Origin: an uncultured Clostridia bacterium
Lineage (GTDB): Bacteria > Bacillota > Clostridia > Oscillospirales > Ruminococcaceae
Assembly (NCBI GenBank): GCA_947589035.1
Contig: CANPYZ010000025.1
Span: forward strand, 1-41,013
Direction: 5' to 3'
DNA length: 41,013 nucleotides
In this document: positions 1-41,013 of the stretch, one piece after another
Position numbering within the stretch: position 1 is the first letter of the stretch
How the letters are laid out: every line of letters starts with the position of its first letter
The notes under the pieces: model-generated
What the model was told of the DNA's origin: nothing
Database searches by the model: none
Seen by the model: the letters and a program-made list of their open reading frames with translations, nothing else
Program-made: the position numbers and the translations under genes

Positions 1-42
1 GTACGCTTTCTTTTAAAATTATAAAAGTCAATACTCTATGAT

Positions 43-61
43 AACATTTTATAGAAATGTT
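43..61 (-). terminator. Weak hairpin after hrcA
   Basis: Just past the hrcA stop there is a 7-bp inverted repeat (AACATTT / AAATGTT, 5-base loop) without a clear U-run. It may be an attenuator or processing site before a downstream heat-shock gene outside the window. Weakly supported. Confidence 0.25.
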
Positions 62-68
62 TTAACTG

Positions 69-1109
69 TTAAACGCCTTCCTTCTGTGTTGTATCCTGTT
101 CCGATTGTTCGGAAAGCAAGTCTGTAATTTTTTGTGAGAAATACTCAATATAGGGAATCACTTTGGCGTAATCTAACCGCATTGGTCCAATTACCCCAAG
201 AGAACCGGCATTTTTTTGCCCTTTACGGTATTTGGAAACAATCATACTCGAATTGCCTATCACAAAACTTTGATTGTCTTCCTGAAATAATACCCTGATT
301 CCGCTGAATGAATCATCTAATAACCGTGAAAGTTCATCTTTGTGTTCAATCAGCCGGACAATTTCCATTCTGTCTAAATCCTGATAGGAAAATAAATTTC
401 TTTCCCCTCTGAACAGCAACGCCCTTTGCCGGAGGTCTCTTGACAATTCACATACCCCCTGCAATAATGGCGAAATCGTCATCATATACGCACCAACCGC
501 CGCTGTCAGATTTTCCATGAGTTCATCTGATAAATCCGAAACACTGATTCCTTCTAAATTTTCCGCTAAAAAGCCGGAAAACCATTTCAGCTGTTCATTC
601 GTCAAGTCAAATTCCAGCCGGCAAGCTTTATTTTTAATGCTCCCCGCTGACGTAATCAGCAAAATTAAATACACTCTTTTCCCCGTCGGAATTACTTCCA
701 CTTTCGAAATAATCGAAAACTGCGGGGAAAAATCTGTCACAATTGCTGCACATTTCGTCAGTTCCGCAAGGGCTGTTGTCGCATTCTGAATAATTAATTC
801 TTCTGTCGCTGAACCATGTACGGCGAACATGCTGTCAAGCCATTGCTTTTCTTCTTCGGTCATTCCTGTCGGATTCATCAGTTGTTCAATATATAACCGG
901 TAACCGCTGATAGTGGGAATCCTGCCTGCTGAAGTGTGGGGCTGTTCTAAAAAACCCATCTGTTCCAATGCTGCCATATCATTCCGCACTGTCGCCGCTG
1001 AAACGTTAATTTCCGGAAGTGCAGCAAGAATTTTCGACCCGACGGGTTCACCAGTTCTGACATATTCTTCTATCACGGCAGCCAGAATTTTCAGCTTCCG
1101 TTTGTTCAC
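69..1109 (-). CDS. hrcA: Heat-inducible transcription repressor HrcA
   Basis: Repressor of class I heat-shock genes; it binds the CIRCE operator and its folding depends on GroEL. The 346-aa length is typical. The N-terminus (about residues 1-75) is a winged helix (motif VSAATVRNDMAALEQMGFL), followed by the GAF-like HrcA core (RVYLILLITSAG, PQFSIISKVEVI) to about residue 335. The start is GTG at 1107-1109, with an AAGGTG ribosome site about 11 bases upstream. A perfect CIRCE element (1152-1178) and a strong sigma-A promoter lie just upstream, so the gene is almost certainly autoregulated. In this lineage hrcA normally leads grpE-dnaK-dnaJ; those genes would lie beyond the left edge, which cannot be seen here. 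Confidence 0.97.
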   Translation of the reverse strand: MNKRKLKILAAVIEEYVRTGEPVGSKILAALPEINVSAATVRNDMAALEQMGFLEQPHTSAGRIPTISGYRLYIEQLMNPTGMTEEEKQWLDSMFAVHGSATEELIIQNATTALAELTKCAAIVTDFSPQFSIISKVEVIPTGKRVYLILLITSAGSIKNKACRLEFDLTNEQLKWFSGFLAENLEGISVSDLSDELMENLTAAVGAYMMTISPLLQGVCELSRDLRQRALLFRGERNLFSYQDLDRMEIVRLIEHKDELSRLLDDSFSGIRVLFQEDNQSFVIGNSSMIVSKYRKGQKNAGSLGVIGPMRLDYAKVIPYIEYFSQKITDLLSEQSEQDTTQKEGV

Positions 1110-1151
1110 ATTTTGTCACACACCTTAAATCAGAATCCGTTTTTCGCACTT

Positions 1152-1178
1152 TTAGCACTCTCACTCCTTGAGTGCTAA
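1152..1178 (-). promoter_or_regulatory. CIRCE operator
   Basis: Perfect TTAGCACTC-N9-GAGTGCTAA inverted repeat, the canonical HrcA binding site. It lies immediately downstream of the hrcA -10 box (1183-1188), in the transcript leader, which is the usual position for repression and mRNA-level effects. Confidence 0.98.
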
Positions 1179-1182
1179 ATTT

Positions 1183-1211
1183 AGTGTACCACGATTTTCA
1201 CAAAATGTCAA
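1183..1211 (-). promoter_or_regulatory. Sigma-A promoter of hrcA
   Basis: Minus-strand TTGACA (1206-1211), 17-bp spacer, TACACT (1183-1188), directly upstream of CIRCE. Confidence 0.88.
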
Positions 1212-1271
1212 GTGCCTTTGTAATTTTCAGCGTTTTGGATAAAATTCAACGCTTTTTGTGTTAAATTCTAT

Positions 1272-1300
1272 ACAAAAATGCACTCTGAAACTCAGAGTGC
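1272..1300 (-). terminator. Rho-independent terminator of msmK
   Basis: 9-bp stem GCACTCTGA / TCAGAGTGC with a 3-base loop (1280-1300), followed on the minus strand by ATTTTTGTA. It lies 19 bases past the msmK stop. Confidence 0.85.
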
Positions 1301-1318
1301 ATCATTTTGTTAGTGCAA

Positions 1319-2461
1319 TCAGTTGACAATGGTTCTTTCTGTTTCCTTGTCAAACAAGTGGATTCTGTTCGGGTCAATGCCGACTTTAATGCTGTCACCA
1401 GGCTTTGCTGTGGAACTCGGAGAAACTCTCGCTGTAAGAGAATTCCCTAAGCAATTCAGATATAAGTAAGTTTCTGCACCCATCATTTCTGTAATTTCTA
1501 CATCACAGTCAATAATTCCTGTCTGTGCAGTCGCTAAATATGCCGGTTCATCATGAACGTTTTCCGGACGAATGCCTAAAGTCACTTCACGGTTGACATA
1601 TTTTTCCAAATCAGGAGAAAGTTTCGATTCCGGAACCAAAATCACGAATTTTGTTCCTCTTGCAGATTTGCTGTCTTCTGAACCAAATTCAACATAATAT
1701 CTGCCGTATTCGTCTTTCCGTAAGAATGAATCAATAAAGTTCATCTGCGGTGAACCTAAGAACCCTGCCACGAATTTATTACATGGTGCTTCATACAGTC
1801 TCTGCGGTGAGTCTACCTGCTGAATAAATCCGTCCTTCATGACAACGATTCTGTCGCCCATTGTCATAGCTTCCGTCTGGTCATGCGTTACATAAATAAA
1901 CGTTGTACCGAGTTTTTTATGTAATTTGGAAATTTCCGTTCTCATTTGCGCACGCAGTTTTGCATCCAAGTTGGAAAGCGGTTCGTCCAGTAAGAACACT
2001 TTCGGTGAACGCACAATGGCACGACCTAATGCCACACGCTGACGCTGACCACCGGACATAGCTTTCGGCTTTCTGTCCAGTAAGTGGGAAAGGTCAAGAA
2101 TTTTCGCTGCTTCTTCTACCTTTCTTGCGATTTCGTCTTTCGGTACTTTACGCAGTTTCAGCCCGAATGCCATGTTATCAAACACAGTCATGTGCGGATA
2201 CAATGCGTAGCTCTGGAACACCATTGCGATGTCTCTGTCTTTGGGGGCAACGTCATTCACGAGTCTGTCGCCGATGTACAATTCGCCTTCCGAGATTTCT
2301 TCCAAACCTGCAATCATTCTCAATGTGGTTGACTTCCCACAACCGGAAGGTCCTACCAGAATAATAAATTCCTTGTCTCTGATTTCAAGATTTACGTCAG
2401 TAACAGCCACGAATCCGCCTGGGTACTTCTTGTAAATCCCTTTAAGTGATAAACCAGCCAT
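1319..2461 (-). CDS. msmK: Sugar ABC transporter ATP-binding protein (MsmK/UgpC family)
   Basis: Cytoplasmic ATPase subunit of carbohydrate importers (CUT1 type). The 380-aa protein has Walker A GPSGCGKST at residues 37-45, an MSGGQRQRVALGRA signature, the Walker B stretch VFLLDEP, and an H-loop THDQTEAM. The C-terminal regulatory OB-fold region (GIRPENVHDEP) is typical of MalK/MsmK/UgpC. The ATG has a GGAGGA ribosome site. It has its own promoter and terminator, and no permease or binding protein is adjacent. By analogy with streptococcal MsmK and Bacillus MsmX it probably energises several oligosaccharide importers encoded elsewhere. The family call is certain; the shared role is inferred from isolation. 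Confidence 0.95.
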   Translation of the reverse strand: MAGLSLKGIYKKYPGGFVAVTDVNLEIRDKEFIILVGPSGCGKSTTLRMIAGLEEISEGELYIGDRLVNDVAPKDRDIAMVFQSYALYPHMTVFDNMAFGLKLRKVPKDEIARKVEEAAKILDLSHLLDRKPKAMSGGQRQRVALGRAIVRSPKVFLLDEPLSNLDAKLRAQMRTEISKLHKKLGTTFIYVTHDQTEAMTMGDRIVVMKDGFIQQVDSPQRLYEAPCNKFVAGFLGSPQMNFIDSFLRKDEYGRYYVEFGSEDSKSARGTKFVILVPESKLSPDLEKYVNREVTLGIRPENVHDEPAYLATAQTGIIDCDVEITEMMGAETYLYLNCLGNSLTARVSPSSTAKPGDSIKVGIDPNRIHLFDKETERTIVN

Positions 2462-2549
2462 TTATTCCAGTCCTCCATTTACTAAAAATTTTTTTCGGAC
2501 GATGCTGCAAAACTATACAGTTATGCCAAGGCAAAGTCCCCTTATTATT

Positions 2550-2578
2550 ATCATACCAAATTTTGAAACATTTTTCAA
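2550..2578 (-). promoter_or_regulatory. Promoter of msmK
   Basis: Minus-strand TTGAAA (2573-2578), 17-bp spacer, TATGAT (2550-2555), about 90 bases before the start codon. It overlaps the region just past the end of the preceding rsuA-like gene. Confidence 0.75.
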
Positions 2579-2596
2579 GTCGCTGAATGACTAAAC

Positions 2597-3376
2597 TTAT
2601 TGCCCTTCATTTATCCAATATGACGAAAATCCATTCACAATTTGTTCATATATCTCCTGAAACGTTTTATTTTTCAACATTTCTTGAATTTCTTTGTGAA
2701 AAATTTCCCGACAGCCTCCTTCCGGTAAATCTTCCGGCAAAAGTAAATTTCCTATCCCAATGCGATGTAAATGTTTCACATGATTTCCTGTTGCGGCAAA
2801 CATTCGTTTCACTTGATGATATTTTCCTTCATGTAAACATAACAGGCAAATTTTTCCGGAAAGGGTTTTCACTTCCGCTGGTAAACATTCCGTTCCGTCA
2901 TTTAATTTAATTCCGGAAGAAAATAATTTTATCTCTTCTTCCGTGAGAAAATTTTCCAGCTGCACGAGATAATATTTCGGTATGTGATGTTTCGGAGAAA
3001 GTATGCTATGCGCAAATTTCCCGTCCGTCGTCAGCAACACTAACCCCGTTGTGTCTATATCTAATCTTCCTGCTGGGAATAAATCTTTATGCCGTAATTC
3101 TTCCGGTAAAAGTGCTAACACGGTTTTCTGGTGCGCATCTTCCGTGGCGCAAATATAGCCTTCCGGCTTGTTCACTAAAATAAATAATTCCGTTCCGCCG
3201 TGAATTTTCTTCCCGTTCAGGAAAACTTCCGCTTGATTCGGGTTAATTTTTACACTGCCGTCTGTGATTCGTTTCCCGTCAGCCTGAACGGCGTTCCGCT
3301 TTAAGAAAAGCCGTATTTCTTTTCGGGAATAATTCGTCCTGTCTGAAAGAAATTTGTCAATTCTGATTTCTGCCAT
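2597..3376 (-). CDS. rsuA: 16S rRNA pseudouridine synthase, RsuA family
   Basis: Isomerises a uridine in rRNA to pseudouridine; RsuA-family members usually modify 16S U516. The protein is 259 aa. The N-terminal S4 RNA-binding domain (about 1-48, IRIDKFLSDRTNYSRKE) is followed by the catalytic core with motif GRLDIDTTGLVLLTTDG, where the Asp in RLD is the catalytic nucleophile. The C-terminal EGKYHQVKRMFAATGNHV motif is characteristic of the RsuA/RluB/RluE group. The start ATG has GAGGAAC just upstream. The exact target uridine is inferred from family. Confidence 0.92.
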   Translation of the reverse strand: MAEIRIDKFLSDRTNYSRKEIRLFLKRNAVQADGKRITDGSVKINPNQAEVFLNGKKIHGGTELFILVNKPEGYICATEDAHQKTVLALLPEELRHKDLFPAGRLDIDTTGLVLLTTDGKFAHSILSPKHHIPKYYLVQLENFLTEEEIKLFSSGIKLNDGTECLPAEVKTLSGKICLLCLHEGKYHQVKRMFAATGNHVKHLHRIGIGNLLLPEDLPEGGCREIFHKEIQEMLKNKTFQEIYEQIVNGFSSYWINEGQ

Positions 3377-3457
3377 AGTTCCTCATTCTAAATTCTGTTT
3401 GTCCGGCATACAGTAAACTAATTCCAATTTAAATTAAATTTAAAGGAGGTTTCACAA

Positions 3458-3862
3458 ATGAAACGCTATGTGAAATATTTACTGCTTCTGCCGCCTGCTT
3501 TGCTGTGCTGTGTTGCTATTCTGTTTCATCATCAGAAAAATGCTCCCCGCATGATTCGGGCTGTTACGGAAACTGACCGCTCCGCCTGGTTAATGCTTCA
3601 GGGGTGGCATTCGAATTTTCTTTCTTCCCGTCCGGTTGCCATTCCGGAAAATTTCCCCGAATCGTATTCCCATTTACAGGAATTATTACATTTGCCTTTG
3701 CACCAGTACGCCGGAAAACATGGTGTTTTATACACTTATCAACTGGAAAATTCTTCCCTTTACGCTGAATTGCTTACCGCTGACGGAATGTTAATCGGCG
3801 CACAATGCTATGACCCTGAACAACAAACAACACTTGACTTTCAAGGCAAACCGCCGGTTTAA
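3458..3862 (+). CDS. Secreted or membrane-anchored DUF4830-like protein
   Basis: A 134-aa protein with a short basic N-terminus and one hydrophobic segment (about residues 7-23, LLLLPPALLCCVAILF). It is therefore probably membrane-anchored, or exported with the Cys pair near the segment. The rest (IPENFPESYSHLQELLHLPL, then KHGVLYTYQLEN and DGMLIGAQCYDPEQ) resembles DUF4830, a small extracytoplasmic domain of unknown function common in Clostridia, often next to unrelated genes. The ribosome site AAAGGAGG is very strong. It ends convergently with nrdR, the stop codons overlapping by 4 bases. No function is assigned; the family call is from memory of the motif. Confidence 0.75.
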   Translation: MKRYVKYLLLLPPALLCCVAILFHHQKNAPRMIRAVTETDRSAWLMLQGWHSNFLSSRPVAIPENFPESYSHLQELLHLPLHQYAGKHGVLYTYQLENSSLYAELLTADGMLIGAQCYDPEQQTTLDFQGKPPV

Positions 3863-4350
3863 GTTTCTTCCGGTTCTGTGCCTGTTTCCGTTCCGGTTTC
3901 TGTTTCTTCCTGATTCAATGCCGCAATCACTGCAATAAAACTCGAGGCATCTTTGAAATTCTGATACACTGACGCAAACCGAATATACGCTATTTCGTCA
4001 ATGTTTCGCAATTGTTCTAATACAATCGTTCCAATTTGCACCGAACTCATCTGACTATGCCAGCTGTTATCATATTTTTCTTCTACTTTGTCGGCGATTT
4101 CATTCACTTGTGCATAAGAAACGGGTCTTTTTTTAATCGCATGATAAATTCCGGCAAGCAATTTATTCCGGTCATACTGTTCTAATGAACCGTCTCTTTT
4201 AATCACAATTCTTAAGGGCTTTTCTACGATTTCATACGTCGTGAAACGCCTGCCGCATTTCCGGCATTCTCTTCTCCGGCGTTTCCGGTCTTCCGCTGGT
4301 CGGGAATCAATGACTTTTGATTCTTCATATTGACAATATGGGCAACGCAT
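3859..4350 (-). CDS. nrdR: Transcriptional repressor NrdR
   Basis: Represses ribonucleotide reductase genes in response to ATP/dATP. The 163-aa protein has an N-terminal zinc ribbon (C3-x2-C6 and C31-x2-C34, in MRCPYCQYEESKVIDSRP and RECRKCGRRFTTYE). An ATP-cone follows at about 49-139 (IVIKRDGSLEQYDRNKLLAGI). The tail is an unusual Thr/Glu repeat (ETETGTETGTEPEET), low complexity and probably disordered. It follows the isomerase-like gene by 7 bases, so the two are probably co-transcribed. No NrdR box or nrd gene is seen in the window. Confidence 0.97.
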   Translation of the reverse strand: MRCPYCQYEESKVIDSRPAEDRKRRRRECRKCGRRFTTYEIVEKPLRIVIKRDGSLEQYDRNKLLAGIYHAIKKRPVSYAQVNEIADKVEEKYDNSWHSQMSSVQIGTIVLEQLRNIDEIAYIRFASVYQNFKDASSFIAVIAALNQEETETGTETGTEPEET

Positions 4351-4357
4351 AAATTCT

Positions 4358-5173
4358 CTACTCCTGTTCTGTTTTTTCGGCGTTCTTCTCTATGCCGGAA
4401 ATCATACTTCTTAACATGCGGTAATTACTCACTAAATCCGAAATCCCCCGAAAATTATTCCGGTATAATTCTAACATGACCGAACTTTCCGGATGATAGC
4501 CATATAACACTTCTAAAAAATTTCTAATCCGAAAATTTCCCGTCCCTAATAATAAACAGTCGCCTTTTTCGCTGTGGTCACTCATATGCACGTGAACAAT
4601 ATGACTGCCTAACATGTGCAGAATATTCATCGGCGATTCACCGGAACGCACTGCTTGCTTAATATCTAACACGAATTTCGCTTGTTTCCCTAATAATTTA
4701 CTCATTTCCCGCATAAACCGCAATGACCCCGCCTGACATCGGCTGACATTCTCCTGTAAAACGGTGACATGATACCGTTCTGCCGTTTCCGCTAACCGCT
4801 GAAACCGTTCACAATAAAATTCCGGACTGACTTCCGTTGACAGATAATTCCCGTGCAGAATAAAATATTCCGCTCCTAATCTTTGCGCCGCCTCGAACAC
4901 TTTCTGATAATAGTCAAGCATGTCCGCCACCCGCCGTTCATATTGCGAAAATAACATAATCGGTTCCGCCGGACAACTGAACGGATGCACACTTCTGCAT
5001 GTCATGTCGTACCTGTCCATAATTTCTTTTAAATTCGCCACGAATGCCGGATGTAATTCACAATCTGAATTGAAAAATATTTCTACATGAGCAATTCCAT
5101 TCACTGCATAATTATATAATACTTCTTCCGTTAATTCCGGATACATGCACGCCGTTGAAACTCCTGCCTGCAC
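4358..5173 (-). CDS. Sugar phosphate isomerase/epimerase (AP endonuclease 2-type TIM barrel)
   Basis: A 271-aa TIM-barrel protein of the xylose isomerase-like / AP endonuclease family 2 superfamily. Likely metal ligands are visible in order: CRSVHPF, FILHGNY, VLQENVSRC, FVLDIKQA, HVHMSDHS and MLELYR. The start is GTG at 5171-5173 with AGGTGA 8 bases upstream. No substrate can be assigned; relatives include sugar epimerases and myo-inositol enzymes. It follows serA after a hairpin (5201-5223) and precedes nrdR by 7 bases. It may be expressed by read-through from the serCA promoter, since I see no separate promoter. Confidence 0.85.
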   Translation of the reverse strand: MQAGVSTACMYPELTEEVLYNYAVNGIAHVEIFFNSDCELHPAFVANLKEIMDRYDMTCRSVHPFSCPAEPIMLFSQYERRVADMLDYYQKVFEAAQRLGAEYFILHGNYLSTEVSPEFYCERFQRLAETAERYHVTVLQENVSRCQAGSLRFMREMSKLLGKQAKFVLDIKQAVRSGESPMNILHMLGSHIVHVHMSDHSEKGDCLLLGTGNFRIRNFLEVLYGYHPESSVMLELYRNNFRGISDLVSNYRMLRSMISGIEKNAEKTEQE

Positions 5174-5200
5174 TGAAAATCACCTGCCATTTGCCAAAAT

Positions 5201-5228
5201 GCCCCTATCTGAAAGACAGGGGCTTTTG
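5201..5228 (-). terminator. Leaky hairpin between serA and the isomerase gene
   Basis: A GC-rich stem, GCCCCT-x-TCT / AGA-x-AGGGGC, with a 3-base loop and one mismatch. On the minus strand it is followed only by ATTTTGG, so termination after serA is probably partial. The plus-strand face has TTTTGTT. Confidence 0.6.
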
Positions 5229-5232
5229 TTCA

Positions 5233-6354
5233 TTAGTCAATCACTCTTACTCGAATTACTCCAGCAATTGCTTGAATTGCTTCTACGTCTACGTCACCTG
5301 CAAAAAGCGTATAGCCATAATCTTTCCGTGTTCCGGTTGCTTTCGCTTCTGCCGTAATGCCGGATAAATCTGCATTCGCTTTATGCAATACAGCGACTTT
5401 CTTTCCGGAAACGTCTAATTTCACATTCGGGAAATTTACCGAATTTTGAATATTTCCGTTTTCAATATAATCAATCAGTTCATTTGCTGCCATAATTGCA
5501 CAGTTATCTTCTGATTCCGCTGTCGATGCCCCTAAATGCGGAATCGCTACAATTCCGTCTACATTGACTGTTTCCGCATTCGGGAAATCTGTCACATAAA
5601 CAGAAACTTTCCCACTTGCTAAAGCTGCTTTCAAATCAGTGTCATTCACTAATTCCCCACGGGCAAAATTTAAAATTTTCACGCCGTCTTTCATTTTCGC
5701 AATGACTTCCGCATTCACGAAACCTTTCGTGTCATTGTTGCACGGAACATGCAATGTTAAATAATCTGCTTCAGCGTAAACTTCTTCTTTTGTGGAAACC
5801 ACTTTGCAATAGCTTTCCATTTCTTTCGCTGCTGTTTCGCTTAAAAATGGGTCAGTTCCGACAACAGTCATGCCTAAAGCATTCGCTGCCTGTGCAACTT
5901 TCTTTCCGATTGCCCCTAAACCAATTACGCCGAGTGTTTTTCCGAGAATTTCATTTCCGCCGAATGCGCTTTTGCCTTTTTCCACTTGTGCAGCAACATT
6001 CGCTTCTGCTGTGTCGGTTAAATTCGATGCCCATGTAACCGCTTTCGTCACTTTACGGCTTGAAAGGAATAACCCTGCTAACACTAATTCTTTTACGGCA
6101 TTAGCATTCGCACCGGGAGAATTGAACACAACAATGCCCATTTCAGCGCATTTGTCCACGGGAATATTATTCGTTCCTGCTCCGGCTCTCCCAATGGCTA
6201 ACAATTCCGGATTAAATGCATAATCATGCATTTTTGCCGAACGCACTAAAATTCCTGTCGGATTTTCTACTGAATCACCAACAGTATATTTCCCTTTGTC
6301 AAATAATTCTGTTCCGCAAGCGGCAATTTTATTCAATGTCAAAATATTCTGCAT
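5233..6354 (-). CDS. serA: D-3-phosphoglycerate dehydrogenase, short form
   Basis: Oxidises 3-phosphoglycerate to 3-phosphohydroxypyruvate with NAD, the first step of serine synthesis. The 373-aa protein has the Rossmann motif GLGAIG at 145-150 and NAD-binding Asp168 (VVGTDPF). The catalytic triad is Arg232 (NFARGELV), Glu261 (DFPNAE) and His273 (IPHLGAST). The spacing between Glu and His is about 12 residues, shorter than in E. coli SerA, and only a small ACT-like tail (about 317-373) is present. This suggests a subfamily with reduced allostery. It follows serC by 15 bases in one operon. Confidence 0.95.
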   Translation of the reverse strand: MQNILTLNKIAACGTELFDKGKYTVGDSVENPTGILVRSAKMHDYAFNPELLAIGRAGAGTNNIPVDKCAEMGIVVFNSPGANANAVKELVLAGLFLSSRKVTKAVTWASNLTDTAEANVAAQVEKGKSAFGGNEILGKTLGVIGLGAIGKKVAQAANALGMTVVGTDPFLSETAAKEMESYCKVVSTKEEVYAEADYLTLHVPCNNDTKGFVNAEVIAKMKDGVKILNFARGELVNDTDLKAALASGKVSVYVTDFPNAETVNVDGIVAIPHLGASTAESEDNCAIMAANELIDYIENGNIQNSVNFPNVKLDVSGKKVAVLHKANADLSGITAEAKATGTRKDYGYTLFAGDVDVEAIQAIAGVIRVRVID

Positions 6355-6369
6355 GATAATTTTCTCCTA

Positions 6370-7455
6370 TTACTGATTATTCTTCTCAAATTCTGCCATG
6401 AAGGCAACTAATTTTTCCACGCCTTCCAGCGGCATTGCGTTGTAAATGGACGCTCTCATTCCGCCTACGGTTCTATGCCCTTTCAAGTTTTCAAAACCTG
6501 CCTTTTTCGCCTCAGCAACGAATTTTGCATCTAAATCTGCATCACCTGTCACGAACGGAACGTTCATAATCGAACGGTCTTTCTTTTCTACTGTGCCTTT
6601 GAACATTTTGCTCTGGTCAAGAAAATCATATAAAATTTTCGCTTTCTTTTCGTTGTGCGCTTTCATGCCTTCAAGACCGCCCATGTTTTTAATCCATTTG
6701 AACACTTTTCCGCAAATGTAAATGCCATAGCACGGCGGAGTATTATACAAGGACTGATTTTCAGACTGTGTTTTCCAGTCCATCATGGTCGGGGTCTGCT
6801 TGAATGCGGGTCCGTCTGCGATTAAATCTTCACGGACAATCACAATCTGCACGCCGGAAGGACCAACGTTTTTCTGCACGCCGCCGTAAATTACGCCGTA
6901 TTTCGTCACGTCTACCGGTTCAGACAACAAACAGGAAGAAACGTCCGCTACTAATGTATGCCCTTTCGTATTCGGCAATTCCCAGAATTTTGTACCGTAA
7001 ATTGTGTTATTTTCGCAAATATACACATAATCTGCATCTTCCGGAATATCTAAGTCAGAACAATCCGGAATGTAGGAGAATGTCTTGTCGGCAGAAGATG
7101 CCACACGAATTACTTCACCATATTTTTCTGCTTCAGCGGCTGCTTTCTTTGCCCACTGCCCTGTAATAATATAGGCAGCTTTGCCGTTCTTCATTAAATT
7201 CATCGGCACTTGCGCAAATACTAAAGACGCTCCGCCCTGTAAAAACATTACCTTGTAATTGTCCGGAATGTTCATCAGGTCACGCAAATCCTGTTCCGCT
7301 TCCTTGATAATCTGGTCGAACATTTTCGAACGGTGGGACATTTCCATAACGGACATGCCGCAACCTCTGTAGTCTAACATTTCTTCTGCTGCTTCTTTCA
7401 GTACTTCTTCCGGAAGAACTGCCGGACCTGCACTGAAATTATATACTCTTGCCAT
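6370..7455 (-). CDS. serC: Phosphoserine aminotransferase
   Basis: Class V PLP-dependent aminotransferase converting 3-phosphohydroxypyruvate and glutamate to phosphoserine; it can also act in pyridoxal phosphate synthesis. The 361-aa length is typical. It begins RVYNFSAGPAVLPEEVL, has the substrate loop MSHRSKMF, and the PLP lysine K195 in YGGVQKNVGPSG. The ATG has AAAGGAAG upstream. It is first gene of the serC-serA operon under the promoter at 7525-7553. The leader is only about 65 bases, too short for a T-box. Confidence 0.97.
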   Translation of the reverse strand: MARVYNFSAGPAVLPEEVLKEAAEEMLDYRGCGMSVMEMSHRSKMFDQIIKEAEQDLRDLMNIPDNYKVMFLQGGASLVFAQVPMNLMKNGKAAYIITGQWAKKAAAEAEKYGEVIRVASSADKTFSYIPDCSDLDIPEDADYVYICENNTIYGTKFWELPNTKGHTLVADVSSCLLSEPVDVTKYGVIYGGVQKNVGPSGVQIVIVREDLIADGPAFKQTPTMMDWKTQSENQSLYNTPPCYGIYICGKVFKWIKNMGGLEGMKAHNEKKAKILYDFLDQSKMFKGTVEKKDRSIMNVPFVTGDADLDAKFVAEAKKAGFENLKGHRTVGGMRASIYNAMPLEGVEKLVAFMAEFEKNNQ

Positions 7456-7524
7456 GATAAAAAAACTTCCTTTCTGGACATAGTTTAAAAATTAACAATG
7501 TCTGTGAACAGACTTAACACAAAT

Positions 7525-7553
7525 ATTATACTATTTTCTACTCCATAAGTCAA
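7525..7553 (-). promoter_or_regulatory. Promoter of serC-serA
   Basis: Minus-strand TTGACT (7548-7553), 17-bp spacer, TATAAT (7525-7530). The remaining region up to 7741 holds no further structure that I can support. Confidence 0.88.
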
Positions 7554-7741
7554 GAGATTTATTCTAATTCTTTCCAATTTGCGCTGGATTTTGTCACTTA
7601 TGCAATAAAATAGAAGTAAGATTTTAGGCAAATACACGATAAACATTGACAATTTTTTCACAAACTCCCTCTTTCGGGTATATTTTCCTGTTTCCCTGCA
7701 TAACGTTTCATAGATGATTTCTTGAAAGTGAGGTTGTTCGC

Positions 7742-8452
7742 ATGGAAAATTTTTCCGAACTTTCCCGAAAATACCGTGAAGAATTGCTTCGCATGTACAG
7801 CAGAAGAAAACCGCCGGAAGAAAAATCACAGGAATTGACTTTGCCAGTCAATGCACCTCCGGCAGAAATTCCCCCTGAACCCGTTCCGGAAATTTCCGAA
7901 ACTTCAGAAACTCCCGAAAATTCAGAAATTCCAGAAATTTCAGAACCAGAAGAAATTCAGGAAGAGGAAACTTTCGAAGAACCTGTTCTGCCGGAATATA
8001 TTCAGCCCATTCCGCCACCTCTTCCGGAAGAATGGTCAGCACAGGAAATTTACGACCAGCGCAACACCGCTGAAGGGAAAATTTACATTGTTGCCGCTGC
8101 TGCCAATAATGCTTACCCCGTTTCCGGCGCAAAAGTAACTATTTACACCCGAATTGGAAATACGTTGCATTTAGATTATTTATTAACTACCGACGAAAGC
8201 GGAAGAACACCAACAGTGACTTTACTTGCACCGCCGGCTTCTCTTTCCCAGTCGCCGGAAGATTCTGCCCCTTACGCAACTTGCAATGTAAATATTTACG
8301 CTTCCGGTTATTTTCGGGAAGAGGCTTTAAATGTTCCGGTTTTCGCCGGTGTGACTTCCCGTCAGGAATTTCAGATGATTCCGCTGCCGCTTTCCGTTCG
8401 GGAAGATGCCGAAACTATTCTTTTCCCTGCGGATACAACAGGAGGTGTTTAA
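7742..8452 (+). CDS. SleC-like cortex-lytic protein, separate N-terminal domain
   Basis: A 236-aa protein without signal peptide. Residues about 1-20 are basic. Residues about 25-100 form a Pro/Glu-rich, disordered stretch of short repeats around EIPE and EISE. Residues about 110-225 (IYIVAAAANNAYPVSGAKV, TTDESGRTPTVTLLAPP, YATCNVNIYASGYF) form a carboxypeptidase-regulatory-like beta domain. In my recollection this matches the N-terminal prodomain of clostridial SleC-type cortex-lytic proteins. The next gene begins exactly where that prodomain would end, and starts 2 bases after this stop. The two are therefore probably a split SleC. Function inferred: partner or pro-region of the hydrolase. 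Confidence 0.7.
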   Translation: MENFSELSRKYREELLRMYSRRKPPEEKSQELTLPVNAPPAEIPPEPVPEISETSETPENSEIPEISEPEEIQEEETFEEPVLPEYIQPIPPPLPEEWSAQEIYDQRNTAEGKIYIVAAAANNAYPVSGAKVTIYTRIGNTLHLDYLLTTDESGRTPTVTLLAPPASLSQSPEDSAPYATCNVNIYASGYFREEALNVPVFAGVTSRQEFQMIPLPLSVREDAETILFPADTTGGV

Positions 8453-8453
8453 T

Positions 8454-9860
8454 TTGCTTGCCGGAGAACCGTTCATTCCGTTAAATATTACCGTTCATCT
8501 CGGCGCACCAGATGAAAATGCTCCTAATGTGACTTTGCCTTTTCCTGAATATATTAAGAATGTCACTTCCAGTGAAATTTATCCCACATGGCCTGAAACG
8601 TCTATTAGGGCAAATATTTACGCTATTGTTTCCTTTGCGTTAAATCGAATTTATACAGAATGGTATCGGTCAAGGGGCTATCCGTTTGATATTACTTCCG
8701 TTACGCAATACGACCAGAAATTCATTGAGGGAAGAGAAATTTATGATAATATTTCCCTCTTAGTGGATGAATTATTCGATGATTATATCCGCCGTGAAAA
8801 TCAGATTGAACCGCTTTTCGCCGCATTCTGCAACGGAACAACCGTTACTTGCAGCGGGCTTTCTCAGTGGGGAACGGTTGACCTTGCCAAACAGGGGCTT
8901 TTGCCTTACGAAATTTTACGCCATTACTACGGAGATGATATTACTATTGTGAAAAATGCCCCCGTCCGCACAACTACGCCTTCTTTCCCAGGAATGACAC
9001 TCGTTCCGAATATGTCCGATTCCGCTGTACAAACCATTCAGATTCAATTGAACCGTATCGCACATAATTATCCGGCTATTCCGAAAATTCCTGACGCTAA
9101 CGGTTTTTACGATTCTACCACGGAAAACGCCGTCAAAGCATTCCAACATATTTTTAATCTTCCCGAAACAGGAACAATTGATAAAGCCACTTGGTATAAA
9201 ATTGAATATATTTATACCAGCGTGAAACATCTCGCTGAACTCGATTCGGAAGGCGTTGCCCCAAATGAATTTCCGTCACAATTCGAAAATGACCTTGCCT
9301 TAAATGCGAAAAATGAACAAGTCAGAGGTTTACAATATTTCCTTGCGGTAATCGGCGCATATTATGAAGCCGTTCAGCCTTTGCAAATTACTGGAATTTA
9401 CGATGAACAAACTGAACAGTCTGTGAAATCTTTCCAACGGCTTTTCGGTTTACCACAAACAGGCGTAGTTAATGAACAAACCTGGCAAGACCTTTACAGG
9501 GCTTACGCCGGAATTGTAGAGTCCGTTCCTACAGAATACGCTGAATATATTCCCGTTCCCTACCCGGGAACAGTTCTACAGGAAGGCACAACAAGCGATT
9601 ATGTCAGAATTTTACAGGAATATTTGACATTCATTCATGAAACAATTCCTGAAATTCCCCCCGTCCGGAATACTGGCTATTTTGGTCCATTAACGAAAGC
9701 TGCTGTAATTGCTTTTCAGCGTTATTCCCGTTTACCGGAAAACGGTGCCGTCGGTGTCGTCACATGGGACGCTGTCAGCGGTTTATATTCCGATTTGCGT
9801 TTCGGTTACGATAAACGCCCTTATCAAGCCCCAGGTTACACAATTAAAAGTGAGGTGTAA
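8454..9860 (+). CDS. SleC-like peptidoglycan hydrolase (SpoIID-like core plus three peptidoglycan-binding repeats)
   Basis: I place the start at TTG 8454-8456, because GGAGGTG (8441-8447) sits 6 bases before it; the upstream ATG at 8406 has no ribosome site and overlaps the previous gene. The product is 468 aa. Residues about 10-165 (ITVHLGAPDENAPNV, SSEIYPTWPETSIRANIYA, NRIYTEWYRSRGYPFDIT, SGLSQWGTVDLAKQG) match the SpoIID/LytB-like core of clostridial cortex-lytic SleC. Three PG_binding_1 repeats follow at about 188-258, 287-355 and 381-448 (AVKAFQ, SVKSFQRLFGLPQTG, AVIAFQRYSRLPENG). Likely role: degradation of spore cortex during germination. No signal peptide is seen, as expected for proteins packaged by the mother cell. 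Confidence 0.82.
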   Translation: MLAGEPFIPLNITVHLGAPDENAPNVTLPFPEYIKNVTSSEIYPTWPETSIRANIYAIVSFALNRIYTEWYRSRGYPFDITSVTQYDQKFIEGREIYDNISLLVDELFDDYIRRENQIEPLFAAFCNGTTVTCSGLSQWGTVDLAKQGLLPYEILRHYYGDDITIVKNAPVRTTTPSFPGMTLVPNMSDSAVQTIQIQLNRIAHNYPAIPKIPDANGFYDSTTENAVKAFQHIFNLPETGTIDKATWYKIEYIYTSVKHLAELDSEGVAPNEFPSQFENDLALNAKNEQVRGLQYFLAVIGAYYEAVQPLQITGIYDEQTEQSVKSFQRLFGLPQTGVVNEQTWQDLYRAYAGIVESVPTEYAEYIPVPYPGTVLQEGTTSDYVRILQEYLTFIHETIPEIPPVRNTGYFGPLTKAAVIAFQRYSRLPENGAVGVVTWDAVSGLYSDLRFGYDKRPYQAPGYTIKSEV

Positions 9861-9866
9861 TGTTCA

Positions 9867-10376
9867 ATGCCCTACACGCCCGAACAGAAAAAAGCCCATA
9901 TTCAGGAATTGCAGAATTATTTACAGGCAATTTCCTGTGAACATGCCGAAATTCCTTCTGTTCTGCCTACGGGAATTTACGATTTCCGCACACAGCAGGC
10001 GGTGAAAGCTTTCCAGAAATTCACACATTTAACCGAAACAGGGGAAACGAATCAGGCAACATGGGAAAAAATTGTTTCCGTTTACCTTGCGGACACGCAA
10101 ACAACACCACAGCCATTATATGCTTTCCCCGTCAGGAAAAATTCCATTATCTGCACAGGACAGAATGGTTTTACTGTTGGTGTCATTCAGGCAATTCTTT
10201 TCGAACTTTCCCGAAAATATGCTAATCTTCCCCCCGTTCAGCTGACGGGAATCTATTCCCCTGAAACAATGCAAGCCGTTCAGCTTTTTCAGAATATGTG
10301 TATGCTCCCCGTTACCGGAGCAGTGGACTGCTCAACCTGGAATATGCTTGCGCAAATCAGCTGCAACTTACGCTAA
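9867..10376 (+). CDS. Small protein of two peptidoglycan-binding (PG_binding_1) repeats
   Basis: A 169-aa protein made of two PG_binding_1 repeats: about 9-80 (GIYDFRTQQAVKAFQKF, TNQATWEKI) and about 95-167 (GIYSPETMQAVQLFQNM, CSTWNML). It has no catalytic domain and no signal peptide. A GAGGTG ribosome site overlaps the stop of the previous gene. As third gene of the operon it probably adds cortex-binding capacity to the split SleC-like enzyme, or competes with it. Role inferred from context. Confidence 0.8.
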   Translation: MPYTPEQKKAHIQELQNYLQAISCEHAEIPSVLPTGIYDFRTQQAVKAFQKFTHLTETGETNQATWEKIVSVYLADTQTTPQPLYAFPVRKNSIICTGQNGFTVGVIQAILFELSRKYANLPPVQLTGIYSPETMQAVQLFQNMCMLPVTGAVDCSTWNMLAQISCNLR

Positions 10377-10380
10377 TCAA

Positions 10381-10414
10381 AAAATCCTTAGCCTTTTCGC
10401 TAAGGATTTTCTAA
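10381..10414 (+). terminator. Bidirectional terminator
   Basis: 12-bp perfect stem AAAATCCTTAGC / GCTAAGGATTTT with a 6-base loop, placed between convergent genes. Both strands have T-rich flanks. Confidence 0.88.
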
Positions 10415-10458
10415 TTTTAATTCTTTTTTTAAATTATTGTATTGCTGATCTTGTATTT

Positions 10459-10806
10459 TCAAATACCATAAAGTGCATCTATTAAGGTGTACGCCGAAAT
10501 ATTGCCGTATAAATTGATTAAATATAATACTGTTAGTGCAGACAATGATTTTAATTTAAACTCTTTTTTATGGATTACCAGTGCGAAAAGATAATATATT
10601 GTAAATAGTATTGCCCAAACAACCGGCTTCAAAAGATAAAACACAGCAATTTGCGTGAACTCGCCTATTATGACAAATGGTTTTACAAAAGAAAGTTGGA
10701 AAATATTTTCTAATTCCACTGGAGATAGTGAAAAAAGAATAGACGGCAACAAAAAAATATCTGCAATCACTAAAGGAATTAGCCATTTTTTCAATTGTTT
10801 TTTCAT
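10459..10806 (-). CDS. Small hydrophobic membrane protein of unknown function
   Basis: A 115-aa protein that I do not recognise. It begins MKKQLKKWLIPLVIADIFLL and has about three hydrophobic segments (near residues 8-28, 43-75 and 85-110), with short loops. I start it at ATG 10804-10806, with AGGAT upstream. The longer open frame reads backwards through two tRNA genes and cannot be real. It is separated from those tRNAs by a strong terminator, and no promoter of its own is obvious. Confidence 0.6.
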   Translation of the reverse strand: MKKQLKKWLIPLVIADIFLLPSILFSLSPVELENIFQLSFVKPFVIIGEFTQIAVFYLLKPVVWAILFTIYYLFALVIHKKEFKLKSLSALTVLYLINLYGNISAYTLIDALYGI

Positions 10807-10839
10807 GACAAATCCTGCCTTTTCTTTTTCTTTTTTTAA

Positions 10840-10869
10840 AAATAAAAAATTCCCCACATTTCTGTGGGG
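10840..10869 (-). terminator. Terminator of the tRNA-Thr/tRNA-Tyr unit
   Basis: 7-bp stem CCCCACA / TGTGGGG (10852-10858 with 10863-10869), 4-base loop. On the minus strand it is followed by AATTTTTTATTTTT. Confidence 0.88.
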
Positions 10870-10881
10870 CATTGTCCAACA

Positions 10882-10963
10882 TGGGAGAGGATGGATTCGA
10901 ACCATCGAAGCACGAAGCAACAGATTTACAGTCTGCCCCCTTTGGCCACTCGGGAACTCTCCC
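10882..10963 (-). tRNA. tRNA-Tyr (anticodon GTA)
   Basis: A class II tRNA with a long variable arm, about 82 nt. The acceptor stem GGGAGAG pairs with CTCTCCC, the anticodon arm reads CAGACTGTAAATCTG, and the T-loop GGTTCGAATCC is present. CCA is not encoded. It is second in a two-tRNA transcript. Confidence 0.97.
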
Positions 10964-10976
10964 TTATCATCAATGG

Positions 10977-11049
10977 AGCTGGTGGACGGACTCGAACCCC
11001 CGACCTGCTGATTACAAATCAGCTGCTCTACCAACTGAGCTACACCAGC
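10977..11049 (-). tRNA. tRNA-Thr (anticodon TGT)
   Basis: A 73-nt tRNA. The acceptor stem GCTGGTG pairs with CACCAGC, the anticodon arm reads CTGATTTGTAATCAG, and the T-loop GGTTCGAGTCC is present. CCA is not encoded. Confidence 0.97.
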
Positions 11050-11070
11050 ACTTCCCTGACGACAGTATTT

Positions 11071-11099
11071 ATTATATCACATTTCTTTTCATTTGTCAA
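11071..11099 (-). promoter_or_regulatory. Promoter of the tRNA unit
   Basis: Minus-strand consensus TTGACA (11094-11099), 17-bp spacer, TATAAT (11071-11076), about 15 bases before tRNA-Thr. Confidence 0.92.
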
Positions 11100-11214
11100 G
11101 CCTTTTTTCAAAAAAATTTTAAAATTTTTCAAAAAATTTTTTTCTTGTGTATTTCTCCTAAATATCAACAATTTTTTCTATTCAAATTTATGACTTTCCC
11201 ACTTGCGGAAACTC

Positions 11215-11243
11215 TTGACTTTTTGCGAAAAAAAGAGTATTAT
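11215..11243 (+). promoter_or_regulatory. Promoter of guaB
   Basis: TTGACT (11215-11220), 17-bp spacer, TATTAT (11238-11243). The leader is about 25 bases, so there is no room for a purine riboswitch. Confidence 0.82.
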
Positions 11244-11260
11244 ATTAAGTAATATCTTAA

Positions 11261-12751
<1,491 letters not shown>

Positions 12752-12763
12752 TAATATACTTTA

Positions 12764-12790
12764 TCAGCCCCGCTCAGGGGCTGAATTTGT
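12764..12790 (+). terminator. Probable terminator after guaB
   Basis: 8-bp stem TCAGCCCC / GGGGCTGA with a 5-base loop, followed by ATTTGT. The U-tract is poor, so read-through into the next gene is possible. Confidence 0.55.
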
Positions 12791-12805
12791 AGGAAGTGTC
12801 CCCCT

Positions 12806-14260
12806 ATGAACAAACCTGTTAATTTCTATCAAGTGACACGCTGTAAAAACGCTTCCGCTTTTACAGCTCTTCTGAAATATCAATCCGGAAATGATGCTTT
12901 AAAAATTCGTGAAAGAGAATTTCTTTCCATGCGCATTTTAGCCGATATGCTTTACGCTAACGGCGTTTCCGTTCCGGAAATGGACGGTTTCGTGCTGTCC
13001 GCAAGTTTCCGTTTCGGGAAAGAATTTGATTTACTGAAAATTACTCCTTCCGCCTGCCTGAACATTGAATTAAAATCTTCCCTGCAATCTTATCCCCCTG
13101 CACAGGCAGACGAAAAAATTTTCCATCAGCTTTCTAAAAATTTTCATTATCTTTCTGTTCTCGGTAGGGCGTTACAGCTTTACACTGTCGTCACAGATAC
13201 AATGAAATGCTATCATTTCACAGAATGTTCTGCTTTAGAAGAAGTTCCCTTTTCGGAAATTGTTCTCGCTGTCAAGCAATTTTTCGGAGAATATCTCCGG
13301 AATATTGAACAATTATTCCTTCCGTCGGAATATCTCGTTTCCCCCTTGAATCACCCTGCGAAATTTTTAGCCCATGCCTATTTTCTAACGCATGACCAGG
13401 AAGAAAAGAAAAAAGATATTCTCGAACGGTTTTCCGGTTCAGCATTCCTTGCCTTAACGGGTGAAGCCGGTACGGGAAAAACGTTAATGCTTTACGACAT
13501 CGCAAAAACATTAGCTGAATTTGCTCCCGTTGCCGTTCTGCATTGTGCGCCTGTTCTTCCGGTGAGTTTGTCCGCTATTCAGCACGCTGTGCCGAATTTG
13601 TCCGTTTTCTGTCCGGAAAATTTCCCTTTACCGGAAATTCAGCATTATGCTTATATTTTCATTGACGAAACGCAAAGAATTGATTTTGATTTACTTTCCC
13701 GAATCGGCGAACGCCTGAAAACAACGGAAATTTCCGCTTTTATGACGTTCGAAGAAAAGCAAATTCTACATCAGGACGAACAGCAACAGAAAATTACTTC
13801 ATGGATTACTTCCCATTGTGATAAGCTTTACACGCTGAAAAATACAATTCGCACGAATCGGGAAATTATGCATTTCATCCGGAAATTTTATGATTTGCGT
13901 TATCGCATTCCGCCACGCATTCAGCAGGAACTTCCCGAACATATACAGCTTTGCTTTGCGGAAAACGGGCTTGAACTCGATAATTTAAAAGAATATTTCC
14001 AACTTCCCTGTAACGGCGGTTATCAATTCATTCCCTTAGATGCTTGTCATGCTGTCATCGGTCAGGAATTTGACCATGTCATGCTGATTTTAGACGGGAA
14101 TTTTAATTATGTTAATCAGAAACTTCATTCGGAAAATTCCGCACTTATGCATAATTTATATCAGGCTTTAACCCGTGCAAGAAATAAACTCATTTTCTTA
14201 GTCACAGATGAGAACTTATTTCAACATATGCTGATGATTTTAGAAGATTCCGAAAATTAA
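12806..14260 (+). CDS. Nuclease-helicase fusion: PD-(D/E)XK-like domain plus SF1-type ATPase (DUF2075-like)
   Basis: A 484-aa protein. The N-terminal part (about 30-135) has a pattern fitting a PD-(D/E)XK nuclease fold: a helix with Glu36/Glu38, Asp75 in GKEFDLL, and Glu88-x-Lys90 in NIELKS. The C-terminal part is an SF1-like P-loop ATPase, with Walker A GEAGTGKT at 219-226, Walker B FIDETQR at about 285-291, and a late helicase motif NLYQALTRARNKLIFLV near 450. This recalls DUF2075/UvrD-like enzymes. Role unknown: DNA or RNA processing, repair or phage defence are all possible. It follows guaB by about 54 bases and precedes a small unknown gene by 34. Confidence 0.72.
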   Translation: MNKPVNFYQVTRCKNASAFTALLKYQSGNDALKIREREFLSMRILADMLYANGVSVPEMDGFVLSASFRFGKEFDLLKITPSACLNIELKSSLQSYPPAQADEKIFHQLSKNFHYLSVLGRALQLYTVVTDTMKCYHFTECSALEEVPFSEIVLAVKQFFGEYLRNIEQLFLPSEYLVSPLNHPAKFLAHAYFLTHDQEEKKKDILERFSGSAFLALTGEAGTGKTLMLYDIAKTLAEFAPVAVLHCAPVLPVSLSAIQHAVPNLSVFCPENFPLPEIQHYAYIFIDETQRIDFDLLSRIGERLKTTEISAFMTFEEKQILHQDEQQQKITSWITSHCDKLYTLKNTIRTNREIMHFIRKFYDLRYRIPPRIQQELPEHIQLCFAENGLELDNLKEYFQLPCNGGYQFIPLDACHAVIGQEFDHVMLILDGNFNYVNQKLHSENSALMHNLYQALTRARNKLIFLVTDENLFQHMLMILEDSEN

Positions 14261-14294
14261 AAACCAAAAAATAAAAACAAAAGGAGAAAATTTC

Positions 14295-14723
14295 ATGATT
14301 CAATTTCATTATGCGCCAGACGGCACCGGAGAAGGCATTTTCAAGAGTAAATTTTTCAGAAACGACCACGGCAAAGAAGAGTTTTTAATTTATATTTTTA
14401 ATTCTTCTTATGAAAAATATGCTGAACGCTGTGTGAAACATTTCAATCAGCTTTCTGAAGAAATCATTAACGTGATTTGTCATCACATTATTCTTTCCGC
14501 TAAACAACATCAATCCGGAAATTTCACTCTTCCTGAACTGAAACAAAATACGGATATTTTGAATTATTGCTTTTTTCAAGCCATGATTGTCAGCATTCCT
14601 GGAGATGATGCAAAGGCTTCCTATATCATTCAGGGGTGCGGTGACTGGGGCGAAATGATTGGTTTTGTGGTCACGGAAAATATTTTAACTTACGTCGGAA
14701 AAAATTATTTGCCGAATTTGTAA
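14295..14723 (+). CDS. Small protein of unknown function, possibly DUF6985-like
   Basis: A 142-aa soluble protein with AAAGGAG ahead of the ATG. I do not recognise it with certainty. The C-terminal half (ILNYCFFQAMIVSIPGDD, YIIQGCGDWGEMIGFVV, YVGKNYLPNL) resembles small domains of the DUF6985 / immunity-like kind found beside toxin or enzyme genes. It follows the nuclease-helicase gene by 34 bases with no terminator between, so the two are probably co-transcribed. No catalytic motif, membrane segment or signal peptide is seen. Confidence 0.55.
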   Translation: MIQFHYAPDGTGEGIFKSKFFRNDHGKEEFLIYIFNSSYEKYAERCVKHFNQLSEEIINVICHHIILSAKQHQSGNFTLPELKQNTDILNYCFFQAMIVSIPGDDAKASYIIQGCGDWGEMIGFVVTENILTYVGKNYLPNL

Positions 14724-14741
14724 AAAATTTTCCGGAACTAC

Positions 14742-14770
14742 TTGCCATAATTGTGACATTATGCTATAAT
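14742..14770 (+). promoter_or_regulatory. Promoter of cellobiose phosphorylase
   Basis: TTGCCA (14742-14747), 17-bp spacer, TATAAT (14765-14770), about 60 bases before the ATG. Confidence 0.8.
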
Positions 14771-14829
14771 AGAAATAACAGTACTTTTTCATTTTACATT
14801 TTACATTAACATTAAAGGAGAAATTTTCT

Positions 14830-17208
14830 ATGCAGTATGGTTATTTCGATTCGAATGCTAAAGAGTATGTCATTACTCGCCCTGATACCCCTGCGCCGTG
14901 GGTAAATTATTTAGGTTCGCCTGAATACGGTGCAATTCTTTCTAATAATGCCGCTGGCTACAGTTTCGTGAAGTCCGGCGCAAACGGCAGAATTTCCCGT
15001 TTCCGGTTCAACAGCATGATGGCTCTCCCAGGGAGATATATTTACCTCAGAGACGAAAACAACGCTGATTACTGGTCGGCAACGTGGCAGCCCGTCGGAA
15101 AACCCCTCGAACAGTATCAGTCCGTTTGCCGGCATGGTACTGCCTATTCAGTCATTACTTCCGATTATTCTTCCATTCACACGGAAACAACCTATTACGT
15201 TCCGTATAATCAGACTTATGAAGTCTGGAGAATTAACTTGAAAAATCAAGACTCCGTTCCCCGTAAATTATCCGTTTTCGGATTCATTGAATTTACTAAT
15301 GAACCCAATTACGAACAAGACCAAGTCAATTTGCAGTACTCTTTGTTTATTTCCCGCACTGAACGCAAGGGAAACAAAATTATGCAGTACATCAGCGAAA
15401 ATTCCGATGACCGTTCAGAACGCTTTTTCGGTATGGTCGGCGCAGAAGTACTCGACAGCTGCGGAAGTCTTGAAAAATTCATTGGCGCATATCGTACTTA
15501 CGCTAACCCGATTATGGTGGAATCCGGTAAATGTTCCGACGAAATGACATTCAATGCGAATGCCTGCGGTGCGCTCCGTTCAGAAATTACCCTTCAGCCT
15601 AACGAAACGAAAGAATTAATTTTCCTCTTAGGAAAGAAAAATGATGAAGAGGCAGAAGAAATTCTCAACGCTTATCAGACTTCCGGAAAAGTGAATCAGG
15701 AATTAGAAGAGTTAATTTCTTATTGGCACGGTAAACTTTCTAATTTTGAAGTGCATACCCCCTCAGAAGAATTTAATCAAATGCTGAACGTCTGGAATGC
15801 TTACCAATGCTTTATTACGTTCATTTGGTCGAGAGCGGCTTCATTCATTTATTGCGGCTTAAGAAATGGCTACGGCTATCGGGATACTGTGCAGGATATT
15901 CAAGGCATTATTCACCTTGACCCGGAAATGGCTGCCGAAAAAATTCGTTTCATGCTTTCCGCACAAGTCAATAACGGCGGCGGTTTGCCTTTAGTGAAAT
16001 TTAATCACAATGCCGGTTTTGAAAATACGCCTGATGACCCTGAATATGTTAAAGAAACCGGTCACCCCTCTTACCGTGCTGATGATGCATTGTGGCTTTT
16101 CCCAACAATCGTGAAATATATCGGCGAAAGCGGAAATTCTGCTTTCTTAGATGAAGTCATTGTTTACGCTAACGGCGGTGAAGCAACTGTTTACGAACAT
16201 TTGAAAAAAGCAATTGATTTTTCCATGAATCACCTCGGCAAACATCACATGCCCGCCGGATTACATGCCGACTGGAACGACTGTTTACGGCTCGGCGCAC
16301 AAGGGGAATCTACTTTCGTTGCATTCCAATTATATTACGCCATGAACGTCATGAAAACTATGGCTGCTGAAAAGCAAGATTCCGATTATTTGCAATATTT
16401 AGAAAAAATTCAATCTTCTCTGAAATCTGCCCTTGAAACTTGCTGGGATGAAGACCGTTTCATTCGTGGCATTCGGGAAGATGGTGTCATTGTCGGCGCA
16501 AAACATGACCCTGAAGCGAATATGTGGCTTAATCCCCAAAGTTGGAGCGTGATTTCCGGATTCGCTGACGAAACACAAGCGGAAAAAGCCATGAACAGCG
16601 TTTATGAAATTTTAAACACTCCCTACGGCGCAAAACTTCTCGAACCACCCTACAAAGAACATTACTTTGACGGCGCATTGATGCATATTTTCAACGCCGA
16701 CACAAAAGAAAACGGCGGTATTTTCTCGCAGTCGCAGGGCTGGTTAATTCTTGCGGAAGGCTTACTCGGTCACGGTGACAGGGCATTTACTTACTTTATG
16801 GAATCTTCCCCCGCTGCCATGAATGATAAAGCCGAAATCCGTGTCATTGAACCTTACGTTCACGGACAATTCACGGAAGCGAAACATTCTCCTTTCGCAG
16901 GGCGTTCCCATGTGCATTGGCTGACAGGTACGGCTTCAACAGTGATGGTTGGCTGTACGGAAGGAATTTGCGGTATTCGTCCGGATGCGAACGGAATTAC
17001 GATTTCGCCTTCTATTCCGTCATCGTGGGACGGGTTCACCATGAAGAAAATTTTCCGTGGAAAAACATTAAATATTTCCGTTCAGAATCCGGAACACGTG
17101 CAAAGCGGCGTGAAATCCGTTTCCCTTAATGGAAAACTGCAAACTTCCCCTTACTTACCTGCCGACGCTTTAACCGAAACAAACGACATTATCATTACTT
17201 TAGGCTGA
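14830..17208 (+). CDS. Cellobiose phosphorylase (GH94)
   Basis: Cleaves cytoplasmic cellobiose with phosphate to glucose 1-phosphate and glucose, saving one ATP. The 792-aa length fits cellobiose rather than cellodextrin phosphorylase, which is about 200 residues longer. The N-terminal beta-sandwich (about 1-290) is followed by the (alpha/alpha)6 barrel. The catalytic Asp484 lies in GLHADWNDCL, equivalent to the general acid of Cellulomonas CBP. GYGYRDTVQD (about 347-356) and the phosphate-binding C-terminal region (SPFAGRSHVHWLTGTAS) are present. The start has AAAGGAG. It fits the cellulolytic lifestyle implied by the dockerin proteins in this window. Confidence 0.94.
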   Translation: MQYGYFDSNAKEYVITRPDTPAPWVNYLGSPEYGAILSNNAAGYSFVKSGANGRISRFRFNSMMALPGRYIYLRDENNADYWSATWQPVGKPLEQYQSVCRHGTAYSVITSDYSSIHTETTYYVPYNQTYEVWRINLKNQDSVPRKLSVFGFIEFTNEPNYEQDQVNLQYSLFISRTERKGNKIMQYISENSDDRSERFFGMVGAEVLDSCGSLEKFIGAYRTYANPIMVESGKCSDEMTFNANACGALRSEITLQPNETKELIFLLGKKNDEEAEEILNAYQTSGKVNQELEELISYWHGKLSNFEVHTPSEEFNQMLNVWNAYQCFITFIWSRAASFIYCGLRNGYGYRDTVQDIQGIIHLDPEMAAEKIRFMLSAQVNNGGGLPLVKFNHNAGFENTPDDPEYVKETGHPSYRADDALWLFPTIVKYIGESGNSAFLDEVIVYANGGEATVYEHLKKAIDFSMNHLGKHHMPAGLHADWNDCLRLGAQGESTFVAFQLYYAMNVMKTMAAEKQDSDYLQYLEKIQSSLKSALETCWDEDRFIRGIREDGVIVGAKHDPEANMWLNPQSWSVISGFADETQAEKAMNSVYEILNTPYGAKLLEPPYKEHYFDGALMHIFNADTKENGGIFSQSQGWLILAEGLLGHGDRAFTYFMESSPAAMNDKAEIRVIEPYVHGQFTEAKHSPFAGRSHVHWLTGTASTVMVGCTEGICGIRPDANGITISPSIPSSWDGFTMKKIFRGKTLNISVQNPEHVQSGVKSVSLNGKLQTSPYLPADALTETNDIIITLG

Positions 17209-17213
17209 AACAA

Positions 17214-17243
17214 TTTCCCCGATGAATTTCATTCATTGGGGAA
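17214..17243 (+). terminator. Hairpin after cellobiose phosphorylase
   Basis: Inverted repeat TTCCCC-x-ATGAAT / ATTCAT-x-GGGGAA about 6 bases after the stop. The following GGGAATTTTG is a poor U-tract, so the call is moderate. Confidence 0.5.
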
Positions 17244-17284
17244 GGGAATTTTGAATTTAAATTTTCGTAAAGAAAGTGATACAA

Positions 17285-17800
17285 ATGTTAGAATGTATTT
17301 GCCCACAATGCGGTGCAGAATTATTAATCAATGGTAATTACAGGGATTTCGCTTTTTGCGAATTTTGCGGAGCAAGATTAATGTTGAACGATTACCGCAT
17401 TGTACAGCGCATTATTGACGACCCGCAACCTGACAGAACAAATTTAGAACAGGAATTAGCAAGAGTGGAATTGCTGCAATCCCGCCGCCATGAAATTCTA
17501 TCCCGTTGGGACTATGAAGAATCCCAAGAAGCAAGAGAATTAGCCAAAAGTAAAGCGAATTTAAATACATGCCTGTGGTTATGCTTGTTAGCTGTCGGGA
17601 TTTATGCACTTCCTTTTTTCGCCATTAAATATGATAATCTGAAAACAACTTTCAAAAAGAAAAAGAAATACAGAGATTACATGCGGCAATTGTCTTTAGA
17701 ACAATTTTTTCAGGAACTGGAAATGGATTTGCAAAGACAAAGAATGTCCGGTGAAGAACCATATCTCTTTTTTGACAGAGGCGGTTCTCAGCGAATTTAG
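17285..17800 (+). CDS. Zinc-ribbon membrane protein of unknown function
   Basis: 171 aa if started at ATG 17285, which I prefer: the weak site AGAAAGTGA lies just before it, while the GTG at 17276 has none. The N-terminus is a zinc ribbon of the CPQCG-x(16-18)-CEFCG type (residues about 5-32). A charged helical stretch (about 55-95) is followed by one membrane segment (about 98-118, CLWLCLLAVGIYALPFFAI) and a basic tail (FKKKKKYRDYMRQL). The arrangement suggests a cytoplasmic zinc ribbon tethered to the membrane. No specific function can be assigned. Confidence 0.7.
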   Translation: MLECICPQCGAELLINGNYRDFAFCEFCGARLMLNDYRIVQRIIDDPQPDRTNLEQELARVELLQSRRHEILSRWDYEESQEARELAKSKANLNTCLWLCLLAVGIYALPFFAIKYDNLKTTFKKKKKYRDYMRQLSLEQFFQELEMDLQRQRMSGEEPYLFFDRGGSQRI

Positions 17801-17817
17801 CAATTTAACAAAAATTT

Positions 17818-17850
17818 CCCCATTCCTTTTCGGAATGGGGATTTGCTTTT
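17818..17850 (+). terminator. Terminator between convergent genes
   Basis: 9-bp stem CCCCATTCC / GGAATGGGG with a 5-base loop (17818-17840), followed by ATTTGCTTTTTT on the plus strand. The minus face also carries AAATTTTTGTT, so it can serve both directions. Confidence 0.88.
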
Positions 17851-18270
17851 TTACCGTGAACGCCGTCTGGATTTGTTCTTTCTGTCCGTGTTGCGCTTGA
17901 TGTCGCTGATGCGTTCTTCGCTGTGCTGTTTGAATCGGTTCATCATGTCTTCAAAATTCATGTCTGTTTCCTGCTTTTGCGAATGCGTTTCCCTGTTCGG
18001 TTTCCGGTAGGAACGCTTTTCATCGTCAGGAAGTGCCTTTTTAATAGACATACTGATTTTCCCTTGTTCCGTAATTTGCAGCACAATGACTTTCACTTCC
18101 TGGTCTTCTGTTAAATATTCCCGAATGTCCTTGACATACGTATTCGCTACTTCTGAAATATGTACCATTCCTGTGATTGGTTTTTCGTTTTCCTGTTCCA
18201 CTTCCACAAATGCACCATAGCTTGTGATGCTTCTCACTTTACCTGTGTAAATTTTCCCAATTTCCAGCAT
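17851..18270 (-). CDS. yabR: S1 RNA-binding domain protein (YabR type)
   Basis: A 139-aa protein. An S1 domain occupies about residues 3-75 (IGKIYTGKVRSITSYGAFVEV, GMVHISEVAN, GKISMSIKKAL). A Lys/Arg-rich, probably disordered tail follows, ending KNKSRRRSR. It binds RNA or ribosomes; its exact role is not settled in the family. The position directly after divIC and near yabP-yabQ mirrors the Bacillus yabP-yabQ-divIC-yabR cluster, which supports the name. The ribosome site AGGAGG lies 13 bases before the ATG, a rather long spacing. Confidence 0.88.
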   Translation of the reverse strand: MLEIGKIYTGKVRSITSYGAFVEVEQENEKPITGMVHISEVANTYVKDIREYLTEDQEVKVIVLQITEQGKISMSIKKALPDDEKRSYRKPNRETHSQKQETDMNFEDMMNRFKQHSEERISDIKRNTDRKNKSRRRSR

Positions 18271-18297
18271 TGTTTTGAAGGAACCTCCTGTTTTGAA

Positions 18298-18606
18298 TTA
18301 ATCTCTTGATGTGTCGTAATAACGCCGTTCGTCCGGATAGGCATAGTTGCCCGATTCTACCGCAAGCTTTTCCATGTAACGCCCGATGTCGTCAGAAGCA
18401 ATTAATTCCGCAAGTTCTTCATTCTCGGCGGAAAGTACTTCAATATTTTCCTCAAGCTGTGCAAGTTCTTCTTTTTTCGCCACAATGGAATTTTGTACGG
18501 TGATAATCGACACTGTGCAGAATATGGCAAACATTGCCAACGCTGCACTAATCAGCAAACGGAACACAACGGGTTGTTTTTCCGTGCTGGATTTTTTGCT
18601 TGTCAT
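18298..18606 (-). CDS. divIC: Cell-division protein of the FtsB/DivIC family
   Basis: A 102-aa bitopic membrane protein. It has a short basic cytoplasmic N-terminus, one membrane segment (about residues 15-36, FRLLISAALAMFAIFC) and an extracytoplasmic coiled coil (about 38-70, KKEELAQLEENIEVLSAEN). It ends with the DDIGRYMEKLAVESG motif typical of the family. It acts in the divisome with FtsL and DivIB, and in Bacillus it is needed for septation including the sporulation septum. GGGGGCG precedes the ATG. A structured RNA gene lies immediately upstream on the same strand and may read through into it. Confidence 0.92.
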   Translation of the reverse strand: MTSKKSSTEKQPVVFRLLISAALAMFAIFCTVSIITVQNSIVAKKEELAQLEENIEVLSAENEELAELIASDDIGRYMEKLAVESGNYAYPDERRYYDTSRD

Positions 18607-18650
18607 TCTCTACGCCCCCTATGGGAAATAGTTAGTTATTATTTATTATG

Positions 18651-18918
18651 TTAAGAAAAACATTTAATATTTTATTAAAAACGCTTTTCTTTATTGTTCA
18701 CTAAAGCTTAACGCTATAGTTACTACAAATGGGTGTAACACGCACCCTCTATCCCATTGAATTGGGACTGCTTTATGATAATTTTAAGATAGGCATTTAA
18801 ACATTGCCTTGGGCGAGGTCTCCATGTTGCCTTGCATATTTTACGCACCAAAGGGGCGGTGTTTCAGCCATCTTCCTAATGCAACCCGCAATACGCAGTT
18901 ATCATGGTTTCGCTTTAC
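18651..18918 (-). ncRNA. Structured noncoding RNA, copy A (unassigned family)
   Basis: About 268 nt, occupying the yabQ-divIC gap. It is homologous to copy B at 32176-32396: both begin AAAGCGAAACCA and share long identical blocks (GGGTGCGTGTTACACCC; TAAAATATGCAAGGCAA). Shared helices in copy A coordinates are: ATGATAA/TTATCAT (18899-18905 with 18775-18781); hairpin CTGCG..TGCGG; AAGAT/ATCTT (18870-18874 with 18786-18790); CACC/GGTG; GGGTG/CACCC; and TAAC/GTTA (18719-18722 with 18709-18712). The last and the AAGAT helix show compensatory changes against copy B. Copy A carries an extra hairpin of about 25-30 nt. The 3' end is a long AAGAAAAGCG hairpin at 18653-18691. No open reading frame is plausible. 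It does not fold like the 6S rod, tmRNA, RNase P or SRP RNA. A raiA-motif RNA is possible but untested. Confidence 0.82.
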
Positions 18919-18924
18919 AGATTT

Positions 18925-18953
18925 ATTTTACCATATTTTTGGTAAAATGTCAA
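18925..18953 (-). promoter_or_regulatory. Proximal promoter of structured RNA A, overlapped by a palindrome
   Basis: Minus-strand TTGACA (18948-18953), 17-bp spacer, TAAAAT (18925-18930). A 9-bp perfect inverted repeat with a 6-base centre, ATTTTACCA / TGGTAAAAT (18925-18948), spans the -10 and the whole spacer. It looks like a repressor operator, or a hairpin in transcripts from the distal promoter. Confidence 0.8.
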
Positions 18954-18985
18954 GTTATATTTTCAACATTTTCATATTTTTTTAT

Positions 18986-19014
18986 ATCATACACCTTAAA
19001 GCGCATTCTTGCAA
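18986..19014 (-). promoter_or_regulatory. Possible distal promoter of structured RNA A
   Basis: Minus-strand TTGCAA (19009-19014), 17-bp spacer, TATGAT (18986-18991), between the yabQ stop and the proximal promoter. Confidence 0.6.
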
Positions 19015-19043
19015 GATATTTTGGTAAAAATTTTTCGCAAAGG

Positions 19044-19412
19044 CTATTTTTTGGTGAGTTGGATAATTTTTTTCCACAAATTGTAAATTTTTCGTGCAAA
19101 AAAATCATACACTGAAAAAATACAATAGCTTAATGTGCATTCATGCAGAAGAAATCCGCAAGCCATTCCCACGACCATGTACATCCGAAATTCCCCTCTG
19201 CCAAATCCACTGATATAGCATAATAATAAAAAACTCGCTAAAATAAAAAATAAAATATCTTCCAGAAATACGGCTATTCGGTGATGATGAACAATTCTCC
19301 GGAAAAAACGCAGAAAATCACAGAATATTCCGCTCGGAATGCCTAATAATACTGAACCGCCCAATAAAATGAGTTCTTCTTCTACTGTGCGGTAAATTTC
19401 CGGTGCCGGCAT
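19044..19412 (-). CDS. yabQ: Sporulation protein YabQ
   Basis: A 122-aa protein with several membrane segments (about residues 15-35, 45-70 and 75-100). The family-typical pattern GIPSGIFCDFLRFFRR and the C-terminal YDFFARKIYNLWKK are present. In Bacillus it sits in the forespore outer membrane and is needed for cortex formation. Its ATG overlaps the yabP stop (TAATG at 19412), so the two are translationally coupled. Confidence 0.9.
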   Translation of the reverse strand: MPAPEIYRTVEEELILLGGSVLLGIPSGIFCDFLRFFRRIVHHHRIAVFLEDILFFILASFLLLCYISGFGRGEFRMYMVVGMACGFLLHECTLSYCIFSVYDFFARKIYNLWKKIIQLTKK

Positions 19413-19693
19413 TATCGGAATAATTTTCCCAATAGGGAAACTGGTGACTGCTTATCTTTGTCACCATATTGTAATGCCCATATATCACCATCTACGGAAA
19501 GTGAACCGTTTTCAATGCTGATAGCATGAATGTGCAGTTCCTTCCCTGTAATCGTTAATTCTCCCATACTCGTATATAACACAATTTCCCTTTCGTCAAA
19601 ACGGTCTATGTCCGTAATTCCCGAAATAGAAAGGCTTTTCCGGTCTTCCAGCGTCACTAAATGAAGTCCGGAATTTTCCGTTTCCTGCATCAT
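19412..19693 (-). CDS. yabP: Sporulation protein YabP
   Basis: A 93-aa small soluble YabP/YqfC-family protein with the conserved pattern LVTLEDRKSLSISGITDIDRF, then LYTSMGELTITGKELHI. It is made in the mother cell, and in Bacillus is needed for spore maturation with YabQ. GGGGGG precedes two adjacent ATG codons. It starts 57 bases after the Rrf2 regulator gene with no terminator between. A SigE-like promoter can be read in that gap. Confidence 0.92.
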   Translation of the reverse strand: MMQETENSGLHLVTLEDRKSLSISGITDIDRFDEREIVLYTSMGELTITGKELHIHAISIENGSLSVDGDIWALQYGDKDKQSPVSLLGKLFR

Positions 19694-19719
19694 TTTTCCC
19701 CCCTGTCGTGAATTAGTAC

Positions 19720-19748
19720 AATCTATGCAGGAAATTTCCGGAATATTC
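19720..19748 (-). promoter_or_regulatory. Possible SigE-type promoter of yabP-yabQ
   Basis: On the minus strand GAATATT (19742-19748), 14-bp spacer, CATAGATT (19720-19727). This is close to the Bacillus SigE pattern (ATATT, about 14, CATACAAT) and fits the known mother-cell control of yabP. Motif-level evidence only. Confidence 0.45.
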
Positions 19749-19750
19749 CC

Positions 19751-20188
19751 TTAAATGCAATAATCGTTGCCGTGCATGTCCTGACTATGCTGTAAAATAT
19801 CTTCTATTGTGATATGATATAAATAATCATGAATCGCTTGATATAAGCCATTCCAGACATACAAAGTCTGACATTCCCTTGCACGGGGACAGCGGTTCAC
19901 TTCATCTTCTAAACATGCTACCGGCGCAAGCGTTCCTTCCGTTGCTTGTAAAATTTCCCCAACGGTTAATTTATCCGGCGATTTCGCTAACTGATAACCG
20001 CCCCTGTTCCCCCGAACCGTGCGCAGAATGTCATTTCTCCGCAATAACGGCACAATCTGTTCTAAATATTTTTTAGAAATATTCTGCCGTTCGGAAATCT
20101 GTTTCAGCGAAACAAACCCGTCATGACGATGCATTGCTAAATCTAACACTAATCGTAAAGCATATCTTCCTCTTGTTGAAACTTTCAT
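19751..20188 (-). CDS. Rrf2-family regulator, IscR-like
   Basis: A 145-aa transcription factor. I start it at ATG 20186-20188, which overlaps the stop of the upstream gene (ATGA); the longer frame has no support. The winged helix covers about 1-65 (MKVSTRGRYALRLVLDLA, SEKQI-type helix, RGNRGGYQLAKSP). Three cysteines, C92, C100 and C106 (ACLEDEVNRCPRAREC), match the IscR cluster-ligand layout with slightly wider first spacing, so it could bind a [2Fe-2S] cluster. No isc or suf gene is nearby. It is the last gene of the polysaccharide operon, which is unusual. The target is unknown. Confidence 0.88.
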   Translation of the reverse strand: MKVSTRGRYALRLVLDLAMHRHDGFVSLKQISERQNISKKYLEQIVPLLRRNDILRTVRGNRGGYQLAKSPDKLTVGEILQATEGTLAPVACLEDEVNRCPRARECQTLYVWNGLYQAIHDYLYHITIEDILQHSQDMHGNDYCI

Positions 20189-21114
20189 CTTCTGTTTTCC
20201 TTTCTGTGAATTAAATTCGCAAACAGCTGAACGAAAAATGCTCCCGCTACTAAAAAAATTTCTGCCACTGTCTGCCATATTCTTGAAATAAGTGAAATCG
20301 AAAGCGCATATTCTTCCGGCATAATCAAACATAATCCTGCTGTTAATATGCCTTCCCTCACGCCTAATCCACTCGGCGCAAATATCGCCAATATGCCAAT
20401 AATTGTAGATAAGCCGTAAATCCCCCCTACATATAACCATTGATTCGCCGGAACAGGATATATTGCCCTGACCAGTAAATAAAACCCTGCGCCTGCGACT
20501 AACCAGTTCAGAATAAATAATCCTACTGTTTTCAGCATTTCCGGATAAGTTACCGGAATTTTCATGTCTTTTTTCGTGATTTTCCCGATAATATTCAGGA
20601 AAAAATTGATGATTTTCGGGTGTATGCACACGAAAAATAATATCATTAACAAAATTGTCCAGTAACGGTACTGTTCCAGCCACTCATTCGGAAAGAAAAA
20701 CAGCGAAATTAAAAATAAAAATGCTGCTCCTAATAATGTACAGGCGTTTTCTAAAAGAAAACAGACTGTTACTTTCCGTAAAGATTGTTTTTCCCGTTCG
20801 TAAGCCGGACATCTCGCCGCTAATAGAAATACTTTCCCCGGAATGTATTTCCCCGGAATAGAATACAAATATGCAATGATTGCTTTCTTGTAACTAATGG
20901 CGCAATGGTTTAATTTCGTGATGAAATGCCATAAACTCGCTAATGTCAACATATACCCGAAATAACAAACATAAGATAAAATAATACTTCCGGTATTGAT
21001 TTCCCATTGAATTTCTTTGATTTTTTCCCAGTTTTCTATAAAATATTTCCCTAAGAAATACAACACCAGCAGGAAAAATATGCCTTTAATCACTCGGCTT
21101 GCGATTTTCTTCAT
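20185..21114 (-). CDS. LPG-synthase-like transmembrane protein (flippase-like, UPF0104)
   Basis: A 309-aa integral membrane protein with about eight hydrophobic segments. It shows the family pattern SYKKAIIAYLYSIPGKYIPG and the late motif IFAPSGLGVREGILTAG, typical of the lysylphosphatidylglycerol synthase transmembrane family without the catalytic domain. Relatives beside glycosyltransferases are thought to move or hold lipid-linked sugars. It overlaps the GT2 gene by 29 bases (ATG after AAAGGAAAA), and its stop overlaps the Rrf2 start. The transport role is inferred. Confidence 0.85.
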   Translation of the reverse strand: MKKIASRVIKGIFFLLVLYFLGKYFIENWEKIKEIQWEINTGSIILSYVCYFGYMLTLASLWHFITKLNHCAISYKKAIIAYLYSIPGKYIPGKVFLLAARCPAYEREKQSLRKVTVCFLLENACTLLGAAFLFLISLFFFPNEWLEQYRYWTILLMILFFVCIHPKIINFFLNIIGKITKKDMKIPVTYPEMLKTVGLFILNWLVAGAGFYLLVRAIYPVPANQWLYVGGIYGLSTIIGILAIFAPSGLGVREGILTAGLCLIMPEEYALSISLISRIWQTVAEIFLVAGAFFVQLFANLIHRKENRR

Positions 21115-22069
21115 GAATTTTCCTTTCTTCCGGCGTGCATTCTATTTTTCTCACTCTGTATTGAATATCTTCCATAATTTTCCGGTTTGCGGCAATTGTA
21201 TCCCCTAATAAACCAATAGTTAAAGTTTGAAATCCCATCATCATTAAAATTGCTGTTAAAATTAATGACTGAATATGTCCTTTCCCGTCTCCCATTGCCA
21301 TGAAAATTAAAAACCGTATGCCAATTACTGCGCCGATTAACATTAAAATTCCGCCCACCATGCTGAAAAATTTCAACGGTCTGTACATCACAAACGAACG
21401 TGTAATGACTGTTGCGGAACGCTGCATATATTTCCACATGCTGGAAAATAACCTTGACGGTCTTGTTTCCTCATTCGTGCGAATGGGAACGGATGTCATG
21501 GCAATTTTATTATGCCCTGCCTGAATAATCGTTTCTAACGTGTATGTATATTCGTTCACGACATTTAATTTTAATGCCGCTTCTCTGGAATATGCCCGAA
21601 ACCCACTCGGCGCATCGGGAATATCTGTTCCCGAGGCTACACGCACAACCCAACTCCCTAAATGCTGAAATTTTTTCTTTTTCCATGAAAAATGTTCCGT
21701 TTCGTCAATTGGTCTTTCCCCAATCACAATATCGGCTTTCTGTTCCAGAATTGGCTTGACTAATTTTTCAATGTCTGCCCCGCAATATTGATTATCTGCA
21801 TCTGTATTCACGATAATGTCCGCCCCTAAATGCAAACAAGCGTCAAGCCCTGCCATAAATCCCCTTGCTAAACCTTGATTCTGTTTGAACGAAACAATAT
21901 GATGAAATCCTAATTCCCTTGCTTTTTCGGCGGTTTTGTCCTGACTTCCGTCATTGATGATTAAATATTCAATTTCATCAATACCGTTAATCTTTCGGGG
22001 TAAATCATTATACGCTAAGGCTAATGTTTCTTCTTCATTGTAACATGGAATCTGAATAATTAACTTCAT
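21086..22069 (-). CDS. Family 2 glycosyltransferase with C-terminal membrane segments (DPM1/GtrB-like)
   Basis: 327 aa starting at ATG 22067-22069, which overlaps the stop of the upstream gene (ATGA). The GT-A domain begins KLIIQIPCYNEEETL, with INDGSQDKT and the metal-binding DAD at about 90-92 (IVNTDADNQY). Two membrane segments follow near residues 230-295. The enzyme probably charges polyprenyl phosphate with a sugar, making the donor for the GT-C enzyme encoded just upstream. The specific sugar is unknown. Confidence 0.9.
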   Translation of the reverse strand: MKLIIQIPCYNEEETLALAYNDLPRKINGIDEIEYLIINDGSQDKTAEKARELGFHHIVSFKQNQGLARGFMAGLDACLHLGADIIVNTDADNQYCGADIEKLVKPILEQKADIVIGERPIDETEHFSWKKKKFQHLGSWVVRVASGTDIPDAPSGFRAYSREAALKLNVVNEYTYTLETIIQAGHNKIAMTSVPIRTNEETRPSRLFSSMWKYMQRSATVITRSFVMYRPLKFFSMVGGILMLIGAVIGIRFLIFMAMGDGKGHIQSLILTAILMMMGFQTLTIGLLGDTIAANRKIMEDIQYRVRKIECTPEERKIHEENRKPSD

Positions 22070-24558
22070 TGCTTTTGTTTCCTTTCCTGAAATACAAGCG
22101 ATTGCAACGGAATGCCAATGGTTCTGTCGTCTTTCGGATTCACTGCGGAGGCGTTCCATAATTCCGTTTCAAAACTGATAATATTACTTCCGTCTGTTAA
22201 ATTTTCTTTCGGTATGTCGAAAATTAATTTTCTCTGATTATGTTCTGTTGTCAATGTCTGCACGCCAATCATTACGCCATTCACGGAAAGCCGAATGCTG
22301 AAACGGTTTTTCTTCATTTCCTGTAAGGGTAAAATACTCCCTAATCTGACAATTAAACGGAAATTTTTCTCCGGAAGAATACACCGTAAAGCAGCGGATT
22401 CTTTCACCGTCCAGCAATAGCGTTTGTCTGCTTCCTCGATTCCGTAAAGCCGCATTTTGTTAATGTCTTCCGCCTGATAGGTTGTCTGATAAGCTAAATA
22501 TCGATAACAGTAAATATTTTTCTCTGTTTCTGAAAAGTTCAGCGGCATAGTAATTTTTCCGGTTGTGCCGTCGTTTTCATCTTCTGAACAGTGAATTGTA
22601 TTTTGATAGAGAATTTCTAAATTTTCGTCAAGTAAATATGTTTTTTCTTCCGTGCCGAGATATTCAATTTCATCATAGCGGGAAGATAAATTTTTCATTT
22701 GTGCGGATAAATTTTTTTCTTCCGGATAAACTGCTGCGCCAGTTATTGCACGGACAGGCAGCCACAACGTTGACTGCAATTCTGAATCAATAATCACACA
22801 GCTTTTTTCAGGAATTTTTTCTGTAATGTCTTCTAAAATTTCCCATTCCATGCGGGTGTCATCTTGATGACGAACTAAAAATTCTGAATACGGCAAAACA
22901 ACAATTACACTAATTATTGACGAAAGTAATAATAATTTTCCGTTCCGTTTGTTCAGCACCATTACTGAAAAAATAATCGCTATCGGAATAAATGGTACTA
23001 AATACCTTGCGTAATAATAATAATATTCAATTTCAAATCTTAACCAAGTTGAATATACTAACACGCAATAGAAAAATGCCACGAAAATCACTAACGCTGA
23101 TTCACTTTCTAAAAAAATTCCAGGCTTTAAAAATGCCGTAAGTATTCCGAAAATCATTAACAAAATTCCTGCATTCACCACAAATCCTGATAACGTCATT
23201 GCCATGCCGCTTTGCAGAATTTTAATTTCTTTGAACGCTTTATATAAAATAACAATTAAGGGAAGGCTTTCTAATCCAATCAGCAGCCACTGCAAAAGAA
23301 TTTTATTTTCCCGTTCGGAGAGAAATTCTTCTAAAGTAGTTGTTTTTTTCAGTTTAGAAACAAGAAGTACATACGCCATACAACATAATAATAAAATTCC
23401 ACTGACGAAAATCACGACTTGCGTAATATTCTTCACGTTGATGTGCTGATTAAATACAAAACGATAATTATTCATTGTGTAGAACGGCTGTACATGCCGC
23501 ATCATTAAATAACTCATGACGTACCCTAAAACTGAAAATAACAATAACCCTGAAAAAATTTTCCGTTTCGTGAAAAAATACATTCCCGCATAAGTCATCA
23601 CGAAATAGGGCATTAACGTATAAACTGACACATGATAACAGCTGAATGCCATAATCGGAATAATTGAAAAGCCATAACATTCCGGATTGTTCTTTTCTGT
23701 TAGAAAATATAAATACATTCCCATGAGTAACGCTAAAAACATTTCCGTTAAAGAAGATTTCGCTACCCAGATTACTGCCGGAGAAATTGCCGTCATTCCG
23801 CAGGCAATTAATTTTGAGAATTGCTTTAAGTTTAAATTATCGCAGATAAACCCAATTAAAAAAATACTCAATACATAAAATATTGTTTGTATGTCTGCCA
23901 TGCGTTCCATTCCGGCAACTTTCCCCCAGAGGGCAAGCATTGCCGGATATGTTGGTATTCCATGATAAATTCCTGAAACACTACTCACATTCCGGTTATA
24001 TACTGTATCAGGATAATTTTCTACCGGAATATCATACCCAGCTAATTTATTATGCACGGCTGTCTGAAAATTTTCCTGTGATTCTTCATCTTCTAATAAA
24101 TGATATTCTTCAAAATCCTGTTGCCGTTTATCATACCCGTTCAGAAAGTTAATCGCTTCGCACTGGTAAACGCCTTCGTCCTGCCCCATGCCGAATAATT
24201 CATTTTTCTGTGCAGTAAAGCTTATTCCCACTAAAGCCACTAACAACGGAATTAACACGGCTTGCATTTCCTTTTCCGGATTGAATGAAAGTTTATATTC
24301 TGTTAAGGAAATTTTTTCACCGGTCAACGCCGATGTGAAAAACATTACCACATCAACGAAACAAGTTGCCTGCATTCCTCTTTCCAGCGTGAACACGTCC
24401 AGCAAAAATAAACACATTGTACTCATGACATACGAACAGAAAAACCAGCATATTCCTAAAATTACCCATTCAATGACATGCCGCTTATGCAGTAAAATTC
24501 CCCCTGTGCCAACGCTGAACAAAATACTAATTAACATTAGTATAATAAATATATTCAT
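22066..24558 (-). CDS. Large GT-C-type membrane glycosyltransferase
   Basis: An 830-aa protein. The first about 560 residues carry some 12 or more membrane segments. A large extracytoplasmic loop after the early segments has the Asp-Glu motif GMGQDEGVYQ, near residue 128, typical of GT-C enzymes that use polyprenyl-phosphate sugars. The last about 260 residues are soluble, ending in a beta-rich region (FSIRLSVNGVMIGVQTL, GSNIISFETELW) that looks like a carbohydrate-binding sandwich. It likely decorates a surface glycan outside the membrane. Its ATG overlaps the upstream GT4 stop. The family is inferred from motif and topology. Confidence 0.75.
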   Translation of the reverse strand: MNIFIILMLISILFSVGTGGILLHKRHVIEWVILGICWFFCSYVMSTMCLFLLDVFTLERGMQATCFVDVVMFFTSALTGEKISLTEYKLSFNPEKEMQAVLIPLLVALVGISFTAQKNELFGMGQDEGVYQCEAINFLNGYDKRQQDFEEYHLLEDEESQENFQTAVHNKLAGYDIPVENYPDTVYNRNVSSVSGIYHGIPTYPAMLALWGKVAGMERMADIQTIFYVLSIFLIGFICDNLNLKQFSKLIACGMTAISPAVIWVAKSSLTEMFLALLMGMYLYFLTEKNNPECYGFSIIPIMAFSCYHVSVYTLMPYFVMTYAGMYFFTKRKIFSGLLLFSVLGYVMSYLMMRHVQPFYTMNNYRFVFNQHINVKNITQVVIFVSGILLLCCMAYVLLVSKLKKTTTLEEFLSERENKILLQWLLIGLESLPLIVILYKAFKEIKILQSGMAMTLSGFVVNAGILLMIFGILTAFLKPGIFLESESALVIFVAFFYCVLVYSTWLRFEIEYYYYYARYLVPFIPIAIIFSVMVLNKRNGKLLLLSSIISVIVVLPYSEFLVRHQDDTRMEWEILEDITEKIPEKSCVIIDSELQSTLWLPVRAITGAAVYPEEKNLSAQMKNLSSRYDEIEYLGTEEKTYLLDENLEILYQNTIHCSEDENDGTTGKITMPLNFSETEKNIYCYRYLAYQTTYQAEDINKMRLYGIEEADKRYCWTVKESAALRCILPEKNFRLIVRLGSILPLQEMKKNRFSIRLSVNGVMIGVQTLTTEHNQRKLIFDIPKENLTDGSNIISFETELWNASAVNPKDDRTIGIPLQSLVFQERKQKQ

Positions 24559-25757
24559 TTATTTTCCTCCTGATGTTTTTCCATTTCGGAAAAAAATTTC
24601 CGGTATTTTTCCGTAATGACATTCCAGTCAAAATGCTTTTTCACGTAATTTCTGCCGTTTTCGCCCATGATTTCAGATTCCTGTTCATGTGCTAAAAAAT
24701 AATTCACACAGCCTTCAAATTCAAAATAATTCCTGAAATATAATCCTCCGTTCGATTCCTGCACGAAATTTTTCGTGACGGCGCATTCATCATGCACTAA
24801 TACAGGTCTGTGACATAGCCAACTTTCCATAATCACTAACGAAAAACTTTCATTTTTAGAGGGTTGACATAATAATTCCGCTGCCCCATAAGCATTATAT
24901 TTATCTTGTATTTCCACAAATCCTAAATCAATAGTATCCCGTTTCGCACTTTCCGGAATGTGAATTTTCCCTCCGCCAATTAACACAAGTTTTAATTCAC
25001 CTGGATTTCTTTTTTTATATTCTCCGAAATACTTCAATAACGTATGCACATTCTTGCCCATGTCTTTTCTTCCGGCGTAAAGTAAAAACTTTTCCGGAAT
25101 GTGAAACTTTTTCCGGAATGCGTCCGGATTCGTCTGTAAATTGACATCCATGCCAATGCCCATTACGATTTTTTCCACGTTCGAAAGGGAATACACTTTT
25201 TCAGCGAGTAATAATTCCGGTCGGGCGTTGAAAATCATTCCGTAAACACGGGAATATAATTCCCTGTAAATATTCATATATAAATAGGCTTCATCATGAA
25301 AACAGGGAATCATCACAGACTTTTCCAGACATTGCGCTATTCCGTAATATGTTGTTCCGAACATGTACGGAATATAAACAAATGCCGTGTATTCTTCCTG
25401 ATGTTCTGCAATATACGCATATAATTCCGGACTGTTAATCATTTCCTGAATGAAAATTTTCTCTTCTGTTTTCGTTGGCTGTATGCCTTGCATTAACTTC
25501 AAATTAATTTCGTCAAATTGTTTTGTATTCCGTTTCCGGACATTAAATCGCCGAACAGGTATTCCCTGAATGAGTTCTTCCCCCTCCGGATAATAATTTT
25601 CATTCCAGTCACTGACAAATTCTTTTACTCGTGTTGTTAAAATTTCTACCTGCATTCCGGCTTCATGCAAATGTTTTGTGACTTCCCGTGTTTCCATTTC
25701 CGCACCGCCGGGAATTTTTTCAGCGTACCATGGAATGACAAAAGCAATTTTTTTCAT
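24555..25757 (-). CDS. GT4-family glycosyltransferase
   Basis: A 400-aa cytoplasmic GT-B enzyme. The N-terminal acceptor domain opens with the glycine-rich IPWYAEKIPGGAEMETREV. The C-terminal GT4 domain has LLYAGRKDMGKNVHTLL and the E-x7-E-type segment KNESFSLVIMESWLCHRPVLV. It transfers a nucleotide-activated sugar during polysaccharide assembly. It starts with ATGA overlap on the second GT4 gene and ends with ATGA overlap on the GT-C gene. Substrates are unknown. Confidence 0.9.
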   Translation of the reverse strand: MKKIAFVIPWYAEKIPGGAEMETREVTKHLHEAGMQVEILTTRVKEFVSDWNENYYPEGEELIQGIPVRRFNVRKRNTKQFDEINLKLMQGIQPTKTEEKIFIQEMINSPELYAYIAEHQEEYTAFVYIPYMFGTTYYGIAQCLEKSVMIPCFHDEAYLYMNIYRELYSRVYGMIFNARPELLLAEKVYSLSNVEKIVMGIGMDVNLQTNPDAFRKKFHIPEKFLLYAGRKDMGKNVHTLLKYFGEYKKRNPGELKLVLIGGGKIHIPESAKRDTIDLGFVEIQDKYNAYGAAELLCQPSKNESFSLVIMESWLCHRPVLVHDECAVTKNFVQESNGGLYFRNYFEFEGCVNYFLAHEQESEIMGENGRNYVKKHFDWNVITEKYRKFFSEMEKHQEENK

Positions 25758-26836
25758 TTCGCAGTTTCTCCTAAAAATCTTTTCAATTGTTCAGCAAATA
25801 AAGATTTAATTTTCTCATATTGGAAATCTTTTAGTCTTTCGTTCTGATTAGCAATAATTTTTTCTTTTAATGTTTCGTCATGAAGAATTTTATTCATGAG
25901 AAATGCTGTTTCTATTGGGTTTTTCGTTCGGGTTAAGAATCCACTTCCGCCTAATGTCCACGGAATCGCACTGCTTGCGTAGGCTAATATGGGAATTTCA
26001 AAATACATCGCTTCCACTAACGGCACACAGAACCCTTCATGTTCACTCATGCACAGAAATAAATCCGCCGTCCGGTAATAAGATAAAATTTCCGCAAAAG
26101 AAATATGCCCCGTGAAAATCACATTTTCCACTTGTAATGCCTGCACATATTGCAAAAGCCTTTGATAATAAACTTCCATGCCGTTCCAATTTCCCACGAA
26201 AATTAAACGGCTTTTCGGTTGAATATAGTTCTGATAAAAAGTGAAGGCTTTAATGACATCTTCCTGTTTTTTATTCGGGGCAATTCTCCCTACAAAAATA
26301 ATATTCTCTATATCGTCTGTATACTGACGGAAAATTTTCTTGTCGCCTTCTTTGGCGTAATCTTCAAAGGGAATTAAAATCGGTCTGACTTCAATCGGAC
26401 AAGTAAATCCTGCCTGTTTCAATTCTTCCGCATTAAATGCCGAATCCGCAAGGCAATAATCAATTTTTCCGGCTAAGTGTTTCAAGCCGTCAAGCCCATA
26501 TTGTGCATTCGTTTTCGCTTGTAAATTATACTTTGAAAAAAATTCCGGCGGTGTAATATTATGATAAATCATCATTTTCCGGCAAGGATATTTTTCTAAA
26601 TTGTAATTTAATTCTGAACCCGTTGACATGTGGTAAATGATTACATCTTCCGGAGTTAATTCAGGCATTCCGGAACATAAATCTTTCGCTGTGCCTTTAG
26701 GCAATCTCTGGTCAACCGCTTCTGCGTAAATTTCCGTTGAATAACCTAATTCCCGCATTGCCTTCTGTAATGCAAGTGTATCATTGCCGACAGCATCGCC
26801 AAACGCTAACGTTGGCAAAAATTGAATGATTCTCAT
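25754..26836 (-). CDS. GT4-family glycosyltransferase (second)
   Basis: 360 aa starting at ATG 26834-26836, which overlaps the stop of the coiled-coil gene; the longer frame reads into that gene. The N-terminus is MRIIQFLPTLAFGDAVGNDT. The GT4 domain has IIFVGRIAPNKKQEDVIKAF and SEHEGFCVPLVEAMYFEIPILAY, containing the E-x7-E signature. It acts in the cytoplasm on a nucleotide sugar; donor and acceptor are unknown. Confidence 0.92.
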   Translation of the reverse strand: MRIIQFLPTLAFGDAVGNDTLALQKAMRELGYSTEIYAEAVDQRLPKGTAKDLCSGMPELTPEDVIIYHMSTGSELNYNLEKYPCRKMMIYHNITPPEFFSKYNLQAKTNAQYGLDGLKHLAGKIDYCLADSAFNAEELKQAGFTCPIEVRPILIPFEDYAKEGDKKIFRQYTDDIENIIFVGRIAPNKKQEDVIKAFTFYQNYIQPKSRLIFVGNWNGMEVYYQRLLQYVQALQVENVIFTGHISFAEILSYYRTADLFLCMSEHEGFCVPLVEAMYFEIPILAYASSAIPWTLGGSGFLTRTKNPIETAFLMNKILHDETLKEKIIANQNERLKDFQYEKIKSLFAEQLKRFLGETAK

Positions 26837-27267
26837 GAAAGTTTTTCCCTCAGTTCCTGATTTTCTTTTTTTAATAGTTCGATTTCCTGTTTCAGTTCCT
26901 GCCGTTCCTGTTCCGTTTCCTGAATGTATTGGCTGATTTGCTGAACGGCGTTCGCCGTGTGTAAATTTAAGGCATTCTGTTCCGTCATGACCGGCAAAAT
27001 ATAAAATTTCAACAATTTCTGAATCAGCTTTTTCACCCATACAACAAGAAAATTTCCCTCAATTGGTTTTTCCGCCTGAATTTGATTCCGGACACTTAAA
27101 TATTCTGCACTTTGCTGTAAACTTTGCAATTGAAAATTCCCCTGAACGGAAAATTTTTCTTCTGCGTAGGGAATTTCTTCAAAAGACAGCATTTCTTCCG
27201 TTAAGCCTTTTTCCTGAATTTCTTTCCGGATTTGTTTCATGATTTCTTCCGTGTTAATTTCCTGCAT
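26833..27267 (-). CDS. Small coiled-coil protein of the polysaccharide operon
   Basis: A 144-aa protein. The N-terminus (EINTEEIMKQIRKEIQEKGL) and a central hydrophobic/basic stretch (VVWVKKLIQKLLKFYILPV) resemble the leader region found fused to glycosyltransferases or methyltransferases in other clostridial glycan loci. The C-terminal about 35 residues are a clear coiled coil (ETEQERQELKQEIELLKKEN). It may be a scaffold or membrane-peripheral adaptor for the enzymes encoded on either side. No enzymatic motif is visible. Confidence 0.72.
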   Translation of the reverse strand: MQEINTEEIMKQIRKEIQEKGLTEEMLSFEEIPYAEEKFSVQGNFQLQSLQQSAEYLSVRNQIQAEKPIEGNFLVVWVKKLIQKLLKFYILPVMTEQNALNLHTANAVQQISQYIQETEQERQELKQEIELLKKENQELREKLS

Positions 27268-27284
27268 GTCGTTTCGCCTTTCTT

Positions 27285-28298
27285 TCAGTGCAAATATAAT
27301 TCATATTGCCGTTTGTCCATAAAAATAGAATTAATTCCTGTAAACGCATATTCTAAATAGTCTTTCGATGCTAAATACTGCAATAATTCCTGGTCTTTCA
27401 CTCCGGCGGAAAGTTTCTGCGAATAGGGAATCATTTCTAAAATAATGAACAACGGTCGGTATTTTTCCCATGGAATGCTTTGAAGAATTTCCATTTCCAT
27501 GCCCTCTGTATCTAAATTTAAAATCACAGGGGCTTTCTGATTTAAATAATTTTCTATAATCTCTTCATAGGAAATTGTTTCTAAAGAGATTGTCTGTTGT
27601 AATTCCGCCTCCGGATTATTTGCTAAAAGTTCAGAAATATCCCCGATTTTCGATAAACCATCTAAATTTAATATGTGAAATTCCACTTGTTCGCCGGATT
27701 TCCCCGAAACAGCCTGATTTAAAATTATATCTTCCGGACGTTTCGCTTTCAGTTCCGGAATGAGTAACGGGTTCGCTTCTAATAATACTCCCCTTGCACC
27801 CTGTTCATAAAAAAAATAGGTATTACTCATTTCTATGGGCTTGTTCGCCCCTAAATCTAAATAAATACAGTCGCTGAACGCTATGCCCATCATGGCGCAT
27901 AAATACATTAAAATGGCATCTTCTCCGGCTTGAGAATAGGTTTTCTTATTGAATAACTGTAAATTTTCTTTCAGAAAATGCTGTTCTTTCAGAATTGTTT
28001 CAATTTGTTCCGTTCGGTGCGCAAGGCTGATTGTTGTCTCATCATCGGATTTCATGCGTTTTTCTGTTTCTCGGCGGTAATGTTCTAAACAGTCAAGGCG
28101 TTTTTCTGAACGTTCTGAACGTTCGGCATTCTGCGAAATTCGTTGGAAATTTTTTTCTTGTTGTGTTTCTAAGGCTTTTTGTTTATTTTGTAAATTCTGC
28201 ACTTCCTGCCGTAATTGCTGTAATTCATTCCGTTCTGCTTCGTTTCTGCCGTATAAATCACGTAATAAAAATCTAAGCATTTTTGTATAAAAATTCAA
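27285..28298 (-). CDS. FkbM-family SAM methyltransferase with N-terminal coiled coil
   Basis: 337 aa from a TTG start (28296-28298), placed because GGGGGTGA lies just before it; the first internal ATG is six codons later. Residues about 18-125 are coiled coil (ELQQLRQEVQNLQNKQKALE). The FkbM domain follows (KTYSQAGEDAILMYL, SAM motif IYLDLGANKPIEMSNT, and PVILNLDTEGMEMEILQ). It probably O-methylates a sugar of the exported glycan, possibly as a chain-end cap read by the Wzt C-terminal domain. That capping role is inferred. Confidence 0.88.
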   Translation of the reverse strand: MNFYTKMLRFLLRDLYGRNEAERNELQQLRQEVQNLQNKQKALETQQEKNFQRISQNAERSERSEKRLDCLEHYRRETEKRMKSDDETTISLAHRTEQIETILKEQHFLKENLQLFNKKTYSQAGEDAILMYLCAMMGIAFSDCIYLDLGANKPIEMSNTYFFYEQGARGVLLEANPLLIPELKAKRPEDIILNQAVSGKSGEQVEFHILNLDGLSKIGDISELLANNPEAELQQTISLETISYEEIIENYLNQKAPVILNLDTEGMEMEILQSIPWEKYRPLFIILEMIPYSQKLSAGVKDQELLQYLASKDYLEYAFTGINSIFMDKRQYELYLH

Positions 28299-28302
28299 CT
28301 TG

Positions 28303-29547
28303 TCACCCCCATGAAAATGTCGTTTCCTGTCGGCTTACTCCTATATCTTGCTTTTCAGAAGTCACCGCAAAAGTTAAAACTTGCCGAATGTCGTCGAAAA
28401 TAATTCCGTCATGCGAATGTACCGCAATATCTAAAAAATATTTCGCCGGTAAAAGTTCATTCCGGAAAAGAATTTCAATTCTTCCTTTTCGTTGTAAAGC
28501 AATACATTTCCCCGTTTCAATGAAAATATTCGTTCCGTAACAATGCAAGCCGTCTTCCCGAAAAATGCCATAACCGAAATTGCCTTGTAAACCGTCCGTT
28601 TCCGTTTCGTATTCTAAAATTAACCGGATTTGTTCCCCCGTCCGGAAAATATATTGCTTTTCTTTCTGTAAATTCTGCATTTCCGCATGAGTAAACCAGA
28701 CCGCCCCTGTTCCCATGCGAATGGCTGTTTTTTCGCAGAATGCAGGCAATTCCGGTTTTTCTTCCGGTTTTTGTTCTTCTTCATGCTGAATTGTTAATTG
28801 CTGATTGCGTTTTTCTTCCATGCTTTTCAGGTAACGGTCATGAACGAGTTTCGGCGTGCCGGAATCTTTAATTAAGCCGTTTTCAATCCAGTAACTTGTT
28901 TCACAAATTTGTTCAATTTGTTCTAAAGCGTGCGAAACAATGACAATTGTTGTTCCGTGGGCTTTAATTTCTCTTAATTTATCAAAACATTTTTTCTGAA
29001 AATTCGTATCGCCTACGGCTAAAATTTCATCAATCAATAAAATATTCGCATCAACATTGATTGCCACAGAAAACGCTAACCGCATATACATTCCGGAAGA
29101 ATATGTTCTTACCGGATTATCAATAAATTCTTCTAATTCCGAAAAGCGAATAATTTCTTGCAAGCGAGTATCAATTTCTTTTCGGGTCAATCCGAAAATG
29201 GACGCATTCGTGTAAATATTTTCCCTTCCGGTCATGTCTGGGTGAAATCCTGCCCCGAGTTCAATTAAACTGGATACTCTGCCGGAAAGTTTAATTTCTC
29301 CTTCGTCCGGATAAAGAATTTTCGTTAATAATTTCAATGTTGTGCTTTTCCCGCAGCCATTATGACCAATTAAACCAACGGCTTCACCCTTTTTCACCCG
29401 AAAACTAATGCCTTTCAGCACCCATCTGTCTTCATAGTAATTTCTTTTCCGGAATAAAATTCTTTCTTTTAAATCATTCCCCTTGTCGTAAAAAATTCGG
29501 AATTTTTTTTTCACGTTGCTGACTTCAATTGCATATTGTTCTTCCAT
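28303..29547 (-). CDS. wzt: Polysaccharide ABC exporter ATPase with C-terminal glycan-binding domain (Wzt type)
   Basis: 414 aa from ATG 29545-29547, where GGAGGT lies 11 bases upstream; the TTG at 29568 would overlap the upstream gene. Walker A is GHNGCGKST at 61-69, the signature is YSSGMYMRLAFSVA, and Walker B is ILLIDEILAVGD. After a Glu-rich linker, the last about 150 residues form a Wzt_C-like beta-sandwich (FRTGEQIRLILEYETE, YFLDIAVHSHDGI) that in O-antigen systems reads the chain terminus. It pairs with the Wzm permease encoded just upstream. Confidence 0.94.
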   Translation of the reverse strand: MEEQYAIEVSNVKKKFRIFYDKGNDLKERILFRKRNYYEDRWVLKGISFRVKKGEAVGLIGHNGCGKSTTLKLLTKILYPDEGEIKLSGRVSSLIELGAGFHPDMTGRENIYTNASIFGLTRKEIDTRLQEIIRFSELEEFIDNPVRTYSSGMYMRLAFSVAINVDANILLIDEILAVGDTNFQKKCFDKLREIKAHGTTIVIVSHALEQIEQICETSYWIENGLIKDSGTPKLVHDRYLKSMEEKRNQQLTIQHEEEQKPEEKPELPAFCEKTAIRMGTGAVWFTHAEMQNLQKEKQYIFRTGEQIRLILEYETETDGLQGNFGYGIFREDGLHCYGTNIFIETGKCIALQRKGRIEILFRNELLPAKYFLDIAVHSHDGIIFDDIRQVLTFAVTSEKQDIGVSRQETTFSWG

Positions 29548-29551
29548 AAAT

Positions 29552-30331
29552 TTATAATACCTCCGCAAAACGTTTCTTCAGTTTTGAAAAAACGAGTTCC
29601 CCGAAAATTAAAATGATGATTCCGAACAGGAAAGACACAAGCAAAGTATTCATTTCCGGCACTCGTGCATAATATAATACGTCCCTGTAAGCTTCAATGA
29701 CTGCCGTCATTGGATTCAGATAAAATAATTTTCGAATCGTTTCATTCGTAATCATATCTAACGGATAAAGCACCGGCGTTAAATAAATCCATGCCATTGT
29801 GATAATACTTAAAATATGCTCCATATCCCGAAAAAACACCGTTACCGCCGAAAATAATAAGGCAAGCCCTAACGCCATAATATATTCAGTAATCATAATT
29901 AACGGCAATGTCGCTATTGCTAACGCATTCAAGCCTACTCCTGAAATCATCACCACAAGAAAAATAATCACAAACGTTAGTAACATATTCACAAAACAAC
30001 TCGTGACATACGCTATCGGAATGACTTCCCTCGGAAAATAAATTTTCGATACTAAATTTTTCGCTGCCATAATTGAATTCGCTCCGCCTTGTAAACTCGA
30101 AGAAAAAAATATCCACGGAATTAACGCCACAAATAAATGCAGATAATATTTTTCAATCGGACTCGGCAGAATAAAACTAAATGCTATTGTATACACAATC
30201 AATTGAAATAATGGATTGATAAACGTCCATAAGAACCCTAATACACTCCCTTTATAACGCCCTCGCAAATCTTTCCGGACTAAACTGAAAATCATTTCCC
30301 GATAAGCATATAATTCTTTCCCTATTTCCAC
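29552..30331 (-). CDS. wzm: Polysaccharide ABC exporter permease (Wzm type, ABC-2)
   Basis: A 259-aa protein with six hydrophobic segments of the ABC-2 family: motif LVRKDLRGRYKGSVLGFLWTF near the N-terminus, and LNPMTAVIEAYRDVLYY before the last segments, both characteristic of Wzm/TagG. It exports lipid-linked polysaccharide or teichoic acid. It is first gene of the long minus-strand operon running at least to 19751, behind the promoter at 30379-30407. Confidence 0.93.
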   Translation of the reverse strand: MEIGKELYAYREMIFSLVRKDLRGRYKGSVLGFLWTFINPLFQLIVYTIAFSFILPSPIEKYYLHLFVALIPWIFFSSSLQGGANSIMAAKNLVSKIYFPREVIPIAYVTSCFVNMLLTFVIIFLVVMISGVGLNALAIATLPLIMITEYIMALGLALLFSAVTVFFRDMEHILSIITMAWIYLTPVLYPLDMITNETIRKLFYLNPMTAVIEAYRDVLYYARVPEMNTLLVSFLFGIIILIFGELVFSKLKKRFAEVL

Positions 30332-30378
30332 TTGTGCAACTCCTTTAATTTTAAGTTTAATTTTAATATTTAATATAT

Positions 30379-30407
30379 ATTATACTCCGAAAAAAGCATA
30401 AAGTCAA
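30379..30407 (-). promoter_or_regulatory. Promoter of the polysaccharide operon
   Basis: Minus-strand TTGACT (30402-30407), 17-bp spacer, TATAAT (30379-30384). It lies just after the glgA terminator. Confidence 0.88.
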
Positions 30408-30430
30408 GAGCTGATGAAATTTTTCAATAA

Positions 30431-30463
30431 AAAGAACTACTGTGTTTGCACAGCAGTTCTTTT
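30431..30463 (-). terminator. Terminator of glgA
   Basis: 13-bp stem AAGAACTGCTGTG / CACAGTAGTTCTT (one G-U pair) with a 4-base loop, followed by TTTTTATT on the minus strand. It lies 9 bases after the glgA stop. Confidence 0.92.
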
Positions 30464-30471
30464 TTGTCAGG

Positions 30472-31923
30472 TTATCTGCCTAAAAGCCATTGATACATGC
30501 CTTCATACTGTTTTGCCGATTCGCCCCAGCTGAAATCTTTCTGCATACCACGGCGCACCATGTCATTCCAGTTGTCACGATAATTGAAAAAGACTGATTT
30601 CGCATAATTCACTGAACCTAAAAAGGCTTCCGACCAAAATTCTTTGAAGGTGAATCCTGTTCCCGTCAATTCAAATTCGTTATACGGTTCAACGGTATCT
30701 TTCAAACCGCCCGTTTCCCGTACTAACGGCACAGAACCGTAACGCAATGCCATTAACTGCGTTAATCCGCAAGGCTCGAATTTCGACGGAACAAGCATCA
30801 TATCCGCTCCGGCGTAAACTTTATGCGCTAATTCGTCATTGTAGCAAATATTCGCTGAAACATTCCCCGGATAACGCCCTGCAAAATACCGGAATGCGTT
30901 TTCATACCCCGGTTCGCCCGTGCCGATTAACACGAATTGCGTGTTGTCATCTAAGAATCTTCCTTCAAATACATCACTTAACAAATTCAAACCTTTCTGG
31001 TCAGTCAGTCGGGAAATTAACCCAATCAGCATTTTCCGGCTGTCTTGTTCCAGTCCGAGTTCTTCTTGTAATTTGCGCTTGTTTTCTGCCTTTCCTGTCA
31101 GGAAATTTTCCGCATTGTAATTCGTGTAAATTTTCTTGTCCGTTTCCGGATTGAAAATGCTGTAGTCAATGCCGTTCACAATGCCTCTTAAATCCATTTT
31201 TCTGGAAGACAGTAAACCGTCCAGTTTTTCGCCATATTCAGGCGTTTTAATTTCTTCAGTGTAAGTTTCGCTTACGGTTGTAATGTAATCCGCATACACT
31301 AAACCGCCTTTCAGCATGTTAGCATCTTTGTGAAATTCCAGCTTGTCCGGCTTGAACATGTAATCCGGCAGCTGTGTATTCTTCTTAAATTCTGCAATGT
31401 CCCAAACACCCTGGAATTTCAGGTTATGAATGGTCATAATGCTTTTCACGCCCTGATAAAATGGGTGTGTGGCAAATGTTGTATGCAGAAATACAGGAAT
31501 TAACCCCGTCTGCCAGTCGTGACAATGAATAATGTCCGGACGGAAACCAATTACCGGCATCATCGCTAAAACTGCTTTACAGAAAAATGTAAATCTTTCG
31601 ATATCCCATTTTAAATCATTGCTGTAAGGCGTTTCCCCGTTGAAATAATACTCGTTATCAACGTAATAATACTTGATTCCGCAGTATTCGTATTCCATAA
31701 TGCCAACATGTTCCTGCCTTCCGGCATAATCCATAAAGAAATGATGCCGATAATGGAAGAAGTTCCGAAATCTTCCTGGGATACAAGTGTAATACGGAAT
31801 AATCACACGCACATCAAATTGTTCTTTGTTTAAATACTTCGGAAGCGCACCGACAACGTCCGCAAGTCCTCCCGTTTTCACAAACGGTACACATTCTGAT
31901 GCGGCAAAAAGAATATTCGTCAA
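30472..31923 (-). CDS. glgA: Glycogen synthase (ADP-glucose)
   Basis: A 483-aa GT5 enzyme extending alpha-1,4-glucan from ADP-glucose. The N-terminal ADP-glucose motif KTGGLADVVGALP starts at Lys16. The GT-B C-terminal half has ISRLTDQKGLNLL and the E-x7-E segment KFEPCGLTQLMALRYGSVPLV. No other glg gene is adjacent; it has its own promoter and terminator. Glycogen storage is common in cellulolytic ruminococci when cellodextrin is in excess, which would fit the cellobiose phosphorylase in this window. Confidence 0.96.
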   Translation of the reverse strand: MTNILFAASECVPFVKTGGLADVVGALPKYLNKEQFDVRVIIPYYTCIPGRFRNFFHYRHHFFMDYAGRQEHVGIMEYEYCGIKYYYVDNEYYFNGETPYSNDLKWDIERFTFFCKAVLAMMPVIGFRPDIIHCHDWQTGLIPVFLHTTFATHPFYQGVKSIMTIHNLKFQGVWDIAEFKKNTQLPDYMFKPDKLEFHKDANMLKGGLVYADYITTVSETYTEEIKTPEYGEKLDGLLSSRKMDLRGIVNGIDYSIFNPETDKKIYTNYNAENFLTGKAENKRKLQEELGLEQDSRKMLIGLISRLTDQKGLNLLSDVFEGRFLDDNTQFVLIGTGEPGYENAFRYFAGRYPGNVSANICYNDELAHKVYAGADMMLVPSKFEPCGLTQLMALRYGSVPLVRETGGLKDTVEPYNEFELTGTGFTFKEFWSEAFLGSVNYAKSVFFNYRDNWNDMVRRGMQKDFSWGESAKQYEGMYQWLLGR

Positions 31924-31959
31924 AGAAAATCCCTCCTTGAAAAGTTTAATACTACTCTT

Positions 31960-31988
31960 ATTATACTCTTTTTTTTCGGATTAGTCAA
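31960..31988 (-). promoter_or_regulatory. Promoter of glgA
   Basis: Minus-strand TTGACT (31983-31988), 17-bp spacer, TATAAT (31960-31965), about 37 bases before the ATG. Confidence 0.88.
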
Positions 31989-32139
31989 GAGAAATTTCAC
32001 AATTTTTCAATTCTTTGTGCAGAAAGTTGAAAAATCTCGTTTTTGTGAACGACACGTGCCGTTTTTTTGAAAATTTGTCCAAATCTATGCCCAAAATTTA
32101 AAAAAAACTTGTGATAAATAGAGAAAATCCTATTTTTTC

Positions 32140-32169
32140 ATTGACGAAATCCTCAATATCTTGTATAAT
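32140..32169 (+). promoter_or_regulatory. Promoter of structured RNA B
   Basis: TTGACG at about 32140, spacer of about 17 bp, TATAAT (32164-32169). The region from 31989 to here is AT-rich and holds nothing else I can support. Confidence 0.85.
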
Positions 32170-32175
32170 ATAAAC

Positions 32176-32396
32176 AAAGCGAAACCACGATAACTGCATA
32201 TTGCAGGTTGTGTCAAGAAGTTGGCTGATAGCACCCGCCTTTGGTGTGTAAAATATGCAAGGCAATGTGACAACTTCGCTTTATCATCAAACAGTCCTAC
32301 TCCAATGGGCAGGGTGCGTGTTACACCCCTTTGCCGTTGCTATGGCGCAAGCTGTGGTGCGCAATAAAGAAAAGCATTTTTCAAGTTTTTCTTAAC
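32176..32396 (+). ncRNA. Structured noncoding RNA, copy B (unassigned family)
   Basis: About 221 nt, homologous to copy A at 18651-18918. Helices seen: GATAA/TTATC (32189-32193 with 32281-32285), enclosing hairpin CTGCA-TAT-TGCAG (32194-32206) and GAAGTTG/CAACTTC (32217-32223 with 32271-32277); hairpin CACC/GGTG (32232-32246); hairpin GGGTG/CACCC with loop CGTGTTA (32312-32328); and hairpin TTGC-TATGGC-GCAA (32337-32350). The 3' end is an AAGAAAA/TTTTCTT hairpin (32367-32393). Compensatory differences from copy A include TTGC/GCAA against TAAC/GTTA. No coding potential is seen. It lies upstream of the SCP2-like gene on the same strand, so a cis role is not excluded, but the terminal hairpin and the paralogue argue for a trans-acting or free RNA. 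Confidence 0.85.
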
Positions 32397-32481
32397 ATAT
32401 AAATTTATCCTCAATAATATAATTCATCCTGCAATATTAGCATTCAGCTTGCTGAAACAAAAAAAGAAAGGTGAACACGAA

Positions 32482-33018
32482 ATGACTTACCATGAATTAG
32501 TTGATAAAGTAAGAACTGCTTTAGTGGTCAAGGCAGACGCTTCCAAAGTGAAAGAGCATATCGCCGTACAGGTGAATGTGACTGGTGAATCTGAAGGAGC
32601 GTTCTATATTGAAATCAAAGATGGCGTTTTGTCTGTAGAACCGTTTGATTACAATGACCGTGATTTTCTGATTACTTGCGACGGTGCGGAAATTCTTGCC
32701 GTTGTTCAGGGAAAGAAAAGCATTGAAGAAGCTTACAAAGAAGGCACTGTCAAGGTAGAAGGCGATTTGACGAAAGCCATTAAATTAGGCGGTATCATTC
32801 CTAAGGCAAAGAAAACAACTAAAAAAGATAAAAAAGCAGATACTGCTGAAGAAACTCCTGCACCAGCGAAAAAAAGAACCAGAAAGACAAAAGCTGCTGC
32901 TGAAGTAACGGATTCCCCTGAAGAAGGTCAAATGTCTCTCACTGCTGAACCTGAAGAAAAACCAGCAGAAAAACCTGTCAGAAAAAGAAGAAGCAAAAAA
33001 ACAGATGCCGATTCCTAA
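32482..33018 (+). CDS. SCP2-like sterol-carrier-fold protein with basic tail
   Basis: 178 aa from ATG 32482, which has AAAGGTGA; the upstream in-frame start at 32449 has no site. Residues about 1-105 resemble the SCP2 fold (EGAFYIEIKDGVLSVEPFDY, FLITCDGAEILAVVQGKKS, GTVKVEGDLTKAIKLGGII), a small hydrophobic-ligand-binding domain. The remainder is a Lys/Glu/Ala low-complexity tail with AKKRTRKTKAAAE and RKRRSKKTDADS, which could bind nucleic acid or polyphosphate. The ligand is unknown. The tail is an uncommon addition to SCP2 proteins. Confidence 0.82.
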   Translation: MTYHELVDKVRTALVVKADASKVKEHIAVQVNVTGESEGAFYIEIKDGVLSVEPFDYNDRDFLITCDGAEILAVVQGKKSIEEAYKEGTVKVEGDLTKAIKLGGIIPKAKKTTKKDKKADTAEETPAPAKKRTRKTKAAAEVTDSPEEGQMSLTAEPEEKPAEKPVRKRRSKKTDADS

Positions 33019-33043
33019 CGGTTTCATTCTATGAAAATGATTC

Positions 33044-33079
33044 AAGGCATTTCTTCTTATGCAGAGGAAATGCCTTTTT
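33044..33079 (+). terminator. Terminator of the SCP2-like gene
   Basis: 8-bp stem GGCATTTC / GAAATGCC (33046-33053 with 33067-33074), followed by TTTTTGTTTT. Confidence 0.88.
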
Positions 33080-33094
33080 GTTTTCAAATCATAA

Positions 33095-33175
33095 AAAAAT
33101 GAAAAAGGCACAGTGAAAGAAATGCTATGCCCTTTTCAACAAAAATAAGAGAAAGAGGTTAGAAAATCATTTTCC
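33095..33175 (-). ncRNA. Candidate small RNA
   Basis: A clear minus-strand promoter (33182-33210) fires into about 80 bases that contain no gene and end in a 12-bp hairpin (33102-33113 with 33125-33136) followed by TTTTTCATTTTTTTA. The unpaired 5' part includes ACCTCTTTCTC, a pyrimidine-rich stretch able to pair with Shine-Dalgarno sequences. No start codon gives more than a few residues. Existence and function are inferred. Confidence 0.5.
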
Positions 33176-33181
33176 AATTCC

Positions 33182-33210
33182 ATTATACCAAAAAATTCCG
33201 TCATAGGCAA
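33182..33210 (-). promoter_or_regulatory. Promoter of the candidate small RNA
   Basis: Minus-strand TTGCCT (33205-33210), 17-bp spacer, TATAAT (33182-33187). Confidence 0.7.
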
Positions 33211-33319
33211 GTGTTTTCTGAAAAATAATTTTTTTCGTATACCTGCACAAAAATATACTGCCTTGTTTATACAGAATGAACAAAAATGTGTTCTATCCTA
33301 AAAAATTTGTTTTCTCTAC

Positions 33320-33348
33320 TTGCTTTTTTTCTCCGAATGTGTTATAAT
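33320..33348 (+). promoter_or_regulatory. Promoter of SRP RNA (and possibly dnaX)
   Basis: TTGCTT (33320-33325), 17-bp spacer, TATAAT (33343-33348). The predicted start near 33355 leaves a short leader with hairpin TTCAG..CTGAA before the mature RNA. Confidence 0.82.
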
Positions 33349-33379
33349 AAATTGCAGAGTTCAGTTCATGCTGAATTTG

Positions 33380-33504
33380 TTCGGAATATAGGTGTGTGGG
33401 CCCTGTGCAATGTTTCTCCGTGAACCATGTCAGGCGTGGAAGCGAGCAGCATTAAGCGGATTGTTTCATGTGCCGCAGCAAGCCTGCACACCTATGTTCC
33501 GAAA
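33380..33504 (+). ncRNA. ffs: Signal recognition particle RNA (small bacterial type)
   Basis: About 125 nt. The ends pair over about 15 bp (TTCGGAA-x-ATAGGTGTG with CACACCTAT-x-TTCCGAA). The conserved Ffh-binding helix 8 is present: GTCAGG at 33429-33434 and GGAAGCGAGCAGC at 33438-33450. A run of T after 33504 acts as terminator. No Alu domain is visible, so this is the short form. Lying directly before dnaX-ybaB-recR is the classic Firmicute arrangement. Confidence 0.94.
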
Positions 33505-33533
33505 TTTTTTTGAGTTTGGAGGTGGTTTTTTTC

Positions 33534-35093
33534 ATGTATCAGGCTCTTTATTCAAAATGGAGACCAAGAACATTTTCTGACGTACTTTCCCAGCCACAAG
33601 TGACAGTAACGCTCCGGAATCAGGTGAAAGCCGGCACTACCGTTCATGCGTATTTATTCACAGGGTCGAGAGGTACCGGAAAAACAACTTGCGCAAGAAT
33701 TTTAGCGAAAGCGGTAAATTGTGAACACCCTACGCCGGAAGGCGACCCCTGTTTAACTTGTTCATTATGTCAAATGGCGGAACAGGGAACGCTTGCCGAC
33801 TTAGTCGAAATTGACGCTGCGTCTAATAACAGCGTTGAAGATATTCGGGACTTGCGTGACGCTTCTGTATATCTTCCCGAAAAAGGAAAATTCCGCATTT
33901 ACATTATTGATGAAGTGCATATGCTTTCCGCAAGCGCATTCAATGCCTTGCTGAAAATTATGGAAGAACCGCCGCCCTACATGAAATTTATTTTGGCAAC
34001 AACTGAAATTCATAAAGTTCCGGCAACAATTATTTCCCGTTGTCAACGGTACGATTTCCGGCGCATTCAACAGGAAGATTTAGTTTCCCGCTTAATGATG
34101 ATTGCCGAAAAAGAAAATATTTCCCTTGAACCGAATGCCGCTAAATTCATGGCAAGGCTTTCCGACGGCGGAATGCGTGATGCAATTTCTTTATTAGACA
34201 GATGTTCCGCTTACGGAGAAACAATTACCGTAAAACTCGCCGCTGAAGCTGCCGGTGCTGCTGACCGGAATTATCTTTTCCAGCTTATGGAAGCCATTCT
34301 TGAAAAAAATATTCCGAATATCTTAAAGTTAATTTCTGATTTATATCAGCAGGCAAAAGATTTACAACGGCTTTGCGAAGAATTAATTCTCTTACAGCGT
34401 GATGTGCTTTTATATAAAGTAACCGGAAATGTTTCTCTTCTGAATAGTTTACCGGAAGAAATTTCTTCTATTGAAAAATTCTCCGGTCAGGAACTTTCCC
34501 AAATTTTAACTTTATTACAAAGTTTACAGGATTGCCGTGAAAAACTCTACAGGGCAACGGACAAGCGAATTACTTTAGAAATGTCTTTAATTCGTCTTTG
34601 TACGAATTTTTCTCAGGAAAAAAATAGTTCTTTATCTTCTTCTGCTGATTTGCAGGAAATTTTACAGCGGCTTTCCCGTTTGGAACAGCAGCCCAATGAA
34701 CCACTTCCGCAGAAACTTCCCCCACTTCCCGCACCACGCCAGAATCCGGAAATGAAAAAATTTTCCCTTTCCGATTGTCAGCCCCTCCCGCAATGGGCGG
34801 AAATTCTTGAACGATGTGAAGAAAAATGTCCGGATGTTGGTGCAACGCTCCTCGGGTCTTCTGCTGTTTTCTATGAAAATTATCTCATGATTACTACGGG
34901 AAATCCCCTCTTCATGGCTTTACTGAAACGAAAAGAAAACGCTAAACCATTCAACAAAGTATTATTCGACATCACCGGAAAACAATTTACTATTCGGGCG
35001 AAATGTTCTCCGGAAGCGTTAAAATCCCGCCCGATTGAAGAAATGATTCAACGTGCTAAAAACAGTGGCGTTTCTACCACTGCAATAGAATAG
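33534..35093 (+). CDS. dnaX: DNA polymerase III subunit gamma/tau
   Basis: Clamp-loader ATPase. I start at ATG 33534 because GGAGGTGG lies just before it and upstream codons belong to the SRP RNA; this gives 519 aa. Walker A is GSRGTGKTT (about 44-52). The zinc module has C63, C73, C76 and C79 (CEHPTPEGDPCLTCSLC), DEVH is at 126-129, and the sensor region is TIISRCQRYDF. After the collar domain, a Pro/Gln linker (about 380-400) precedes a short tau-type C-terminus. It leads dnaX-ybaB-recR. Confidence 0.96.
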   Translation: MYQALYSKWRPRTFSDVLSQPQVTVTLRNQVKAGTTVHAYLFTGSRGTGKTTCARILAKAVNCEHPTPEGDPCLTCSLCQMAEQGTLADLVEIDAASNNSVEDIRDLRDASVYLPEKGKFRIYIIDEVHMLSASAFNALLKIMEEPPPYMKFILATTEIHKVPATIISRCQRYDFRRIQQEDLVSRLMMIAEKENISLEPNAAKFMARLSDGGMRDAISLLDRCSAYGETITVKLAAEAAGAADRNYLFQLMEAILEKNIPNILKLISDLYQQAKDLQRLCEELILLQRDVLLYKVTGNVSLLNSLPEEISSIEKFSGQELSQILTLLQSLQDCREKLYRATDKRITLEMSLIRLCTNFSQEKNSSLSSSADLQEILQRLSRLEQQPNEPLPQKLPPLPAPRQNPEMKKFSLSDCQPLPQWAEILERCEEKCPDVGATLLGSSAVFYENYLMITTGNPLFMALLKRKENAKPFNKVLFDITGKQFTIRAKCSPEALKSRPIEEMIQRAKNSGVSTTAIE

Positions 35094-35124
35094 ATTTTTT
35101 AAATACAAAAGGAGTTTTTATTTT

Positions 35125-35472
35125 ATGAGAGCAAGAGTACCTAAGGGCGCAGGCAATAACGCCCAGAACATGAACACTATGATTCGTCAGGCGCAGAAAA
35201 TGCAAGACCAGATTACTGAACTTCAGGATGATATTGAATCCCGTGAATTTACTGCCCAGGCAGGCGGCGGTGCAATTGAAATCGTCATGACCGGCAAAAA
35301 AACCGTTAAGTCTTTAACCATCAGCAAGGAAGTGGTTGACCCTGAAGACGTGGAAATGCTCCAGGATTTAATCATTAGCGTAGTGAATGAAGCTGTTGCC
35401 CAGATTGAACAGACTACGGAAGACGAAATGAGCAAAATTACCGGCGGCGTTTCTCTCCCCGGCTTGTTCTAA
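35125..35472 (+). CDS. ybaB: Nucleoid-associated protein YbaB/EbfC
   Basis: A 115-aa dimeric DNA-binding protein with the family pattern MIRQAQKMQDQITELQDDI, GGGAIEIVMTGKKTVKSLTI and DLIISVVNEA. The length is typical. AAAGGAG precedes the ATG. It overlaps recR by one base (TAATG), so the pair is translationally coupled. Confidence 0.96.
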   Translation: MRARVPKGAGNNAQNMNTMIRQAQKMQDQITELQDDIESREFTAQAGGGAIEIVMTGKKTVKSLTISKEVVDPEDVEMLQDLIISVVNEAVAQIEQTTEDEMSKITGGVSLPGLF

Positions 35473-36074
35473 TGGCAAACCATGACGCTTTGCCGCTTGT
35501 CGTCCTGACAGAACAATTTGCAAAATTACCGGGCATCGGAATGAAATCTGCTGCCCGGCTTGCTTATCATGTCATGTCCATGCCGGCACAGGAAGTAGAA
35601 GCCTTCGCACAGGCTTTATTAAATGCCCGTCAGACGGTGCATTTCTGTCAGTGCTGTGAAAATTTAACCGACCAGAAATTCTGTCCGATTTGTGAAGATG
35701 ATTCCCGTGACCATTCTTTAATTTGCGTGGTTGAAACGCCGAAAGACATTTCCGCTTTCGAACGTACCGGAGAATATCAAGGCGTGTATCATGTTCTGCA
35801 CGGGTTAATTTCGCCGCTGAAAAATATTCTTCCGGACGATTTGAAAATTCGTTCGTTAATTCAGCGTGTCCGTGAGGGAAATATCCGTGAAGTCATTATG
35901 GCAACGAATCCCACTGTTGAAGGCGATGCCACTGCCGCTTACATTTCCCAGTTGTTAAAGCCTCTCGGCGTGACGGTTTCCCGTTTAGCATTCGGTCTTC
36001 CCGTCGGCGGTGCGCTGGAATACGCTGATGAAGTCACTTTATTTAAAGCACTGGAAAACAGAAATCAAATGTAA
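35472..36074 (+). CDS. recR: Recombination protein RecR
   Basis: A 200-aa DNA-gap repair protein acting with RecF/RecO. It has the helix-hairpin-helix KLPGIGMKSAARLAYH near the N-terminus, a C4 zinc finger (FCQCC..FCPIC, residues about 56-74), a Toprim domain starting LICVVETPKDISAFERTGEY, and the C-terminal ATNPTVEGDATAAYISQLL. Length is normal. Confidence 0.97.
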   Translation: MANHDALPLVVLTEQFAKLPGIGMKSAARLAYHVMSMPAQEVEAFAQALLNARQTVHFCQCCENLTDQKFCPICEDDSRDHSLICVVETPKDISAFERTGEYQGVYHVLHGLISPLKNILPDDLKIRSLIQRVREGNIREVIMATNPTVEGDATAAYISQLLKPLGVTVSRLAFGLPVGGALEYADEVTLFKALENRNQM

Positions 36075-36079
36075 TTTTT

Positions 36080-36134
36080 CCGGAAAGTTTTTTCTTAGAA
36101 TTTTTTAGAATGGGAAAAATCTTTCCGGTTTTTT
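36080..36134 (+). terminator. Terminator of dnaX-ybaB-recR
   Basis: Outer 8-bp stem CCGGAAAG / CTTTCCGG (36080-36087 with 36121-36128), extended by an A/T-rich inner stem, then TTTTTT. Confidence 0.85.
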
Positions 36135-36230
36135 AATTTTTTATGCAAAACTAACAAATTTTCACGAAAAAATTTTACATGAAAATTTTACAAAATTCAC
36201 AGATTTCATATTTTATTCATATTTTTATGC

Positions 36231-36236
36231 TATAAT
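36231..36236 (+). promoter_or_regulatory. Likely -10 box of the dockerin gene
   Basis: TATAAT preceded by TATGC, about 70 bases before the ATG; no convincing -35 box. The leader holds a small CACAGAG / CTCTGTG hairpin. Confidence 0.5.
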
Positions 36237-36306
36237 AGTAACATACTTACACAGAGTCTCTGTGCATGAATTTTGTACGTTATATAATAAGAAAGGATGA
36301 TTTTTT

Positions 36307-38877
36307 ATGATTTCAAAAGTCATGACCAACCGCATGAAGGCTGCTGCTGTTGCTGCTGTAATGTGTCTTTCCGCTACGGCGTTCTGCCTGCCGTCTTACG
36401 TGAATATGACTTCTATCACGGCTTCCGCTGCTGCTGTTTCTATCGGAAAAGAACTTGCCGTTGGTGATAAGTATGAAGGCTTTACCGCTGATGTCGGTAC
36501 AAGCGGCGTGAAAACAATTACTTTTACACTGAAAGCCAATTACACTGGTAATTTCTCCTATGGTTTCGGAATTGGTGTTGCTGATGCGCCCTATTGGTAC
36601 GAATGGGACGGTAAAACTTGGGTAGACACTGAAGGCGGAAAAGTTGAAGTTCCTGGCGTAAGTGTTCCTGTAAAAGAAGGCGAAAATTTCACCATTACTG
36701 TGGATACTTCTAAACTCGGACTTTCCTATAATCCTTCTTCTGATAAATATCCTGGAAAATTCGAATTTAGAAATTATTATTCCGGTGAAGGAAAAACAGA
36801 TAGCGTGACACTCGTTTCCGCTGAGGCAAACGCTTCTTCCACTTCTACACCAGCTCCTACAGAACCCACTGGAAAGCCTGACCCCACTCAACCTACTGAT
36901 AAAACCGACCCCACTCAACCCACTGATAAAACTGACCCTACTCAACCTGCTGATAAGCCCGACAAGCCTTCCGGCGGTACAGCTTCTGGTCAGAAACTCG
37001 CTGTAGATGATACTTATCAGGGATTCACGGCTGACCTCGCTGCAAGCGGAATTAAAAATATTACTATTACCGTTACCCCTGACTTTACAGGAAACTTTAC
37101 TTATGGTTTCGGTATCGGTACAGCAGACGACCCCTATTGGTATGAATGGGACGGTAAAGGCTGGCAAGATACAGAGGGCGGTAAAATAGACGTTCCTGGA
37201 ACAGATGTTCCCGCTACTGCCGGCAAAGATGTTGTCATTGTGATTGATACTTCTAAACTTTCCCTGTCTTATAATCCGTCTACAGATAAATATCCCGGAA
37301 AATTCGAATTTAGAAATTATTATTCCGGTGAAGAAGATGGCTCTGTTACCATTAAATCCATTGTCGCTAATGGTGATGCAACACCTACACCTCCTGGTCC
37401 TGCTGACCCTGGTGAACCTGGAAAAGACCCTTCCGGCGGCGGCGATGGTCACGAACTTTCCAACAAAGACGGCAATTCCAAAAATCCTCTCGCTAACGGA
37501 AAAGGCTGGTCTTTCAAAGATAATGGCAACGGCACTGGCACAATGACCGCTACACAAGCCCGTCAGATTGAATTTGAAAAACCCCTCACTTTAACACAAG
37601 GCTATGATGAAGAATATTACGCTAAAGAAGGGAAATCTCCTGTAGAAGGTACTGACCCGATTAACAGCCATAAATTCGGTTATTCTGATTTCGGTCTTTC
37701 CGGTATCGGCAAGAGTGAAACAGGTTCAACTGTAATTGAATCCATTATGGCAACCATTCAGAGCAAACAAAGCGTGAAGAATTTCATGTACGGCGGCGGT
37801 CTGAACGTTGAAAATAAATCCCCTGCGGATACGGAATCCGCTAAAGCTGAAAAAGGCGTTGCCACGACAGAAGATGCTGGTTACTGGTATAACGACATGG
37901 GCGAAGAAAAAGTAGAGGAATTTAAAGAAGCTGGCGTTGAATTTGGTGTTGAACCCAGTTACGGTTATTTCCTCTCTTCCGAAGATAACCAGCTCGGCGG
38001 TTATTTCAACGTATTCTGGGACGTTCCGGAAGAAGTAAAGCCTTATGAAACTGCCGGAGATATTTCCTTCCAGTACTGGTATGGCGTGGAAGATACAGAA
38101 GAATATACGGAAATCCCTGCTGTTGACCTCGTGGGCGGTGTCCTCACTTACACCGAAGAACAGACTTTCGATTATACCGCAAGCAAAAAGGCTGAACTTA
38201 ATCAGAAAATTTCCGCTGGCGATATGTCTGAAGAAATCAGTTTCGTTGACTCCCTCGGCTTAGAAGCGAATGACGATGTTCACGCTGTAGTATTCACTGT
38301 TTCTGCGGATTCTGATTTAGACAAATTAGTTTACGGAATCGGTGCTTCCGTTGGTGACGATTGGCAAATGTGGGCTCCTGAAGGGGCTGAATGGAATTTC
38401 GTTGCGACGAATACCACTTCCGGCGATGTGGAAATTGCCTGGATTGTTCCTTCCGGTCTTGACCTGAATGAAGAATATGGCAACCTTCAATTCGGTTACT
38501 GGTACGGCGGACAAGGCGAAACAGAATTAGATTCTGTTACACTGAAATCCGTGGAAGTATTCTACAACGAAAAAGAAGAAGCAACTGAACCTCCGACAGA
38601 ACCCCCGACAACTGCACCGACAGATGCACCTACTGAACCCGATTTGAAAGTCACAAAATGGGGTGACACTGACTGCAACGACAGTGTAGATATTCTGGAT
38701 GTTATCTTGCTGAACAGAAACATTTTAGGAAAATCTGAAGTTACTCCACAGGGGAAAGTCAATTCCGATATTGATGTGAATGATAAGCTTGAACCGGCTG
38801 ATGCATTGAACATCATGAAATTGATTGTAAAAATTCTGTCAAACGACGATTGCCCTGTAAAAGCTTCTCAATCTTAA
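36307..38877 (+). CDS. Secreted dockerin protein with four related carbohydrate-binding-like modules
   Basis: 856 aa with a signal peptide (residues 1 to about 43, ending TASAAA). Modules A (about 44-173) and B (about 228-356) are near repeats: YGFGIG, PYWYEWDGK and KFEFRNYYSG occur in both. Modules C (about 395-600) and D (about 640-755) are divergent relatives keeping YGGG/YGIG and FQYWYG/FGYWYG. Pro/Thr linkers separate them, including a PTQPTDKTD repeat at about 192-216. A type I dockerin ends the protein (about 784-845: GDTDCNDSVDILDVILLNRN and a second DVNDKLEPADALNIMKLI). No catalytic motif is seen. It is probably a cellulosomal substrate-binding component; the modules resemble DUF5620-like ruminococcal domains in my recollection. 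AAAGGATG precedes the ATG. Confidence 0.88.
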   Translation: MISKVMTNRMKAAAVAAVMCLSATAFCLPSYVNMTSITASAAAVSIGKELAVGDKYEGFTADVGTSGVKTITFTLKANYTGNFSYGFGIGVADAPYWYEWDGKTWVDTEGGKVEVPGVSVPVKEGENFTITVDTSKLGLSYNPSSDKYPGKFEFRNYYSGEGKTDSVTLVSAEANASSTSTPAPTEPTGKPDPTQPTDKTDPTQPTDKTDPTQPADKPDKPSGGTASGQKLAVDDTYQGFTADLAASGIKNITITVTPDFTGNFTYGFGIGTADDPYWYEWDGKGWQDTEGGKIDVPGTDVPATAGKDVVIVIDTSKLSLSYNPSTDKYPGKFEFRNYYSGEEDGSVTIKSIVANGDATPTPPGPADPGEPGKDPSGGGDGHELSNKDGNSKNPLANGKGWSFKDNGNGTGTMTATQARQIEFEKPLTLTQGYDEEYYAKEGKSPVEGTDPINSHKFGYSDFGLSGIGKSETGSTVIESIMATIQSKQSVKNFMYGGGLNVENKSPADTESAKAEKGVATTEDAGYWYNDMGEEKVEEFKEAGVEFGVEPSYGYFLSSEDNQLGGYFNVFWDVPEEVKPYETAGDISFQYWYGVEDTEEYTEIPAVDLVGGVLTYTEEQTFDYTASKKAELNQKISAGDMSEEISFVDSLGLEANDDVHAVVFTVSADSDLDKLVYGIGASVGDDWQMWAPEGAEWNFVATNTTSGDVEIAWIVPSGLDLNEEYGNLQFGYWYGGQGETELDSVTLKSVEVFYNEKEEATEPPTEPPTTAPTDAPTEPDLKVTKWGDTDCNDSVDILDVILLNRNILGKSEVTPQGKVNSDIDVNDKLEPADALNIMKLIVKILSNDDCPVKASQS
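36868..36965 (+). repeat. Tandem linker repeat in the dockerin gene
   Basis: About three copies of a 27-base unit encoding a PTQPTDKTD-type linker, degenerating at the ends. It joins modules A and B. Confidence 0.85.
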
Positions 38878-38883
38878 AAAATT

Positions 38884-38910
38884 CCCCTGCCTGAATGGCA
38901 GGGGTTTTTT
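38884..38910 (+). terminator. Terminator of the dockerin gene
   Basis: 8-bp stem CCCCTGCC / GGCAGGGG with a short loop, followed by TTTTTT. It lies between convergent genes and can act on both strands. Confidence 0.92.
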
Positions 38911-39625
38911 AATGTCCTTTAGGGATTTTGTCTAATTGATTTTTTTCCGTTTTCAGGTCAGCGTGAAGTAAATCAATGAAAATTCCCGTTAAGGGAAGTA
39001 AAGCGAACCAAACGCCTTTTCCGGAAAATTTCGCACAAGCCATTGCTGAACTAATTCCGCCGGAAACGAATAAAGCTAACATTCCGGCATGAAACCACAT
39101 TCTTCGGAAAGCGGTTTTGTCTTTGTGGCGGAATGCTTTGGCGAAAGCAATTCCCACTTGTCTGACGTGATTCGTGCAGAAAGTCGTTGCTACGGGGATT
39201 CCGTCCGCTTGCCGGAATGTGTTATACTGCATGGAAGCAATGAAATTCACGGCAACCTGAGAAATTGCATAAGGTGCGCTGTCGGGAATTAAGCCTAAAA
39301 TGAACACAGTCAGCATTTCAATGAAAATTAATAACGTATCCCACCGAATGAAATACATTTTCCGGACGGAAGTGGCAACCGATTCAGAAATAACCGTTCC
39401 GAGAAAATATGCCGTAATCGGAATGCATAAATATCCAGCTTTGTGCCAGTCGCCGGAACTAATGGAAATGGCTAACAGAACGAAATTCGCCGTCTGTGCG
39501 TTGCAGAACACGCCCCCTCTTGCGGAATAGGTATACCCGCCGAAAAAACCGCCGATATACATCAGTACAGCGAGTGTCCACCAGCGTTCGCATTCAAGGA
39601 ATTGTTGTTTTTCTTTATTTTCCAT
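38909..39625 (-). CDS. YoaK-family (DUF1275) membrane protein
   Basis: A 238-aa protein with about six membrane segments. It shows the family hallmark GGYTYSARGGVFCNAQTANFV near residues 28-50 and the second conserved stretch NFIASMQYNTFRQADGIPVATTFCTNHVR. The function of the family is unknown; a transporter role has been suggested. It has its own promoter, and GTP/ATP motifs are absent. AAGAAAGG lies before the ATG. Confidence 0.9.
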   Translation of the reverse strand: MENKEKQQFLECERWWTLAVLMYIGGFFGGYTYSARGGVFCNAQTANFVLLAISISSGDWHKAGYLCIPITAYFLGTVISESVATSVRKMYFIRWDTLLIFIEMLTVFILGLIPDSAPYAISQVAVNFIASMQYNTFRQADGIPVATTFCTNHVRQVGIAFAKAFRHKDKTAFRRMWFHAGMLALFVSGGISSAMACAKFSGKGVWFALLPLTGIFIDLLHADLKTEKNQLDKIPKGH

Positions 39626-39685
39626 AAGCAGCCTTTCTTAAAAATTTTTAAAATTTTAAATTTTGAAATTTAGATTTCCTGTTTT

Positions 39686-39714
39686 ATTATAGCACAGAAC
39701 GGAAAATTTTGCAA
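39686..39714 (-). promoter_or_regulatory. Promoter of the YoaK-family gene
   Basis: Minus-strand TTGCAA (39709-39714), 17-bp spacer, TATAAT (39686-39691). Confidence 0.82.
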
Positions 39715-39783
39715 TAGGTTCACAAGGACAAATTCAAGCGCATGTAATAAATAGTGAATTTATTTCAGAAGAGGGGTGAACTG

Positions 39784-40521
39784 ATGTTCGCAGTTGGCGA
39801 GGGAATTTTTCTTCCGTTTTTAGGAACGGCGATTGGTGCGGCTTGTGTGTTCCTTTTGAAAAGTGATTTTCACCGGAATATGCAGCGAATTTTGGCAGGG
39901 CTTGCGGCAGGCATTATGACAGCGGCGAGTTTTTGGAGTTTACTGCTTCCGGCGGTTGAACAGTCGGGAACGCTGTTCGGGACGTGTATTCCGGCAGGAG
40001 GGGGATTTTTTGCGGGGGTGCTGGGGCTATGGCTGTTGGACAGAAGGCTTCCCGTGGAGGCGCAGCATTCGCAGAAGATGTTATTATTCGCCGTGACCAT
40101 GCACAACATACCGGAAGGAATGGCAGTCGGGGCGGCGTATGCCGGAATGCTTTACGGGGGGGAAATTACCGGAGCGGAGGCGTTCATTTTAGCGGTGGGC
40201 ATAGCGGTGCAGAATATTCCGGAAGGGGCGATTATTTCGCTGCCGCTGAAAGCGGAAGGAATGCACCGGAGACGGGCATTTTTCGCAGGGGTGCTGAGTG
40301 GGGCAGTAGAACCGGTAGCGGCAGTAGTAACATTAGGTTCAGCGGGGAAAATGATTCCGTTAATGCCTGTGTTGCTGAGTTTTGCGGCTGGGGCAATGCT
40401 TTACGTTGTCGTGCGGGAACTGGTACCGGAATTTCGGGAGAATGCCCGTTCAGGCGTGGGGGAGATTGCCTTCGGGGGCGGGTTTCTGCTGATGATGCTG
40501 CTTGACGTGGCGTTCGGGTGA
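39784..40521 (+). CDS. ZIP-family divalent metal transporter
   Basis: 245 aa from ATG 39784, with GAGGGGTGA just before it. About eight membrane segments. The two ZIP metal-site helices are clear: MHNIPEGMAVG (TM4) and VQNIPEGAIIS (TM5). It likely imports zinc or iron. Base and codon use differ sharply from all neighbours: GCG, GGG and CTG codons dominate here while the rest of the window favours A/T-ending or TCC/CCG codons. This suggests recent acquisition. The divergent YoaK gene and a convergent dockerin gene flank it. Confidence 0.92.
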   Translation: MFAVGEGIFLPFLGTAIGAACVFLLKSDFHRNMQRILAGLAAGIMTAASFWSLLLPAVEQSGTLFGTCIPAGGGFFAGVLGLWLLDRRLPVEAQHSQKMLLFAVTMHNIPEGMAVGAAYAGMLYGGEITGAEAFILAVGIAVQNIPEGAIISLPLKAEGMHRRRAFFAGVLSGAVEPVAAVVTLGSAGKMIPLMPVLLSFAAGAMLYVVVRELVPEFRENARSGVGEIAFGGGFLLMMLLDVAFG

Positions 40522-40550
40522 AAAAAACTCCTCTGCTGTTGGCAGAGGAG
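40522..40550 (-). terminator. Terminator of the right-edge dockerin gene
   Basis: 9-bp stem CTCCTCTGC / GCAGAGGAG with a 5-base loop (40528-40550), followed on the minus strand by TTTTTTT. The plus face lacks a good U-tract beyond AAAAATTTTA. Confidence 0.88.
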
Positions 40551-40557
40551 AAAAATT

Positions 40558-41013
40558 TTATGATTCGTAAATGATTTTTCTTTTCAGGGAAATCAAATCG
40601 AACACATCAATTTGATTGTCCTGATATATATCCGCAAGTTTCCAATTCGGCAAACTTGTATCCGGAACGGCTAAAAGCCATTTCTGGAGCAGAACAACAT
40701 CAGCTACACTGATACTTTCGTCACAGTTTACATCACCAATTTCATAAGAAATATCGGTTTTTACTGTAATGGAATATGGGAATGAAGTCCAGTCCCTTGA
40801 AGAACGAGGTTTAACCTTAATATAATATTCACCAGCAGGAATATCAATTTCATCTGTACCTGATGTTAATTGATTTCCAGTAAGATACCATGTATTAAGT
40901 TCAGTTAGAGTATCTCCTTGTTGATACGCAGTTACATCCCAAAGATAATTAGGATTTTTAAGATTTTCCTCACGAATGAAATCAATAGTGAAATATCCGT
41001 CTTTTGTTGTTTC
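40558..41013 (-). CDS. Dockerin-containing protein, C-terminal fragment
   Basis: An open frame entering from the right edge and ending at TAA 40558-40560, giving 151 visible residues. The first about 85 form a beta-rich domain (GYFTIDFIREENL, DEIDIPAGEYYIKVKP, PYSITVKTD) resembling PPC-type (pre-peptidase C-terminal) sandwiches of secreted proteins. The last about 60 are a type I dockerin: GDVNCDESISVADVVLLQKW and a second calcium loop DIYQDNQIDVFDLISLKRK. The catalytic part, if any, lies outside the window. Codon use is more A/T-rich than in the adjacent ZIP gene. It will be secreted and assembled on a cellulosome-like scaffold. Confidence 0.88.
   Translation of the reverse strand, partial: ETTKDGYFTIDFIREENLKNPNYLWDVTAYQQGDTLTELNTWYLTGNQLTSGTDEIDIPAGEYYIKVKPRSSRDWTSFPYSITVKTDISYEIGDVNCDESISVADVVLLQKWLLAVPDTSLPNWKLADIYQDNQIDVFDLISLKRKIIYES

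Follow-up and report, generated by a model that had tools for sequence, protein, structure and literature searches.

Two RNA elements of probable IS607 descent in a Ruminococcaceae genome are candidate stand-alone TnpB guide-RNA genes with an undescribed, covarying 5′ domain

The TnpB proteins of IS607 transposons are RNA-guided DNA endonucleases, and their guide RNA (reRNA) has a scaffold held by pseudoknots and a guide of about 20 nt (PMC11061315). TnpB is reported to process its own mRNA into the guide RNA (PMC10278001), so that nuclease and guide travel together. One structured guide RNA of IS607 TnpBs, RAGATH-18, occurs mostly in Firmicutes, and 36% of its examples do not adjoin TnpB (PMC11061315). 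In this study, we revisited two structured regions in a 41,013-nt stretch of DNA (the window), which is contig 25 of the genome of an uncultured Clostridia bacterium, here called G000. We suggest, with a probability of roughly 0.7, that both regions, copies A and B, are non-autonomous IS607-descended elements that carry a candidate stand-alone, probably trans-acting TnpB guide-RNA gene with an undescribed 5′ domain. The copies and their parts are as follows.

32176..32398, + strand: copy B, candidate stand-alone RNA element from its start AAAGCG to its right end TTAACAT (alignment with A and relatives)
18648..18916, − strand: copy A, candidate stand-alone RNA element from its start AAAGCG (18916) to its right end TTAACAT (18648) (alignment with B and relatives)
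32179..32279, + strand: 5′ domain of B, two nested helices and a pseudoknot (covariation); model match 32180-32273 (R1 76.0 bits, R2 69.8 bits)
18813..18913, − strand: 5′ domain of A; model match 18912-18819 (R1 79.5 bits, R2 77.4 bits)
32293..32398, + strand: 3′ half of B, with a scaffold resembling a TnpB guide RNA and a right end of IS607 type (similarity to tnpB 3′ ends)
18648..18769, − strand: 3′ half of A, with a scaffold resembling a TnpB guide RNA, the final ~20 codons of tnpB and a right end of IS607 type (similarity to tnpB 3′ ends)

As had been described, A and B lie on opposite strands 13 kb apart, can be aligned from AAAGCGAAACCA to the 3′ hairpin and TTAACAT, and have the same loop CGTGTTA; a blastn search with B as query against its own genome gives 70% identity to A (E 2e-28). 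Their folds are more stable than those of most shuffled sequences, though not extremely so (z −1.8 and 8/200 shuffles as stable for B; z −2.3 and 5/200 for A). The pair does not, as first thought, make up a two-copy family, since partial copies of the 3′ half also occur at four other places in G000 (contigs 44, 1, 3 and 34), all at tnpB genes or their remnants, along with two end fragments. The statement that the regions encode no protein holds for a functional protein; the 3′ half of A, however, can still be read as the last ~20 codons of TnpB and matches a TnpB C-terminus at 75-76% over 20-21 aa.

Neither copy matched any of 4227 Rfam 15 families at the gathering score. A permissive search (E up to 5) returned FasX, STnc470, mir-7360, IMES-4, OrzO-P and rncO, far below their gathering scores, and in the homologous loci tested against Rfam nothing fell on the RNA, the only matches being RT-2 and tRNAs away from it. 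The raiA motif, which we take to be a family represented in Rfam, had been the best guess for these RNAs and is unsupported because A and B have no Rfam 15 match. The other option then offered, an undescribed class, fits the 5′ half; the 3′ half belongs to an established type, the guide-RNA-forming end of a TnpB element. We found no description of stand-alone TnpB guide RNAs with such a 5′ domain in the open-licence literature, and the accessible part of PMC11870625 contains nothing on them. As far as Rfam 15 and this literature show, the stand-alone arrangement with a shared covarying 5′ domain across TnpB lineages is undescribed. Elsewhere in the window, Rfam places a bacterial small SRP RNA directly upstream of dnaX (33394-33492, + strand) and two tandem tRNA genes (10882-11049, − strand).

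The nature of the 3′ half is indicated by its relatives. On contigs 3 and 44 of G000 the corresponding sequence starts within the last ~20 codons of tnpB and continues through the stop codon to the hairpin and the element end. In G015, which belongs to the genus of G000, an IS607 element encodes TnpA (NF033518, E 1.6e-55) and TnpB (NF040570, E 5e-56) and has the same 3′ sequence. Since it lies inside and after IS607-type tnpB genes in both genomes, its sequence and position are those of a TnpB guide RNA; by this comparison the 3′ half is the guide-RNA (omegaRNA/reRNA) end of TnpB elements, and the 3′ hairpin noted earlier belongs to the transposon right end. As in an omegaRNA or reRNA, the scaffold is homologous to a tnpB 3′ end and terminates at the transposon right end; a position within or beside tnpB was not found in the loci examined (48 loci; 87 sequences). 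When the 3′ halves of 11 RNAs were compared with six TnpB ends, the best-scoring end was that of the RNA's own lineage in 10. Own-lineage scores were 74-76 for A, 30-36 for B, 95-110 for G012, 24 for Butyrivibrio, 91-114 for G760, 96-102 for G099 and 66 for G157_L098, and no other-lineage score exceeded 36. Three of these results count against the guide reading: the Butyrivibrio margin is small (24 vs 17 and 13), B reaches just 30-36, and the exception, G157_L094 (own score 11 vs 20 for the best other lineage), does not fit any of the TnpB ends compared. The 3′ partner thus resembles the local TnpB end in five lineages, IS607 as well as IS200/IS605, and the five TnpBs compared are 24-46% identical to one another where BLAST aligns them. 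The end of one further RNA, L113, resembles by eye the sequence that follows tnpB in another genome (L142/L165).

The 5′ domain spans about 95 nt and consists of a 7-bp helix around an 8-bp hairpin, the loop of which can pair just behind the outer helix. The original prediction of a structured RNA family is upheld here by both homologues and covariation. The covarying helices are TGYRTAT/ATATRCA and the hairpin after it, with 255 of 255 cells paired in 17 sequences, in a MAFFT alignment for which the structure was named by the analyst; the covariation score was reached by 0/500 shuffles and by no slid version of the structure, the number of cells paired likewise by 0/500 shuffles, and the count of pairs changed on both sides by 9/500. 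In wider alignments the same two helices are paired in 98.9% of 824 cells (57 matches, 55 distinct rows, with both-side changes at 10 of 15 pairs) and in 98.9% of 555 cells (37 distinct rows), counts that lean towards the structure of model R1 because model R2 was built from matches fitted to it. The covariation score was reached by 0/500 shuffles in both; in the 55-row alignment the number of cells paired was likewise reached by 0/500, and the count of both-side changes by 8/500. The pseudoknot was examined in an alignment-free test of 36 distinct sequences: 20 of them can form 4 bp or more (0/1000 reshuffles), 32 can form 3 bp or more (reached by 2/1000) and the remaining four reach only 2 bp, and the pairing persists where both partners have changed. 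When the columns are fixed, pairs form in 96.8% of 93 cells, but covariation is absent.

The helices that had been named as conserved by pairing are only partly the right ones. CTGCA/TGCAG is paired in 48.8% of 84 cells (17 sequences), and none of its pairs shows a change of both partners; AAGTTG/CAACTT does not hold in the copies from G012 and G030, nor, on the same alignment, does TTGC/GCAA. A structure calculated by RNAalifold from four sequences was mixed and was set aside: it has the hairpin at columns 35-41/70-76, which larger alignments confirmed, and misses TGYRTAT/ATATRCA, a helix among the longest in a scan of 16 sequences.

A separate observation concerns the tnpB 3′ end in G099 (L145/L157/L163), in which the codons G-A-Y-N-I-L read GGAGCGTACAATATACTGAAG in L145, near in sequence to the 5′-domain core GTGCGTAAAATATACAAGG, and the stretch stands in the same place as that core, before AAGTATC. 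Of the tnpB genes compared, that of G099 is close to the core and the others are not, and model R2 finds nothing there. The likeness is perhaps a trace of the origin of the domain, or perhaps chance.

The 5′ domain is sparse across Bacillota and is found on some viral contigs. A pattern made from its best-conserved stretch gave 10 matches in named genomes, six of them the RNA (two uncultured Ruminococcus MAGs, two Butyrivibrio and two Lachnospiraceae MAGs), and one of two matched viral stretches was the RNA. Pattern matches L027, L033, L035 and L037 looked chance-like by eye and were discarded; L034 and L037 were not recovered by R2. With the models, the RNA was found in 5/38 genomes of the genus, in 8/391 genomes of the class sample, the window's own genome included (11 copies in G157), and in 10/398 of the phylum sample, again counting that genome (10 copies in G760, 5 in G617 and 3 in G670). 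Viral contigs contributed eight stretches on seven contigs, all with an R2 E value of 7e-15 or better. Even in the weakest matches, L114 and L105 (~38 bits), the structure is still visible by eye. Searches of B against plasmids and phages, and of the viral stretch L036 against phages, gave no match. On the L036 contig (IMG/VR 3300011008_000423) the RNA lies between lysin-like and serine-recombinase-like genes, and an RT-2 RNA is present at 557-778.

A TnpB or TnpA gene adjoining the RNA was not found by tblastn in 48 loci or in 87 sequences, the latter partly overlapping and most extending ~1.5 kb from the match. The 87 sequences were searched with 15 'TnpB' queries, three of which (L132, L133 and L137) look like ORFs from the neighbourhood, while several more are almost identical to one another; queries from IS607 TnpBs were applied to the 48 loci only. 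All that was found were C-terminal TnpB remnants within the RNA, in the Ruminococcus copies and in L087, L088, L093 and L105, and a motif scan gave one zinc-ribbon-like match, in L094. Conversely, R2 with filters off gave nothing credible at the 15 TnpB loci searched (best E 1.6). The 5′ domain, then, is shown to occur in elements that lack tnpB, and none was found at the tnpB loci examined. The RNA-bearing genomes nevertheless have TnpB elsewhere, with matches in 20 of 21 at E 1e-10 (17 above the cut-off); G085, which has the RNA and no TnpB match, counts against the guide reading. In the class sample, TnpB was found in 6/7 RNA-bearing vs 17/92 RNA-negative genomes (Fisher p 0.0005), counts that are not independent since they include the window genome and related species. 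G000 itself has 24 TnpB matches, fragments included, and one 415-aa tnpB with the same 3′ end.

The sites at which A and B are inserted have the following features.

32141..32169, + strand: host promoter TTGACG-17-TATAAT before B, conserved in relatives without B
32482..33018, + strand: SCP2-domain gene downstream of B, flanking and outside the element (Pfam SCP2, E 2e-9)
18925..18953, − strand: element-borne promoter of A, TTGACA-17-TAAAAT, like an IS607 left end
18986..19014, − strand: host promoter TTGCAA-17-TATGAT, with A inserted just behind its −10 box
18298..18606, − strand: divIC-like gene downstream of A, flanking (Pfam DivIC, E 5e-6, 26.8 bits; cut-off 28.9 bits)

Locus A (yabQ-divIC-S1; Pfam) is syntenic in 29 of 29 relatives' loci, none of which has the RNA. 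The host promoter TATAAT is followed by AATAAAATAAC in 7 of 9 aligned relatives; in the window, the element separates the TATAAT part from the AATAAAATAAC part and has an IS607-like left end and its own promoter. At locus B (starch synthase gene, SCP2, dnaX) the starch synthase gene is kept in 26 of 29 relatives' loci, again with the RNA in 0/29, and the intergenic gap measures 559 bp in the window vs 339-385 bp in relatives. All 10 aligned relatives keep the promoter before B. In the window, the RNA begins directly behind the −10 box of this promoter; B has no recognisable IS607 left end, which counts against our main reading. Each copy does have a promoter of the TTGAC type with a 17-nt spacer and 11 of 12 consensus bases, as had been claimed, but that of B is the host's own. 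Judged by these comparisons, B appears to use the host promoter, and A brings its own. An RNA-based insertion route for B, suggested by its start at the RNA 5′ end, is not needed; we infer that B can be derived from an A-like insertion by loss of the stretch between two TATAAT boxes. A terminator scan called none at the 3′ ends of A and B, with a rule that is blind to AT-rich stems, and one terminator-like hairpin lies within A. Read-through into the genes downstream of both copies is possible.

On the Butyrivibrio plasmid pCY360, from B. proteoclasticus B316, the element is ~330 bp long, has sharp ends and is present in 14 full copies, the others being 85-95% identical to the query copy; its left end also starts autonomous elements in Butyrivibrio sp. 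FCS014 that encode a Y1 transposase (Pfam Y1_Tnp, E 6e-37) and TnpB. By an incomplete gene table, 13 of these 14 copies lie outside listed genes or overlap a gene end by at most 5 nt, and the fourteenth reaches 72 nt into the start of a 279-nt hypothetical gene. Six of the copies have their right end no more than 5 nt from the 3′ (stop) end of a gene on the other strand (L167-L170), as if stop codons were favoured for insertion, the right end supplying a new stop. In G760, nine of 10 copies have the right end, eight the left end (one a variant) and seven both. The elements have ends common to autonomous elements and no transposase, as non-autonomous insertion sequences of the MITE/PATE type do, except for the left end of B: the right end is common to autonomous elements in both A and B, and an IS607-like left end was found in A, L020 and L032 (0/200 shuffles; upstream of A, this holds for each of three left ends). 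Some copies deserve separate mention. Upstream of the RNA in L096 (G157) are, by eye, the apparent first codons of an IS200-like transposase, as if tnpA were being lost. Two decayed copies, L022 and L023 (G030 and G031), stand before similar secreted-protein genes and are probably one old insertion common to two species. A cas12a gene lies ~1.3 kb from one RNA copy on pCY360 (336669-340394, L038), probably by coincidence.

These observations suggest a mechanism. Transcription would start near AAAGCG. A guide RNA made without tnpB mRNA would need a promoter and a front end, which the element or host promoter and the 5′ domain may supply; the domain would replace the tnpB reading frame as leader and give the RNA a folded, defined front. 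TnpB from copies elsewhere in the genome would bind the 3′ scaffold in trans, the bases just past the right end would serve as guide, and the complex would cut insertion-free alleles and so help to keep or spread the insertion, with the DNA itself moved by the TnpA of an autonomous relative. The likeliest job of the 5′ domain, and the least certain step, would be to make a guide RNA stable, or help to load it, when it is not excised from tnpB mRNA. More tentatively, and at somewhat less than even odds, the 5′ domain may be an independent RNA module absent from Rfam 15, coupled to the local scaffold by non-autonomous transposons from five or more TnpB lineages. It would then be a general device by which a guide normally cut from tnpB mRNA becomes a free-standing, trans-acting guide gene, and it might parallel the separate guide RNAs used by CRISPR systems.

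The most serious alternative takes A and B for decayed remnants of transposons that now have no function; the 5′ domain would work elsewhere and be debris here, in two 5′ leaders. The insertions are not common to relatives, the left end of B is lost and decaying copies exist in the genus (G030 and G031), all of which would fit; both A and B, however, retain the covarying helices and a good promoter, and we consider this reading unlikely. Considerably less probable still is a domestication of the two copies as leader RNAs that control divIC and the SCP2-dnaX locus, either in cis or in the manner of TldR guides. Their position, each between a host promoter and its gene on the same strand, would suit such a role, as would the lack of a called terminator at the 3′ ends, although the rule is blind to AT-rich stems and a terminator-like hairpin lies inside A. 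Against it, A and B are unique to this genome among the loci examined, and no nuclease-dead TnpB was identified beside either copy.

That the conserved fold is part of a self-splicing RNA in an IStron-like element is very improbable. In Firmicutes, IStrons combine RNA modules with IS605 and IS607 elements (PMC4227781), but A, B and the homologous loci tested have no group I or group II intron match in Rfam, and 13 of 14 pCY360 copies are essentially extragenic by the incomplete gene table, as opposed to 118 of 202 IStrons that are intragenic (PMC4227781). A housekeeping RNA of the host that has nothing to do with transposons, raiA for example, could account for a large multibranched fold with promoters, and is scarcely tenable given the missing Rfam match, the presence in only 5/38 genomes of the genus and the mobile-element ends. 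We retain the reading of A and B as candidate stand-alone guide-RNA genes. It accounts for repeated intergenic elements such as the 14 full pCY360 copies. If it is true, the guide part would travel without a nuclease gene in sparse, widespread elements of Bacillota, with the same 5′ domain whichever TnpB lineage gave the 3′ part. How a guide RNA becomes free-standing is a directly testable question here, and the work offers a clearly covarying RNA family outside Rfam 15.

Among known systems, omegaRNA and reRNA are the nearest, as the 3′ halves of A and B overlap a tnpB 3′ end, stop at the transposon right end and keep their hairpins in homologues; A and B differ in being putative separate genes with a promoter, no adjoining tnpB and an extra conserved 5′ domain. 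RAGATH-18 is likewise a structured guide RNA of IS607 TnpB that is partly found away from TnpB, whereas A, B and their homologues have no Rfam match and the 5′ domain occurs on IS605-type ends too. MITE/PATE-type relatives of IS200/IS605 elements are also short and multicopy with sharp ends common to autonomous elements, but a conserved, putatively promoter-driven RNA is carried here, and the Ruminococcus copies have IS607-type ends. IStrons, finally, show an RNA module repeatedly joined to IS605 and IS607 elements (PMC4227781), as the 5′ domain is; they differ from the present elements, which have no group I intron match and whose pCY360 copies are not intragenic.
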